Assembly: GCA_013407085.1 (NCBI GenBank)
Contig: JACCGJ010020530.1
Span: forward strand, 1 to 64,000
DNA length: 64,000 nt
Source: Atriophallophorus winterbourni
Lineage: Eukaryota > Platyhelminthes > Trematoda > Plagiorchiida > Microphallidae
Reading direction: 5' to 3'
Below the pieces are notes generated by a model that was not told the origin of the DNA, did no database searches, and worked only from the letters and a program-made list of their open reading frames with translations. Each line of letters opens with the position of its first letter. Positions within the stretch are counted from its first letter, which is position 1. This document shows positions 1 to 64,000 of the stretch, one piece after another. The position numbers and the translations under genes are program-made.

Positions 1-90
1 GACCTGCAAGGCAGCAGGGAGTTGCCAGAAAGAGGTGGTGTGCACCAACTAACCGTCTACCAGACTCTTCCAGGTTTTTCCTCAGGGTAG
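1..90 (-). repeat. S2 short retroelement, 3' fragment
   Basis: This stretch is nearly identical to 59,990-60,075, inside the complete S2 copy at 59,828-60,321. It carries the same words (for example gacctgcaaggcagcaggga) in the same orientation. The window begins inside the element, so only part is seen. No ORF is expected; S2 looks non-autonomous. Confidence 0.75.
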
Positions 91-160
91 AATAACTTTC
101 ACGAACAAATCAATAATCAAACAGAAGCTTAAAGACCAGCTAACACGTCAGGCAACCTCA

Positions 161-478
161 ATGTGTATTTATCAATATACCTGTTCCTGTGGGTCAGGAT
201 ACATCGCCTGTATGACGTCGAAACCAAAAAAGCGAATGTTTGAGCATCACCCTAGTTGGTTAAGCAAACACTGTTCTAAGAAAGTGAATAGCTCGATTCT
301 AGCTCACTTGATTGATGCAAGGCACCGAGTAAAGCCTGAAAAGGCGTTCTCAGTCGTTTACACGGTTCCTCACAACGTGTCTCGAAGAGTCGCCTGGATC
401 ATCTTGCAGACAGCTGAGGTGATTGCAATAAAACTTTTTAGACCAGACCGACTAGTTTGTGATCTTTCCTTACCTTGA
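161..478 (+). pseudogene. Penelope-like element GIY-YIG endonuclease fragment
   Basis: A 105-residue open stretch matches the C-terminal endonuclease of Penelope-like retroelements (PLEs). Near the N-terminus it has the Cys-rich lead-in YTCSCGS, then YIA where the family has YIG, then a basic stretch and the EH-PSWL block, and later SSILAHLIDARH and an AFSVVYTVP block. PLE proteins combine a telomerase-like reverse transcriptase with this nuclease and move by reverse transcription at a nicked chromosomal site. The Gly of YIG is replaced by Ala, the usual Arg after it is not evident, and no reverse transcriptase lies upstream in the window, so this is a decayed 3' remnant. It matters because PLEs are known carriers of hammerhead ribozymes, which occur elsewhere in this window. 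Confidence 0.8.
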
Positions 479-479
479 C

Positions 480-770
480 CAACAGTCAAATCAAAGATAA
501 AATTTTATGTAGAAACACGTGATATTGATATTTGTTCATTGGTTGAGTTTGATCAGATATATTTCTATGATCTGATATTGTAAAGCTTAATGAGCAATAG
601 AGCACTACAGCTATTGCTCCTGGCGATGTGCTAGGGTTGCTTCATAAAATACAGTTTTGATTGACTTAACGGAATTCCCCTTCTCTCACAATGCCTCTTG
701 GTCACACAAGGCGATAATTATATTCTTGTTGATTTGGTACGAAGCGATGAGGGTGATATTTTAGAGGTGT
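480..770. other. Intergenic, no feature seen
   Basis: This is AT-rich sequence between the PLE fragment and an LTR-like repeat. No ORF, exon signature or repeat match was recognised. Confidence 0.5.
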
Positions 771-1200
771 GAAGTGCTCTAACGAAGAGATTCATGAGAT
801 TCTCTTGGATGATCTGGAAAACACACTATTCAGGAAAATACACGGACCCTAAACGCAGAACAGATAGACTACAACAACCGGGTTTCGAAATCGCATGTAC
901 TTAACTTTGAACAACGTCAGCGACTATTGAATGATACGCCATTCGTCAAATGCGAACAAACGAGCCCGTGTTAGCCACTTCATTTGAACCGGTTGTTGCA
1001 AGATCTGATCAAAACTGACAACCGGCAAAGACAGTTTGAGGGCAGTGTTAGGGCAACGAGATTTATCTATAAAAATAGGTGTGTAATTTATTCTCTGTCG
1101 TGTGCGTAAAACGCACTATCCGGTTGAAGTTCTCTTGTGGTGTGGCATTCGTAGATGATGGAGATTAACGTTGGACAAGTTGACCTTTGGCAGTACATTT
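771..1200 (+). repeat. LTR-like repeat, copy 1
   Basis: The segment shares ordered blocks with 4,950-5,240, 25,090-25,700 and 25,830-26,430. These are a TATA-like stretch (tctataaaaatagg near 1,069), then gttctcttgtggtgtg near 1,125, then a GATTAACGTTGGAC-like block. TATA, a short transcribed-type stretch and a conserved block after it would suit a retrotransposon LTR and its downstream leader. No terminal TG..CA boundary or primer-binding site could be proved. Confidence 0.4.
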
Positions 1201-1597
1201 TAATAAATCAACCGATGGATGAGAATCGCTGGAAAAGGGAACGTATTTAATTTTAGATCGAGTCTTTCGGAGCTTATGTAAACACAAGGTACTCAACGTC
1301 AGGACAAACAAACGTGATTTGACATCGATTAATCTGACGCAATCATCAATAAACTTCTCCATCCAAGCTTCATAGAGTCAACATACATTTAATAAAAAAA
1401 ACGCTCGGAAGCTTATGGGTGAGGGGAATGTTGCTAATTAGTATGGGACTACCAACAAAGAATTCATGATTTGCACGTTCGAAAAACCGTACCCGGTCAT
1501 TAATACGTATGTTAGTCATGTTATGAAAATATTCCATCCAACGACTGGCACCAGGTGAGGAAAGGATATCGAACTGCTTGACAGAATTTATGTTGTG

Positions 1598-1910
1598 TGA
1601 CAAAGTTAGCGCCCCGTTACAGAATTTGCTTTTAAAGAGCGAATTATTTTAAACTAAACTACACGATTTATCAACGGTGGATACGGAGTGACCTCCTGTT
1701 GCATTCAAAATCTTGCATACTGAAACACCATTCCTTAAACACTTAATAAATTCCCAATGCGCCTTACTCGACACGAACAATTCAAGGACTTTAAGAAGAG
1801 GAATTCTCGATTGGCATATTTCATCGAAAAAAAATTTGTTTCTCGTAAGAATTTGTTTACTAGAACATTTTGCCTGACGAAATCACACGCTCGGAATCTG
1901 GGGGTGGGAA
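1598..1910 (+). mobile_element. CR1-like LINE 3' remnant
   Basis: The degenerate reading resembles the C-terminus of a CR1/Jockey-type reverse transcriptase ORF: an ATKL-type start, FKERI, LNLHDL, then a serine/arginine-rich stretch ending near a CLTKSHARN block. The same block recurs at 20,930-21,180, 35,740-36,080, 36,510-36,870 and 37,790-38,110. Frames are broken, so this is a 5'-truncated dead copy. Confidence 0.6.
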
Positions 1911-2716
1911 TTTCCAGTTTCGCATATCACGGCCTGATTGAAGCTGACAGTGGTGATGGGAGGCGATACAGTCAATTGAGAATGAACTATGGTTCTTTTC
2001 TCCTGCTGTTGTTGGTCATCCTTCGACCGTGGATCCCTGTTACATCGCAGCTTTTCGAATGACAGGAAACAGTCCTATTCGGGAGGATCAATCCTCCTGC
2101 ACTGGAACGTGATAATGTGCTTTACTCGTTCATTTTTATTGAAAGCCTTATAGTAAAGTGTATCCTAGGTATATGTGAGTCGGCTGAAGTGGTAGTTTAC
2201 GGTTTTTTGAAATTTATTGCCTTTGAGGTGATGGTACAGATTTCATCGCGAAACAATTTGTACTTCCTTTCCGAACGTTTGTCTCAATGGGCTCGACCGC
2301 TTTTCACACCGCAGCACTGTGTAGCTGACATCATAATGTTGATGTATGATCAACTTTGAGGAGCTCCTATTGATTCATAAATGCCACCCATTTTAACTCG
2401 TCGGCTGATCGATTGTGTTGGAGGAAGTCTTAAGCGCGATTAAGTTTGTCTTTAGTTCTTGAACAATCGATTAGTCTAATCATACAGCCTGTTGATTTGA
2501 AGCGATTTTCCTGGACCGCGTGGATAATGACAAATCTCCTTTGAAGCAAGGGGTTATTGATCAATTTCAATGAATGCAATTTGTTCTATCTCGATAGTTA
2601 ATCACCAAATTGTGCCCAGTAGAAAGGTTTCCAAATGTGCAACCTTGAGAAAGCACCCTCTGTTAAATATCCACAATATTAATCTATTTTATTGATTTCA
2701 TTGTGTTAATTTTCAG
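1911..2716. other. No gene recognised
   Basis: Short ORFs occur here, but none has a recognisable motif or splice-bounded structure. The last 16 bases form the pyrimidine-rich acceptor of the exon at 2,717. Confidence 0.4.
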
Positions 2717-2790
2717 GTATACATTGTCAAGCAAAAGTAGGAACAAACCCTTTGGAAGAAGCGTGTGCCGTGGCCTGGGGCGTTTGCAAC
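2717..2790 (+). CDS. RBX1/ROC1-like RING-H2 exon
   Basis: A 74-nt exon is bounded by ttttcag and by a gtgagt donor. It starts with two bases of a split codon and ends in phase 0. Its 24 codons read IHCQAKVGTN, PLEEACA, VAWGVCN. RBX1, the catalytic RING subunit of cullin-RING ubiquitin ligases, has CIECQA..EEC.VAWGVCN at the same place, giving zinc-binding Cys residues at the expected spacing; the loop is one residue longer here. The flanking exons (the CAICRN part before, the NHAFHFHC..WLK part after) were not found nearby. It may belong to a long-intron gene, be a diverged paralogue, or be an isolated duplicated exon. Confidence 0.7.
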
Positions 2791-4225
2791 GTGAGTGTAT
2801 TTAAATTTGTAGACACAATGCGAGCATTAACTGTCGTGTGACCTTGACATCAATGAATTTAAACAATGAACCACACACATTGTGCCTAAAATGCATGAGG
2901 TAATTTTGTTTTATCATTCATAGATTATTCGAGTACACCTTCGTGGATTAAGGTGTGTGTGTGACCAAGTTTTTCATTTATCAGTGGAAAAATAAAGATT
3001 AACGAAATTTTCCTGTGAACGCTTCATCTAGATCTAATTTCGCATCAGAAATGACCAAAATGGAAAACTTGATTAACTGCGGTGTTTGGATCCGTCGTGA
3101 TGGAAGTTTCTAATAGTTTGCTGACATTTTATATTCATATTACCAACATTAATGTTAATATGATAACGGGCGTGCGTCAAGAATCTCTTAATTTACCTGC
3201 TAACTCTGGTATTTTTCAGTCAAATGATCTCAGTGGAATCTCATCGTCTTTTGAAATGATGTACGTATGTGTTGAGATAGCTGGAAACATTCCAATCTAC
3301 TTTAGAATGGTGGTGTACTCAACCTGTCAAATGGCTCTTTGACAGAATTTTTGGGTCTCACTTGAGCATGTTTCCAAAAATGGGGTTTAGCACTAAGTCA
3401 GAAGAAGCTACGAATACCAGGTCAGAGGTACGCTTACCTGATGACTGTCAATAATAACGAAACGACTCGTTTCTAGAATCTGATTTTAACGAAAAATCAT
3501 CTTCTTGATGCCAAACAGCTGTGAATGTATCTTCTGATAACATATATTGAAAACATTCAATGAAAAATGAAAAATTCGATTGTCTCCCATGAATATGATA
3601 TTTGAATTCGCGCCATTTATAAATTTCAATGATTGGGGAATCAAGTTTTGACACATGGGTGACAAAGTGCGTTTGAAATTTCGGTATTTCTTTTTAACTC
3701 GAAAATTAGATCAGGAAAATCATGAGGAAATTTACATAATGCTATGTATTTTGTGCCTACAACAATACCCAACGTCAAAATTTAGAACATGCTTCAAAAA
3801 CACATAAATTTAAATTCGGTGGTTAAAAGACGTTTAAATGAAGTTTCTGACCACCTACAGTAGCACGCCTTGTTTGAAGAACAGGATTGAGGTTAAGTTC
3901 GACAAATAAGTGTCGGTTGATATAACGGTGAACCGGAATCAAGGAGCTCGCCACAGTGCCCAAGCTCGGGCGAAAATATCTTTTTACCTGGGTGGGGTAC
4001 AAGGATCCGCCTTGGACGTGGTTCACAAGTCTAAGCGATATATCGGGAAACTGAAGTCAGCTACGACAACGCAATTCACAGTGTTATGCCTTGTTTCCGG
4101 CGAATGGTGGAAAGTACTTCGCGGCACAATTAGGTTCAAATCAGGTTTTCAACTCTGGACGCCTGTTATGCTGTTTACATAGGCTTCGAAGACACTCGAT
4201 CAAGCGTTAGTCACTTCACTTCCAG
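2791..4225. other. No gene recognised
   Basis: AT-rich sequence. The sought RBX1 partner exon was not found, and no repeat family used in this annotation was recognised. Confidence 0.4.
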
Positions 4226-4429
4226 GGATTCGTCTTTCCATGTCAATTACATCTCAAATGCGTACAACCTTTCCAACGTTAACCCCGTTCAGACATGATT
4301 CCCACAACCCAAGGAAACGCCGATTGGTTGAAACGCTTTCAATTCACATGACCAGGAATGCAACAAGCTCATCTGTTATAGGCGAATCTCGTTTCCACAA
4401 CACAGTCCTCAACCTTTCTAGGTCGGATT
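4226..4429 (+). CDS. Possible orphan exon
   Basis: An open reading frame lies between an acceptor-like ttccag and a donor-like gtaagt. It is Ser/Thr/Arg-rich (it includes HDSHNPRKRRLVETLS) and has no motif I recognise. The splice context alone raises it above chance; it could be noise. Confidence 0.2.
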
Positions 4430-4950
4430 CGTAAGTCTATTTCGTGACAGCCAGTTCAATTCCTCTCCTCACTACATTGGGCCCGTTTGACCGACCTTGA
4501 CGAATTGAGTATTGTGCAACAACGGCTAACCGTGACTCTCTTGTCCTGTTTCCAATAACATTGTAACCCAATCGGTTTTTTTAAGCCATACTACCGAAAC
4601 CCTTATTCTTGTGAATTGGTGATTGCTGTTGTTTGTCGCTTTGGAGCTTCTTGCTCTTGTGTTGTACCGGATGGTGTCGTTCTGAATAACACCCGAAACC
4701 TCATGATTGATACTCCTCGCTAGTGCATTTCATGAGCTCGACAATATCACTGTGCAGTAGAAAGCCATGATTGCCGGTGATCGGAAACACAGATTGCTTA
4801 AAGGTAACTGCAAGTGTGGCGCTAGCAGTACAAAGCTAAGCATAAGAAGAAGAGAGCTTGATTTTTAAAATTCCGAAACTGATGTTCACCATGTAACATG
4901 ATCTAGAATTGAACCGTAATCGTGGGGATTTCGGGAGGATTGCATGAGAA
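4430..4950. other. No gene recognised
   Basis: One weak echo (cgtttgaccgaccttgacgaatt near 4,487) recurs near 27,174, suggesting old repeat debris. Nothing codes convincingly. Confidence 0.35.
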
Positions 4951-5240
4951 TGGTCCGAGCGAAAGCATGTGGAACTCGATTGTCAGATCCTAAGGACATT
5001 CGGTAGAGACATGTTCAGGATAGCGTTGTGATATGCGTATATAAGTTGGATGTGCGTTGTTTTTTCCTTTGTCCTGTTAGCAACAAACACGTTCAACCAA
5101 CTGATGTTCTCTTGTGGTGTGAGAATCACCGGTGAACACCAAAAGGGTGAACCTACTGGGGATGAATATGGGACCCAATCGATAAGTGAGTGCGAAACAT
5201 GAGTGATGACGCGGTCAATGTTAAATCGACCTTGATTGAC
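4951..5240 (+). repeat. LTR-like repeat, copy 2
   Basis: It has a TATA-like tgcgtatataagttgg near 5,034, gttctcttgtggtgtg near 5,105, then gatgaatatgggacccaatcg at 5,161, in the same order and spacing as the other copies. It is diverged and shows no coding capacity. Confidence 0.4.
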
Positions 5241-5528
5241 CTCACCTAATCCTACCCTTTCCTCTTACAACATAACCTGCTAAAAATGTTTTGCTTGCTT
5301 CCAGCATGCGTACCATCTACATTGTATCAAACGATGGTTAGAAACAAGCGCTCATCCCCGATGTCCGTTGGATAACAGTGAGTGGGAATTCAGTCGGTGA
5401 GTTGAAGTTCTCATGACCTTGAACAACATATACTCGTCATTGTATTGTGTTGCTCACATCCCGTACCTTATATTTGTCAAGTTCACCCTTGAACATGTTC
5501 ACGCTTGATGCATACATGATATGTTGGG

Positions 5529-5760
5529 TCAGAGAGTTTCATATAAAACAAACTCAGACACCAAAGAAGAACCTTCGACGATTTCATTTAGAGTGTGGAA
5601 TAATGAACCTGTATCCATGAGATCTGCTACCACGTGCTTCTTGCCGATGAAACAGGTGGTTAAGTGTGTGATCCACTGCGTGTAGAATGTTGAACAGCAG
5701 GATAAAGTCAACCTGACACGACGGTACGAAAACCCAAATAGGATCAAAGTTGCAATCCTC
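5529..5760 (-). mobile_element. Probable CR1-like LINE fragment
   Basis: The reading contains FSYRRVR and an FYTQW/HLTTCF stretch that resemble the C-terminal part of CR1-like reverse transcriptase ORFs. Frames shift. Identification is weak and rests mainly on those short resemblances and on more LINE sequence just to the right. Confidence 0.35.
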
Positions 5761-5959
5761 TCCTCGTATGGCCTGTTATATAGTCAGATTACCAGTTTTG
5801 TAGCGCGGTGGTATACGTGTTGCAGCATGGTCATGACATTTTTAACCATGGGGTTCATGCTTGAACAGCGTACATCATTGTTGGCCGGACGTAGGTGTTC
5901 ATTATCCGTGGGAGTACCTGATTTGTGAAACTACCTACGGTACTTCTGAGCAGTGCTAA

Positions 5960-6056
5960 GGTTTGGCAGGACGTGCGGCACGGGTAGCCCACGTGCAGTA
6001 CTCGACTGTGCGGCACTTTGCCTGGATCAGGCTTGTGATTTCATACATACATACTG
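5960..6056 (-). repeat. RepA copy, 5' part
   Basis: It contains the RepA hallmark in reverse: ggcactttgcctggatcagg followed by cttgtgatttcatacataca. This is one of the few copies left of 38 kb. Confidence 0.75.
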
Positions 6057-6066
6057 CTAATCCACA

Positions 6067-6237
6067 CATCCAGAGTCTTTCTCTTCCGTAACCGATGAAA
6101 GTTGCTGATCCCAGAGAGTAAGTTAATTCGAAGGATTTACATTTTTGGGTGTTGAATGGTAGGCGGTTTCGTAAGTACCATGTCTGAAGTGCATTGGGAT
6201 ATTTTTGTAGATGTTGGCAATCTTCTATGGTGCGCAC
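6067..6237 (-). mobile_element. CR1-like LINE reverse-transcriptase fragment
   Basis: The translation has the post-YxDD region typical of CR1/Jockey reverse transcriptases: W-LRNRLPFNTQKCK, then a TYSLGS block. The 5' and 3' parts are missing and the RepA copy abuts it. Confidence 0.6.
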
Positions 6238-6518
6238 CTAAATCAAAATTTGATGTCATCTTTCAGGTATATCGTTCGTGTATTGGCCCCAGGACTGAGC
6301 CACTTGTACCTTCAACTTGGCTGGATAGTTCCTCTTCAACAAAGTTATTATCTTGCAAAAGATCCCAGTTTGATCAATAGTTTATCACGTTCAGGATAAT
6401 AAAATTCCTGACCCGAAAACGGTTCTGTACGTAGAGGTTTCCTTGTATCATTCGACACGGTGATCTCATATCGTTTATCGGCGGATAATATCGGCTATCT
6501 GATCCGGTTTCCAGAGTG

Positions 6519-6788
6519 CTAGTCACTTGGAATATTCTCATACAGTTCTCCAGCTTTCCTGGTGCATGCGAGATCGCAGTGGCCGTAGTTGTTCTTGCAA
6601 TCCTTCATGCTGTTTTGCTTAGCCGGAGGATGGCATTGGGCAGGTCTCGGAAGAGCTCTTGATGAACACTCTTCACCGGTGCACTTCGTGTTCTCTGTGT
6701 GAACTTTGTTTAATTTGAAAAAATGACAAGTACGCTTGAAAGATTGATGGCATGTAAACACTCCGTGATAGAGGCGTATGCTCGCCAT
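6519..6788 (-). CDS. Cys-rich ORF, unidentified
   Basis: An 89-residue reading frame has about nine cysteines and several histidines in its second half (KCTGEECSS, QCHPPAKQ, DCKNNYGHCDLACT). An acceptor-like ctaaacag lies just upstream of its first Met. The density and spacing of Cys would suit a small extracellular disulfide-rich or zinc-binding domain, but I do not recognise the family. No signal peptide is visible. It could be a single exon of a secreted protein or a chance frame. Confidence 0.3.
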   Translation of the reverse strand: MASIRLYHGVFTCHQSFKRTCHFFKLNKVHTENTKCTGEECSSRALPRPAQCHPPAKQNSMKDCKNNYGHCDLACTRKAGELYENIPSD

Positions 6789-6789
6789 A

Positions 6790-7370
6790 ACCGGTCTGTT
6801 TAGTTTTAAACTGCGCGAATATGTTCAGAGTTAATATGTCTTTAAGATTATTATCGCATACGGACTCGCGGATCCATAGGCATCAAGCCGGTTCCCGTTC
6901 TAACAGAGACTATGACGAGCACATTTTACTCTTCGAGAAATTTTAGAACTTCGGTCTACTAATGCGCAGTCGATAATAATCACTCTGCTACATATGAGTG
7001 GGGCATTTGATTAGATCGAAGCGCCTTGTTGGTGTGCAAACATGTTCCGCAAAAGTATGCGTGCACTTTAAACTCACGCATCTAGATGTGTAAGAGTTTG
7101 GGGAAAATTTTTCATGGAAAATTTTAACCACAAATAATGAATGGTAATAACGTCTGACTTCTCCTTCAATATTTAATTTTGTAATTAATTCCTTTATTTA
7201 ATTATGCAGCGAAGACACCCCAACTTCTGGAGACCAAATTTCCGACTCGTACACAGATGCGCAGGCCACGTAGTATCGTGCCTGCGTTTGAAATGTAGTC
7301 GTATTCTTCTGGATATTGACTTGTCGAACAGCAACTCATTACTTTAAATTCTGGCTCTGGAATCTGTAGA
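6790..7370. other. No feature seen
   Basis: AT-rich intergenic sequence. No exon, RNA gene or repeat match was recognised. Confidence 0.4.
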
Positions 7371-7495
7371 TAGTTTTACTTATCTCCGTAGTTGTATCAA
7401 TAATTCTGCATCGTCTAGTGACAGGGACTCGGCATGCATTTATAAGACGATGAAAGTACTCTACAAATAGGTCACATTTGGCATCAGAAAGGGCT
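7371..7495 (+). mobile_element. L-A LINE remnant
   Basis: The words caataattctgcatcgtcta, gcatgcatttataagacg and cacatttggcatcagaaagg align with 10,060-10,165 of the L-A copy. It is short and diverged. Confidence 0.6.
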
Positions 7496-7956
7496 GTATC
7501 TATGGATGACAATAATAAAGATAAAAGGCTGCTGAACTGCGATCATGTTACATCCTGATACTGCGTTGCTCGCCATAAACATCGTGTTACCCCGAGATTG
7601 CACCTCATATTTATAGGAAACGATTTGGAGTATGTGACTATCCGGAGTCGATATCAACTGATGGACATTAACAAGAACAAGCCATAAATCTTGAATTTTG
7701 AGAGCCTTGGTGGAGTGCAACAGGATTAATTTTAATTTTGAGTACAAATGAATGATGCATTCTGGATGACCATCACTCAGTCAACCGTTGTAGAATCAGC
7801 CTATTTACTGGGTGTAAATGAAGTCTGCTTAACTTCTGTATTCACAATCCGATGCCGGTTGCTGGTAATTTATGCTGAGCTGATCGAAGCAAAAGGATTA
7901 ATCATGTGTAAACCTTGCAATGTTGATATTCAAGGTAATTCAAGGTTTTTAATTGT

Positions 7957-8520
7957 CTAAAACGCAACAAGCTTAACAATAACCACAGGATGGTAGAAAT
8001 TAAAAATGTACGTGTAGAAAAGATAAGCAGTATATAAGTGTTCGGACAACGAATAATTCAATGAAAATTCGTCTAATTTCGCGTTAAAGTCATGCAAGCT
8101 AGTAAAGTGAGCAACGGTTGAAGGTAAACTGTTCCAAGTAAAACAGACACGGACAGAATAAAAATGCCTTCTACAGTTCAGGCGGGAATGGGTTACCATC
8201 AGCATATATCAATGGGTCCAATAATTTCTCGTATCCCTTCGCGTCAATAAATCTTGTAAAGGATGGTTGTGGGTATGGAATTTTTTGTAAAATAGGATGC
8301 CTCGCTGATATATCGAACAGATTCAGGTGAGCTATCCTTTCTTTATAAGGCTTGTTTCGGATGCTGAGAACTAGTTTTCTTAAGCGGTGATAGATTCGCT
8401 GCATAAGTTCAACATACTTCTTGAGCCACGGAGACCATGACTGCACATTGTATTTCATCACAGGTCTCAAGTATGTATTCATTGTCCTTGGGAATATCTT
8501 GGTCGAAAATTTATCAAATA
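7957..8520 (-). mobile_element. CR1-like LINE, reverse-transcriptase C-terminus
   Basis: Two overlapping frames together give the end of a CR1-type ORF2. From N to C the blocks are YLRPVMKYNVQSWSPWLKK, the LRKLV region, KPYKERIAHLNLFDIS, then (frame shifted) RLNCRRHFYSVRV, FTWNSLP and a final KLDEFSL-like block. This matches the universal CR1 C-terminal layout. At least one frameshift and an early stop make it a pseudogene. Confidence 0.75.
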
Positions 8521-9010
8521 CCCGTTTGAGTAGGTTTAGGACTCGTGTTGCGTTTGCGTGCCGTTCGGTCGCATTATTTTGATGCGTTGATTATCATGGC
8601 ATACTGTTCTAACACGTACACTTACGTGGATATATTATAACTTGTTGGAGTCCCCTCGAAGTCAGCTTTCTGGATATACCAATCTCGTAGCGGTATTCGA
8701 TGATTCGAACGAATTCGGATTTCTCGTGATTTTCCCATATTGGATCTATGCGTGCAACGCGAATCCTTCAAATCCTTCAAATCCTCAAACGTTTTAACGT
8801 CATCGGAATGATCTTATTCTTACTGGTTATATTTTCAACATCGTGCGATCAACTACCGAAGCGTATCGCCGGAACAATTCCTGATTTTGCTCTTATTTTG
8901 AACAACACTTTTCGTCGCGTCACAATATTATCATCGATCGCTCGACAGGACCACTGCCTGTGCACACACCACTACAGTATGCACACAACCTTAACGAATG
9001 AACCCGAAAA
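8521..9010. other. Uncertain, possibly 5' part of a LINE
   Basis: A reading frame runs through 8,748-9,095 with a hydrophobic start but no recognised motif. It leads into LINE ORF1-like sequence on the same strand, so it may be the 5' region of that element. Confidence 0.3.
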
Positions 9011-9640
9011 AAGAATCAAGCGCACCGAGCTGCATGTGTACGGTTTGCCAAAAGTCGTGTTACGTGTTACGCTTGTTTGTCGAAAGTGCATGTAAAATGC
9101 GACAAATCGCTGACGTCAGATTTGGTAACGATTATTAATGGAGATAATTGTCCCGGTGTTTGTTAGGTTTGCCAGGTTTACGAAGCCAAATCAACAGCGT
9201 CTTCTTTGGAGACGAAAAACCATTAGAATAAAATTGAGATGCGTCCAAAGTGACTAGAATCCAGTATACAAGAACTGAATAAACTGATAATAGACGTAAA
9301 AATGGTACCATTGTTGCCAGGCTTAGAGGCTACCGCCAGAAAGCCGATGGAAAATCCATCAAACAGGCCAAAATTTACCCAGATAACCGCGCAGATGGTG
9401 ACTGAAACAGGTAAATGTTCGCCAGGATCCGTGACTACTCAACTTAACGGAAACGAGAAGGGACTCAGCAAAACAAGTTCTAAAAAGGCCGAATCGAATT
9501 ATAAACGAAAATCCGCAGGTATAAACCTTAGTGTTATATACACTAACGTGATCGAGTCACAAGAAACGCTGTTCGAAGCTAAGAATTTACTAATAAAAAT
9601 AACATCAGTTTTATGCAATATACGCTGCTTGATATGACTA
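9011..9640 (+). mobile_element. CR1-like LINE: PHD-like ORF1 end and start of endonuclease ORF
   Basis: At 9,065-9,175 the reading TCYACLSKVHVKCDKSL ... NCPGVC-stop has the second half of a PHD-type zinc finger (C-x2-C, H-x2-C, C-x2-C); CMCTVC sits just upstream in another frame. Some CR1 and related LINEs carry PHD fingers in ORF1. At 9,302-9,637 a basic, Ser/Thr-rich frame ends in INLSVIYTNVIESQ, resembling the N-terminal SL.YTN.. motif of an apurinic-type LINE endonuclease. The element is broken after that. Confidence 0.45.
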
Positions 9641-10045
9641 TTTTCATTCCATTTTCATTCATACAGTAATCCTGTGGGATAGGAATCTGTTTGGATTTTT
9701 ACCGCGAATCCTTGGATTCATAAAAACTAGGAACTGTAGAGAGGTGATGGACAATGTTTCTTCAAAAAACTCTATTTATTAGTTTTCTTATAGCGGAACA
9801 AAGGATCACATTTTGATTTTCGCTGATACTCCTCCCATTAAGACTACAATCCAGTTTTTATTTCACATTTTTTCGCAACTGGACTTTAGTCAAGCGGAGA
9901 CTTGTTAATGAGTAAAAAGAGCATGAAACTACTAATAGTGTATGGACATATTCGCTTCTATGTGTAAAATGCTGTTTTGAAAACAGTGTTTGAGGTTAGC
10001 AAGTGTATACTTGATATTTTAGGTTATAATTATGACATCTTTGTG
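9641..10045. other. No feature seen
   Basis: AT-rich spacer between two LINE fragments. Confidence 0.4.
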
Positions 10046-10049
10046 TTTA

Positions 10050-10972
10050 GAACACATATATCAATAATTCTGCATCGTTAGATGACGAGGTCCCGGCACG
10101 CATTTCTAAAGCGACACTAGCATTCCGCAACCTAGGTCACCTCTGGCGTCAGAAAGGACTGTCTCTGTTACTCAGTGGTAGAGTCTATAAAGCGACAGTT
10201 CGGTCTCTGTTACTGTATGGGTGGGAAACCTGGACCCTACGAAAAGAACACATCCAGCGTCTCCAAGTATTTGAAAACCGATGTCTCCGCAACATTCTAG
10301 GAGTTAGCTGTTACAATCGCATACGCACCGATGCTCTCCGAAATAAGTTGTTCGGTTGTAATGTTGATATAGAGAAGCAAATCAACCTGCATAGGTTACG
10401 CTGGTTGGGTCACGTTTTACGGATGCCGGACCACTGACTTCTGAAACAGATTCTTTTTGCGACACCACATCCAGATTGGCGTAAATCTCGGGGTGGCCAA
10501 ACCGTCACATGGCATAAGCAGTTAAAAACCCTTACTAGTAACCTTTCCAAAGTCAGCGCAGCTCGTCTTCCAGACTGGTGTCCCCGCGATCATATATCGC
10601 AATGGCTAGTTACGCTTCGGGATATGTCCAGAAACCGTGTTCAATTGCGGTCTTGCACTAAGCATCTCCTTGGAGTGTTTGCTTAAACTTGTATGTTGTC
10701 AAGCGGAGTGACGAGAAAAACTTGTTCTGATGCATGGCAGTGAAAGCCGCAAGGAAGCTCTACTCGTTCACGAAGCTTGTTTGAATGCATGTTCCATTCG
10801 AGGTGTAGGCACCTCTACCCCGTTTGTTTGTGCTTACTCTTTTATAGTACCCGTCGCAATTTAAGTCCCACCCTTCCCCATCTTTTAGGATTTCACTTTT
10901 TCATAGTTGTGTGGCAGTTAAGCATTCGGTACGCGCTACCGGTGTAATGCTGTCTTCGATGATGATGATTAC
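10050..10972 (+). mobile_element. L-A LINE (RTE-like), 3' end with GAT tail
   Basis: This is a nearly open ORF2 C-terminus. Blocks in order: [53 protein letters not shown], then [11 protein letters not shown] and [14 protein letters not shown]. This is the post-RT region typical of RTE-like LINEs in trematodes. One in-frame stop after MPDH breaks the frame. The 3' UTR runs to a gatgatgatgatt tail at about 10,970. The 5' end is truncated. Copies or fragments: 7,371, 13,080, 46,595, 47,380, 50,322, 53,290, 56,415, 58,905, 60,440 and 61,420. Confidence 0.85.
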
Positions 10973-11425
10973 AACACATAAACTTTCAATAAACTAGCCA
11001 CATTTTCTACGTTTACAGAATTGGCCAATAATCAAACGGGATCGTTCGGCTGAATAAATCCACCTTTCTTCCTTACGAAATCTGGAAGAATAATAATTTT
11101 TTGGTTCAATATATCATTTAAGTTCTAAAATTTCGTTCCAAATGGAAGTGTTTTGATTTCGTTCCGGTTCTGAGTGCATAAACTTTCCTGAATTTTCTGT
11201 ATATTTTTATTGTTTGCCTACTAAAATGATTTGTAAGTAGCATAACAACAAATAACAGATGAGTTCACAAGGTATTTGAAAATATTCGAAATCCATCTGG
11301 AGTCCATAATCATGAAAATGAAGTTTCAATGATTCGGTTATAGCAAGTCTTGACCTCGCCTGTCTTTCTTAACGAACTCAGGATTGGTCAAGAAAATGCC
11401 ATTTAAACCTGAACACAGTTCGTAC
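10973..11425. other. No feature seen
   Basis: AT-rich spacer with no recognised gene or repeat. Confidence 0.4.
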
Positions 11426-11429
11426 CAAC

Positions 11430-11480
11430 ACCCTTGGTCTGACGAAGCTCCTGTGTTCAGAAGCGAAACGTTCCCAAAAA
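11430..11480 (+). ncRNA. Hammerhead-like motif
   Basis: CTGACGA at 11,439-11,445 is followed by a 19-nt segment that can fold on itself (AGCTCCTG..CAGAAGC), then GAAACGTT. Core order and spacing fit CUGANGA, helix II, GAAA. One extra A lies between core and helix II and a helix II base has decayed. TTGG upstream can pair with CCAA downstream as helix I. A close relative lies at 39,876-39,921 on the other strand. Activity is doubtful; kinship to the hammerhead repeats is likely. Confidence 0.45.
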
Positions 11481-11796
11481 GATGAGTTCACGGTTTCACC
11501 AGGTATAAACAGCATGGTCTGGATTCACATGTCTTGAGACCCCGGGTAAATGGTGAAAATTTTTAAACTTGTAAGCCACTGTTCTATTAGGCTGCAAGAT
11601 CAATCTGTCTGATAATATTGTAAGGAGTCAAACTGCTTCGGAATATCTGCCGACTTCCCGGTCATTATTCAAACATCTCAGGTCATCAGAATATCTTAAA
11701 TCTGATCAACACCATTCGGTTTATATTTGCGACTACTCATCCGTGCCAAGCCCATCGAACTATTCACAACGTTGATCACGACGGTCCATAATGGAA

Positions 11797-11935
11797 GCAC
11801 CGGACTCGAGTTTCGCTCTTACTTAAGAATAAAAATCAAGAATCAAGATTTTATGGTGATAAAAAGCTAATGCTTTACACGTACCATTGGATGACAACTA
11901 TTGCAAAGAGCTCATCAGCAGTGCATATCCTCCTC
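11797..11935 (-). ncRNA. Hammerhead ribozyme split by an 83-nt insertion
   Basis: On the minus strand the 5' half (GCACTG, CTGATGA at 11,918-11,912, GCTC) and the 3' half (GAGC, GAAA at 11,814-11,811, ACTCGAGT, CGGTGC) match the intact copy on the other arm. The helix II loop, 6 nt in the intact copy, spans 89 nt here. The core is unmutated and ACTCGAGT is perfectly self-complementary. Confidence 0.65.
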
Positions 11936-11946
11936 CCACCCGAAGC

Positions 11947-12004
11947 GGAGGATATGCACTGCTGATGAGCTCAAATAAGAGCGAAACTCTAGTCCAGTGC
12001 TTCC
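11947..12004 (+). ncRNA. Hammerhead ribozyme, intact core (type I, minimal helix III)
   Basis: Elements in order: helix I 5' strand GCACTG (11,956-11,961); CTGATGA (11,962-11,968); helix II GCTC-AAATAA-GAGC (11,969-11,982); GAAA (11,983-11,986); short helix III within ACTCTAGT; cleavage after C11,994; helix I 3' strand CAGTGC (11,995-12,000). All invariant core positions of the hammerhead fold are present. A helix III of about 3 bp with a 2-nt loop matches the small type I hammerheads known from Penelope-like elements and retrozymes, which can work as dimers. Confidence 0.8.
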
Positions 12005-12333
12005 ATTATGGACCGTCGTGATCAACGTTGTGAATAGTTCGATGAGCTTGGCACGTATGTGTAGTCACAAATATAAACAACATATTCTCCAAATATCGCT
12101 TAACCATTCGGTTTATCAGTCCAACATTAATTGTCACACCCCCACGATGCACACACGTATCGAGTGAGTCTCGATTCATTCCTGAGGTCAACCTATCCAA
12201 CGCCAATCAGGTTCACTTATGGATCCCGCAACATGCGTGAAATCTTATTGATCAAACGCAATAATAACGCACACGCCTATCTTATATAGACACATCAAAT
12301 AACCATCACACTGACCTGAAACAGGTCTGTCAC

Positions 12334-12594
12334 AGATTGCACTTCTATCTGATTTGCCTATCGATTTCGTGCCAACCGGTATGCTCCAAGCCATACTCAC
12401 GCATGGAACGTTTGACCGACTTTTACGAGTTTTATGTCGTTCGATGGATGATAATTCCGTCTTCTCGTGATCGACACGTTCGACCGTTCTTATACTATGT
12501 GCTCAAAAACCTAATTTTCTACGGGTCGTCGTCGGTCTTTTCGGCGCTTCCTGCTATTCTGTTGGTGGTGTTTTACATATCACCTGAAAGCTCG
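12334..12594 (+). CDS. Possible membrane-protein exon, unidentified
   Basis: The frame is open from acceptor-like gtcacag (ending about 12,333) to a donor at ctc|gtgagt (12,595). It has an aromatic amphipathic start (RLTDFYEFYVVRWMIIPS), a charged HVRP linker, then a strongly hydrophobic stretch (SVFSALPAILLVVFYI) that would span a membrane. Codon use is not AT-extreme like its surroundings. I do not recognise the family and saw no partner exons. Confidence 0.35.
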
Positions 12595-12599
12595 TGAGT

Positions 12600-13075
12600 A
12601 GCACTAATCATTAATGCGCGTCGAACTGCCACGATATATGCCTACACACGTGGACGGTGTTAAACCTAATGGCTTGAACGTATTTGCATGCTTTTCTATC
12701 TCACATGTCCCAAGACCGTCTCCGCTGTTTTTTGCACTTATCAGGTAGGGACAGCAAGATCAGGATACGCGTAGCTCACTATTAGTAGAAACATCTCGCA
12801 ACTAGTCTTCAAAATTACGTCTTGTGGACAATTTTTTCGTGTTTCTGTTTTTCAAGGTCGCATTAAGTTTCAAGTAAGCACTCAAGTCAGCAGCTTCTAG
12901 TAGAGTACACAGTTAATAAATAACGTGAAAATGTCGAGTAGATTATTCGATACACAAATCGTTCCGTGTAGAACTTTTGCTGTAAATGCGAACTAAGAAA
13001 TAACCATTTTCGGCTGCTGAATGACACTTTGTGGCGGTTTGTCCATCATTAGACATATGCCAATCAGAATGTGAC
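12600..13075. other. No feature seen
   Basis: Spacer with no recognised gene or repeat. Confidence 0.35.
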
Positions 13076-13079
13076 GTCG

Positions 13080-13370
13080 CAAGCGAAAATCGGTGGTCCT
13101 GGCATCCGGAAAACGTGCAGGTTGATCTACTCTTTAATATGGTTATTATTACTAGAAAGTTTACTACTTGACGCATTGAAACGTATACGACAGTAAGAGC
13201 TAGATGACTAAATGATACAGAGATAGCAGTTGTCAAATACTTGGACACGTCAAATATGCTCTTCATGTAAGACAGCCCGAGCTATCGTTTTATAGACTCC
13301 AACTTTGAGTAAAAGAGACGTGTTTCTGATGCCAAAGGTGACTTAGTTCATAAAATAATATGGTCGCCTT
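13080..13370 (-). mobile_element. L-A LINE remnant
   Basis: The blocks atccggaaaacgtgcaggtt, acgacagtaagagc and a distant match to the SLL.LYG region align in order with the reverse complement of 10,200-10,440. Heavily decayed. Confidence 0.55.
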
Positions 13371-13666
13371 ATAATTCCCAATTAGGTCTCTATATTCATG
13401 CGAGAGGTTTGGGATTATGACCATCTCTTTGCGACGAATGAGGCAAGATAACAACAAAGAGCGGAGTATATAATGCATTACATTTGGTGAGGATATTTAC
13501 TTCAAAATGACAATCAAATTATCCTCAACAGCCTCTTCTGTATGAAAACTCGAGCGTGTAGAATCCAAGGAATTAAAGCATATCAAATTTTAAACCAACC
13601 TCAGCCAGTGTTTCTTATTTAGTATTCGAATGATATCACTCTGTATCTGTGTTCATTTTAGCTTTA

Positions 13667-14137
13667 CTATATTAAAACTCCATTGGTGCGTTGAGATGTA
13701 CGCCAGGGCAGTTCAATATGGAAAACTAGGTGTTGCCCATGCAGCGAGTGCTCCTTCTCCACGACATCACCGGAACCAAAGGAACATCTAGGCTTATACG
13801 TTTGGACAACGATGCCGTTGCAGGAGTTGGCAGGACAAAGTTGAATACAACTTCGGATTGCTGCCGATTTTTCCTCGAGGTTGACTCCTGAAGCCTTTTC
13901 CATGATTGGATGTAGCCATAAGGCAATGGAGGTTTGAGATAAGGGTTTTCCTTCCCCTAGGTGGACCGCCTTCATGGACTAACGAGCTCCACCTGCCCGA
14001 AGCATGCTGGTTTTGAGGCATCAGTCAATAGCCTTCGCCCTTTCTCTGCCAGTAGAAGCAGTTCCGCCAGGTCAGACAGGATCACGCGTGCAGGCCAGGA
14101 GCTGGACTTGGTTGTCACAGGCTTTATGAGACGCGTG
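13667..14137 (-). repeat. S2 short retroelement, diverged copy
   Basis: It matches the 59,828-60,321 copy throughout: gtagaagcagttccgcc, gctggacttggttgtcac, ggttttccttcc, ending at the same boundary tgagacgcgtgcc. ORFs across it are incidental. The 5' boundary (right side) agrees with the boundary set by the target-site duplication of the complete copy. Confidence 0.75.
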
Positions 14138-14199
14138 CCGTTGGAGAATTTTCGGAATTGGGAGCTTATCCCCAAAACCACCCGGCCGTGACAACCTTG

Positions 14200-14240
14200 T
14201 AATTGTGATGTACATCCATGGTCGACATCGACCGAAGGAG
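14200..14240 (+). mobile_element. L-D LINE 3' terminus fragment
   Basis: tgtgatgtacatccatggtc gacatcgaccgaa is the 3' end also found after the L-D ORF at 30,758-30,791. Only this tail is present. Confidence 0.6.
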
Positions 14241-14935
14241 GCCAACACACACTGCATTAAAACTAGCCACGAACGCGTTATTAATTTATGGAATATAAGT
14301 TATTTGGTGTAGTGCTCCTTAATAAATGACATTGAAAACCACTTTGTTCATTTAAAGTCACTTGTCCAAAGTTGTTTGTGAAAGATTAAAGCTGTGATAG
14401 AAACTTCAATGGATCAATCCCGCATCCAATTCACTTTAACTTACAGTCTCGCACAACGAACATCATCATCATATTCAGCAGTACTTTGCATGAGGCTGTA
14501 ATGCATGTTTGTTAGAAATTCGAAACAGTTTTGTTCTTTGAAACCGTTTGAAAACAAATTAGACTTCCACAGCTGTCTACCTGTTGAACATTTTTTCATC
14601 TGCTAATGGTGTTCGTTTAAGTAGATTCTCACGCTGGATAGATAATGGTAATTCGATTCGATTTACGTTTGACCTCGACCATGGTCACAGGCTCAGTCGA
14701 AGATGAAAAGCATGTTTTAGTCATCTAGCGTTTATGAAGCATCTTCACTGAAATGAGTACGATGGTATTGACCAAGCGTTCTCAATATCGAGGCAATGAG
14801 TCAGAGCTTACCTCAGGTTTCCCCAAATTTTTAACACGATATGTTTTCACACACTGAACACTGCACTGTTGTAAATGGTAGAAAACACTCACAACGCAGG
14901 AATAATTTGTTTTGGTGATTGGCGTTCACCAGGTT
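14241..14935. other. No feature seen
   Basis: AT-rich spacer with no recognised gene or repeat. Confidence 0.35.
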
Positions 14936-14995
14936 TGTACAGTACCTCGTAAACGTTTCGTCACCAGACGAAGTGACATCCTTAGTGAGTGATTT
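14936..14995 (-). ncRNA. Decayed hammerhead-like motif
   Basis: The reverse strand reads CTAAGGA, then a hairpin GTCAC..GTGAC, then GAAACG. Helix II and GAAA are kept, but the CUGANGA half has a substitution at an invariant position and one extra base. Related in layout to the minus-strand motif at 21,400-21,440. Confidence 0.4.
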
Positions 14996-15689
14996 GCATG
15001 AATTGATTTACGTGATTGATCAGTGGACTGAGTTCAATCATCCGAATCGTTCTGCTGTGAATATGTGTAATGAAAGAATCGAGCAGTACGAATAGATGAA
15101 TCTCAACGCTTTAATCGTAACTGTTTTCCGTTATAGTTACTGTAACAGCTATTTTATAGAAAGCAGCAAGAATTTAGACGCAATTATTCCGCTTATCAAG
15201 GCTGTTACTAACGATTGGACTCAAGTGACGGATAAAGGGAAGGTATTTCGTACCTGCTACTGTAATAGCTTTTAAGCATTGATCATGTTAACCACAGCAT
15301 GCTATTACAGATTATAGAAATAAAAGGTATCGTTGAAAAGAAAAGATATCGCGGGAAATTTTGAATTGGTTAATTGAATACAGAAAAAGCCACATTACCC
15401 ACATACGTGTTGATGGTGTATTATCAAAAACAAGTGCAGCAACTCGCGGAGATCCTTAAGGTTGAGTCCTTGGTCCCATAGTCTTTCTGGTATAGGTCAA
15501 TGTGATATTAGCATTATTCGCTGTAATATATGGTTATTCGCGGACGAGATGAATGTGTGGAGTTTCATTCGTAGCCCATAAGACACCTTGGCATTATAGA
15601 ATGGTGTTGGTGTGCTTCGCATTTGGTCGTTAAAGAGCAAAATGCTTCTGAGCTTCAACAATTGCAAGCTCATCGATCTCAGTAACCCT

Positions 15690-15935
15690 GTTTACCATTT
15701 ATCTACTGTTCCAAGGCTCACTAAACCTAATCTTACTGTATCCACCCGATGACGGCAAACAGTCAGAAACCGGTAGTGGAGTGTCATTTCGGGGATGTGA
15801 GCAACACATCACTTTGGTCATCCATAAGCGCCTTGAGTACTTGGCCACGAATCACTATGTGATTCTGTGTTTGAACATCGTGGTTCGTTGTACGAACCCT
15901 ATGCAACAGTGGCATTCAAGTATAACCTCGAATAA
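15690..15935 (+). repeat. Single hammerhead repeat unit
   Basis: The unit aligns end to end with the tandem units at 24,239-24,640: actgttccaaggctcacta, the hammerhead block, gtgagcaacacatcactttg, catccataagcgccttgagt, gaacatcgtggttcgttgta. This is a single copy; the following sequence diverges. Confidence 0.8.
15741..15779 (+). ncRNA. Hammerhead motif with one core mutation
   Basis: TCCAC (helix I), CCGATGA where CTGATGA is expected, helix II GGC/GTC region, GAAA, CCGG, TA, GTGG (helix I). The T-to-C change at an invariant core position probably kills activity. Confidence 0.6.
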
Positions 15936-15939
15936 TATG

Positions 15940-16880
15940 GATTATTTACATATACATGTGCGCAATCAATTGAACAGGTTTGTCGTATTGAACTTATCGT
16001 ACAATAGATTCAAAGTTCAGAACTTGATGCTCGTTTCTCCATTGTTTTAAGTCCCGTGATTAATTTAACAGCACGAAACCGACCGCGGGGTGTGCAATAT
16101 GGAAATTCCCGCATTTTTTCATCATCATGGGTTAAAACTCCTTATACATGTCTTTCAACACATGTGACTGAACAAGTGAGTCATCACAACATTATCCAAC
16201 AGTGGAATAAAAGCCAAAATCGTGTTTACCTTTCATGCACTGTTTCAAGCTTATGCTTATCGCTAACCGTACTGTCCCGAACCGCTTAGTGTGAACAGCG
16301 CAAAATTGGGTTCTGACACAGAAGCATGTGAAAATGAATATTTTTTGCAAATCGAGTCCGTTTAAAGATTCTGTAAGCTAAGCATGCAAATAGTTTTATT
16401 TAATTGAAACCAGGCACATTTCTACCCACGAGGGCTTATCGTGTGAATATGTGTTAAAAAAGATTACGCTGCTCAATTTTATCTGACAATCCATGAACTT
16501 TTCAAGGTTCATTTTTTGGATTTTGTAATGACCATTTCATATGTGCAACTTCAAGATTAGGGATTTACGATGAAAAAAGCAAATAGCTGTACAATACCAT
16601 AGGATATATGTATGCAAGTTTAACAAATCGTTACTTTAATACTTCCGTCTAAGCACTTCAAAGGAGGAGCAAAAGTAATTCCAATTGTGACATGGATGGA
16701 AGAAATTTCAACCGGAAACGTGGGAAAATGTCATACATTTTTAGATAACAAAAGTGAACACAAAGGAATTTATTGTCATAAAACTTCATTTACTTTAGAA
16801 TTTCATTCATTATCTCATATTTAACAAACATAAGGGCGAATTGATAAGTAACTCAGCTGCCAAACATATCGATGTTTATC
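15940..16880. other. 3' flank of the ANKRD13-like gene; weak repeat echo
   Basis: At 16,070-16,210 the words acgaaaccgaccgcggggtg and ttcaacacatgtgactgaac loosely echo 30,850-31,050. The rest is AT-rich. It may hold the 3' UTR of the minus-strand gene; no clear AATAAA could be tied to it. Confidence 0.3.
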
Positions 16881-16883
16881 GAT

Positions 16884-17119
16884 TTAAGTAGTTTGCTGAT
16901 TTTCCACTTGGTCGCAATTATTTGTTGGCTGTGTTTTCGATAAACTAAACGAGCCACGATACATGTAGGAAGTTGGAATAGTGAATAATTCCTCCGGTGG
17001 CACTTCTGCCAAGTTTTGTTGTGGTTCAGCCAACTCCAAATTGAAGTCCCGTTTGGAGGTGGACAGTTTGATACTTGTGAACGCGAAGCGAAACACGGTG
17101 GTTGGGAAGACAGGAAATT
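16884..17119 (-). CDS. ANKRD13-like terminal exon
   Basis: Acceptor atctccag|aattt joins in the correct phase to exon 20,340 to give PLAI-EFPVFPTTVFRFAF, matching VKI-EIPIFHVLNARITF of the family without a gap. It continues to EELFTIPTSYMY, matching SVFEIPESYYV, and then to a TAA. The tail is Asn/Gln-rich and lacks a ubiquitin-interacting motif. Confidence 0.65.
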
Positions 17120-20100
17120 CTGGAGATGGTTTAAAATTTGCGTGAAAATAAATGGGTAAATTATCGATCAGTTTAATGATTTGTGGAAGGGGTGATTTTT
17201 CCGGAGTATAAAATTTTTTCATTTAATTAATTTCAACCGTAACTGAGTTACCGTCAACATCAGCGTCGGAAGCAGCAGCAAAAGTGACTTTATCGTCAAG
17301 GTCGTCATTTTTCATGAGCTCATGTTGTTTCTACTTTCTCAGCATCATAATCACACCTGTCTTCACCATCATCAACGAGAGTATTCACACTATCGTTGAT
17401 GAGTTTGAATCCTAACTATAAGCATTTCATATACGCACATGCATGATAGACTGATATATCCATGCCCCGGGTCGGCATTTTTAAACTGACTGGATATTAA
17501 AGAACATTCTGTAAGAATAGTCAAATGAAGTGGGGGAGAACGCATCAATCAAATCTTTTTTCTCTACACCAAACCCAGAAATAAAAAATCATCTGACCTT
17601 CGCAGAGTGCTTCCTTGGCGGACCAATGCGGGCATCGCATCATAGATTGCTTCCTAATTCCAACAGTCTTCTGACCAAGGATGTGCTGCGGAGCTGCGAA
17701 CGTGTGCAATTTCACACACACGTCAATACTTAATCATACGTCAATTGATCTTTCTTAATTTATGCGTTTCTCATTAGTCCCAGTGTGTGCGTTTTATCGA
17801 CACCATGCCTCCACTGAGAGTTGTGCTCAATTGATCAAATACACAGCTTGTGTCTGGACGTTGGTTTTCCGGTGTGGGAGTTATAACTATCATCACTTTC
17901 ATCATCTTTTCATCAACAGATGCCAGCCATAATATCGAACTGGATTTCAACGATTCCGCCCTGATGATGAACTTACCACAGTGGCGGATATATTCAACGA
18001 GCAACCGTCTAAACCATCCCCGAACCTAAACAAACAAGATATTGGTCTCCTCCGGTCGAGGTCGACCGCATGCGCGAGATAATCGTTCGCCCCGCAGCGT
18101 TTCATATGTCAAGACATTCCGATCCGAGAGTAGCAAAATGATCATAGTAGAAAACCTGATTTTGTTTTACATGTTCAGCTTACGTCAAGCGATATCACCG
18201 AAAAATCGTTCCATCGACATCTTTTTATCCGCAGACACAACAAGGTTTTGAAAATATGTGTTTGAATGCTGAGATGTTTCAGTCAAGCCAAGGGAAATGT
18301 CAAATTCTGCATGTGTAACGATGGAGAAATCCAAGTGTTTAAGCACGGGTTTAAGTGAGTTTAACTGAAGGAGGATACGACGCGATATTATTGTTAGCCA
18401 TAAAATTGTGTCTATTTAAGGACAATCACTAAGACACTTGTTTTAGGAGTGTGATGAAAAAGTGACATGAGCACAACCCTATCACTCCACATCCCGAGTT
18501 CACGTTTTCATTATCCGCACCATTGATTCGCCTCGTGTGTGTTATATTGTTCTGGAATTTTCAACCTCAACGTTAGGTAAAATCACCAAGCATGGTGATT
18601 TTTTAAGCGAAATTGGACTTATATATGCTAAGGAAAATTATGTGTGACCCTTCAATTTGATTTATTAGTTAGCTGCTATTATTTTTCAGATTTTCATTGA
18701 TAGTGTTATTCCCTGGTTCGCTTTTAAATCATACATCCTCGAATCTTTGAATTTATGAATATAGAGAAGCCAAATTCAGCAAAGGTGAAACTGCAGTTAC
18801 AGAGACATGTCAGCGGTGACCACCTCTTAATCTACACTGCCAGATTGCGAAGCAAGAAGTCGACAGTGACGTCATGACAACTTTATATGGAACCAGCGAA
18901 ACGTGTGGGTTGTTGTTTGCTGTTTTTGTTCATCTTAATCAGTACCACACTAATATGGATATCCATAAAGTTGATAACATGATTCCACAATGTGTTCACT
19001 GGCTCCATTGTTGCTTTTCTTGGAGTTGATCATCTCATCGGGGTGGAACTCAAAGTGACGACTTTCTACTAAGGAGTTCAACGCTTTACGGCTACGGAAC
19101 TCATTATCCGATTGTTTGATGATGTTTGAACTTGTTTGTTCAGATGAGCATAATTGTTCGGATACTAGACGGCGTTCATCATAATCCACGAGACGCGAAC
19201 TCTTTGGACTTCAAGGAGATGTCTTCCACTTCAACACATGCCATTCGTCTTTCAATAGGACGTGACAAATCTCAAAATTTTCCAAGTTGCACGTGACGGT
19301 AAATGTGTATACCCTGATCCCAAAACACCGGTAGGGGAAATGTGTACAAGCATTAGTTTGGAAAACAACTCCAAAAATCTATCACCCTGATCACTACGCA
19401 TGTATGTATGAAAGCACAAGCCCCATCCGCATAATCATAAAATGCACGTGTTAAGTTGCTTAAACAGATCTGTTGGCTTCCTTCGGTCGATGTCGACCCA
19501 GGATGTTCATCACAATCGCATCGTTTTTTCCATGTTCCACAGCTTCTCGAATAACTAAACAGTCCGATTCGGAAGAAACAAACTCTCTCGCAGCGATCGG
19601 CAAATCTCGTTCGATCGGAATCAGTTGCACGCCGGTGGCGTGATCTGCGTTCAGCAGCCAAGGGTTGTATCTCCTCCTCCCCAGCCTGCAGACGACGCTT
19701 CAAACATTGCCTCCAATGTGAGTGGACAAAAGCAAGTTCCTTCCAACTCGCGGGGTCAATATCAATAGCTTTCATATCTCTTTTGCAAACATCTTTGTAC
19801 CGCAAATGCGGTCTACCCAATGGTCGACTTCCTGATTTCAACTCACCATAGAGTAGATCTTTCGGAATACGACCATTTTCCATTCTTTAAACGTCGCCAA
19901 GCCACCGCATGCAGCGCTGTCGTAGTGGGGTGAACATGCTCTGTAGACCAGCTTTAGAAAGCACTTCAGCATTAGTCACTGATGAAAATAAAATGACGAC
20001 GCGATTCCAGCATGTTTTTGCATGCGTGTCAGTACCTACAACTGATTAATGTGGCACGGTGTTACAGCACAGCACAGGTGTTACAGCTACACAGCACAGA

Positions 20101-23100
20101 AGTATAGCATATACACCACATAATGCATCTTGCTTGCGAATCGCTACGAGCCAAAACGACCTCAAAAGTACTAAACGCTGAAACACTGCCAACCGAATTC
20201 AATGCAGTTTTAATAAATTATTGAACATGTTTGGGCTGTTAAGTGTTTCCTATCTACCCTTGCTGAGGTACTATGTCATTCCGGGATGGAAGCCCGAGCA
20301 TAAGCAAAGTGTTTAAATATCCCAACGTTCTAAACTTACCAATCGCCAATGGGAATCCAGGTGGAAGAATGCTTTCAGCCATCTCCCGTAAAGTTCCCAA
20401 TTTCGACAAAGGGGTTAAAACACAAAGGATGTCGAACAAGCTGCAACAAAATTGAAGCAATCACGATTGTGTGCAAATTTATTAATGTGAAAAGATTGGA
20501 GATGAACGCACATGGATGCTTTCAGCGGAAGCTCTTCTGTCTGGAAACGAAATTTGATAACAAATTTGAAACGGGTCTACAATAACTCAACTTACAACCA
20601 ATCAGTAAATACCATTAGTTTTCACGAAATCGTTAAACAGCATTACCATTTGGACAACTGTAGGGTAAATCAAGTCCACACGTACAAACCAAAGTCGACC
20701 TCCGTGTCCTTACGAGAAAGTTTTCGTCTATTACGCCAAAGTAGCCCAACTTATTTACGGCTTTTGACCGTTTAATTTCACTAATATGTTACTAATGAGT
20801 AGTAGCAAACACAAAATATTGTGCTAATTTGCCGTGGAAGTCGTAATCTATGAATGAATAGCATATGAAAAACAAGTTGAGCTTGCTCGTTTGGTTTGTG
20901 AAACGGAAGTGCACCCAGATCAGGATTTTTTTTCAGGACCATGGATTTAAAACCGATCTACTTGACAGGATTTATCGTCGTGCGACAAAGTTGAACTCTC
21001 GATACAGAAATTTGCCTTTCAAAGAGCGAATGTTAAAACTAAATCTACACGATTTTAACCAACGATGGATATGGAGTAACCTCTGGTTGGCATTCGAAAT
21101 CTTGCATACAGAAAAGCTTCCCCTTAAACACTAGCTGAAGCCTTACTTGAACATGAAAACATTCAAATGCTTCAAGCATTCCACATTCTTGATTGGATAT
21201 TCGTCATAACTTTTGCTCCAAAAACCTATCCATATCAAGACTCACTGAATAAAAACGTACTAGCTTACACCAATGACAGCAAATAGCATGGAACCCGTTG
21301 TAGCTTGTAAGCCTCAGTGAACCTAATCTGTCTCAACCTAATGATGACAAACAACGAAAAAAGGCTATAGTTGTTCTCCGAGCTGGGGTGGTTAATTGCG
21401 GACGTTTCGTCATCAAACTAGATGACATCATCAGCGAAACACCTTTCGAAGCAACTGGGTGATGGGTATCATTCGAAATTATCTGCTGCGTTGCGAACTC
21501 ATCTACTGTGATTGGCTAGAATCCTTGTATGTCCCCGTTGTGGACGTGTTCTCATTGGTTCGTATACCCCATCAAATTGAATGTGCTCATTGATTGGGGT
21601 CTGCAGACTAATGAGAACACGCCAACATCGAGGGCATGTAAGGTTTCTAGCCAATCACCGAGTTAGCAGCGCAGCAGATACATTCAAATGATGCCCATCG
21701 CCCCGTTGCTTCGAAATAAATTTCACCGATGATGTCATTTAGTCTGATGATGAGAGGTCCGCAGTCAACTATCCTAGCTCGGAGAACAATTATGACCTAC
21801 TATCCCGTACCTGAGCTAAAGTTTTCAAAACTGGCAAACAAAGGATCATTGTAGAGCGTAAGTGCGGCGGAGTTGAGTACCACAATATATTAGTATATCT
21901 ATCAAGTTTCACCACATTACTAGGGTATCGAATCTCGGTATATGCTGTACTGTATATAAAATTTCAAGATGTTTATTTCAAGTGCTTACCATATCAACAG
22001 TAACCTTGAATTTCTTCTCACTTCTACTGATATCAGGTTCACGGCCGAGGTACGTATCGGGGCCCTCCAAATCTCCGTTCTTGTATTCTTCCCAAGATAC
22101 TGGGCCGCAGTTAAATTCACCCGGCAGCAGTGACGATTTGTGTCCCGGAGGTGGACTCAAAGACGCTGAACGCGGAATTACCACTTTCTAAAATGGTAGA
22201 ATAAGCGTTAATTACTATTCTGTCAAAATATGGAGTTAAACCAATTCACTGTGTCAGGGTAACATTTCCGTCTAATTATATACTCACAGCTATCAAGGTG
22301 GAGGTTGTTGTAGCTGTTATGAGGCATTGTTCACTAAGCAATAAAACAGCCCGAATCGCTGATTGGCTGGAACTTAGACACTACTCTTAACCAATGAAAA
22401 CATTCCGACTCGCCACTTGGTTTTGACTTTGAACAATGTTTACGATCATTATTGACAGAATATACAAAAAATATCGATTGTTTTCTAAAAGCACTGCTCA
22501 CTCGGGTGTAATTGATCTCTGCATTTCAGGTATACACAATGATTTGGCTTTTAGCCTTTTCTACGTTGGTGGAAAGTGATTTGTTGGATCGACTTCTATC
22601 AGAATCTTTTCTAAAGAAACCGCAAACACGACACTAGTCCCACTGACACTCGGAACTCATATGAGACTTTCAAGTTGCTGTTTGTGATCATGACTTTGTC
22701 GACGAAGTTGAACTGGTTTTTTATCAGCATGCGGAGACATAAAACACTGTAGACAGAATGAAGGGAGTGCTCACTTCTTGAAAACAGATGCGAGAGATTA
22801 AAATCGCCCATGATCAACAACTAAGTAGTCTGGCAGCTTGTGATGTATTGCAAGGATTCGATAGGTTTATCATTAAATGAACTTTTGGATGATGGCGAGC
22901 GGTAATGATGCCTATCGTACACACATCTCCATTGACTAAGTTTACTGAACACCACATCGTATCAGGTCAGGATGATCGATTACGTTAAACTGCGCTAAAC
23001 GTTCATGAAAGTAGACAGCAAATCTACTGCCGGAACTTAGGCGATCGCGACGGAGTAGTGACATTGTGGGAATCGAGAGCTCAGCATCAGTCATGTAGGG

Positions 23101-26100
23101 ATGGGATCAAGTCTCTGTAACTGCAACCAACTCTGGTGAAAGTCTGTCGAAAAGTTCAGCTAATTTGTTAGTTAAACATGTCTGGTGGAAGTTTTGCGTG
23201 GTACGATTTCCAGTTGGATTTGATAGCGATACCCACGTCGTTCTTGGAAAATTCCAACATTGTGTTCTGAACAATTTCCATATTCGCTACGAAAAAACGA
23301 CCTTCAAACTGATCAACCACGTTTGTTCCGCGCAAATGTGTTGCATTCTAAAACGCTGGATGCGAAAATCGATAATGATCCAAATTGTTAATGAATTCTT
23401 TGAACAGAGTCATGGACATCTTTGTGCCCAAAGCGAAATGATGGTTTTGGTTGTTCGCCGATGGATGTGGATTTGACGTCGTGTTAAATCTGTTGACGGT
23501 GATGGTGTCGATGATATTGTTGATTCTAACACCAACATTTGGTGTCCTAGAAGAAGACATTTAAAAATTCAATGACCTCATTGATGGTGATCGAGAAAGT
23601 GAGGAAGACAATTTTAAATACATTATGACTTCCGCTGATGTTGATGAAGTCTAGCAGACATTATTTGATGACAGTTTTGCTGATGCTAATGTTGCTTTGG
23701 TTGGTGTCTGTCCGGATGAGGATATGCAACTTGATCTCCGCGTTAATTTACAAAAAATACCGTTTTCTATGACCACATTCTGTGTTTCAATGTGTGTATT
23801 CCAGCGTTCACCAGTCACCGATCGACCGAATGCTGTCTATCTCTGTGGGAGAGATTGTTCCTCCCAAATCAGACTGTTTAGCCAGTCAAAACTCTATGAA
23901 GCATGAAACTATCATACGCTTGGGATGCACGTCCATGGCCGACATCGACCGACGGAAACCATCGTTGTGGTTAGAATTTACTACCCAATCGAAAACGGAT
24001 TCGGCAAGATTCACGTTATCGATACAGTTAATCGCTTTTATCGATGTATTTCAGAGTTAAAACTTTTCGCCTGGATTACTGATCACAATCACTCACGTGA
24101 ATCCGCTTGAAGCTCCGTGCAACCCTTTTCCGACTAGCGTTCAAGTGTTCCATTCTGAAATGAAAACCATATCGTTTAAGTTGATTTTAAAAACGTTAAA
24201 TATTCTAAACAAGGTTATACTTGTAGGCCAACTGTTATATAACAGTTGGCATACAAGTATAACCTTGTTTACCTTTAATCCACTGTTTCAAGGCTCACTG
24301 AACCTGATCTTACTGTCTCCACCTGACGATGGCAAACAGCCTGAAACCGGTAGTGGTGTGTAAGGGATGGGGATGTGAGCAACACATTACTTTGGTCATC
24401 CATAAGCGCCTTGAGTGCTTTGACCAAGAATCACTTTGTGATTCTGTGTCTGAACATCGTGGTTCGTTGTACGAACCCTATATAACAGTTGGCATACAAG
24501 TATAACCTTGTTTACCTTTAATCCACTGTTTCAAGGCTCACTGAACCTGATCTTACTGTCTCCACAGGACGACGGCAAACAGCCAGAAACCGGTAGTGGT
24601 GTGTAAGGGATGGGGATGTGAGCAACACATTACTTTGGTTAAATATTCTGTTCCAATTCCACGAAAACAGGCCTTGGTGGCTCATATGATCGAAATTATA
24701 AATCAGGTTTCCGTGATTTGATTTTGTTATATGCGATATCTACAGAATGGAAATCCATCTAGTAATAAGCAAGATGATCCCTCTGATATCGGAAACGGGA
24801 CTTTCGTAATATTCGTGACAGCTGTTTTGATGTTGCTGTATCAAATTTCAGCTAAATTGACTTTTTTCACAGATCTTACTTCAATGACTGATGCAAAGTA
24901 ATTGGAGATGATCATATCTGACAAACCCGTTGCTGAGTAGAATACAATCTTTAATACGCATGCATAACTTCTATAGAAGAAGAAGAAGAAGAGAATGACT
25001 TTATTCGTGTACACGAATTTTCAGCCTTTCGTTTCCTTCATATTACGTTAGACATAGATCGATTTGTTGGGTCATATTTCCCCAATCTCGTTCCGAAATT
25101 TTAAAAACAACAATGTGTGAAGGTGCGAAGTGTGTTGACGATGAGTGCTAATCACGAGCTCTCGAATGGTATGCAGAACTCGGCTCTCTCCGACACAACA
25201 CAAGAGCAAGAAGCGCCGAGAAGTTTGACGACGACAAACTCGCAAACTCGTAATAATAATTCGGGTTTCGGAAAGATTAAATTAGAACGGTTCAAGCGAC
25301 ATCTTCGGACAACGTCAGCCGCAATCAAACGATATGCAATTCGTCAATGTCGGTCAGACGAGCTCTGTGTGGCGAGGACTTGAAGTGTTCCGGTGGTTAG
25401 AAATCGACTGACAAATCAGATCAAAGTGACAACAGGGATAGACAGGCTGAAGATCACCGTCGTGATTGTTTGTTTGCCTATATAATATAAGCGTGTGTGT
25501 TTCGTTATTTGTCTTCTGCGTAATAAGCGCCTTTGACCAATCGGCTTCTCTTGTGTTGTGTGGATTCGTGGATAACCGCGATTAGCGTTGGACGGGATGA
25601 TCTCCGCGATGAATCGCGGCACAATCGATGTGGGTGTGTGCAACGTGTGGGGATACGTGGCTATCGTTGGACCGAAATGCAACAGTTGGTCAGATATACG
25701 CCAGCGGCGACTTGTTGACCGAAAATGACCTGACGCATGATTCCGGGCCTGTCTCTCTACCCCTAATTGCTACAATCAGACGCTCGATCAAAGTCTTTTT
25801 ACTCGCAATTCGTGAAACAATTTTTACATTTGTAGTCGCATCGCGGAGACGTGAAGCGCGCTCGTTAATCAAAGAGCTCTCGAATGACATGCAAAATACC
25901 ATCCTTCGTAAGAGCAGAAGGCGATGAAGAGATGGACGACGATCATCGTCAAAGCACTGAAATTTGGATTGCGGAAGATTTGCGTGAAAACAGTTCTGAC
26001 AGCACCAAATTGAAAACATCGCCAGCTATGGAATAATATGCGATTTATCAAGGTCGGTAAAAAGTGCTTAACCTAGTGAGAGCTCGAATAAACACAATCG

Positions 26101-29100
26101 GCGCATCAGATTGAGGTGAAGACTGGCGCAAACATGCTGAGGACTTTGTTGTGGCTACGAGAAAGTTCTACAAAAGATAGTAGTGTATCTCGCTGTTTTT
26201 TGTGTGCGTACTAAACGTTCTGGTCAATTGGCGTTCTCTTGTGTAGAAAGATTCGAGGGTGAACGTGATCAGCATCGGAAAGGTTGACATCATAGATGAA
26301 CTGGGCACAATCAACAAGTGGATGTGGAATGAGGTGGCTTCAAAGCATGTGCCAACGATGTTATAGACTGTAGGACAGGAAACACCATTTGACCTTGACT
26401 AACATGCAATAATCATCCACTTACAATATAAACCACAAAATATTCTCATTATTCACATGGTGTTGATCAACCCATTATGTCACGGTTTTATAAAACATCA
26501 ATATTTATCAAACACACAAGCAGGAGACATCTTATTACATTTTAAAACATCTCTTGATGGTTGTAAATTCAACCCATTTGTAACGAAATATCTCAAACAT
26601 AAGAGAGGTTCTCAGTGGATTTATTGTCGAAGAAAGCGGGGAGATTGCGTTGGGTTAATCGAGGCTGAATGGCATTCCATGTACAAACCTCCATTGGCGA
26701 TGTTCGTACAGTCTTCAAGTGATGTTGACGAGAATCCTACGGTTGTGCGAAAGATCTAAACTGGCTAAAAGATAACAAATCCCCGGGGGAAGACGGAATG
26801 ACGCCAGCTATTCTGAAGTCACGTGAGCTGGAGCTCTACGGCAGCTTTACTGAAATCCCATTGTGATTACTTCTTACACACACTCGGAAAAACAAATATA
26901 TTCACACATATATTTTCGGTAGAGATATCCTCCCTCCACGTCATAATTGGACATACTTTTGCTCCTCCCTTGAAACACATGGACGTTAATCTTAAAGTAA
27001 CGATGTGTTTAACTCTGTTACATTTATCCTTTTGTATTATACAGCCATTTGCTATTTTCACCATAAATCTGGAATCTGGAATCAAAGCATTCCATTCAAC
27101 ATTTCTATACCTGTCGCCACGTTAATCTGTTTTGTCAATCGATATTGTACCAACTCTCACCACTCTGAGCTCGTTTGAGCGACCTTGACGAATGGCATAT
27201 AAACAAGAGAGTTTGTTTTAACGGATGCCCCAAAAATAGCGATAAGACGGCTTAGGTTTTCAATGATAAAGTTTTATTGGTTAAAATCTGAACCAATCAG
27301 ATCGCAGCTCATCGTTAACCTTGACTTAAATCAGCTGATGACGGGTAAATAATTTTTAAAAGAATTTGTTCATGTGCCGAGAACAATAATAATCGCTCAC
27401 CTTTTAACCACTCGCAGTTTCATATTGTTCAGCTGATAACGCTTCACAGTGTAACCGGCTATCTGTAAAAGAAATATCCCATGTTATTCCCAAAATAAAA
27501 CAAATGGGTTTCTAAATACACTAGACTTAACTTTGGCATACAATGACAGAAGTGTTCCAAATTTAACCATCATATGTGACAAGGCTGTGCAATAGAACTG
27601 GAGAGAAAGCTTTTACCAAGACTAACTATTTGAATCTTCGCCTCTAACGAAACAAGGCCACTATCACCCAATCGGATAATTTGAAGATATAGGTTGTTCA
27701 GTTTAAACAAATATTCCACTTATTTCAAAATACGATGTGCATTGCTCAAACTGGGGTTGATATTTGGTCGTTCAAAGTTCGTTAATATTCTCCGGTAATT
27801 TTGTCTTCATGAGTAGTCCGTTAGGTCTCAGTGGGTTCAAGATTATAAGACTATTTCAAGCAAGAGACAATTTTAATTTCTATAATAAACATTAGCTTCA
27901 TGTGTAACCAAACTGAACTCCAGAATCCATATACTACTCTTTTGCAGATTCTGAATTTAGCCATCATAAGTACAGTTGTCATTCGGGGAACGTTCAACAT
28001 GCTGTTTTCATCTGGGCATGTCGTCTTAATAGCGGCACGCATAATCCCTTACCTAGATTCAACATTCAGTATTCATGAATTTATGATATGCTTGTAACTA
28101 TACAATACCATAGAATATTCGTATAAGGACAATACATATATACAAAAAATTGAGGCAATAAAAAGATCGACGGTTTTGTAGTTAGAAAAATGCCATGCTG
28201 AGTCTCGGTATGATGGAAAAACATTCGCGAAGATAAATGCTGTCTGAAGTTGCTCAATTAAGTCATATAGACTAAATGTAGGGTGGAATTACTACGCATA
28301 AATATATCAAATTTGTTCCTGAAAATCCTTTAACTAGACGATTGTACAACATCTAATGGTGGGGAGTTCCATAAGAAACAAACGCACATCGAATAGAAGA
28401 ACCGACGGCAGTTCCGTTGAGAATATGGAATATCAAATGCCAGCGGGTGAGTACTTGTGGTATGGCTTGAACGAAGGCGAAATTGATGCTTTAGAGTTCG
28501 CATCTTTGAGTTCATTATTTTATAAGTTAGGATTGAATCCAAGCGAATCAGTCTGCGAGACAGTGTATCTAAATTAAAATGCACGGTTCGATCCGCTTAG
28601 GAGACGCTGCTAAGACAGCCAACCAGTTGCTCTGTAATATATCTCTCACTAGCTTGAAGTCTTTTCGCAGTTATGGTGCTCAAGCTTGCACTAAGTAATC
28701 AAACACTGGGTTAATATACGTATTTGTGAGCATGGTGAATATTTCACGGGATAAACATCTAAAAATACACCGAAGCGTATCTAGCATGCGGTTAGGTAGA
28801 CTGTACACGGCTTCGCATTGCATGCTATTCTTCAGACTTCCACTAATCTATTTGCCGAGGTCCTTTTCTCCGGATGTCCGATCCAAGGTTGTATGAGAAT
28901 GGGAAATCTTTACCTGTTTGCAGCATTTTACACTTTCGGAAGTTAAATGGAAGTTCGTTTCGCTCTGACCAGCTGTTCAATATATCAAAATGGCTTTGTA
29001 AGCGCAAACAGTCCATGCTTGACGTGATTCGCATCCAAAGTTTAACATCATCCCCAAAAAGAACGATTTTTACTGTGACACGTTTTGGAAGGTCGTTTAT

Positions 29101-32100
29101 GTAAACCAAAAAGAGAACCTGACTAAGTACCGAACCTCGTTGAACACCGCTAGTGGCTTCGATTTCCCTAGACATCACACCATGGATACGTACAGTTGCC
29201 TTGCGATCAAGAAGGTAGCTTCTCAGCAAAGTAAGAAGGTACCCATTAACACCAACATCCTACAGCTTGCCAAGGAGTATAGAATGGTCCACGTGATCAA
29301 ACGCCTTTGATATGTCCAAGTAACACACATGCACACAACCACCTTCATCAACTGCCTGTGTTCAGTCGTTAATTGTCTCCAGTAGGTTAGTCAAGCAAGA
29401 ACGAGACTTCCGAAATCCATTTACAACGAGGATTTAAAATAGAAGCCTCACACTTGCCGTGTCAGCGATTCGAGCTCGCAGTTCAAGCAAGAGAATACAC
29501 GAACTATGATTCCATCATGAAAGTATTAGATGTGGCTACAATATATCGTGGTGTACCTTATTTTCCTTTCGCTTTTTTGCGCGAACATTGGTCCATTTGG
29601 ATTCTTTCGTGAACAACTTCATATTCATCAGCTCAGTGGACAGCAGGATATCTACGTCACTCTGTAATTCAGTCTGAATATAGATGGGAAACAAATGGGT
29701 TATTTTGGAACAACGTGGAACGGTTTCAATGTGAAGAATCGTGGATTTTACGAAAGCATTTTATAACAAAAGAACGGAATGTACAACCCAGAAAATGATG
29801 CTTATTTTAGAACATAATGATGACTTGATTGAGTAAATCAAATTTACATTTTACATTTACATTTTATACTTCACTGGTCCGGTTATTTCTACTAGTTGCT
29901 AAATTAAACTACGTCTGGCAAAACTTTCCGCAAACCTAATGATTGGTCAAATATTTTTTTATTATATCTACTGTTGGAAACTGTCAGCTTGAACCAGTAC
30001 ATCGTTTCACATATCTTGGTTCAACCATTGGTGATAACCTCTCGCTAGACACGGAGATTGATAAGCGGATTAGCAGAGCAGCTGTCGTTTTGTCCCAATT
30101 GAACTCTCGTGTTTGGGGTAACCGCAAGCTGACTGTAAAGACGAAAATGATGGTGTACAGCGCGTGCGTACTAAATGCTTTACTGTACGGCAGTGAAACC
30201 TGGACCACCCACGCAAGACACGAACGGAACCTGAATGCTTTCCATCTACGAAGCATCCGTCGTATCTTGAACATATCGTGGATGGACAGAGTGACTAACG
30301 CTGAAGTGCTTTCAAAAGCTGGTCTACAGAGCATGTTCACCCTATTGCGACAGCGCTGCCTGCGGTGGCTTGGTCATGTCTACAGAATGCAAAATGGTCG
30401 TATTCCGAAAGATCTACTCTATGGTGAGTTGCAATTCGGAAGTCGACCATTGGGCAGACCGCACTTGCGGTACAAAGATGTTTGCAAAAGAGATATGAAA
30501 GCTCTTGGCATTGACCCCGCGAGCTGGGAAGAACTTGCTCTTGACCGCTCACTTTGGAGTCATTGTGTAAAGCGTCGTCTGCAAGCTGGGGAGGAGCAGA
30601 TACAGCTGTGGCTGCCGAACGCAGATCACGCCGCCGGCGTGTAACTGACGCCCTACAACAGAGTTTTGAGCATCGTTGCAATCGCTGCGGGAGAGATTGT
30701 TCCTCCCGAATCAGAATGTTTAGTCATTCAAACAGCTGTAAAACATGAAATTCATTCGATTGTGATGTACATCCATGGTCGACATCGACCGAACAACACA
30801 ACATCTACTTAATTATTTTTCAATAGCATTCTTCAACAATTGATCATAGGTGCAACCAGCGCGAAACCGGTCGTGGGGTGTCTGTGTGTGATGGAAATGC
30901 ATACAAATGCGGATTTTTTGTTCAAGCCTAGCTAGTTTAACCCAAGCTAAATGTTTTTGGGCAGGTGTGATTGAACAGGATGTTGGTGCCAACCTCATCC
31001 AACAGTTACTTACAAGCACAGCTTGTTTGCCATTATACTACTGTTTCAAGACATACGGATGCTTTTGAGTGCAAGCAGCACGAAACTGAACTTGAGTTAT
31101 GTGTGTGCGATGGGAATGCCTCCAAATATGGATTTTGGGTTAAAATTAAGCTTCTATTGAGAAACCACTGCTAAGTAGACGTTGTATGTTATATAGAGTA
31201 ATCGTATTTCAAGCGTTGAAAAGTTTTGTAATCGTTTTTCCTACTTAATCCCTGTTTCAAGACTCCTCCACACGAATCTTGCCAATGTCAAATACCCCGA
31301 AACCAGTAAATGATTGAATGTTTGATGGAAATCAGGAGAAAATTGATCTTACCTTGCTCCCGATCGAGTGAATGTTTCGTTTCGAATGATCCAATATAAC
31401 CATTGGATGATCGTTTTGCGGATTGAATATGATGCTCACATTGCCGGGAATAAAGCTTTGACCTGACACATCAGCCAATGAACTGTCGAACCTGCAAATA
31501 TGTAACAATCTTAGCACAATGATTGATACACCAATTCGGTGCCATATGTTTCATTGGCTCGTGCGAAATGTCAATATGTTCACCCTACTCAGAACGCATT
31601 TTGGACGATCGCTAAACCATGGTTCCAGTTTGATAAAATGATTTTTATTCAACGAAATGTGAGTAGACATCACATGAGGTACAACAACGCTTGCGAAAGA
31701 GTGCTCAATGCTTTCGTAATTAAACCTATTTTAGAGAGGAGCAAAAGTTACATTAGGAAAATCGAGGACAAATCTGTACCGGTTGTCAAGTTGATGTGAT
31801 TTGCTAATCGATTTCGTGGCCTCAATACGCCGAGCTTGGTTGCCCGACTTTGGCAAATTGCACATCATTCAATGGCAGCTGACGCGTTTATAAAACACAC
31901 ACGTCTTGTGTTGGGATTGCAAATCTGTCTTGGTATCTAACACAGTGTAAATCTAGATTAGATCACTTGAAAGAGTTTGAGACAGGCATTCGAGCAACAT
32001 TTTTTTTCATTCTTAAATCATTCTTTAGTATTTTAAAATCCTCATCCGAAGCCTACGCCACCCTTTCCCAGAATGAAATTAACTATCATCAACTACTTGC

Positions 32101-34364
32101 TGCTCAACCGTAAAAATATCGATTTTTCAAGGTCACACACGACAACGCAAACCGCGTGGCTTGCGGTATGTTCCGAGGTCAAACGTATTATAACGTCCAA
32201 ACCAAACGCGGGTTGCAATTCTGGGAAGGGAGAAGCACGTGCTCAGACACTTGTTTTAAAACCGATACAAATAATCGGTAACTTGCAGAGGAACTTGAAC
32301 GTGAGCCAAACCTTAATACATTAAATGCATTCACCATATTGAAAGTATGATCTGGATCCAAAGTTGTCATAGCCGACACGATTCTTGGGACAAACTTCTA
32401 GTTCCAAACAGATCTAACGGTGTGCATCGCACATAGCTTCTGACGACCAAGTCCAGCTCCTGGTCCTGGGTGACCAAGTGGAACTAGAAGAAGCAAAGGC
32501 GGGTGACTGGCGCCTCAAAACCAGCTTGCATCGGGCAGGCAGAGCTCGTAAATCTATGAAAGCGGTACTCATATGGGCTGAAAACCAATCACGTAAAAGG
32601 CTCCAAGAGTAAACTTTGGGGCAAAATCGGGAGCCGAACTACCGTTAGTCAGCCCGCACTTGTATTCAACTTTGCTCTTGGAACTCCTGTGACGTGAAGA
32701 CAGAGTTCTTGCTGTATGGACAGCAGCTAGTTATTCATATTGAGGATCCCTGGCTTCAACGTTTGAAGCGCTTCATTGAGGGAAAAACAAAATATGTGTA
32801 GCACCAAAGATTGACTCTACCTTGCGTACTTTGGTATACTGCAAACTTGTGATAATGTAGCATGTTTTATTTGTTTATTTACTATACATTATTGAATATT
32901 GCATCATGACGTAACACACAGCTCACCTTAAGCAAGTTCCAACTTTGGTCAAACAGCATTGATCTGATGGCAGATGTTTGGCAATGAAAGGCACTGAAAC
33001 AAAATACACAATTGAATTTAGGCTAACTCGTTTTTCATCACTGACAGCGGATAATTGAATATTCACCTGTGAGCTACCTATGAGGTTTTTATGGTCGAAA
33101 AAGCAATCAGTTTACCAAAAAACCATAGGATTGTGAGGCATACGAATTGAAGACATAAACTTTCGCGTGATAATATGGGCAGCCATACAGGCGTATTCCA
33201 AGCGTAGTATTACTACAAACAAGGCCTTCAAAGTGAAATGGATTCTAATCGATTAAAAATTACGACAAATATCCAATCGAGAATGTGGGATGATTAAAGC
33301 CTCCGAATGTTTGAATGTTTTAATAAGGTCTTTGGGCTTTATTAAATGATCAGGAAGGTGATTTTCGCCATACTGTCATTTCGTATGCTAGTAATGAAAG
33401 ATCTTGTAGGTTTAGTTTCGGCATTCTCTTTTAGAAATTCGAAATTGGATTCGAACCGGGAACCTTGCGATCGTAATTCGAATGTCATATCCACTGTGCC
33501 ACCGCGAAGACTGGGTAGCGAAAGTGTAGAAATTTATGAAAACTAAAGCATTCACAGCCATTTGTCGTGAAACGCCCACTTAAATACATGAATAACCGAA
33601 TACAGGGTAGCAATAAATTTCATATTTTTTTGTACCAAAATGAAACGGGATGTGACCAAGTCATCCACTTGATGGTAACCCTTTTGTAATGAAATTAAAA
33701 GAAAAGAACCACTTTAACAAATACTTGATCGATTTGTAAGGGGTATGCACTCTCAAATGCATCCACATAATCAGTTTCCGCGACCCTTGTGTTGTGCGTC
33801 AAAACAAACCAATGATAATCACTTACACCAACTGTCCAATGACCACTCGAACTTCAGCTGACAATCTTGGATTTTACTCAGAACCGCCTCTAGTTCGTCC
33901 ATGCGTTTTTGGTTAATGAGCTGCCTCCGCATATGACGATAAATTCTCGATGCTGTAGTGAAGTGTTGATTTAAGAAAAAACACTGATACTTTGAGAAAG
34001 ACTCCCGTAACTAATGGCTTCGGACAATGCGTTCCACCCTTCCTTGCTTTTGATGTACGCGGATGCGCCATGTTCCAATAGTACTTTAACGCAATCTCCA
34101 GGTAGAAGAGGAATGATAAAATAGATCCACAACTTACCTTTGTGTCCCAACATCACGGCAATATGTAGTGCGGTGCAACCTTTTGTTTTTTGTTATCGAA
34201 TGTTTCAGCACTCACTTACCATAAACATTCCGTTGATCAATATCGACCGAACCTTGGAGCAGCAATTCTTTCATATGACTGGCCAAATTAAAAAATGCAC
34301 AATAGTGCAACGGCCAATCAGAATCGATTTGGTTTGCATACGATGGGCCTGGGTCAGGTGACAT
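16884..34364 (-). CDS. ANKRD13-like ankyrin-repeat protein (partial model)
   Basis: ANKRD13 proteins have N-terminal ankyrin repeats and a GPCR-chaperone-type domain. Vertebrate members act at the plasma membrane and endosomes with ubiquitinated receptors. The model has ten exons on the minus strand: 34,364-34,220; 34,179-34,138; 34,095-33,991; 33,952-33,827; 32,993-32,927; 31,491-31,353; 27,462-27,401; 22,187-21,990; 20,440-20,340; 17,119-16,884. The first six join in perfect phase from ATG at 34,364. Diagnostic blocks are the ankyrin core CTALHIAVMLGHKG/DCVKVLLEHGA, EGWNALSEAISY, FEWSLDSW/LPFIAKHLPSD, SWEEY, LPPGFPLAI/EFPVF and ELFTIPTSY. Phase shows that at least one exon is missing between 27,401 and 22,187 and another (about 12 residues) between 21,990 and 20,440. 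Further exon(s) may be missing before 27,462. No ubiquitin-interacting motif is seen at the C-terminus, so the last exon could continue elsewhere. Confidence 0.75.
17120..18035. other. Intron, no feature seen
   Basis: Left part of the last intron of the ANKRD13-like gene. A minus-strand frame at 17,774-18,004 has no recognisable motif. Confidence 0.35.
18036..18130 (-). mobile_element. L-D LINE 3'-end remnant
   Basis: ggtcgaggtcgaccgcatg and the following cccgcagcgtttcat .. gacattccgatccgag line up with the reverse complement of the L-D 3' end as at 19,480-19,580. Strongly decayed. Confidence 0.45.
18131..19350. other. Intron, little seen
   Basis: A minus-strand frame at 18,950-19,205 (SEQLCSSEQTSSNIIKQSDN) is open and polar. 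It could be an alternative exon but has no family match. The remainder is AT-rich. Confidence 0.3.
19353..20000 (-). mobile_element. L-D LINE (RTE-like), ORF2 C-terminus
   Basis: Open for 176 residues: NGRIPKDLLYGELKSGSRPL, GRPHLRYKDVCKRDMKAI, then an AGEEE linker and a C-terminal Cys finger (CERVCFFRIGLFSYSRSC). It matches the plus-strand copy at 29,943-30,644. The 3' tail with tcggtcgatgtcgaccca begins at 19,483. It sits in an intron of the ANKRD13-like gene, 5'-truncated. Confidence 0.85.
20005..20112 (+). repeat. RepA-like remnant, 3' part
   Basis: gattccagcatgtttttgca, then tggcacggtgttacagcaca and cagcacagaagtatagca parallel the second half of RepA (ccagcgtgtttcagcatgca .. agcacgatgttag .. 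cagcacagaagtactgca). Diverged. Confidence 0.5.
20340..20440 (-). CDS. ANKRD13-like exon (PPGFP segment)
   Basis: 101 nt, ttgcag|...|gtaagt. It encodes an LFDILCVLTPLSKLGTLREM-type helix followed by LPPGFPLAI, the strongly conserved LPPGFPVKI turn of the family. It starts two bases into a codon, which conflicts with the phase-0 end of the previous exon, so a small exon of about 12 residues is missing. Confidence 0.75.
20930..21190 (+). mobile_element. CR1-like LINE 3' remnant
   Basis: The open stretch LLDRIYRRATKL, LPFKERMLKLNLHDFNQRWI, AFEILHTEKLPLKH is the C-terminal CR1-like ORF2 region. It is followed by frame-broken sequence containing ctcacattcttgattggata-like words shared with the 36-38 kb copies. 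Confidence 0.75.
21370..21790. repeat. Foldback (about 420 bp) with hammerhead-like motif
   Basis: The arms of about 200 bp mirror each other: ttctccgagctggggtggtt / aactatcctagctcggagaa at the ends, and gattggctagaatcc / ggtttctagccaatc and gtgttctcatt / aatgagaacac further in. The central loop is short, near 21,580. The palindrome lies in an intron of the ANKRD13-like gene. Its left arm retains the better hammerhead-like motif; the right arm is decayed. Confidence 0.8.
21395..21445 (-). ncRNA. Hammerhead-like motif in foldback left arm
   Basis: Minus strand: CTGATGA (21,434-21,428), one extra T, a perfect 6-bp hairpin GTCATC-TAGTTT-GATGAC (21,426-21,409), GAAA (21,408-21,405), then CGTCC. 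Flanking TTTCG and CGCAA could form helix I with a mismatch. The extra nucleotide between core and helix II makes cleavage uncertain. Confidence 0.55.
21990..22187 (-). CDS. ANKRD13-like exon (SWEEY segment)
   Basis: 198 nt, phase 0 to phase 0, attttag|...|gtaagc. A Pro/Ser-rich linker leads into PVSWEEYKNGDLEGPDTYLG, then REPDI and a basic EKKFKVTVDM. This corresponds to TAEEYFNPNFELGNRDMGRP and the following KTQKFKAKLW of family members. Confidence 0.75.
22611..22830 (-). mobile_element. LINE endonuclease-domain fragment
   Basis: It reads LIMGDFNLSHLFSRSEHSLH, containing the GDFN motif that carries the catalytic Asp/Asn of apurinic-type LINE endonucleases, followed by an NQFNFVDKV-like block. 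Frames are lost on both sides. Confidence 0.55.
22831..23785. other. Intron, no feature seen
   Basis: This may include more decayed LINE on the minus strand, but no block is clear. Within a long intron of the ANKRD13-like gene. Confidence 0.3.
23790..23970 (+). mobile_element. L-D LINE 3'-end fragment
   Basis: ctgtgggagagattgttcct, tcagactgtttagcca and cgtccatggccgacatcgac match 30,680-30,790, the Cys-finger and 3' terminus of L-D. Confidence 0.7.
24207..24270. repeat. Short near-perfect palindrome
   Basis: acaaggttatacttgtaggccaactgttatat is followed at once by its inverse, aacagttggcatacaagtat aaccttgt. It marks a head-to-head junction at the left edge of the tandem hammerhead units. Confidence 0.85.
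24317..24358 (+). ncRNA. Hammerhead ribozyme motif, tandem unit 1
   Basis: CCAC (helix I), CTGACGA (24,323-24,329), helix II GGC-AAACA-GCC flanked by a T-T mismatch, GAAA (24,343-24,346), CCGG, TA, GTGG (helix I). All invariant core bases are present. Helix III is the self-complementary ACCGGT, so it would be far more stable in a dimer. Confidence 0.7.
24561..24599 (+). ncRNA. Hammerhead motif, tandem unit 2, mutated core
   Basis: Same layout as unit 1, but the CUGANGA segment reads AGGACGA. The GAAA, CCGG, TA and GTGG segments are intact. Probably inactive alone. Confidence 0.6.
24650..25085. other. Intron, no feature seen
   Basis: AT-rich, with a short agaagaagaagaag run near 24,975. Confidence 0.35.
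25090..25700 (+). repeat. LTR-like repeat, copy 3
   Basis: It carries gctctcgaatggtatgcaga, a TATA-like tatataatataagcg near 25,481, ttctcttgtgttgtgtgg near 25,545, gattagcgttggac, and gatgaatcgcggcacaatcg. The next copy begins 120-150 nt downstream in the same orientation. The frame at 25,117-25,383 is open and polar but not recognisable as Gag. Confidence 0.45.
25830..26430 (+). repeat. LTR-like repeat, copy 4
   Basis: It repeats the block order of copy 3: gctctcgaatgacatgcaaa, gcgttctcttgtgtagaaag, ggttgacatcatagatgaac, gggcacaatcaacaagtgg. The two copies are direct repeats about 0.7 kb apart with little between them. Confidence 0.45.
26750..26870 (+). mobile_element. LINE reverse-transcriptase N-terminal fragment
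   Basis: The frame LKDNKSPGEDGMTPAILKS matches the LK.NKSPG.DGIP.E.LK motif that opens the reverse transcriptase domain of RTE- and CR1-type LINEs. Only about 40 residues remain. Confidence 0.65.
26875..27395. other. Intron, no feature seen
   Basis: AT-rich. cgtttgagcgaccttgacga near 27,172 echoes 4,487. Confidence 0.35.
27401..27462 (-). CDS. ANKRD13-like exon (central)
   Basis: A 62-nt exon, ttttacag|...|gtgagc, encodes IAGYTVKRYQLNNMKLRVVK(R). This corresponds to VNGYEAKVY..SNV..ITRTR in the family. Starts in phase 0 and ends two bases into a codon, so another exon must follow before 22,187. Confidence 0.65.
27465..28330. other. Intron, no feature seen
   Basis: Searched by eye on the minus strand for the exon expected between ANKRD13 exon 6 and the exon at 27,462. 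None was convincing. Confidence 0.35.
28335..29480 (-). mobile_element. CR1-like LINE, reverse-transcriptase domain
   Basis: At 29,229-28,843 the frame reads LRSYLLDRKATVRIHG, TSGVQRGSVLSQVLFLVYIN, then VLFGDDVKLW. These are the CR1/Jockey motifs SGVPQGSVLGP..F..YINDLP and FADD, with Gly replacing Ala in the catalytic box. It is followed by WSERNELPFNFRKC. The C-terminal part is at 28,584-28,330 (SRRLIRLDSILTYKIMNS .. CFLWNSPP). The catalytic box substitution and frame breaks mark a dead copy in an intron. Confidence 0.85.
29485..29935. other. Intron, no feature seen
   Basis: AT-rich with a short (tttaca)n-like run near 29,845. Confidence 0.35.
29943..30795 (+). mobile_element. L-D LINE (RTE-like), ORF2 C-terminus, long open frame
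   Basis: The longest open frame of any mobile element here, 233 codons, beginning at an in-frame alternative start. Blocks: FTYLGSTIGDNLSLDTEIDK, LNALLYGSETWTTHARHERN, FHLRSIRRILNISWMDRVTN, LRWLGHVYRM, GRPHLRYKDVCKRDMKALG. A C-terminal Cys finger (RCNRCGRDC .. SHSNSC) follows in another frame. The 3' end is tgtacatccatggtcgacat cgaccgaa near 30,790. It is 5'-truncated, lacking the RT catalytic box, so non-autonomous. The openness suggests a fairly young insertion. Confidence 0.9.
30830..31320 (+). repeat. Degenerate repeat related to the hammerhead units
   Basis: gcgaaaccggtcgtggggtg, ctgtttcaagacatacggat and, near 31,252, ctgtttcaagactcctccac .. ccccgaaaccagta recall the unit layout (ctgtttcaaggctcactgaa .. 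gaaaccggta). The CUGANGA half is lost in each. Low certainty. Confidence 0.35.
31353..31491 (-). CDS. ANKRD13-like exon 6
   Basis: It reads RFDSSLADVSG..FIPGNVSIIF..HPMVILDHSKRN, aligning with R.DTTLLGF......RSFVF....VV.EIDHD.R of the family. Acceptor tttgcag, donor aag|gtaaga. Ends in phase 0. Confidence 0.75.
31500..32390. other. Intron, no feature seen
   Basis: Between exons 6 and 5 of the ANKRD13-like gene. Short frames only. Confidence 0.35.
32395..32800 (+). repeat. S2 short retroelement, diverged copy
   Basis: gaccaagtccagctcctggtc, gactggcgcctcaaaaccag, ggcaggcagagctcg and ttgtattcaactttgctct correspond to S2 in the opposite orientation to the 60 kb copy. Intronic. Confidence 0.7.
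32927..32993 (-). CDS. ANKRD13-like exon 5
   Basis: A 67-nt exon encodes LPFIAKHLPSDQCCLTKVG followed by TCLR. This aligns without gaps to VPLVSKICPSDTYKVWKSG in family members. Acceptor gtttcag, donor aag|gtgagc. Confidence 0.8.
33430..33515 (-). tRNA. tRNA-like sequence (degenerate or SINE head)
   Basis: Minus strand: an A-box-like TGGCACAGTGGATATGACA and a perfect B-box GGTTCGAATCC sit at normal tRNA spacing. The anticodon-arm position can form 4 of 5 pairs around a 7-nt loop with anticodon-position TAC. The T stem keeps only two pairs and the acceptor stem is partial, so it is a pseudo-tRNA or the head of a tRNA-derived SINE rather than a working gene. Confidence 0.5.
33827..33952 (-). 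CDS. ANKRD13-like exon 4
   Basis: It reads SRIYRHMRRQL..DELEAVLSKIQ..KFEWSLDSW. This matches the RR..LP.LL.K......EMKWEFTSW segment at the start of the GPCR-chaperone-type domain. Donor ttggt|gtaagt. Confidence 0.8.
33991..34095 (-). CDS. ANKRD13-like exon 3
   Basis: It completes the second ankyrin repeat (CVKVLLEHGASAYIKSKEG) and the WNALSEAISYGSLSQ segment matching the WTVLHEAVS region of the family. The donor is a|gtatca, weaker than its neighbours, before a 38-nt intron. Confidence 0.75.
34138..34179 (-). CDS. ANKRD13-like exon 2 (42 nt)
   Basis: This micro-exon encodes the classical ankyrin core (G)CTALHIAVMLGHK(G) between an aaaag acceptor and a gtaagt donor. It is flanked by introns of 40 and 42 nt. 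Starts and ends in phase 1. Confidence 0.8.
34220..34364 (-). CDS. ANKRD13-like exon 1 (start, first ankyrin repeat)
   Basis: The frame opens with MSPDPGPSYANQIDSDWPLH and continues through a first ankyrin repeat (HMKELLLQGSVDIDQRNVYG). The start is the first Met in frame with the repeat. The donor is tatg|gtaagt. Ends in phase 1. Confidence 0.75.
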
Positions 34365-34369
34365 AGACG

Positions 34370-35050
34370 ATCGGTGACCTTGAAATAGAGGAACAACAGC
34401 GTAAGAGTTGAATCAGATAAGTGCATTCAGAATTGGAAGGCATTGCTGAGAAAATGGCCACCTTTTTAAAAAATTCAAATTCATCTAGTACTGGTAATAA
34501 TTAAAAAATGACGATACTCTCAAGAGCGGATGAACATTATGTATATGAAACAAAGAGTGAAGTTTTTACTTTGAGGCCGTTAAAACCGATGACATTCTTC
34601 TACCCACGTTGCCCGTGTATAATTCAGAAAAAATGGATAGCTTATGAGTGTTCTAAGCGTGTATCGATAAATAACGCGTTCCAGTTTGCAGATTGCAGTA
34701 TGTATCACGTGCTCACTAAGTCGTAGGTCATGTTCTATTTTGAAGAACAGAGCGGAAAATAATTCATGCACCAGCACGAATCCGGCAATCGATAATCGAT
34801 CAATACCTGGCGCCAATTTCTGTTTGTAGAAGAAAAACAAGTTTCGGATGAAGCAATGTTTGTAATTTTCAGCAACATTAAATCATTACTTTCAGACACG
34901 TCTTGTAGAGCTTTGGCGAATTACCGAAACGGAGTTTCCTCTCTCGATTATTTATAGAAAGAAGTTTAAGTTTAAATGGTTAGATTATTTGTGGGAAATG
35001 CTTAACTTGAGACAAAGAATTCTATTAAGATCAATGTTAACAGGGAACGT
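34370..35050. other. Upstream of the ANKRD13-like gene
   Basis: Presumed promoter and 5' flank of the minus-strand gene. No TATA box or initiator could be assigned. A minus-strand frame at 34,580-34,840 has no recognisable motif. Confidence 0.3.
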
Positions 35051-35059
35051 GATTAACTA

Positions 35060-35560
35060 ACGCTCCGTAGACCTCTTTCAAATAGCCGCACTGTTAAACA
35101 GATTATGCGGACGTTGTTATTTAGACTGTTGACACAACGTCGACGAACAACTGCGCTAGTTTTTACAAACACCGCGCTGCGCATGAACTTATAGGCAGTA
35201 CTCGAACAAACGATGTTAGTTGCGCGCAGACTGCGTGATTTACGATTAGCATTCGGGAGCAGGATCGGCTCTCCCACCAAGTAAAGATGACCCTTCATGA
35301 TATACCTCAAAAGTAAGCGGGTCCCAACTCGTAGGGTCAATGTCAAGAGCTTTCATATCTCTTTTGAAAATGTCATTTTACCGCAACAGCAGACTGTCCA
35401 AAGGTTGAGTTCCAGATTTAAAATCATCATAGAGTAGAACTTCTAGAATACGAACATTTTCCATTTGCTTCACGTCCAGCCAGGTAGGCGGCGTTGGATC
35501 AACATGCTCTGTAGACCAGCTTTAGAAAGCACGCCAGCCATTTATACGGCGAAAAATTGA
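35060..35560 (-). mobile_element. L-D LINE remnant
   Basis: tcccaactcgtagggtcaatgtc, gagctttcatatctcttttg, catagagtagaacttctaga and aacatgctctgtagaccagc follow the order of 19,740-19,960. The part at 35,170-35,290 (aggcagtactcg .. gcattcgggagcag) recurs at 39,580. Decayed. Confidence 0.65.
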
Positions 35561-35739
35561 TCAGGCGATTGAACTTTACTCTCTGGTTGGTAAGTAAGCT
35601 ACGTTTTCTCTGATTTGACGTTTATATGCACACCTCTCACATTATCCTTGAACATTGCGTACCACAAAAATATTTCGTTTGGAACAAAGCAAGCTTGTCG
35701 AAGAAATCGTTCCTTCCTATTTTACATCTTACTTTTTTT

Positions 35740-36080
35740 TGTCGGATTTGACCAAGGTTCGAGATGCTGTACGCGCTTCGGAGGGATTTATAACTCTCGC
35801 AAAGGGTTTATCATTTCGTGACAAAGTTGGTCTCCCGTTACGAAAATTCGCCTTTCCAAATCAAAACTACAAGATTTTACGCAACCAACGTATTCATAGG
35901 GGACCTGCTGTTAGATTCTTGAATTATTCACACCCAAAATCCTCCCCTTAGCATGTATTACGATTGAGGATGTTACTCGAAACACACGAACCTCGAAAGG
36001 CTAAATCATCCCACATTCTCGTCGTCGTATTTTTTCTCGGTGAGAATTTGTTCATCAGGAAACGCCTTCCCACGTAATCA
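35740..36080 (+). mobile_element. CR1-like LINE 3' remnant
   Basis: ggtctcccgttacgaaaattc, the Phe-Lys-rich block and a caagattttacgcaaccaac stretch match the family at 1,598 and 20,990. First of three same-strand copies over 2.4 kb. Confidence 0.55.
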
Positions 36081-36509
36081 TCACACTTTAATTCGATCTG
36101 TGTTTTCACTTCAAAAGCTTGCTGAATTGTATTGACGACCATGCGGTATGTTACTGTCCCTATATGAATCCTTGGAAGATTTTACATTTCTACTCATCTA
36201 TAGTCATCTTGCTGTTCTTGTTAAGCTCGTTGTTTTTTTACTATAAAAATGTCTCGATTTTGTTTTCTGATAAAAGTTTTTGGCGCTAAACACTCTTTAT
36301 CTCTCATAAATTTTCGATAATCATTTTTCTATTTCACTTTGTTTTGCAGTTCGCGTGATTATGTACACCGATTACATGGGAAATACTTGCACACAAATAC
36401 TTTGTAATCGTTCGAATCGTTATTCAGATCATCTTGGAGACAGACTGATTGGTATGGAGATTGTGAATACTCCTCGTCTAGTGAAACAAGATTTATACGT
36501 AGTGACCTT

Positions 36510-36875
36510 ATGTTGACCTTCAAAATCCTGCATTCTGTAAACCATCCCCTTAAACACTTGCTAAAGCCCAATGACCTTACTCGAACACGAACACATTCAA
36601 AGGCTTTAAGCATTCCGTATTCTCGATTGGATATACGTCGTAATTTTTCTCCGTAAGAACTTGTTTCACTTGGAACTATTTGCCTGAAGAAATCACACGA
36701 TCAGAATCTGTTGAGGTTTTCGCTTCCAAACTCGATGAGTTTATGACGAACCATGCGGTATGCGAGTGTCCCTATTGATTTTTGAGATATTTTATATTTT
36801 TTATATGTTCCATATACCTTGTCATCCTATGGTTATTGTTAAGCTTAATGCTTTTTCTACCATACAATTTTCTGA
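36510..36875 (+). mobile_element. CR1-like LINE 3' remnant with 3' UTR
   Basis: aatcctgcattctgtaaacc, ccgtattctcgattggatat, atgcggtatgcgagtgtccc and the 3'-UTR block catcctatggttattgttaa gctt. The same block order is seen at 37,790-38,110 plus 38,310-38,370. Confidence 0.65.
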
Positions 36876-37216
36876 GTTCTGTATACAAGTGCCACGCTAA
36901 AAAGAACCTGTGAAATACATTGGGTGACATCACTTAACATCATGCGTTTGACTTTCAATATTGTCTTCAAAGTTACTTCTCACCAATTGCAAAACCATGT
37001 CCACAAACATGAAGTCGCTTAAAAGATTCACAGAACGTGTTTTTTTACATTTTTTATTCAAAATATCTTTGTCAAACGAAACTTCTGATAGAATTTACTG
37101 TGTCACATTGCAATTCATATTGCTAATACGCTATGCCTGTTTTCCGAGAATATTTTTATATGTGAAAATTGCGAAGATGTTGCGTTTGTTTGGTGCTTAC
37201 ATCCCTATCCCTTACA

Positions 37217-37259
37217 CAACACTACTAGTTTCTGTCTGTTTGTCGTCATCATGTGGAGA
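37217..37259 (-). ncRNA. Hammerhead motif with CTAG helix III
   Basis: Minus strand: TCTCCAC, ATGATGA (first core base changed), ACAAACA-type loop region, GAAA, CTAG, TA, GTG. Helix III changed from CCGG to CTAG yet is still self-complementary. That is a double change preserving pairing. Confidence 0.6.
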
Positions 37260-37438
37260 TAATAAGATCAGGTTCAGTGAACATTGAAACAGTGGTAAAC
37301 AAAGTATGCCACTGTTAAACAGGGTACCGGCAAAGAACGTTGTTCAAATACAGAATTACAAATTGATTATTGGTCAAGCAATCAAGGTGCTTATAAAGCA
37401 CTAATGTATTGTGGTGCTCACATCACCATCCCTTACAC

Positions 37439-37480
37439 ACCACTACCGGTTTCTGGCTGTTTGCCGTCATCAGGTGGAGA
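37439..37480 (-). ncRNA. Hammerhead ribozyme, intact core
   Basis: Minus strand: TCTCCAC, CTGATGA (37,473-37,467), CGGC-AAACA-GCCA, GAAA (37,453-37,450), CCGG, TA, GTGGTG. Every invariant core base is present. Helix I is 4-5 bp, helix II 3 bp plus a C-A mismatch, and helix III a self-complementary tetranucleotide. This is the best-preserved unit-type hammerhead in the window. Confidence 0.75.
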
Positions 37481-37789
37481 CTGTAATTTCAGGTTCAATG
37501 AGCCTTGAAACAGTGGTAAAGTGGTAAAAAAGTTATTCTTGTATGCCACTGTTGCAAAGTGATTATTGGTCAAGGGCTTGGAAACAGTTTTAAGTTGTTT
37601 ACTGTTAACGAGTACAGATGTAAGTTCATGTTCAGTCAGCCTTGAAACAGTGGATAAGTGGTAAAGAAACTTATACTTGCGACAAAGTGTTACTCGAATT
37701 GGCACATCCGAACATTGGATGATCATTCTTCAAGCAGAGACAGTGAAATTAGGTAGATCTAAACGAAAACTACAATATCTTATCCAACT

Positions 37790-38110
37790 ATGAATACGGA
37801 ATGACATTGTATTGGTATCTAAAATAATTCACATTGCAAAGCATCCCATCAAACATTTACTAAAGCCCAAAGAATATGTTCGAACACGCAAACACTCAAA
37901 GCCTTCAAGCATCTCACATTCTCGATTAGATATTCACCGTAACGTTTCATTGGTTAGAATTTGTTTCACTTGTAACGGCCAGTCCGCAGCAACCACACGC
38001 CCAAGGTTTTCACTTTAAAATTCGATGAGTGCATGACGAGCAATGCGGAATGTGACTCTTCTATTTAAGTCTTGGAACCTAACATGGTTTTATTCCATAT
38101 GCCTCGTCAT
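37790..38110 (+). mobile_element. CR1-like LINE 3' remnant
   Basis: It contains catcccatcaaacatttact, caaagccttcaagcatctca, ctcgattagatattcaccgt and gagcaatgcggaatgtgact, the family's conserved C-terminal blocks. Frames are broken. A RepA copy interrupts its 3' UTR, which resumes at 38,310 (cgtcatcctgtggtttttgt). Confidence 0.65.
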
Positions 38111-38112
38111 CT

Positions 38113-38310
38113 TATATGTTATGAAAGCACAAACCTGATCCAGGCAAAGTACCACACAGTCAGAGACTGTACGTGGGCTAAGATACTGTCAGGTTGCTCA
38201 GGCCAAGGCAGATATGAGAAAGGAAATGGTAGCGAGACTCCAGCGTGTTTCAGCATGCAGCCCACTACCGGTGGCCAATCAATTTAGCACGATGTTAGCC
38301 ACACATTACA
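38113..38310 (+). repeat. RepA copy
   Basis: cctgatccaggcaaagtacc, gtgggctaagatactgtcag, ccagcgtgtttcagcatgca, ggccaatcaatttagcacga. Inserted within a CR1-like LINE 3' end. Confidence 0.85.
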
Positions 38311-38374
38311 GAACTCGTCATCCTGTGGTTTTTGTTAAGCTTACTTCGTCTTCTGCCATAAAATGTCTGAGTTT

Positions 38375-39060
38375 TGGTTAACAAATACTTGTTTCAGGGA
38401 CTAAATGTATGTGAAAACAAGGAACCGATTGCTAATGCAATGCAGCGCACGCTTCCTAACGTTCGGTGTTCTCTCAACATGGATTCTGTGACCACCATTT
38501 TGTGTTCAATCGCATTCTCAGCAACTTTTTGACACATCTGTGACCTTGATGTAGTTGTGGCCGACCTAAACGTTTCCTTATCGCACCGCTTTTTTAATTT
38601 CGCACTAAATCTACCGGCAATGGTTGAATGATGACGTAGGAAATAAAAAAAACAGATACATGATCGATGTAGCAATGCAAATATCGTATGTTTGATGCAA
38701 ACTAATCTCACAACTTGCTTACCTTTTGACAGTGATACATTCATTTTGTTTAAATAAATTTAGATTCGCGTCGGTCGTACTGGTTTATTAGTAATAGAAT
38801 TATAACCAATCACCATGGTCGTCTTTCGCACATACCGTGAAATCGATTCGTCTTTTCAGCACTAATAAAATTGATTTTACTTGCTCAAACGCGACTGCCA
38901 CCTACACACATCTCTGGCTAGGTGACACGCCTTCGGCATCTTTTGCTGCACAGTGAAACCGGTAATATGAACCAGGTTTTGTTTTACTAGTCTGCTCAAG
39001 GTCACGCATACACACGCAAGCATCAACTTCAGTTTCTGGCTGAAAGTAACACATTACAAG
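38375..39060. other. No gene recognised
   Basis: A minus-strand frame of 116 codons (38,744-38,394) has no recognisable motif and no matching splice context. Confidence 0.3.
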
Positions 39061-39282
39061 TACCGTATTTTTCGGACTTTAAGGCGCACATAGAAACACT
39101 AATTTTTACGAAAAATCGGCAGTGAGCCTTATATTCCGGTGCGCCTTATGTATGAATAGTGTATGTTCAGAGTGTGAACATACACTATTCATACATAAGG
39201 CGCACCGGAATATAAGGCTCACTGCCGATTTATCGTAAAAATTAGTGTTTTATGTGCGCCCTATAGTCCGAAAAATACGGTA
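39061..39282. mobile_element. Palindromic MITE with TA target duplication
   Basis: About 218 bp, almost fully self-complementary: ccgtatttttcggactttaa .. ttgtcc-type ends and an inner arm gcgccttatgtatgaatagt .. actattcatacataaggcgc, pivoting near 39,173. TA flanks both ends, as for Tc1/mariner-type insertions. The termini with ggcgcac and gtccgaaaaatacgg belong to a widespread animal MITE type. It has no coding capacity, and the high arm identity suggests a recent insertion. Confidence 0.8.
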
Positions 39283-39539
39283 CGCGAGATTTTTGATTAT
39301 CGAGCTGAACGTTCAGACACTAAACGAAGAACTTGATCTGATGTCTTGGGTGCATTGCAAGAGTTGCTATCCTCTCTGGTCAGAGTAATACGAACCAACT
39401 TACTGATACACGGGATTTGATATACGAGAAAACCAGTTTTGTCGAGATGGAAACTAGCGATATAAGCTTCGAGTAGTATAGTTGCTGTAGTTCTTGTTGG
39501 CCATTTTCGCAAGCGCATTTTACATGATTAAAAGTCTGA

Positions 39540-39830
39540 TTCGAGAGGAACAAACACATCCGCAGCGCTCACAACAATAGGCAGTACTCGGTCAACCAGC
39601 GTATTTTAAGTTTAGCATCCGAGAGCAGTGCACGCTCTTCGCATGCTTAAATATGAGCCATGGAATTTGGTCTTGTTCATGCTAATTGTCAAACCAGTCT
39701 CTGTATGCAGAAGAGAATCACTGCTTTAGCGACCGAGGCTGCTTTTGAGAAAGAACAGTGATGGCTACGTCGTCGGTAAACAATAGGTCACGGATTAACG
39801 TATCACATACCTCGGTTGAAAAGCTGAACA
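39540..39830 (-). mobile_element. L-D-type LINE fragment with reverse-transcriptase catalytic box
   Basis: The frame DLLFTDDVAITVLSQKQPRS carries the RT catalytic box (usual F/YADD; here FTDD, with Thr replacing Ala), flanked by LINE-typical sequence. 39,580-39,640 matches 35,180-35,270. Confidence 0.6.
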
Positions 39831-39838
39831 GGGGCACA

Positions 39839-39966
39839 AGCAAAGAAATTTGAGTGCAATCGGTTAGAGTAGTTTTTGGGTAACGTTTCACTTCTGACAC
39901 AGAAGCTTCGTCAGACCAAGAGTGATAGTCAGGACAGGGAACATGATTGCACTCAAATTTCTTTGA
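39839..39966. repeat. Inverted repeat around a hammerhead-like motif
   Basis: caaagaaatttgagtgcaat c (39,839-39,859) is exactly complementary to g attgcactcaaatttctttg (39,945-39,965). The motif at 39,876-39,921 sits in the loop. Confidence 0.8.
39876..39921 (-). ncRNA. Hammerhead-like motif
   Basis: Minus strand: TTGGT, CTGACGA (39,914-39,908), an extra A, hairpin GCTTCTG-TGT-CAGAAG, TGAAACG, TTACCCAA. A cousin of 11,430-11,480. The extra base and a G-to-T change next to GAAA make activity doubtful. Confidence 0.5.
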
Positions 39967-39969
39967 GTT

Positions 39970-40625
39970 ATGAATACACAATCATTCCCGAACATATTCC
40001 AATCGAGGGGCACAAGCAGTTCTCGCTACCTTTCTTAAAGGTTTTACTAGAGAAGATAATGTCAAAGGTTAATCGGCCCTTTAGGGAGCTAAAACAAGTT
40101 TCGTAGTAGACTTACTCACCTAACTCAAATAACCGCAGATGTATTGAAAAAGAAAGAAAAATAGATTTGTTTGAACAAATTTTCAGCACACAAATTTCCA
40201 GAATACAATGTACGAACGAAAGATAAAATTTATGGTTTGGTGGAAAATTTTGAATTGGCAGTCAAATGTTTCAATCCGAAACAGATTCAAATTGGTCTAC
40301 CAGCGATAGTAAAAGACAAAATTTCATCAAGCAAGATTTATTCCAATCGTGCGTGTTCAGGATTCATTTAAAATTTCTCCAACCGGCGCAGTAAAAATTC
40401 CACGTACCAAAATATAAAAATGCATCGCATTTAAAGCGTACCGGGCGTAGAATATCCTTGGCTTACATAGAATCATATTTAAAAAAACGAACAACAAAAG
40501 TTTACTGGATGATAGGAAAAAAGGAAATGTGTGGAAAAATTAATTTCAAGCACGGGCGATTAAAAGGACGCGTAAAAAATATTGTGAGCACCGCTTAGTT
40601 CAGAAGTTATAGTTTCTCAATAATG
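39970..40625. other. No gene recognised
   Basis: AT-rich; the open frame at 40,171-40,371 has no motif. Confidence 0.3.
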
Positions 40626-40627
40626 AA

Positions 40628-40826
40628 TGTGCTACGCAGCTAACGCCGCGCTAAATTGATTGACCATCGGAAGTGAGCTGCATGCGAGTACACGCTGGAG
40701 TCCCACTGCTATTTTCCTTCCCCTTATCTGTCTAGGCCTGGGCAACCTGACAGTATCTTAGCTCGCGTGCAGTCTCTGACTGTGCGGCACTTTGCCTGGA
40801 TCAGGCTTCTGATTTCATACATATTC
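40628..40826 (-). repeat. RepA copy
   Basis: Full-length type: gcgctaaattgattgaccat, gtgagctgcatgcgag, cctgggcaacctgacagtat, ggcactttgcctggatcagg, ending in tttcatacata. Confidence 0.85.
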
Positions 40827-40829
40827 AAA

Positions 40830-42650
40830 CCTGAACATCACTATATGATTCTGATTGAATTTTATTATTTGATGGTACTTTTGTTCCCGAAACTTCTTTA
40901 GCGTACATTCGCCTCTGTTTTGAAATCAACAAAGTTAATTTGAAGGTCAAGGTGTCTACCACATTCGATATACATATGAATACAAAACAAGTAGAGTGCT
41001 TGGTGCCTCTGGCAGTCAACTCATCAATTATGGAAACATTTCTACCATACCAGTGCGAGGTGGGCGGATGCTATCTCAAAAAAACGAAACGTGAAAAAAT
41101 AATGTAAAAATGAACGCATTTTCTAATGAACCATTTGAGACAGCTTGCAGTGATTAATCGTTAACAGACGAATGGTGTTCAACCCTTGGTCTGGACAAAG
41201 GGTAACCGAAATGTGAATTCTGTCTACTAGCAAATATTAGGTAGTTTGTTTAACAGTATTTAAAGTTGTTGCCTATAAATAATCGAAAGACTAAGATTAT
41301 TTAGAAAACTGCGTTCTCCTCGAAATGATTAGGCGTGTAACATTGAAATATAGATTGACATCTACAACCGTGCCTAACTTGAGACAACTTCTTAGAGTAG
41401 AGAATTTGAAATGATTTCAAAGTGAAAATAACAAGTTCCAGTGGATTGTCATCATTTACCAGAGCATCGTAGAAAACAAACGATCATAAAATATAAGGCA
41501 GGTGAAAAACTAAAAGACCGCACACGGGTAGAATTAAGTAAGAAGGTAAAAGCTATAATTGTCTTTTGACAAAGATATTTTGAGATTAAAAATCACTGAT
41601 ATTATTATTTCGATCCATTTCTAGAATAAAAGATTGAGATTTAGCTAGTTTGGTGTGGAGTGGGTAGAATCATCGGAGATAGTATTGCTAATAAATCGAT
41701 CACACAACGAAAAGGGTTCTTGCATTATGATTTTCAAGATGTGTTCGTGGGAGATTAAACTGACGCGAGAAATAATTTTGATACGACGTCTTATTATCGC
41801 CGTCTTTTAGAAGAAGCGTGGGAAAAATGCAGGAGAGTATTATAAAAGAAGATGCAAGATACAACCGAAGGTGAAGTGAAGCTTAACGCCAAGAAAGCGA
41901 TGACGAATCGCATAAAATGAGTGTGTGTGTACTTTACTGAGTATCGAATTGTTATGATGAAGCGGATGTTGTAGCAGAGATAATCGTTGCGATCCATCAA
42001 TCGATGTGTTGTTGTTCTTAACTCATCAGAACAAAGCCTGAATGGGTAGAAGTCAAATATCCCGTGTGTATTTATAGAACAACAACAAAATCAATCCGTG
42101 AAGGCACAGATTAGCACCCGAAAAAGTGGGTTCTTAATGAGAATAAAGTGAAAAAACAACTAACTCGTAGTTGAGCGCATAGAGAGACCTGCGGAAGTTC
42201 CTTGTCATGGTTGAGTCAGATGATTTGAATATAGCGAAAAAATGGAGGTTCGGTTCCATGGTTTAACATGACTCACCCAACAAGAATTAAGGTTGAGCCC
42301 AGATCAAATTATCAAAACTGGTAACATCTAGCCAGATACCTGACAAGTTTCTCTTTACTAAGGTGCGTGCATTTGAAGCGGGATCCACAGGATAAATTTG
42401 AGTTCAATACAGCCTCTTCCAAAACTTGGATATTAACTAATTGCTATGTACTGGATTCGTGAGACAGTTGTGCCAGGTGATCAACTAGATGGATCGAGCG
42501 ACCAATTCCACTGAAATGACCAAGCCGAGATCCGTCCTAGAAACTGGACCGGGCCCGTGTTATAAAGTGGAAAACGAAAGGGGTGTGTGAAGTGAGCGGC
42601 CAAAGCATTCCGTGCGGAGTAAGGTCGACAGCATGTTCTGAATAATGGTA
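40830..42650. other. No gene recognised (1.8 kb)
   Basis: Downstream of the HMGR stop. AT-rich, short frames only, no repeat family used here recognised. Confidence 0.35.
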
Positions 42651-42654
42651 TGGC

Positions 42655-42895
42655 ATTAAGCACAAGCCTGATCCAGGCAAGTGCGCACAATCCGAGACTG
42701 CACGTGGGCTAAGATACTGTCAGGTTGCTCACGCCTAGACAGATATGAGGGGGGAATAGAAGTAGAAAAGGTAGTGAGACTCCAGCGTGTTTCAGCATGC
42801 AGCTCACTACCGTTGACCAATCAATTTAGCACGTTAGCCGCACAGCACATAAATGCTGCACGATTGTTACATCGGTGTACAGCTAAGGGTATTAG
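42655..42895 (+). repeat. RepA copy, full-length type
   Basis: aagcctgatccaggcaagtg to ctgcacgattgttacatcgg, including the 9-bp hairpin pair ggtagtgag / ctcactacc. Confidence 0.85.
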
Positions 42896-43296
42896 CGAGG
42901 CGGACGGTTGGTGAGGTCGCCTCACCTACCACTAATCTACTCGTTACCAAGTGATGTTGCACGGTCCTATTGCGGATGTGCGAAGCACATTCGCGATAAG
43001 TGCACATCACAGATGACCCGAGAATGTGATAGTTGGCCATTTCAGCAACCTACGGACTACCCAGCATAGCAATGCCCGTGTGGTTATGATTAGAAATATC
43101 AATCGGAACAGTCGTTGCAGAGGTAACTGTGGAATTATATGCCTATCGTTGGCCTCCTTTGATCGATGTCACACCGTGGAGGTGCGTCTTACGAATATTA
43201 TGCTCTGGAGATGCTACCGACCGGAAGACTGACGTCAGTGCGTTGTTCTAATAGGCGTTGCGTTCCACCAACGGTGAACTTTCCAAGAGATGCAGG

Positions 43297-43520
43297 TATG
43301 CATGAAATCACAAGCCTGATCCCGGCAAACTGTCGCACAGTCATAGACTGCACGTGAGCTAATAGATTGCCAGGTTGCCCATGCCTAGGAACAAGGAAAA
43401 TAACAATAGAAATGTCAATGAGACTTCCGCGTGTATTTGCATGATGCTCACTCCGGGTGGCAAATCAATTTATCAGCGTTAGGTGCACAGCACAAAAGTG
43501 TTGCACGATTGCACAACTGT
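43297..43520 (+). repeat. RepA copy, diverged
   Basis: gtatgcatgaaatcacaagc, gcacgtgagctaatagattg, acttccgcgtgtatttgcat, gcacagcacaaaagtgttgc. It lies about 240 bp beyond the HMGR stop. Confidence 0.8.
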
Positions 43521-43760
43521 GCCACTTCCCAAGAGGTGTGAATTGAGTTGAACATTCAGGAATGTGGGACAACCTCATAAAAGGCTCAGTCCACGAATGA
43601 CGGTCCTAAATCTTCCGCAACACGATGAACGAAGTCAACAAGTACTCAACAAAATTATATGCATCTACTCACAAAACGCCAGTGAGACGTATATAAAATG
43701 ATTAAAAATTCTCAATAAGCCATATCTAGATCGATTGAAAATCAATATCCTTCGGCCATA

Positions 43761-44147
43761 TCACATGATTGGATGAGGTGGTTCCGTCCGTCCAGACGCA
43801 TCGTTCTTGGTCAACAGACCGCCGAAGGTGTGTTGTCCAACCCCATCAGCATCCATCGGTGAACCCCGGTTCAATCGCATGTGAGACGCGACCAAGTCGT
43901 CGGTGTCCAGTGCCGCCATCAGACTGAGTTCTCCGGCCAGTACAGCGCCGGCGATGAGACGAGCCAGATGCTCCGTCGGGCGATCCACGCACAAGTCCAA
44001 CAAGTCGAGACAAGCACGTTGCGCGGGCAGACGAGTCCCCCCTCCGATTGTGCCAACTTCCAAGCAAGGCATGGTGACACTCGCGATCAACGACTGGCAG
44101 TCGTCGGACACGGAGAACTGGGTCAGGCAGGCGGAAGAATCGACAAC
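43761..44147 (-). CDS. HMGR terminal exon (catalytic His, stop)
   Basis: It reads [59 protein letters not shown] and ends HPIM-TGA. The catalytic His is in ASHM. The usual NRSK context of the AMPK-type phosphoserine is NRGSP here, so the serine is shifted by one. The C-terminal tail is longer than in vertebrates. Confidence 0.97.
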   Translation of the reverse strand, partial: VVDSSACLTQFSVSDDCQSLIASVTMPCLEVGTIGGGTRLPAQRACLDLLDLCVDRPTEHLARLIAGAVLAGELSLMAALDTDDLVASHMRLNRGSPMDADGVGQHTFGGLLTKNDASGRTEPPHPIM

Positions 44148-47100
44148 CTGGAATGGCGCGAGGGTGTTTAGAGTCACAATTTTGAAAAGCAGCTAGGAAG
44201 CACGCGACCGGTTTCGTGGTTGCGTACTCGAATCCTATTCTAACTGGGTTAAACCTAAGTTTTTGCAGTAGTGGTGTTTAGTTGAATAAACGAAAGCTAC
44301 CGACCATCATCAACGCGCTCATGTCGCGTACAGTAGTTTTACCGGAACAAGAAGCAGAAAACATCAATGCATTAATACGGCAACAGGCACCAAATCGCCA
44401 ACATACAATATCCCAAATCAAGGAAACAGTGGAAGTTACCTAGTCGACAAAATAGCACGCACAGAATGATGTGCCTACACCTCGAATCAAACAAGTATTC
44501 ATCCAGTGATGCGTGACATCAGCACGACACCTTCCTTCGCCACTCCAATTGACTCAATTTCTTCAAATGGTAAACTGCTCATGCTCATGCGCCTGAAAAT
44601 ATAGTAGAAAACTGGGTCATTTCGGGTAACTCGATGGGCTAAGATCGGACGATTTTGTCCTGCTTAATTTACACCGGATGTGGTCGTTGCTTTCTACTCG
44701 CCTGCAAGGAAATGTTGTTGTAAAAATTCAAAAGCCTAGTATAAAATAAAAATCACATAGGCGTTGATGAGTAAATGTAATCTAACAAGGCACGACAATT
44801 GTTCAGGCTATAAGCTCAAGTATACTTGGGTTCTGAAATCATTGCCAGCATGTTTTGAGATTTTACGGTGACATTTTATCTCAGTGAAGAAGAACTTGCT
44901 CTTGATAAATCACTTTGGAGGCACTGTGTGGAAGGACATCATCAAGTTGGTTCCAAAGGTTGTCATAGCCGGGGTTGGCGGTGAGGATAAGCTCCTACTG
45001 TCTATAAAATGCTTCCATATGGCGCGCGTCTCAAATAGCCTCTGAAAAACCAAGTCCAGCTTCTGGCCTACACGAGTGGCTCCCCGAGCCCGGCGGAACC
45101 GCTTCTACTAACAAGAGAAGGGGCGAGTGCGAGTGACTGGCGCCTGAAAACTAGTTTGAGTCGGGCAGGTGGAGCTTGCTAGTCCGAGAGGGCAGTTCAT
45201 CTAGGGGAAGGAAAACCCGGATTTTAAACCTCCGCTGCCTTGCGGGATACCCGGTCGCAGGAAAGGCTCGGAGGAACAATCCAGAGCAGAGTCCCGTAAG
45301 CGGTTAGCTGGTTCACAGCACCTATTTCCAGCAACTCCATGCTACCCTGTAGGTCGTACTTGGTTGTGCAAATGCTAGAGAAGCTGACTCGAACAAACGC
45401 CGAGTGGTGCTGGGGACGCCAAGAACCTTCATTGAAGCCGACTCATCCTCCAGGAAAAGATAGTCGCACAAAAGTAAAAGTAAGTACATTTGAAAGCTAG
45501 GGACGAGCAGATAATTCTCTCGGTTGTTGAAATTAGATCACACATTCTGTGTGCCTTGGCTAAGAGACTGTCAGGTTGCCCAGGCCTAGAACCTCAACAA
45601 ATGACAACGAGACTCCAGTTTGTTTGCGCATAGAGCTCAGTACCTTTGGTAAATCGATTTAGCACGATCTTATCTAGGCAGTACTTCATTTATGCCCAAT
45701 TGCACATCCTCTCTCCCGTTGCTTCTCGTAAGCTTTTCTAGCAAATGCGGGGAAATATCTGAGCAAGAAACTAGGAACCTACCAAACCGATAACGGTCTA
45801 TGAACCGGGTATTTTCGCCAGGCTTTACTCCCAAAATTGTATAAAAGCACAAGCCTGATCCAGGGAAAGTGCCGCACAGTCAGAGACTGCACGTGGGCTA
45901 ATATACTGTCAGGTTGCCCAGGCCTAGACAGATATGAGGGAGGGAAATAGAAATAGTTCTCACGACAAAGTATTACTAAGAATAATTCAGGTAAGCAATA
46001 AAGCTTCAACTTTCTAGGGAGATTGATTTTCAAGGCGTCTTTCAACAATCCTCGCTCTTCCTTCTCCTTCTCTTAGTAAAATCAGTTCCACCATACTTCA
46101 GAAAGCTGTAAGATCGGGTCCGAAGTTGGTCTTGGTAGCTGGAGGCGATAGGAGACACGTGGAATCGTTTCTCCACTGTCAACCTATGAAATCCACGCGA
46201 TCTTAACAAACGCTGCATCAGCTATGAGTCCACAACCGCCCCAACTGTTGCAACATACCCTGCTGCTTACCTGAGCCAAATCCTGACCGGTCGCAGCGAA
46301 AATACCCGCGACCACATTGGCGGCATGCGCATTGGCGCCCATCATCCCGGGACAACCAGCCATGGCGGATCCTGTCCAATTCTTGGCAGAAGCCAGTCGA
46401 GTCAATCGAGCGGGAGTGGTGTGAAGCACTTGCGCGAGAATGGTGGCTGGCAAGCACGCCTCGGCGAGGACAGATTTGCCGCGGCCGAGGATAGTGTTGA
46501 TGGTGGCGGGCTTCTTGTCGGTGCACATGTTGCCACTGATGGAGATGACCTAGAACGGAGAAACAGACAGGGGAAGTCATGGTCACACGATCGTCATCAT
46601 CACAGACAGCATTACACCGGTGGCACGTACCGAATGCTTAACTGCCACACAACCACGAAAAATAAAATCCGAAAAGATGGGGAAGGGTGGGACTTAAATT
46701 GCTACGGATTCTATAGAAGAGTAAACACAAACAAACTGGGAAGAGGTGCCTACACCTCCAATGGAACATACGTTCAAACAAGTTTCGTGAACGAGTAGAG
46801 CGACATCAGCACGGCAGCTTCCTTGTGACTTTCACTGTCACGCATCATAACAAGCATTTCTCGTCACTCCGCTTGACAACATACAAGGTTAAGCAAACAC
46901 TCCAAGAAGATGCTAAGTGCAAGACCGCCATTGAACACGGTTTCGGGACATATCCTGAAGCGTAACTAGCCATTGCGATATATGATCGCGGGGACACCAG
47001 CCCGGTAGACGCGCTGCGCCAACTTTGGAAAGGTTACTAGTAAGGGTTTTTAACTGCCTATGCCATGTGACGGTTTGGCCACCCCGAGATTTACGCCAAT

Positions 47101-50100
47101 CAGGATGTGGCGACGCAAAAAGAATCCGTTTCGGAAGTCGGTGGTCCGGCATCCGTAAAACGTGACCCAACCAGCGTAACCTATGCAGGTTGATCCGATT
47201 CTTTATATTGACATTACTACCGAACAACTTATTTCGGAGAGCATCGGTGCGTATGCGATTGTAATAGCTAACTCCTAGAATGCTGCGGAGACATCGGTTG
47301 TCACACGATGGATTTGAATCGTCAGGCAAGGAAAACTTGATGTGACGTATACCAGTGAAACCTGTCGTGCCTACGTCGTTTTACCCGCCCGCAACACTTG
47401 ATTGAATGCGAGTTTGATTCGAGGTGTAGGCACCTCATCCCAGAGTGTCTGTGACTAATCTTCTATAGGTTCAGTAGCTTTTAGGTCCCACCGTTCCCCA
47501 TCTTTTTGAGATGTTAAAGTGACACGGGTGTAGGGCACTTGATACCGGTGTAATGCTATTCATGATGATGGTGATTATGCTCGGCTGAAGTGGAGCAAGG
47601 ATGTACATCATACATGAAGGCATTGCGGTCTGAAATATGAGAGGTAATCATCCTCTCATGACGTTTATAAACATTTTTAATCGCTTAGGTCAACGAAAGA
47701 CATGGGAATAGGCTCTTCTGGACGGGGGATTTTTCCCAAAGGATTATCGGGTTGAAACCAACAACAAGCGACCCTCCCGAAAAAGAAAATTTGCTCCATG
47801 GCGTACCGAAATAGAGGGAATGTCGTATCAAACAGCTTGAGGGACGGACTGGCTAGCAAAGCATCGTAAATACGGAAAAAAAGTTGACATGCCTAAACTT
47901 ACTTAGGTTGGAGTACCTGGTGCGGATACAGAATCAGTACATTTTTGTTTACCATATCTAGACTTCGAATTGTGTGGAGATGGGAGCGGTCAGACTCTGA
48001 GATGGCTCCGGTGTCCACGAAGATAATGATGAACTGGCAGGTCTCCAACGTGGTCTTGTTGTTGTGGAAATCTTAAAAAAGCCTCATGGTAGTACCGCTC
48101 CACTACTTGAGTAGAGTTGAAGGAACGTGTGCATAGTCATCCTAACCCAGTGGATGCGCGACTATCAAGGCTAGGGAATCGCGTTTGTCAACCCAGGCAT
48201 TGTTGTATCGTGTTCGTGTGATAATTAAAGAACATTTTTTCTGGGCCTCCATCGGACGATACGTAGATGTAGAGCTTATTTGACAACAGTACGAAAGCAC
48301 AAGCCTGATCCAGGCAAAGTGTCGCACAGTCAGAAACTGCACGTGGGCTAAGATAGTGTCAGGTTGCCCAGGACTAGATAACAGTCATCATCATCATCAT
48401 CATCATCATGAAGCACAAGTATGCCAAGCAATATGAAGCAGGAAAAGCAGATAAGCAAGCACGTAAAAAAGCGAAAGCTGGCAGCGGAATATGCAAAAGC
48501 AGTTTGCTTTTGTAGTTTCACTACATGCGATTTTATGATTTTTGGTTTTGTGTTTATGTTTTTTCACCAATACCGGCTTATAAAATTATGACACATAATA
48601 AAATACACTGCCGCCAGTGACTTCGGTTTGTAGCCATATCTCGTAAGGTTTCCAGCCAACTATTAAGTGGAGCTTTTGAACCCTTCCCAGGCAAACGAAT
48701 TCACCCAACAGACCGTAGCGCTACGGCGAGTTGCTTCATCCTAACACGCCACGTCATGGACTGGCCACCCGATCGTTTATCCCAGCTTTTATCAAACTCT
48801 GCGAATAAGGCGCGGTACGGTAAACGGTGAGGCGGCATTCTTAAAACATGTCCCAACCATCGCAAACGAGCAAGCATCAGTATTTCTATCAGTCTGTGGC
48901 CACCTGGTCCTAACACCCGCTTGCAAATATCCATATTTGTAACGCGATGCTGCAACCGAATGCGAGCAATCCTACGCATACAAAGGGGGTGTCAAAAACA
49001 GAAAGCCGACGGACATCTGCCGCCAGGTGTGGCAGCCATAAAGTAACCAAAAACAACACCGGATCACAAAATTATCGGGGAGACTTACGCGCATTTCCGG
49101 GAAATGACGACACAACTCGTGCAGCGCGGAATCCGTGGCTTTGCTCACCATGTTCATGCCCATGGCGTCACCAGTGCGGGCCGCGAAGCGGATGTGCAAA
49201 TAATGACCGCTCTGTGAAAAAAGCATCGCGCTCAATAGGATGACAGTATCCAGTGTTCGGTGAAGGAAAGTGTGATGTAGCGAATTGCGTGTGTGATTTC
49301 ATTAAATACGCAAGCGGTGGTCTTTGAACAGAATAGAAAGTGGAGTGCGAGTGTAGGGAATAGACAAGCATCGCCCTTTTATCGAGTGTGCTTGTGTAAA
49401 CCCGGTTTGCAAAAAGTGACCTTGTATCAAGGCTTCCTAAATCCAATCCTGCTGTCTCCATCTGATGAGAGCAAGGAGTGCGGCATCCGCAGTGACGCTG
49501 AAGTTCCCGGGATGTGAGTACCTCAAAATAGCCCTTTCTACTTATACACACGGATGTGCAATCGTGCATTACTTGTGTACTGCACAGGTTATTCATTTGC
49601 CAACGGTAATGAGGTGCGTGCGAAAACAGGCTGGAGTTACACTACAATTGCTATTGGCATTTCTCAAAACTGTCCAGCCTGACAGTAAGATAGCTCACGA
49701 GCAGTCTTTGACTGCGTGGCACTTTGCCAGGATCAGGCTTGTGATTTCACATACATACATGAGGCTTGATGTCATTTGCAGGTTCCATGAACGCAGGCAT
49801 CTCAATCCAATATGGACATGCTTTATACTTGTCTTCATGAATATTTTTTATATCCATCTTATCGTCGAAACCGAAATTCAGTCGATCCCCTTTATCGGTG
49901 TAACGTTCTTTTATTGTGATGAAAAAGGATTGCACTGAGATCGTGTTTATCCCCGAAATTCGAATTGCTGCGATCAAAACAGGTGTTTGTATGGCGGATC
50001 GAGAATACCTGACATCAATGCACATAAAACAATGCCAGCGATAAGTAAGCAATGATGATTGGGAGTCATGGATGTGTAATTGTGTATCGGTGCACGGATG

Positions 50101-53100
50101 TGCAATCGTACAGTACTTCTGTTATGTGCGGCTAACACCGTACTAATTTGATTGGCCACCAGTAGTAAGCTGTATGCTGAAACACGCTGGAGTCTCACTA
50201 CTATTTCCTGATCTTTATTCTTCCTCATATCTGTCTAAGCCTGGGCAACCTGACAGTATATTAGCTCACGTGCACTCTCTGACTGTGCGGCACTTTGCCT
50301 GGATCAAGCTTGTGCTTTCATACCATCATCATCATCATCATCATAGACAGTATTACACCGGTAGCACGTACCGAATGCCTAACTGCCATACAACCATGAA
50401 AAAGTAAAATCCTAAAAGATGAGGAAGGGTGGGACTTAAATTGCTACGGCTTCTATAGAAGAGTAAGCACAAACAAACTGGGAAGAGGTGCCTACACCTC
50501 GGTAATAAACGGTTCGCTTCTTGGTAAAATGAGCTTTTTGAATAGATGTCAGCGATTGACTTACAGCAGAAGCGCATGATGACTTCATGCTCTAATGACT
50601 AAACAGTACAATTCTGAAGGAACAACCTCCCCGCAGAGCGCACTGTGGTAGACAGCGCTCGGTGTTAGTTGGACGCTGATGGCGTGATCAACGATCAGCA
50701 ACCAAGAGGTGTATCTACTGTTCTCCAGCTTGCGGGTGACACTGTACAATGACTCCAGAATGGGCGGTCAAGAGCCAGTTCTTCCCAACTCGCGGGGTTA
50801 AAGTCAACAGCTTAGATATCACGTTTGGAAAACGTCGTTGTACCACAAGTGCGGACTCTGCTCAATCACCGAATTGTCCTCGTCGGTCGTTATGGTGCTT
50901 GGTGCTCTTTCGTTGTGCCGGAGGGGTTTGTGTTTTGCATAGCACACGAAAGCCGAATTCGAAAGTACATACCTTGGCACCCACCGGACAGAGTGCTATG
51001 CTGTCGAAGTTAGCTCCCTAGCGATTGTCGGGATTTCCTGAAATGTGGAATCGTATGTATGTACGAAGCATGAAATCATAAGCCTGATCCACGCAAAGTG
51101 TCGCACAGACTGCACGTGGGATAAAGATACTGTCAGGTTGCCCAGATTTAGAATGATGAGAAATGAAAATAGCAATGGCAACTGCTAAAGGAATCGAACC
51201 CACACCTTCCAAAGGAAAGGTGTGCGTCTTACACTCTGTGCCACCAGCGTTAAATGTGAAGTATGCAAATAACCCACAAAAGAATGCATCATACGGAAAT
51301 ACTTTATTTGGGTTACAACGACCCAAGTCAGATAACTCACGGGGTTGGGAAAGATCGAGAGCAGATCAACGTGAGCACTAGTCCGATCGAACACCGCCTT
51401 GAGCTGCTTGAAGCCATCGTCGGATTCGATCCAATCAATGCACTGGATCACTTGCAGGACGGAAGGAAACCAAACAACGGGAGCGCGGGTCATTTGATCC
51501 CTAATGTATAAAGGAAAAAGTGAAGTGGTGACCAGCGAATTGCCAATGGTTACATCCAAGAGCAAAAATTACCGTAGGGCACTAGAAAGCTGGTCTACAG
51601 AGAGCATGTTTACGACGATGCGACAGAGTATACTAATCAGGCAGTGTCATGCTCATGGCAGTTGTATCTGTGCTGAGGGTTGTGTCGAGGAGGAGATTTC
51701 AAAACGTGTACGCAAAACGGACGTAGCGTTCGCTATCCTTCGCCATTTGTGGCGTCGACGCGATGTTTCACTCCATAATAAAAGCCGAGTGTACAACGTA
51801 GTCGTGTGTGCTACACTACTTTATGGCTGCGAAACCTGGTCTATCCGAACGGAAGATGTCCGTATGGTTTATGTTTTTGAAACCTGTTGAATGTGTAGGA
51901 TTGCTCGCATTGAATGACAGCATCGCGTTACAAATAGTGATGTCTGCAGTCGGGTTTTAGGACCAGGTGGCCACGGACTGAGAGAAATGCTGATGCTTGC
52001 TCGTTTGCAATGGTTGGGACATGTTTTAAGAATCCCTCTTCACCGTTTACCGTACCGCGACATATTCGCAGAGCATGGTAGAAACGATCGGGTGGCCAGT
52101 CCATGACGTGGCGCGTTGGGATGAAGAAACTCACCGTAGCGCTAGGCTCGGTTGGGCGTATTCGTTTGCCTGGGTGGGATCCAAAAGCTCCATTTAATAG
52201 TTGGCTGGAAACCTTACGAGATATGGTTGTAGACCGAAGTCAGTGGCAGCAGTGCATTTTATTATGTGTGCTCTCACCTTTAATCCGGTATATCATTATT
52301 ATTATATTAAATTTGAAGGCATGGGCAACCTGACGGTATCTTAGTCCATGTGCAGTCTGTGACTGTGCAGTACTTTGCCTGATTCACGCTTGTGCTTTCA
52401 TACATACAGTTAAATGTGTCCAGATTTGAGTCAATTAATACTTCAGACGTACAACCTACTCATGAGTAGTGCTACTTTCATGATAATCACAAACAGTACA
52501 CGAGTAGGTCCAATTAGGGCACATGGCAATACGCTTTCATGCATACTTACACCAGACTTCATCCAACATTCGAATCATTCAAGAGGAATACAAAAGTCAT
52601 GTTGCAGTCAATACACATGGAAATGGCTCTCGACCCTCGTACGATCGAAAGATGACTGCTCAAAATCGAGACAATTTAAATCAAAACAACTTGCGAGCCA
52701 AACAGAGAGTGGCGCCAGATATCGGATAATGGGCAGCCTTGGCACCACGTTTTTGTAAATACCACACACACAGAGAGAGACAAGAAAAACAGTGTGTGGT
52801 CCGAATAAATATTGTCCGAGGTTAACACACACACAGAGCGCGCCTCACCGATATACCGCGCTGGTTACCCCACCGGACAAAAACAACGCGCGACACCCAC
52901 GATTTGTGCTCGCCACCAGACAGCCTTCGGTGGTTGCCAGCGGTAGGTAATGGGAGCGGCCGTCCAGCAGAAGTGGACCCACTTTTCCCACGGGAATGGG
53001 AAGATATCCAATGATCTGGAATAAAGGGTGGGTGATGGCATAGGTTGAACAAAATGGAATGATTGGGGGATTATCAAATGATGTTCAAGGGTTTTAGGTG

Positions 53101-56100
53101 CTTACTTGGGTGGATATTTGTCCTTTATGCATGTTAACCAACCGATGGAGCAGAGTCATGTTTATTTTAGAAACACATGTGTCCTTTTTCAACGTTCAAC
53201 TCATCCACAAGTTAGATTTTATAAAATATGATTTCGAATGATTGATTTGAAACAAAAACACTGTAAACAATGATCATTAGACGAAAGAATCCTAAAGCGA
53301 TTAGCAAGTGTGGGACCTACGAGGCTATGGAACATGTACAGACACAATAGGATAATGTGCCTACACGCCTAATCAAACACGCATTGGACATCAACATGAC
53401 CGCTTCCTTGCGGCTTTCGCTGTCACGCATCGTAAAAAGCTTTACTCAAACCTCACTTTTACACGTCTAGTCAGGGTCAACCTGACAGTATTTTTAGCTG
53501 GCTTGGGTCTCCGCGATCAGATATCGCAATAGTTAGTTACGCGTCGGTATAGGTCACGAAACCGTGCTCAATGGCGGTCTGGCACTAAGCATCTTCTTGG
53601 AGTGTTTGCTTAACCATGTATATTGTGTCAAGCGGGGCGACAAGAAAAGCTTGTTATGATGCATGACAGTGAAAAACGCAAGGAAGCTGCCGTGTTGATG
53701 TCGCTCTACTCGTTCAGAATGTATGTTCCATTTTAGTTGTAGGCACCTCTTCCCAGTTTGTTTGTGCTTACTCTTCTACAGAATCCCACCCTTTCCCATA
53801 TTTTAGGATTTTACCTTTTCATGATTGTGTGGCCGTTAAGCATTCGGTACATGCTACCGGTGTAATGTTGTCTCTGATGATGATGATCTCGGTCTATTTG
53901 CCGTCTTTGCCTGGGCAACCTGACAGTATCTCAGCCCACGTACAGTCCCGGACTATGCGGCACTTTGCCTGGACCAGGCTTGTGCTTCCATACATACATA
54001 TTATACGGCGGTTTGCTGACATCGAGCTTATGGTTTCATACATAAAAACATACATACATACATACATACATGCATGTATGACAGCTTAAACCTGTTCCGA
54101 GCGAAGTGCCGCACAGCCACAGACTGCACGTGGGCTGAGATACTGTCAGGTTGCTTAGGCCTAGACATATATGATAAATATAAAATAGATTCTAGCGAGT
54201 TTCAACATACCGCTCATTATCGGTCACCAATCAATTTAACACAGTGTTAGCCGCACAGTACAGAAGTACTGTACGAATGCATATCCGTGCACCGAGTTAG
54301 GGAGAATGTGATCTTCACTGCTCACTTTGAAAGCACTGTGAAAAAGGTCGTCCCTAAGCTGGGACAGAGAAAATACTCTTCTCGGCTACTGTGTGCCGTC
54401 AGCCTGCGACTGTCACCGAGCACGGTCTATTGACGTGAGCGCTGTAGGAGAGTTAGTTTCCCGAATTGGACCGTTTAATCATCTGATAAGTTGCGGTACG
54501 TGAAACCATCATGGTCAAAATCGACCGAATAAGCTCATTTTGTCATTACATTCAGTTTACAGTTTCCCCAGAACTCCATCGGGCAGCTTCTTGATCTCGC
54601 CAAGTAACAAGCAGGTAAGCTATCGACATATTCGGGAAGATTCGAGAACATTTCATGGCATAGTGAAAAAGCGAATGAGGGTAAACAGCATGCAGTCTTG
54701 ACTAGGAGATCGCAGGATGCGATTAGCGTATAAAACACGTCCAGCAAAACAGAAAACCCCCCACCTCCTCACAGCACTGGCCATGTGCAAATCGATAGTC
54801 ATAATCGCGAAACGGTAAGCGCTCCAGCACATGCGGGTTGGAAAGCAATCGGGACAAATCCAGGCGTCTCAGTTCCACCGCTTTCACCGGGTGTTCGACC
54901 ACGTTCTCCAGGTCACGTGTCTTCAAACTACCCGAGGCGAGACGCGCGAGCAGATCTTCGTCGGTATGTGAGATCCCAGAGGTCTGAAATAGATCCGAAG
55001 AAATGCAGACGGTATGTTAAAAAAACCCACAGTGAAGATTCTGGTAAGAATTAACAACAAATAAATGAAAGTGTGTTCTTCAGACGCAGAAGACGAATTC
55101 ATACAATTGGTGCGACATGCGCAAAGCGCCACAGTAGGTTTGAACTTGATAACAACTCAATAACTGGGTCAACATTTACAACGACCTCGCCTCTGATCGA
55201 CGCCCGAGTTTGTTTGAGGCATCAATGAAACCGGCTAGTTCACAAGTGTGAAGTCACTCGTACCAAGGTAAGTAAATCGCGTTGACATCTAGGCAACCTG
55301 GTGATATCTCAGCGCTATACACAAAGACTGAAATAGTTCACATCATTTGACGCCTATTAGGGAAACAAGAATAAAATAAAACCAAACCGCTTCGGATTGT
55401 CATACACACTAACACAAAACGCCGAAGCGCCCGTGAGAAAAAGCATTTAAAACGTCGAGGCTTACATGACGAATACGCGAGACGGGTTCTTTATGCTTTT
55501 CCAACGGGCTTGCTGGAGAATTTCGACAGACGAGGTGTGGATCCTTGAGGGAGTTCTGCAGAATGTAATGGAAAACAAAATTTATGTACTGGCATAGAAA
55601 CTTAATGGGTGAATGTGATGTAACGGGAGGCAGGATGGATAGAATGAACTTGCAGTAGCGAGGAAACGAGGCACTCGCCTGCTTATCTTCAACCACATTG
55701 GTGGAGAGGAATTCTTCACAACCGGCATCATTTGTCACGGGCTCCTCCTCTACAACCAGATTCAAGTTCAGGAGCATGCCACGCTTCCAAGAAAACACTC
55801 GCGATCGATAGTAACACAACGCGGCACAAAGCAGAAGCAACGCGACTTTGAGCAAACCCTGAGCACGGTCGAATGTGGTAGAGCGGGTAACAATTGTTGT
55901 TGTCACATTTCCGTTCAGTTGAAACAGGTCAGGCCAAACGAGTTGACGCCACTGGAACAGCAGCAGCACAAGAATGAGACCAAACACGACAAGGTATCGA
56001 ACACGTCCGGATGATGGACATGACTGGGGGAATTGCTGGTTAGTGTGAAGGATTGAGGAGACGGTCACAGGGGTACGCTCGGGATAAGTGGCGCGGGGTA

Positions 56101-57699
56101 AAGAGCATGAATGGCATCTGGCGCGAGGAGGGTTATGACTGTGGATACCAACAAAAAACGTTCGTGCGCGGAGAGAAACTTTGAGATAATAAGTGAACGT
56201 ATTTACAGTTTATATGCCAGAATAGAATTTGCGAATGCAGACTGTTTTACCTATTGGGTCGTTGCATACTAGTAAGTCGTGTTTATACAAGGAGATTTCA
56301 GCTTGCATTTTCAGGCCTACGGATGCGATTCTTAATTTGGGTCATATGTAGTGTCAAGGAGGATGTCTCTAAATCTCAGGAACAGAGTCCAGAACATAAT
56401 AGTTTGTGCAGTTTTAGTATACAGATATGAAGATTAGACACTGACGAAAGAAAGACGTCTGCAGGACTTTGAAAAACTGCTGTTTCCGCACCATCGCTGG
56501 AGTTACTTGGTACCATCGGATACGTAACGCAAGTATCCGTAATACACATTCTTTGGTAGCGACGTAGATATCGAAAAACAAATTAACATAGCTAAGTTTC
56601 GCTGGCTAGGCCAAGTATTGCGAATGGGAAATCATCGTTTTCCTAACGCGATTTTATTAGCCAGTACGGATTCGGAATAGCGTCGTTGGCCCGAGGCTGA
56701 CTTGGCTCAAACAAATGAAGGTTAATTGGTAAGATAGATGCGGTGTGGGCGACCCGTCTCACTATCATTTCTATTTTGTTTCTCATATCTGTCTACGCCT
56801 GGGCAACCTGACAGTATCTCAGACCATGTATAGTCCACGAGTGTGCGGCACATCGCCTTGATTAGGCTTGCGATTTCATGGTATTACATTAAAGCACAGT
56901 CAGAGACTGCATGTGCGCTAAGATACTGTCACCTTGCCCAGGCCTAGATAGATGTGAGAAAGGAAAATAGCGATGGCAGTGAGACTACAGCGTGTTTCAG
57001 CATGCAGCTCACCACCAGTGACAAATCAATTCAGCAGAATGTTAGCCACGCAGCACAGGTACTGTAGGGTGGCATATCAGTACGCATTGAACATCCATGT
57101 GACTTCATACATACATACTAGACCTGGACAACCGGACAGTATCTCAGACCATGCGCAGTCTCCGTGCGGCACGTTGTCTTGACCCAAGCTTGTGATTTCA
57201 TACATACATGAAAAGGAATTATAAGGCACCATACTACAATGGTGACTTTAACCTTTGTTTGCAGTCATAGTAAAGGGAACGGATACATCATAAAGGGTAC
57301 ACATTATCAGCCCGTCAAGGTTGAACACCCACAGCGCTGCAAGGGCAAGGAGTGGCCAAAATCACAGGATATCCAAAAATGTGGAGATAAAAGGCCTGAT
57401 TTTAGCCAGCTGGTAAAACGTCAACCGATGACCTGAGACAGAAATTTGACCAAACTGGAGCAGGAGCTCAAGTGATGCGGTCTGCGCAAACAATTATTAT
57501 ATTCATTCTGTTTGTCTGGTTCAGATCAACGTAATAAACGTTCTGTCAGAAATCGCATTGACTGGCCTCCATGAGGTGAGGTTTCAAACCACCTAATAGA
57601 CTGGTATTTTGGACCCCAAATAGGCAAATGTATATTTTTTGTTAAGCCTAGCACTGCGGTGAGGTTCTCTATATCATTGCAGCATATTATAATTATTAA

Positions 57700-57742
<43 letters not shown>

Positions 57743-58713
57743 TTGGTGATGACAATCAGGAGAGCCATGAGAAAAGTAAAACGGCATAATTGATTTTGAA
57801 ATAAATATTAATTAAAGAAAACCAAGAAATCTCTAACAAATTTAGTCAATCACAATATAAACTTAATACATAAAGCTAATTGTGATGTGATGTGAAAGCA
57901 CAAACATAATCCAGGCAATGTGCCGCACAGTCAGAGACTGCACTGTCAGGTTGCCCAGGCCTAGACAGATATCAAAAGAAATAGAAAGAAAATAGAAAGC
58001 TACTTACTTGAAATGAACCGCCTTTCCGGACACTTTTGACGAGATGTCACGATGCAGTATCACCCGAACAAATGGAACACATAAAACATGCAAAAACAGT
58101 AAGCAAATGAAAGAAAGTTGTTGCACGAACGAGACGGAAGAAATCGCTTCCAGCTTTTCATAACCCGACGTGGCACCCAGCGCGAGAACCACCAGTTGCA
58201 CGCTCACGTAAGCAACTCGTTCGCGGAAATACATTAAACGGAACAGGGACCACCAATGAGACGTTAAGTGGCGATTTCCCTGAATGGGATAGAGCATTCT
58301 GCCTTGGGGTTCCAAAGACCACTAGAGCGATTTGATTATATTGATTGAATTACTTACCTGCATGATGAGTAGGAAAATGTCCACATCTATCATGGCCAAG
58401 AACAAAGAGGTCCCCATGAAAAACGAAGAGAGAGACGCGCTGGTAAAGCGCGTAAATGCTAGTACTACTGAAAGTCCTAGCGTACAGAGGAACGAGGAAC
58501 AGAGGACAATGTACAAAGAGCGATCAGCTTTGGTAGCGAAGGAGAGTCGTTTGCCATTCGATGTGTTTAACGACTGTTGCACTTTGGTCAGGGAAGTATC
58601 CACTGAACGAATCAACACCGCCAGGAAAATGAATTGCTCGAGGTTGGGATTTTCAAACAACTTGAGCCATGTATCATTGTACATGGCAATGAACAGGGAA
58701 AAGACGTTGTAAT
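43761..58713 (-). CDS. 3-hydroxy-3-methylglutaryl-CoA reductase (class I), N-terminus missing
   Basis: This enzyme makes mevalonate from HMG-CoA with two NADPH, in the ER membrane. In flatworms, which do not make sterols, the product feeds dolichol, quinone side chains and prenylation. Exons (minus): 58,713-58,358; 58,321-58,008; 56,117-55,466; 54,983-54,765; 53,015-52,849; 51,500-51,341; 49,211-49,089; 46,549-46,271; 44,147-43,761. All nine join in phase (about 886 residues). Membrane helices and ATSGYEKLE fall in the first two, a variable linker in the third, the catalytic domain in the rest. Catalytic sites seen: Glu in [10 protein letters not shown], Lys in CTDKKPAT, Asp in TGQDLAQ, His in ASHMRLN; NADPH loop DAMGMN. 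The first exon(s), encoding the family's HPWEV-type N-terminus, were not found to the right and probably lie outside. About half of the introns are repeats. Confidence 0.95.
44880..44946 (+). mobile_element. L-D LINE small fragment
   Basis: gaagaagaacttgctcttga taaatcactttggaggcact corresponds to 30,528-30,575 (EELALDRSLWSHC). Confidence 0.65.
44955..45480 (+). repeat. S2 short retroelement, near full length
   Basis: Starts near gcgcgcgtctcaaatagcct and runs through aagtccagcttctggcctac, gtggctccccgagcccggcg, agtgactggcgcctgaaaac, ttcattgaagccgactcatc, ending in a short A-rich tail (aaaagtaaaagtaagt). Opposite orientation to the 60 kb copy. In the last HMGR intron. Confidence 0.8.
45540..45705 (+). 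repeat. RepA copy, 5'-truncated
   Basis: ggctaagagactgtcaggtt, actccagtttgtttgcgcat, taaatcgatttagcacgatc. Diverged. Confidence 0.75.
45840..45950 (+). repeat. RepA copy, 5' part only
   Basis: aagcctgatccagggaaagt, gtgggctaatatactgtcag, cctagacagatatgagggag. It breaks off before the hairpin region. Confidence 0.85.
46271..46549 (-). CDS. HMGR exon H (catalytic Lys and Asp)
   Basis: It reads [68 protein letters not shown]. The catalytic Lys lies in DKKPA and the Asp in GQDLAQ. The usual I.GRGKSVV.EA is [11 protein letters not shown] here. Confidence 0.97.
46595..47330 (-). mobile_element. L-A LINE 3' end, in HMGR intron
   Basis: Minus-strand 138-codon frame: [69 protein letters not shown]. 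Unlike the 10 kb copy it has no stop after MPDH. The 3' UTR ends at about 46,595 in gtcatcatcaca, the reversed (GAT)n tail. Confidence 0.88.
47380..47575 (+). mobile_element. L-A LINE 3' UTR fragment, head-to-head with the previous
   Basis: gattcgaggtgtaggcacctc, tccttaggtcccaccgttcc-like text and catgatgatggtgatta reproduce the 3' UTR and tail at 10,795-10,970 on the opposite strand to the neighbouring copy. Confidence 0.75.
47677..48071 (-). CDS. Unidentified two-exon coding fragment in an HMGR intron
   Basis: Exon 1 is 48,071-47,903: ttaag|at..., reading [56 protein letters not shown]. Exon 2 is 47,848-47,677: tagccag|t, reading [56 protein letters not shown]. The 54-nt intron has gtaagt and cag ends and the phases join exactly. 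I do not recognise the protein. It lies on the same strand as HMGR but cannot be an HMGR exon, because the phase differs and it carries a stop. Upstream exons are not resolved. It may be a nested gene, a duplicated 3' gene end or an unknown mobile element. Confidence 0.45.
48290..48378 (+). repeat. RepA copy, 5' part only
   Basis: aagcctgatccaggcaaagt, gtgggctaagatagtgtcag, gcccaggactagata. The L-C LINE tail follows directly. Confidence 0.85.
48385..48995 (-). mobile_element. L-C LINE (RTE-like), 3' end
   Basis: Minus strand: [60 protein letters not shown] 3' UTR of about 250 bp ends in a (ATG)n tail, seen as (cat)n at 48,385-48,409. 5'-truncated; abuts HMGR exon G within 100 bp. Confidence 0.88.
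49089..49211 (-). CDS. HMGR exon G (NADPH-binding loop)
   Basis: It reads [46 protein letters not shown] is the dinucleotide-binding signature of class I HMGR. Acceptor ttttcacag, donor cgc|gtaagt. Confidence 0.95.
49430..49510 (+). repeat. Decayed hammerhead-unit fragment
   Basis: atcaaggcttcctaaatcca, tgctgtctccatctgatgag. CTGATGA is kept but helix II, GAAA and CCGG have drifted beyond recognition. Confidence 0.45.
49670..49766 (-). repeat. RepA copy, 5' part
   Basis: cctgacagtaagatagctca, ggcactttgccaggatcagg, cttgtgatttcacatacata. Confidence 0.8.
50095..50325 (-). repeat. RepA copy, full-length type
   Basis: gtactaatttgattggccac, gctgtatgctgaaacacgct, cctgggcaacctgacagtat, cttgtgctttcatacc. 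An L-A tail (cat)n follows. Confidence 0.85.
50326..50500 (-). mobile_element. L-A LINE 3' UTR with GAT tail
   Basis: (cat)n at 50,326-50,345, then acagtattacaccggtagca, ggaagggtgggacttaaatt, gcctacacctc, matching 46,600-46,780. Confidence 0.8.
50590..50870 (-). mobile_element. L-D LINE remnant
   Basis: ggacgctgatggcgtgatca, tgtatctactgttctccagc, cttcccaactcgcggggtta and tggaaaacgtcgttgtacca follow 19,615-19,800 in order. Confidence 0.65.
51055..51165 (+). repeat. RepA copy, 5' part
   Basis: gcatgaaatcataagcctga, cacgcaaagtgtcgcacaga, atactgtcaggttgcccaga. Confidence 0.8.
51183..51258 (-). tRNA. tRNA-like sequence (degenerate or SINE head)
   Basis: Minus strand: A-box-like TGGCACAGAGTG and B-box GGTTCGATTCC at about tRNA spacing, between them a strong hairpin CACACCTT..AAGGTGTG. 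T stem and acceptor stem are poorly paired. TGGCACAG is shared with the sequence at 33,430-33,515, hinting at one tRNA-derived SINE family. Confidence 0.4.
51341..51500 (-). CDS. HMGR exon F
   Basis: It reads [20 protein letters not shown] .. [17 protein letters not shown]. The length to the next conserved block (SGHYLHIRF) equals that of vertebrate HMGR, which supports the ccc|gtgagt donor over an earlier one. Confidence 0.9.
51560..51650 (+). mobile_element. L-D LINE small fragment
   Basis: agctggtctacagagagcatg tttacgacgatgcgacagag matches 30,318-30,355 of L-D, fused to the L-C copy that follows. Confidence 0.55.
51651..52312 (+). mobile_element. L-C LINE (RTE-like), 3' half
   Basis: [39 protein letters not shown], then (after an in-frame stop) [22 protein letters not shown], [43 protein letters not shown]. 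It ends in tattattattat. It shows the undisturbed target sequence of the S2 insertion at 60 kb. Between HMGR exons E and F. Confidence 0.88.
52313..52412 (-). repeat. RepA copy, 5' part
   Basis: ggcatgggcaacctgacggta, cagtctgtgactgtgcagta, ctttgcctgattcacgcttg. Confidence 0.8.
52849..53015 (-). CDS. HMGR exon E (catalytic Glu)
   Basis: It reads [53 protein letters not shown]. It carries the ENVIGY-type HMG-CoA binding segment and the TTEGCLVAS motif with the catalytic Glu. Confidence 0.95.
53060..53290. other. Intron, no feature seen
   Basis: AT-rich intron sequence just upstream of HMGR exon E. Confidence 0.35.
53291..53465 (-). mobile_element. L-A LINE 3' fragment
   Basis: gtgcctacacgcctaatcaa, gcttccttgcggctttcgct, gtcacgcatcgtaaaaagct match the 46,760-46,860 region. 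Confidence 0.65.
53470..53512 (-). repeat. RepA fragment
   Basis: tagtcagggtcaacctgaca gtatttttagct. Very short. Confidence 0.5.
53513..53890 (+). mobile_element. L-A LINE 3' end with GAT tail
   Basis: gcgatcagatatcgcaatag, gaaaccgtgctcaatggcgg, gcatcttcttggagtgtttgc, then the 3' UTR and tgatgatgatgatct at 53,875. Confidence 0.8.
53900..54005 (-). repeat. RepA copy, 5' part
   Basis: tgcctgggcaacctgacagt, ggcactttgcctggaccagg, cttgtgcttccatacataca. Confidence 0.85.
54030..54075. repeat. (CATA)n microsatellite between divergent RepA copies
   Basis: catacataaaaacatacatac repeated; it joins the tails of two RepA copies facing each other. Confidence 0.8.
54076..54305 (+). repeat. RepA copy, full-length type
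   Basis: taaacctgttccgagcgaag, gtgggctgagatactgtcag, caccaatcaatttaacacag, cagtacagaagtactgtacg. Confidence 0.85.
54306..54540 (+). mobile_element. L-D LINE remnant, 3' end
   Basis: gatcttcactgctcactttg, ctgtaggagagttagtttcc and ccatcatggtcaaaatcgac cgaat follow the last 250 bp of L-D. Confidence 0.55.
54765..54983 (-). CDS. HMGR exon D (start of catalytic domain)
   Basis: It reads [51 protein letters not shown]. It matches the NGK...LE, RRQ.L and LPYRDYDY..V.G.CCE signature at the start of the catalytic domain. Phase 0 at both ends. Confidence 0.95.
55466..56117 (-). CDS. HMGR exon C (last membrane helices and linker)
   Basis: 652 nt. Acceptor cgccag restores the split Lys codon. Two hydrophobic segments ([32 protein letters not shown]) are followed by a long polar linker ([16 protein letters not shown] and onward), the part least conserved between HMGRs. 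Alone this would look like an anonymous membrane protein; phase and position place it in HMGR. Donor cat|gtaagc. Confidence 0.8.
56120..56410. other. Intron, no feature seen
   Basis: HMGR intron sequence without recognised repeat. Confidence 0.35.
56415..56745 (+). mobile_element. L-A-like LINE remnant
   Basis: The frame fragment [37 protein letters not shown] parallels [20 protein letters not shown] of the 10 kb copy. Diverged, with frameshifts. Confidence 0.7.
56755..56885 (-). repeat. RepA copy
   Basis: ctacgcctgggcaacctgac, gtgtgcggcacatcgccttg, gcttgcgatttcatggta. Confidence 0.8.
56886..57105 (+). repeat. RepA copy
   Basis: agcacagtcagagactgcat, ctacagcgtgtttcagcatg, cagctcaccaccagtgacaa, cacgcagcacaggtactgta. 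Confidence 0.85.
57112..57215 (-). repeat. RepA copy, 5' part
   Basis: tactagacctggacaaccgg, gcagtctccgtgcggcacgt, gcttgtgatttcatacatac. Third RepA in under 500 bp, alternating orientation. Confidence 0.8.
57220..57690. other. Intron, no feature seen
   Basis: A plus-strand frame at 57,239-57,436 is basic and has no recognised motif. Confidence 0.3.
57696..57742. repeat. (AAT)n microsatellite
   Basis: About 15 uninterrupted units of taa. Confidence 0.95.
57888..57975 (+). repeat. RepA copy, 5' part with internal deletion
   Basis: acaaacataatccaggcaat, agtcagagactgcactgtca; the cgtgggctaagata segment is missing. Confidence 0.8.
58008..58321 (-). CDS. HMGR exon B (membrane region)
   Basis: After ctag the frame reads WSLEPQGRM, then [38 protein letters not shown] and [16 protein letters not shown]. 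Two or three further membrane helices; TSGYEKLE aligns with the MSGVRQLE segment of vertebrate HMGR. Donor aa|gtaagt. Confidence 0.85.
58358..58713 (-). CDS. HMGR exon A (sterol-sensing membrane region)
   Basis: Opens two bases into a codon after tttccag: (D)[15 protein letters not shown], then hydrophobic helices [30 protein letters not shown] and [20 protein letters not shown]. Donor cag|gtaagt leads to a 36-nt intron. It corresponds to the sterol-sensing domain region of animal HMGR. Confidence 0.85.
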
Positions 58714-58796
58714 CTGGAAAGGGTGAAGTTCATTAGCGAGCAAATAGCAGAATAAAGGTCAGCATCATCATCAGCTGCAGGGACAGCGTATGGTGT

Positions 58797-58895
58797 GGTA
58801 TGAAAGCACAAGCTTGATACAGGCAAAGTACCGCACAGTCAGAGATTGCACATGGGCTAAGATACTGTCAGGCTGCCCAGGTCTAGACAGATAGA
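58797..58895 (+). repeat. RepA copy, 5' part
   Basis: aagcttgatacaggcaaagt, atgggctaagatactgtcag, cccaggtctagacagataga. Confidence 0.85.
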
Positions 58896-58904
58896 CAGGC
58901 AAAA

Positions 58905-59062
58905 GAAACTAGAAAAATACTGGTAGAATGTACCGGATTCCAAAACTGCCACACAACAATCGAAAAATAAAATTCTTAAAGATATGGAAGAGCGGAACTT
59001 GGACAGCTACGGAATCTATAGATGGACAAGCACAAATAAACTAAGACGAGGTGCCTGCACCA
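58905..59062 (-). mobile_element. L-A LINE 3' UTR
   Basis: atactggtagaatgtaccgg, gatatggaagagcggaactt, aagacgaggtgcctgcacc match 46,618-46,775. It is joined directly to an L-C tail (catcatcatt). Confidence 0.7.
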
Positions 59063-60400
59063 TCATCATTATGAAGCACAAGTCTGAAGCAAGACAAAGT
59101 GACAACATGAAGCAGAAAAAGCAGATAACCAAATACATATAAATAGAAAGCAGGTAAGCGAAATAGCAGAAGCAAATGCACAAAAAGCAACTTGTTTTTG
59201 CCGTTTCGGTGCATGCGGATTTATGATTTTTGTTTTTATCTTTATTTATCAATACAATAATACCAAATAAAAATTATGACACAATAAAATACACTGGCTT
59301 GGCTTTGCAGCCATATTTCGTAAAGTTTCCAGCCAACTATTAGGTGTGTTGTTTGCACACCACCCAGGCAAACGAATACGCCCAAATGAGCCTAGCGCTA
59401 AGTTGAGTTATTCCATCACAACGCGCCACGTCATGGACTGGCCACCCGATCGTTTCTCCCAGCTTCTACTAGGCTCTGTGAATAAGATACTACACATGTG
59501 AATAAGATGCGTTATGGTAAACAGTAATGAGACATTCTTAAAACATTTCCCATGAACAGCAGACGAGAAAACATCGGCATTTCTTAGTCCGTTGTCTCTT
59601 GGTCCTAACACTCGCTTGCAGACATCTATATTTGTAACGCGATAAGGCCACCGAAGGCGAGCAATCCTACTCAGGCAAACAGGTGTCAAAAACATAAACC
59701 ATACGGACATCTTCGGCTCGGATAGACAAGGTTTCGCAGCCATAATGTAGTGTAGCACACATGACTACGTTGTACACTCGGCTTCATTATGTAGTGAAAC
59801 ATCGCGTAAACGCCACAAATGGCGAAGTTTGAAGTTTTTGAAGTTTGTGCGACCATCTCCTCCTGGAGGATGAGTTGGCTTCAACGAAGGGTCTTGGGAA
59901 TTTGGTTACGAAGCGGCGTCCCCAGCACCACTTGGCGTTTTTTCGAGTCAGCTTCTCTAGCCTTTGCACAACCAAGTGCGACCTGCAAGGCAGCAGGGAG
60001 TTGGCAGAAAGAGGTGGTGCACCAACTAACCGTCTTCGAGACTCTGCTCCAGATTTTTCCTCGGGGTTTTCTCCCTAAGCCTTTCCCGTGATCGGGTATC
60101 CCGCAAGACAGCGGAGGTTTTAAATCAGGGTTTTCCTTCCATTAGATGAAATGCCATCCCAGTCTAACGAGCTCCATCTGCCCAAAGCAAACTGCTTTTC
60201 AGGCGCCAGTCACTGGCCCTCGCCCCTTCTCCTGTTGGTAGAAGCAGTTCCGCCGGGCTCGGGGAGCCACTCGTGCAGGCCAGAAGCTGGACTTGGTTGT
60301 CAGAGGCTATTTGAGACGCGTGCCACAAATGGCGAAGGATAGCGAAGGCTACATCTGTTTCAATAACCAAACACTTCTCGAGCACTCTGTCTCAGCAGAG
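59063..60400 (-). mobile_element. L-C LINE split by an S2 insertion
   Basis: The 3' part, 59,063-59,827: (cat)n tail, 3' [31 protein letters not shown], then SLHNEAECTT-type sequence. The 5' part, 60,322-60,400: [14 protein letters not shown]. Between them sits S2. Removing S2 and one target copy restores colinearity with 51,690-52,270. Confidence 0.88.
59828..60321 (-). mobile_element. S2 short retroelement, complete, with 16-bp target duplication
   Basis: gccacaaatggcgaag occurs at 59,812-59,827 and again at 60,322-60,337, flanking a 494-bp insert. On the minus strand the insert starts ACGCGTCTCAAATAGCC and ends in a short (CTTCAAA)-type repeat tail. The duplication and tail indicate target-primed reverse transcription. 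No ORF of note and no tRNA-type A/B boxes recognised, so the head is of unknown origin. Confidence 0.88.
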
Positions 60401-60439
60401 TTCAAAAGACTTTCGCGATCGATTAAATCAAATGCAGCT

Positions 60440-60695
60440 TGGATGTCAAGGAACGATAGGCATTCCAGTAAGTTTCATGGACAAGTACAGTGACCTCAAC
60501 ACAACTGCATCCTTACGGCTTTCACTGCCATGCAGCATAACACGATTTCACCGTCACTCCACTTGATAATTTACAGGATTAAGCTAGCAATCCAAGAAAA
60601 TCCTAACTGCAGGATTGCCATTTAACACTTCCGTATATCCTAAGCGTAACTAGCCTCCGCATTAGTTGATCCTGAGGACCCCAGCCAGTATATGT
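60440..60695 (-). mobile_element. L-A LINE fragment
   Basis: ctgcatccttacggctttca, ccgtcactccacttgataat, tatatcctaagcgtaactag follow 46,805-46,975. Confidence 0.7.
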
Positions 60696-60699
60696 GTAG

Positions 60700-61125
60700 C
60701 GGACTAGCGGCACTACACAACTTTATTGTACAAACATTTTTTCCTTATCTCTTCAAAACTGTGGTATTTCGACGTTTGATATTTTACGTCTCCCGACTAT
60801 CGTCATCGATCGCAATTCAAACCGTAGCCCCAACCGACCATATTTGAACTGAACACGCGGAAACACAACACGGCTTACTGTCAGCTGGCGCCTTCAATCA
60901 GAGCCACAGAAGACATTCTTTCCATCTGTTTGTTTGATTGTAAATAACATTCGTCGTCACTTTGCAATTATAAGATTCAGTTGAAGTACCATTTTTTCAA
61001 CGGTCGGGGAAATAACTTCATGGGGAGACAAACCAAGACAGCAGCCTACAGCCGATCTACCGCCTATCCACTAAATTGATGAGTCTGACGTGATAAGAAC
61101 ACGCAACCTTCTGATCTGGAGTCAA
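60700..61125. other. No feature seen
   Basis: Searched on the minus strand for the missing HMGR first exon; none seen. Confidence 0.35.
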
Positions 61126-61127
61126 AG

Positions 61128-61350
61128 ATGTATGTATGAAATCAGAAGTCAGATCCTGCCAAAATGTGCACAGTCAAGGACTGCACGTGGGCTAAGATAC
61201 TGTCAGGTTCCCCAGGTCTAGAAAGATAAGGAAATAGCAATAACAGTGAGACTCCAGCGTGTACTCGCATGCAGCACAGTACCGGTGGCATATCAATTTA
61301 GCACGGCGTAAGCTGCACAGCACGGAAGTGCGTCACGATTATGCATTTGG
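61128..61350 (+). repeat. RepA copy, full-length type
   Basis: atgtatgaaatcagaagtca, gtgggctaagatactgtcag, agactccagcgtgtactcgc, tatcaatttagcacggcgta. Confidence 0.85.
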
Positions 61351-61414
61351 TAGATGGGCTGCGCGGATCTTGCAAAAGTTACAAATTCCGTTTTTTAGCA
61401 GTAAGGGTTTATCT

Positions 61415-61645
61415 ACCAAGAAATCTACACCAACAGGAATGCGGTGTCGCAAAAAGAATCCGTTTCGGAAGTCCGTGGTCCAGAATCTGTAAAACGTGTC
61501 TCAGTAAACATAGCATGTTCAGGTTGACCTGCATCCCTATATCAACATCGCTACTAATGAGTTTATTACGAATAACATCACTGTGTATGCGACGGTAAGA
61601 GCTCTTACAAATTACTATTGAGACAGTAACAACCGAAAAATAAGA
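61415..61645 (-). mobile_element. L-A LINE fragment
   Basis: ggtgtcgcaaaaagaatccg, tttcggaagtccgtggtcca, tcaggttgacctgcatccct match 47,105-47,210. Confidence 0.75.
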
Positions 61646-61657
61646 GACGTCGGATAT

Positions 61658-61838
61658 GTGATGTGAAAGCACAAGCCTGATCCAGACAAAGTGCCGCACA
61701 GTCATAGACTGCACGTGGGCTGAGATACTGTCAGGTTGCCCAGGCCTAGACAGATATGACAAAAGAAATAGAAAGAAAATAGAAATGGTAGTGAGTCTCC
61801 AGCGTGTTTCAGCATGGAACTCACTACCGGTGCTGTCC
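61658..61838 (+). repeat. RepA copy
   Basis: aagcctgatccagacaaagt, gtgggctgagatactgtcag, ccagcgtgtttcagcatgga, actcactaccggtg. It ends where a LINE fragment begins. Confidence 0.85.
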
Positions 61839-62150
61839 GGATTCCTCGTGCTTGGAACGTACTACCCCTTTCGGTTACTTATGCCACATCCCTAATTATT
61901 TTTAAAAAACGCCTTTACCTACATTTTATCACACGATACACAATTCTTGATTATGCTTTTTCCCTCTTTCCACAGCGTTTCCCGTCCCAACAAATATGGA
62001 TCACGTTACCCTTCGACCACTTTGCTGAACTGCTGAAACTTCTTCGGACCCAATGTGCTAATTATCCTGTGGTTATTCCATTAAGCTTGTAGCTTTTTTC
62101 CGCAATACACTATTGACTATTGAAAACAAGCAAAAGGTTAGTATGTCTAA
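61839..62150 (+). mobile_element. CR1-like LINE C-terminus and 3' UTR
   Basis: The frame VRIPRAWNVLPLSVTYATSL, IIFKKRLYLHFI is the last part of a CR1-type ORF2. 3' UTR words attatcctgtggttattcca and cactattgactattg follow; a second 3' UTR copy lies at 62,310-62,405. Confidence 0.75.
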
Positions 62151-62309
62151 ATAAGATGAATGGATGGTTTGTTAATAGTTTGGGACAGACTCAAGAATTG
62201 AGTCACCAAATATCAACTAATCAGCGTTGATTACGTGTTTCAATATTACCACGTTTAAAATTATCGTAAATGTTGCACTGGCCAAACTTTTGAGAAAATT
62301 ATCACTCAG

Positions 62310-62405
62310 AGATTTATGCAGCCCTTTGTACTAATTATCCTATGGTTATATTTTAAGCTCATAGCTTTTGTACCATAATATACTATTGACTATTGAGTCA
62401 CCTCG
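62310..62405 (+). mobile_element. CR1-like LINE 3' UTR fragment
   Basis: actaattatcctatggttat, ttaagctcatagcttttgta and atactattgactattgagtc repeat 62,060-62,120. Confidence 0.65.
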
Positions 62406-62409
62406 TGTT

Positions 62410-62740
62410 CAACTAATTAGGTTTTAGAAATATATTTTGCCTCAGACTTGCATCTATATCCATGTTTTCAAATTAAAAAAGCTTCCTGATCTAGAGCGTA
62501 GTAGTGGACCAATAAAATTCTCCTAGCATAAAGTTGACTATAACAGGTTCACGGGTTAGGTCTCAATCGAAATGGCCGATTTTGAAATTTACCTTGGCCA
62601 TCTTCTTTGTAAATCAGTTCACGCTTCTGAATTTCATTCTCATTTTTACCACGACGACGATTTTTGTCTCCTTTACCTTTATTTCGGATATGTCCTTTAA
62701 GTAAGGTCCAAGTTTCACACCCATACACTGCTCTTTTACT
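62410..62740. other. No feature seen
   Basis: AT-rich spacer with short frames only. Confidence 0.35.
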
Positions 62741-62744
62741 TCAA

Positions 62745-62965
62745 GTAGCTTGCACGGATCAGCAATCGTGCAGCACTTCTGTGCTGTGCTGCTAGCACGA
62801 TGCTAAAATGATTTGCCACCGGTAGTGAGCTGCATACACAGACACGCTAGTCTTACTGCCGTTGCATATTTTTCTTTCCTATCTGTCTAGACCTGGGCAA
62901 CCTGACAGTATCGTAGCCTATGGCTTTTGGCCTGGATCAGGCTTGTGATTTCATACATACGTGTT
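62745..62965 (-). repeat. RepA copy, full-length type
   Basis: tgcagcacttctgtgctgtg, gatttgccaccggtagtgag, gacctgggcaacctgacagt, ttttggcctggatcaggctt. Confidence 0.85.
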
Positions 62966-62969
62966 GCTT

Positions 62970-63400
62970 GACACTCTGGCCCATAACCTGTGCCTCGTGA
63001 TGATAATGACCGACATCCTAATAGAGACCGAACTGTCGCTTTCTATTATAAACTCTTGGGGGTATGAAATCAACACAGCATCATACAATACTTTACCCGG
63101 GGTTGACCAATAAACTTGATAAAATAGCCACAATTCTACGCCAATGTGTTCAAGGAATGATCCGTGTTAAGGTGGGTTGTAATAACGAAGGTTTCAGTAT
63201 GGAATGAAAAACGACATATTCTGGAGATGATCCGGTAGGATCTGGATCAAAATCTCGAAAATATAGATATTCAAGAAAGTATATTTTTACATTCAACATC
63301 AAATTTTTTATCTAGATTATTCGATTGTCGTTTAATAAATAAATATTTCAAAGGATAAAAAGCATGTGGACTAAACGAAAAAAGAATGACCGCCATAAAA
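62970..63400. other. No feature seen
   Basis: AT-rich; no exon for HMGR recognised. Confidence 0.35.
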
Positions 63401-63407
63401 TGACCTT

Positions 63408-63459
63408 CAGTTCAGTTCAGTTCAGTTCAGTTCAGGTTCAGTTCAGTTCAGTTCAGTTT
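63408..63459. repeat. (TTCAG)n microsatellite
   Basis: About ten pentanucleotide units with one ggttcag slip in the middle. Confidence 0.95.
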
Positions 63460-63539
63460 GCACAGGACAGTATGTGGCTAACAAGCCAATCGAGCGTCCA
63501 GAATTTCTTTCGGTGGAAAGCTGCAGAGAAGCCCCAACA

Positions 63540-63765
63540 CTGCCAAAGGGCAATCCTTTTTCTCCGTGTGGAACCTATGATGGTCGTAGGACTAGGGGAA
63601 TTGTAGTGGAGAGCAACGAGCTATAATCGATGCACTGCCAAAAGGTAATTTTCTTTCTTCTCTGTTTGCAATCTCTGATGATCGCGTGCAGGCGCTTGTA
63701 AGTAGTAGGATAGTAGTAGGACAGCAACGCGCAATAATCGATGCTGGAAAAAAGAAAAGAAAAGG
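63540..63765. repeat. Two diverged tandem units (about 110 bp)
   Basis: gccaaagggcaatccttttt .. gagcaacgagctataatcga tgc is followed by gccaaaaggtaattttcttt .. acagcaacgcgcaataatcg atgc. Function unknown. Confidence 0.6.
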
Positions 63766-64000
63766 CAGTTTCTCCTCACCAGCACGGTGAGAGGTCAGCT
63801 GATAGAGAATCAAGAATAGGAAGATGCTCTAAAATTGCTACAGTGAATAGCGAACAAAATGGAGGACAGCCTAAGCATGGTAATCATGAGATGTAATCAG
63901 AGAATAACTTACACCAGTCACGGTCTAAACCCTGCTTGAAAGTTGAGACGGAACTACAGGAGATAAGTTCTTCACGGAGCTTGTTCCAGAAGTTGACCAC

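What the first reader, a model, noticed from the sequence alone, without database searches (positions are those of the whole stretch)
24239..24640. Tandem short units each with a hammerhead: candidate flatworm retrozyme or Penelope pseudo-LTR array
Seen: two head-to-tail units with predicted cleavage sites 243 nt apart; unit 1 has all invariant core positions (CTGACGA, GAAA, cleavage after TA). Known: animal retrozymes and Penelope-like elements carry small type I hammerheads in tandem units and can give circular RNAs. Inference: transcripts would self-cut into roughly 243-nt RNAs. Helix III is a self-complementary ACCGGT, so cutting probably needs dimers.
Basis: partly seen in the sequence, partly recalled or inferred. 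Interest (0 to 1): 0.87.

Follow-up and report, generated by a model that had tools for sequence, protein, structure and literature searches.

The report
Flatworm jumping element with self-cutting ribozymes
This looks like one copy of a very abundant short jumping element in a parasitic flatworm genome; it carries a tiny, probably self-cutting RNA motif and is built and inserted like a Penelope-type retroelement, which makes it a concrete case for testing how such ribozyme elements spread.

Summary
Confirmed and extended. Positions 24207-24637 are a 431-bp insertion flanked by a 12-bp target-site duplication: a head-to-head inverted piece of about 33 nt, one full 243-nt unit and a partial second unit. 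Unit 1 has a complete minimal type I hammerhead core with palindromic helix III (A-CCGG-U). Unit 2's core is broken, so release of a 243-nt RNA from this locus alone is unlikely. The assembly (537 Mb, parasitic flatworm) holds 4,521 exact matches to the core motif. Fetched copies include truncated monomers and arrays of about 4, 5 and at least 10.6 units. In 20 sampled loci, 15 have an outer end at unit phase 152-162, about 41 nt past the cut; 9 have duplications of 9-15 bp, 5 have pieces on both strands. Older homologous copies pass Rfam's type I hammerhead cut-off, and helix II covaries between subfamilies. The genome also has tandem Penelope-like elements (RT and GIY-YIG matches, both below Pfam cut-offs) with an unrelated palindromic minimal hammerhead. 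Best reading: a non-autonomous retrozyme-like element with a Penelope-type hammerhead, moved by Penelope-like machinery. Cutting and RNA circles were not tested; insertion 5' ends are not enriched at the cut.

The parts
24195..24206 (.). left copy of 12-bp target-site duplication GTTAAATATTCT
   Evidence: exact direct repeat; a match of 12 or more between random 25-nt stretches of the window occurred in 14 of 20,000 draws
24207..24238 (-). head-to-head inverted piece of the unit's first ~33 nt (32 of 33 identical; the match itself starts at 24206)
   Evidence: the repeat finder I4 and blastn
24239..24481 (+). unit 1, 243 nt, 44.4% GC
24319..24356 (+). minimal type I hammerhead of unit 1: helix I CCAC/GTGG, core CTGACGA, helix II GGC/GCC with U.U at its base, GAAA, palindromic ACCGGT, cut predicted after A24352
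   Evidence: descriptor scan, fold, genome-wide pattern
24482..24637 (+). partial unit 2 (phases 1-156; 97.5% identical to unit 1 over the 158 nt aligned)
   Evidence: blastn; right end set by the target-site duplication
24562..24599 (+). broken hammerhead of unit 2 (C3-U4 read A-G); its cut site TA|G after A24595 is intact
24638..24649 (.). right copy of the 12-bp target-site duplication
15683..15928 (+). another copy: circularly permuted monomer, phase 22 to 27, 1.02 units; U4 reads C
   Evidence: blastn
37185..37681 (-). another array on the minus strand: about three units, the 5' one with an internal deletion; the middle one has an intact core, the 3' one has C3 changed to A
   Evidence: nhmmer, descriptor

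Best explanation
A non-autonomous short retroelement. It is transcribed (inferred) into RNA that carries one or more 243-nt units, each with a minimal type I hammerhead. Helix III is only A-CCGG-U, so two hammerheads pair through their palindromes and cut one another (inferred from fold and published precedent). A Penelope-like reverse transcriptase-endonuclease made elsewhere in the genome (copies present) nicks target DNA and starts copying at a preferred internal place about 41 nt downstream of the cut site (clustered 3' ends shown; enzyme inferred). It copies through part of a unit, one unit or several, usually stops short (variable 5' ends shown), in some copies folds back to leave a head-to-head inverted piece (shown), and repair leaves a target duplication of about 9-15 bp (shown in part of the copies). 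Templates spanning intact cut sites must be uncut multimers or re-ligated circles; the data do not decide which.
For: Insert bounded by an exact 12-bp duplication with an inverted 5' piece. In 20 further loci, 15 have an outer end at phase 152-162, 9 have duplications of 9 bp or more (same search at random places of these loci: 7 of 1000), 5 carry pieces on both strands. Arrays of 5.05, 4.04 and at least 10.58 units, the last with an inverted piece of phase 23-157 head-to-head. 4,521 exact core motifs. Core better kept than the rest: 0.866 against 0.786 over 65 copies, 0.853 against 0.786 over the 59 not fetched through an Rfam hit. Helix II pair 10.2-11.2 is T-A in 32 and G-C in 16 of 64 copies (26 and 16 of 58 without the 6). 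In 5 loci all 8 hammerhead-clan matches at E up to 0.5 lie inside family-profile hits, and 4 of 8 reach the gathering score (37.2, 37.2, 35.9, 34.6 bits). The double-hammerhead fold is the predicted minimum for two bare cores. The genome has tandem elements with RVT_1 and GIY-YIG matches and frames to 878 aa, with a palindromic minimal hammerhead of their own.
Against: No RNA data. Insertion 5' ends are not enriched at the cut: 1 of 20 within 6 nt (p 0.67). With 6 flanking bases per side, the predicted minimum of one or two RNAs is not the hammerhead fold, and the same is true of the autonomous element's motif. The young subfamily has C.A or U.U at the base of helix II, which should weaken cutting. 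The units share no detectable sequence with the autonomous elements' 5' regions (nhmmer no hit at E 10), so the enzyme partner is inferred. Other ends exist: 5 of 20 loci have no outer end at phase 152-162 (126, 240, 32, 237, 34); 8 of 20 show no duplication of 7 bp or more. Many copies are decayed: 8 of 65 keep all 12 core positions.
Confidence: 0.75

Rival explanations
1. A retrozyme in the strict sense: the ribozyme cuts multimers to about 243-nt monomers, a tRNA ligase circularises them, and a LINE- or Penelope-type enzyme copies the circle several times, which makes the arrays. (This overlaps with the best explanation; it adds the circle.)
For: Unit size, noncoding look and arrays match published metazoan retrozymes (PMC7229834; arrays). 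Some copies are nearly whole numbers of units long: 1.02, 1.04, 4.04, 5.05.
Against: Published metazoan retrozymes are described with classical type I hammerheads; this one is of the minimal Penelope type. Many inserts are not whole-number (0.34 to 2.22 units). Arrays could also grow by unequal exchange. Circles not observed.
Confidence: 0.35
2. The units are an internally deleted Penelope-like element: two pseudo-LTRs whose coding region shrank to about 86 nt.
For: Layout inverted piece, pseudo-LTR, spacer, pseudo-LTR, duplication resembles bdelloid Penelope elements (PMC3846280). Unit 1 has an ATG overlapping the core with the cut 24 nt on, and the insert ends 22 codons after the matching place in unit 2 (where the ATG itself is lost); in Anolis the cut is 26 nt after the ATG, and one bdelloid pseudo-LTR plus tail reaches 22 codons.
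Against: The units match no autonomous element fetched. The frame after the ATG shows no coding signal in two pairwise comparisons, and a search with the open frame of copy 15652-16050 found nothing at E up to 1.
Confidence: 0.3
3. A plain satellite or SINE-like repeat in which the hammerhead look is accidental or long dead.
For: In the window alone the core is no better conserved than the rest; unit 2 is broken; Rfam misses unit 1; flanked cores are predicted to misfold.
Against: Core conservation in the larger set, helix II covariation, Rfam-level matches in homologous copies and 4,521 intact motifs.
Confidence: 0.07

Closest known systems
Metazoan non-LTR retrozymes (Cervera and de la Pena 2020, PMC7229834; parts 1-4 of 6 read)
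   Same: Short low-GC units of about 170-400 nt with a type I hammerhead, dimers to long arrays, no coding sequence found, target-site duplications longer than 4 bp; axolotl retrozymes also have a one-pair helix III with palindromic tetraloop, or a U.U at the base of helix II
   Different: Here the hammerhead is the minimal, Penelope-type form in an invertebrate; clustered internal 3' ends and head-to-head inverted pieces as in Penelope elements; circles not shown
Penelope-like elements with minimal hammerheads in pseudo-LTRs (PMC11167929 parts 1-2 of 4; PMC3846280 and PMC7761336 passages)
   Same: Minimal type I hammerhead, tandem pseudo-LTR layout, inverted 5' piece with palindrome at the junction, duplications (8-10 bp in the bdelloid examples), copying started inside the template beyond the cut
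   Different: No reverse transcriptase or endonuclease in the element; unit 243 nt; no sequence match to the autonomous elements fetched from the same genome
Schistosoma SM-alpha and the related W36.2 element (PMC8490949 and PMC6155905, passages only)
   Same: Flatworm repeats with type I hammerheads
   Different: W36.2 is 335 bp; no sequence comparison was made here. The genome's other hammerhead family (window 11956-12000) passes Rfam's cut-off and was not compared with SM-alpha either

Membership tests
Metazoan non-LTR retrozyme | Type I hammerhead in tandem units of about 150-450 bp | tested here: met
   243-nt units; arrays of 1.66, 4.04, 5.05 and at least 10.58 units
Metazoan non-LTR retrozyme | Non-coding, GC below 50% | tested here: met
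   GC 44.4%; no coding signal in two comparisons, no protein relative for the longest frame of a copy
Metazoan non-LTR retrozyme | Canonical hammerhead with loop-loop contacts | tested here: not met
   4-bp helix I, 3-bp helix II with mismatch, loopless helix III; no Rfam match at unit 1. Axolotl retrozymes depart in a similar way. Loop-loop contacts themselves were not modelled
Metazoan non-LTR retrozyme | Linear and circular monomer RNA | not testable with these tools
   no RNA data
Penelope-like element | Reverse transcriptase plus GIY-YIG endonuclease in the element | tested here: not met
   the insert is 431 bp; the RT and GIY-YIG frames lie elsewhere in the genome
Penelope-like element | Minimal type I hammerhead in tandem pseudo-LTRs | tested here: met
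   the genome's autonomous elements have one too, by eye in 3 of 3 fetched regions
Penelope-like element | Head-to-head inverted piece and target-site duplication | tested here: met
   window; pieces on both strands in 5 of 20 and duplications of 9 bp or more in 9 of 20 sampled loci
Penelope-like element | 3' ends at a preferred internal start of reverse transcription | tested here: met
   an outer end at phase 152-162 in 15 of 20 loci
Type I hammerhead ribozyme | Invariant core and three helices with cut after UH | tested here: met
   unit 1 and 4,521 genomic motifs; helix III forms only between two copies
Type I hammerhead ribozyme | Self-cleavage | not testable with these tools
   needs transcription in vitro

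The most novel reading that the evidence does not exclude
This is the link that has been proposed but not shown: a retrozyme moved by Penelope machinery. The Penelope-like enzyme starts at a preferred internal site about 41 nt past the ribozyme cut and runs one or more times round ribozyme-made circles, giving arrays of near-whole unit number with head-to-head fold-backs; autonomous and non-autonomous partners share only a palindromic double-hammerhead design, not sequence.
Probability: 0.3. Interest if true: 0.72.

Novelty: new variant of a known kind. Interest (0 to 1): 0.52.

Why it matters
It has been proposed, not shown, that Penelope-like elements move animal retrozymes (PMC7229834, PMC7761336). 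One genome here offers both candidate partners in large numbers, with readable insertion ends, target duplications and arrays. That makes three questions directly testable: whether circles or uncut multimers are the template, whether double hammerheads with palindromic helix III are the working form, and what in the RNA the Penelope enzyme recognises.

Tried and rejected
A chance hammerhead look-alike: disfavoured by the Markov control, the backward-pattern control, conservation and covariation and Rfam matches in homologous copies (those five loci had been fetched because of RF00163 hits, so the point is that the hits fall inside members of this family, not that hits exist).

5' ends made by ribozyme cutting: first copies suggested starts at phase 110-116 (L004 110, L018 112, L013 116); the 20 further loci did not bear it out (1 of 20 within 6 nt). 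Dropped.

Alternating intact and broken units as a design: suggested by the window and by spacings near 484 nt; reading the arrays showed scattered small insertions and deletions, perhaps assembly errors, and u2's A-G state is not among the 12 non-CT cases of the 100 places listed. All 4 unit 1/unit 2 differences fall in the hammerhead (chance about 0.003), but unit 1's U.U state is a recurrent subfamily state (14 of 100 places listed), so this is weak.

A coding role for the frame from the ATG in the core: no codon-position signal, no relative for the frame of copy 15652-16050. Open frame 53-478, which I read from memory as a Penelope endonuclease: no Pfam (above chance), NCBIfam, PDB or protein-database match; only a 29% match over 70 residues to the L012 element. 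It is not used as evidence.

Searches outside the genome: patterns not found in viral contigs or genome contigs, insert not found in plasmids. A DNA search with the whole unit gave 0 hits even to itself, as that tool skips very common words. A control pattern for mutation rate outside the core was asked seven times and never answered; stand in for it.

Full report
What was checked. The two units lie 243 nt apart and are 97.5% identical over 158 nt. Unit 1 has CTGACGA, a three-pair helix II with U.U at its base, GAAA, the palindrome ACCGGT and TA|GTGG; cuts are predicted after A24352 and A24595. Unit 2 reads AGGACGA and is broken. A descriptor scan found 3 sites in the window on both strands against 0.005 expected; its tolerance was chosen after seeing the sequence.

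The insertion. 24195-24206 and 24638-24649 are the same 12 bases, so the insert is 24207-24637. It begins with an inverted copy of the unit's first 33 nt, 32 of 33 identical, joined head-to-head at a TTATATAA palindrome. This is a retroelement-like insertion, not just a tandem duplication.

The host and the family. An HMG-CoA reductase exon at 43761-44192 (-) matches parasitic flatworms best among the named hits (Rodentolepis, Sparganum, Schistosoma, Protopolystoma, Hydatigera; 120 of 191 hits were listed). The assembly has 537,331,230 bases in 15,840 contigs. A profile of six window copies finds 19 stretches at E below 0.01 in the window, those six included, and 80 at E up to 0.001 in 273,140 bases of 26 sources (three short loci that overlap longer ones were dropped before the count). 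The 34-place core pattern occurs 2,332 + 2,189 times, its backward control 0; a 35-place pattern with C3 and U4 left free occurs 4,679 times, and 88 of the 100 places listed have CT.

Is the ribozyme under constraint. In the window the core is no better kept than the rest: 128 of 160 letters against 1,092 of 1,310. In the larger set, 65 of 80 copies cover at least 10 of 12 core columns: 668 of 771 core letters match the majority against 3,545 of 4,513 outside, and about 2% of random 12-column sets do as well. Six of the 65 had been fetched through an Rfam hit in their own hammerhead; without them it is 596 of 699 against 3,163 of 4,024, and 4.75% of random sets do as well. Helix II pair 10.2-11.2 is T-A in 32 and G-C in 16 of 64 copies; pair 10.1-11.1 is G-C in 28 and C.A in 18. 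This may be a single change between two subfamilies. The majority sequence of all copies is a minimal hammerhead with a four-pair helix II; the young subfamily, to which the window units belong, has lost the first pair. In 5 loci, all 8 hammerhead-clan matches at E up to 0.5 lie inside family-profile hits and 4 of 8 reach Hammerhead_1's gathering score.

How it would cut. Helix III has no room for a loop. For two bare 38-nt cores the best predicted structure is the double hammerhead (-21.7 kcal/mol; two single folds -11.4), but with 6 more bases on each side the predicted minimum pairs part of the core and is not a hammerhead, for one RNA and for two. Published precedents for dimeric cutting are newt, axolotl and Penelope motifs. 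In a double hammerhead each core cuts the other copy's site, so the window insert should be cut at 24595|24596 but hardly at 24352|24353 (inference).

How it inserts. Twenty stretches were fetched from the first 24 places's list (the three places on C2 were left for later as L051, and two on C10 fell in one stretch). An outer end at phase 152-162 is found in 15 of 20; in the five loci with pieces on both strands only one of the two outer ends is there, and I counted that one. The other five loci end at 126, 240, 32, 237 and 34. Under ends uniform over 243 phases p would be about 1e-16, but these copies were chosen for holding the core (phases 86-119), so the fair expectation is higher, about 2 of 20 by my reckoning. 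Nine of 20 have a duplication of at least 9 bp (random places 7 of 1000), three of 7 bp, eight none; two of the nine, L045 and L046, share the same duplication and similar flanks and may be copies of one another. 5' starts vary widely, with three at phase 57 (TCACT) and three at 146; 1 of 20 lies within 6 nt of the cut. Arrays of 5.05, 4.04 and at least 10.58 units were read, the last with an inverted head.

The likely enzyme. L012 holds frames with a reverse-transcriptase match (RVT_1, E 7.6e-6, 26.2 bits, below the cut-off 29.6). A relative, L054, has a GIY-YIG match (E 0.0027, 18.4 bits, below the cut-off 22.6). With the L012 endonuclease-side frame as query the genome gave 125 scored matches (12,533 candidates), several in tandem 2.72-2.76 kb apart, with open frames to 878 aa. 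The name Penelope-like rests on these matches, the tandem layout and motifs recognised from memory. All three regions fetched (L054-L056) carry CTGACGA, one extra A, a GCTTCTG/CAGAAGC helix II, GAAA, palindromic ACGT and a 5-pair helix I, read by eye; Rfam does not list a hammerhead there at E up to 5, and the predicted minimum of one or two such RNAs is not the hammerhead fold. The window has pieces of this region at 11348-11480 (+), 11268-11351 (-) and 39858-39937 (-). In Anolis the Penelope enzyme starts copying inside the template, beyond the cut, prefers AT-rich DNA, and does not need ribozyme cutting in vitro; bdelloid copies show inverted pseudo-LTRs and 8-10 bp duplications. The window element shows similar anatomy, but its units share no detectable sequence with these regions.

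Judgement. In design it is of the retrozyme kind, with a Penelope-type ribozyme and insertion; it is not a Penelope-like element itself, as it has no enzyme. Shown: anatomy, copy number, modest constraint, clustered 3' ends. Inferred: transcription, cutting, the enzyme, the template form. Literature seen: PMC7229834 parts 1-4 of 6; PMC11167929 parts 1-2 of 4; passages of PMC7761336, PMC3846280, PMC8490949 and PMC6155905; Cervera 2014 and Lunse 2017 are not held and known only through those papers. Searches for a report of such an element in flatworms listed none that I recognised as this one (15 of 2,492 papers listed, 15 of 6,002, 12 of 12), in an open-licence library only; PMC7229834 does mention retrozyme-like repeats in platyhelminths in general.

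Noticed in passing
window 11956-12000 (+): A separate type I hammerhead over Rfam's cut-off (34.3 bits), with an inverted copy of its 5' part at 11908-11933; relatives, most with helix III ACTCGAGT, occur in fetched loci, in some on both strands.
   Followed up: partly
window 11268-11480 and 39858-39937 (-): Pieces of the autonomous Penelope-like 5' region with its own minimal hammerhead (CTGACGAAGCT...CAGAAGCGAAACGTT at 11.43 kb); at 11.3 kb two pieces lie in opposite orientation.
   Followed up: partly
L049:138-2836: At least 10.58 tandem units with an inverted head, running to the contig end; many small insertions and deletions, maybe assembly errors.
   Followed up: partly
L054 to L056 and contigs C7100, C3157, C7794, C2094: Autonomous Penelope-like elements in tandem about 2.72-2.76 kb apart with frames to 878 aa.
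   Followed up: partly
L029-L048: Three of 20 copies start at the same place, phase 57 (TCACT), as if at a transcription start; three start at phase 146.
   Followed up: no
window 43761-46549 (-): Exons of an HMG-CoA reductase gene: 43761-44192 by search; the piece near 46184-46549 by eye only.
   Followed up: partly
window 21362-21798: Large imperfect palindrome (139-nt arms, 81% complementary, with an inner 64-nt pair); it draws sub-threshold microRNA matches.
   Followed up: no
window 63406-63458: TTCAG pentamer tandem repeat.
   Followed up: no
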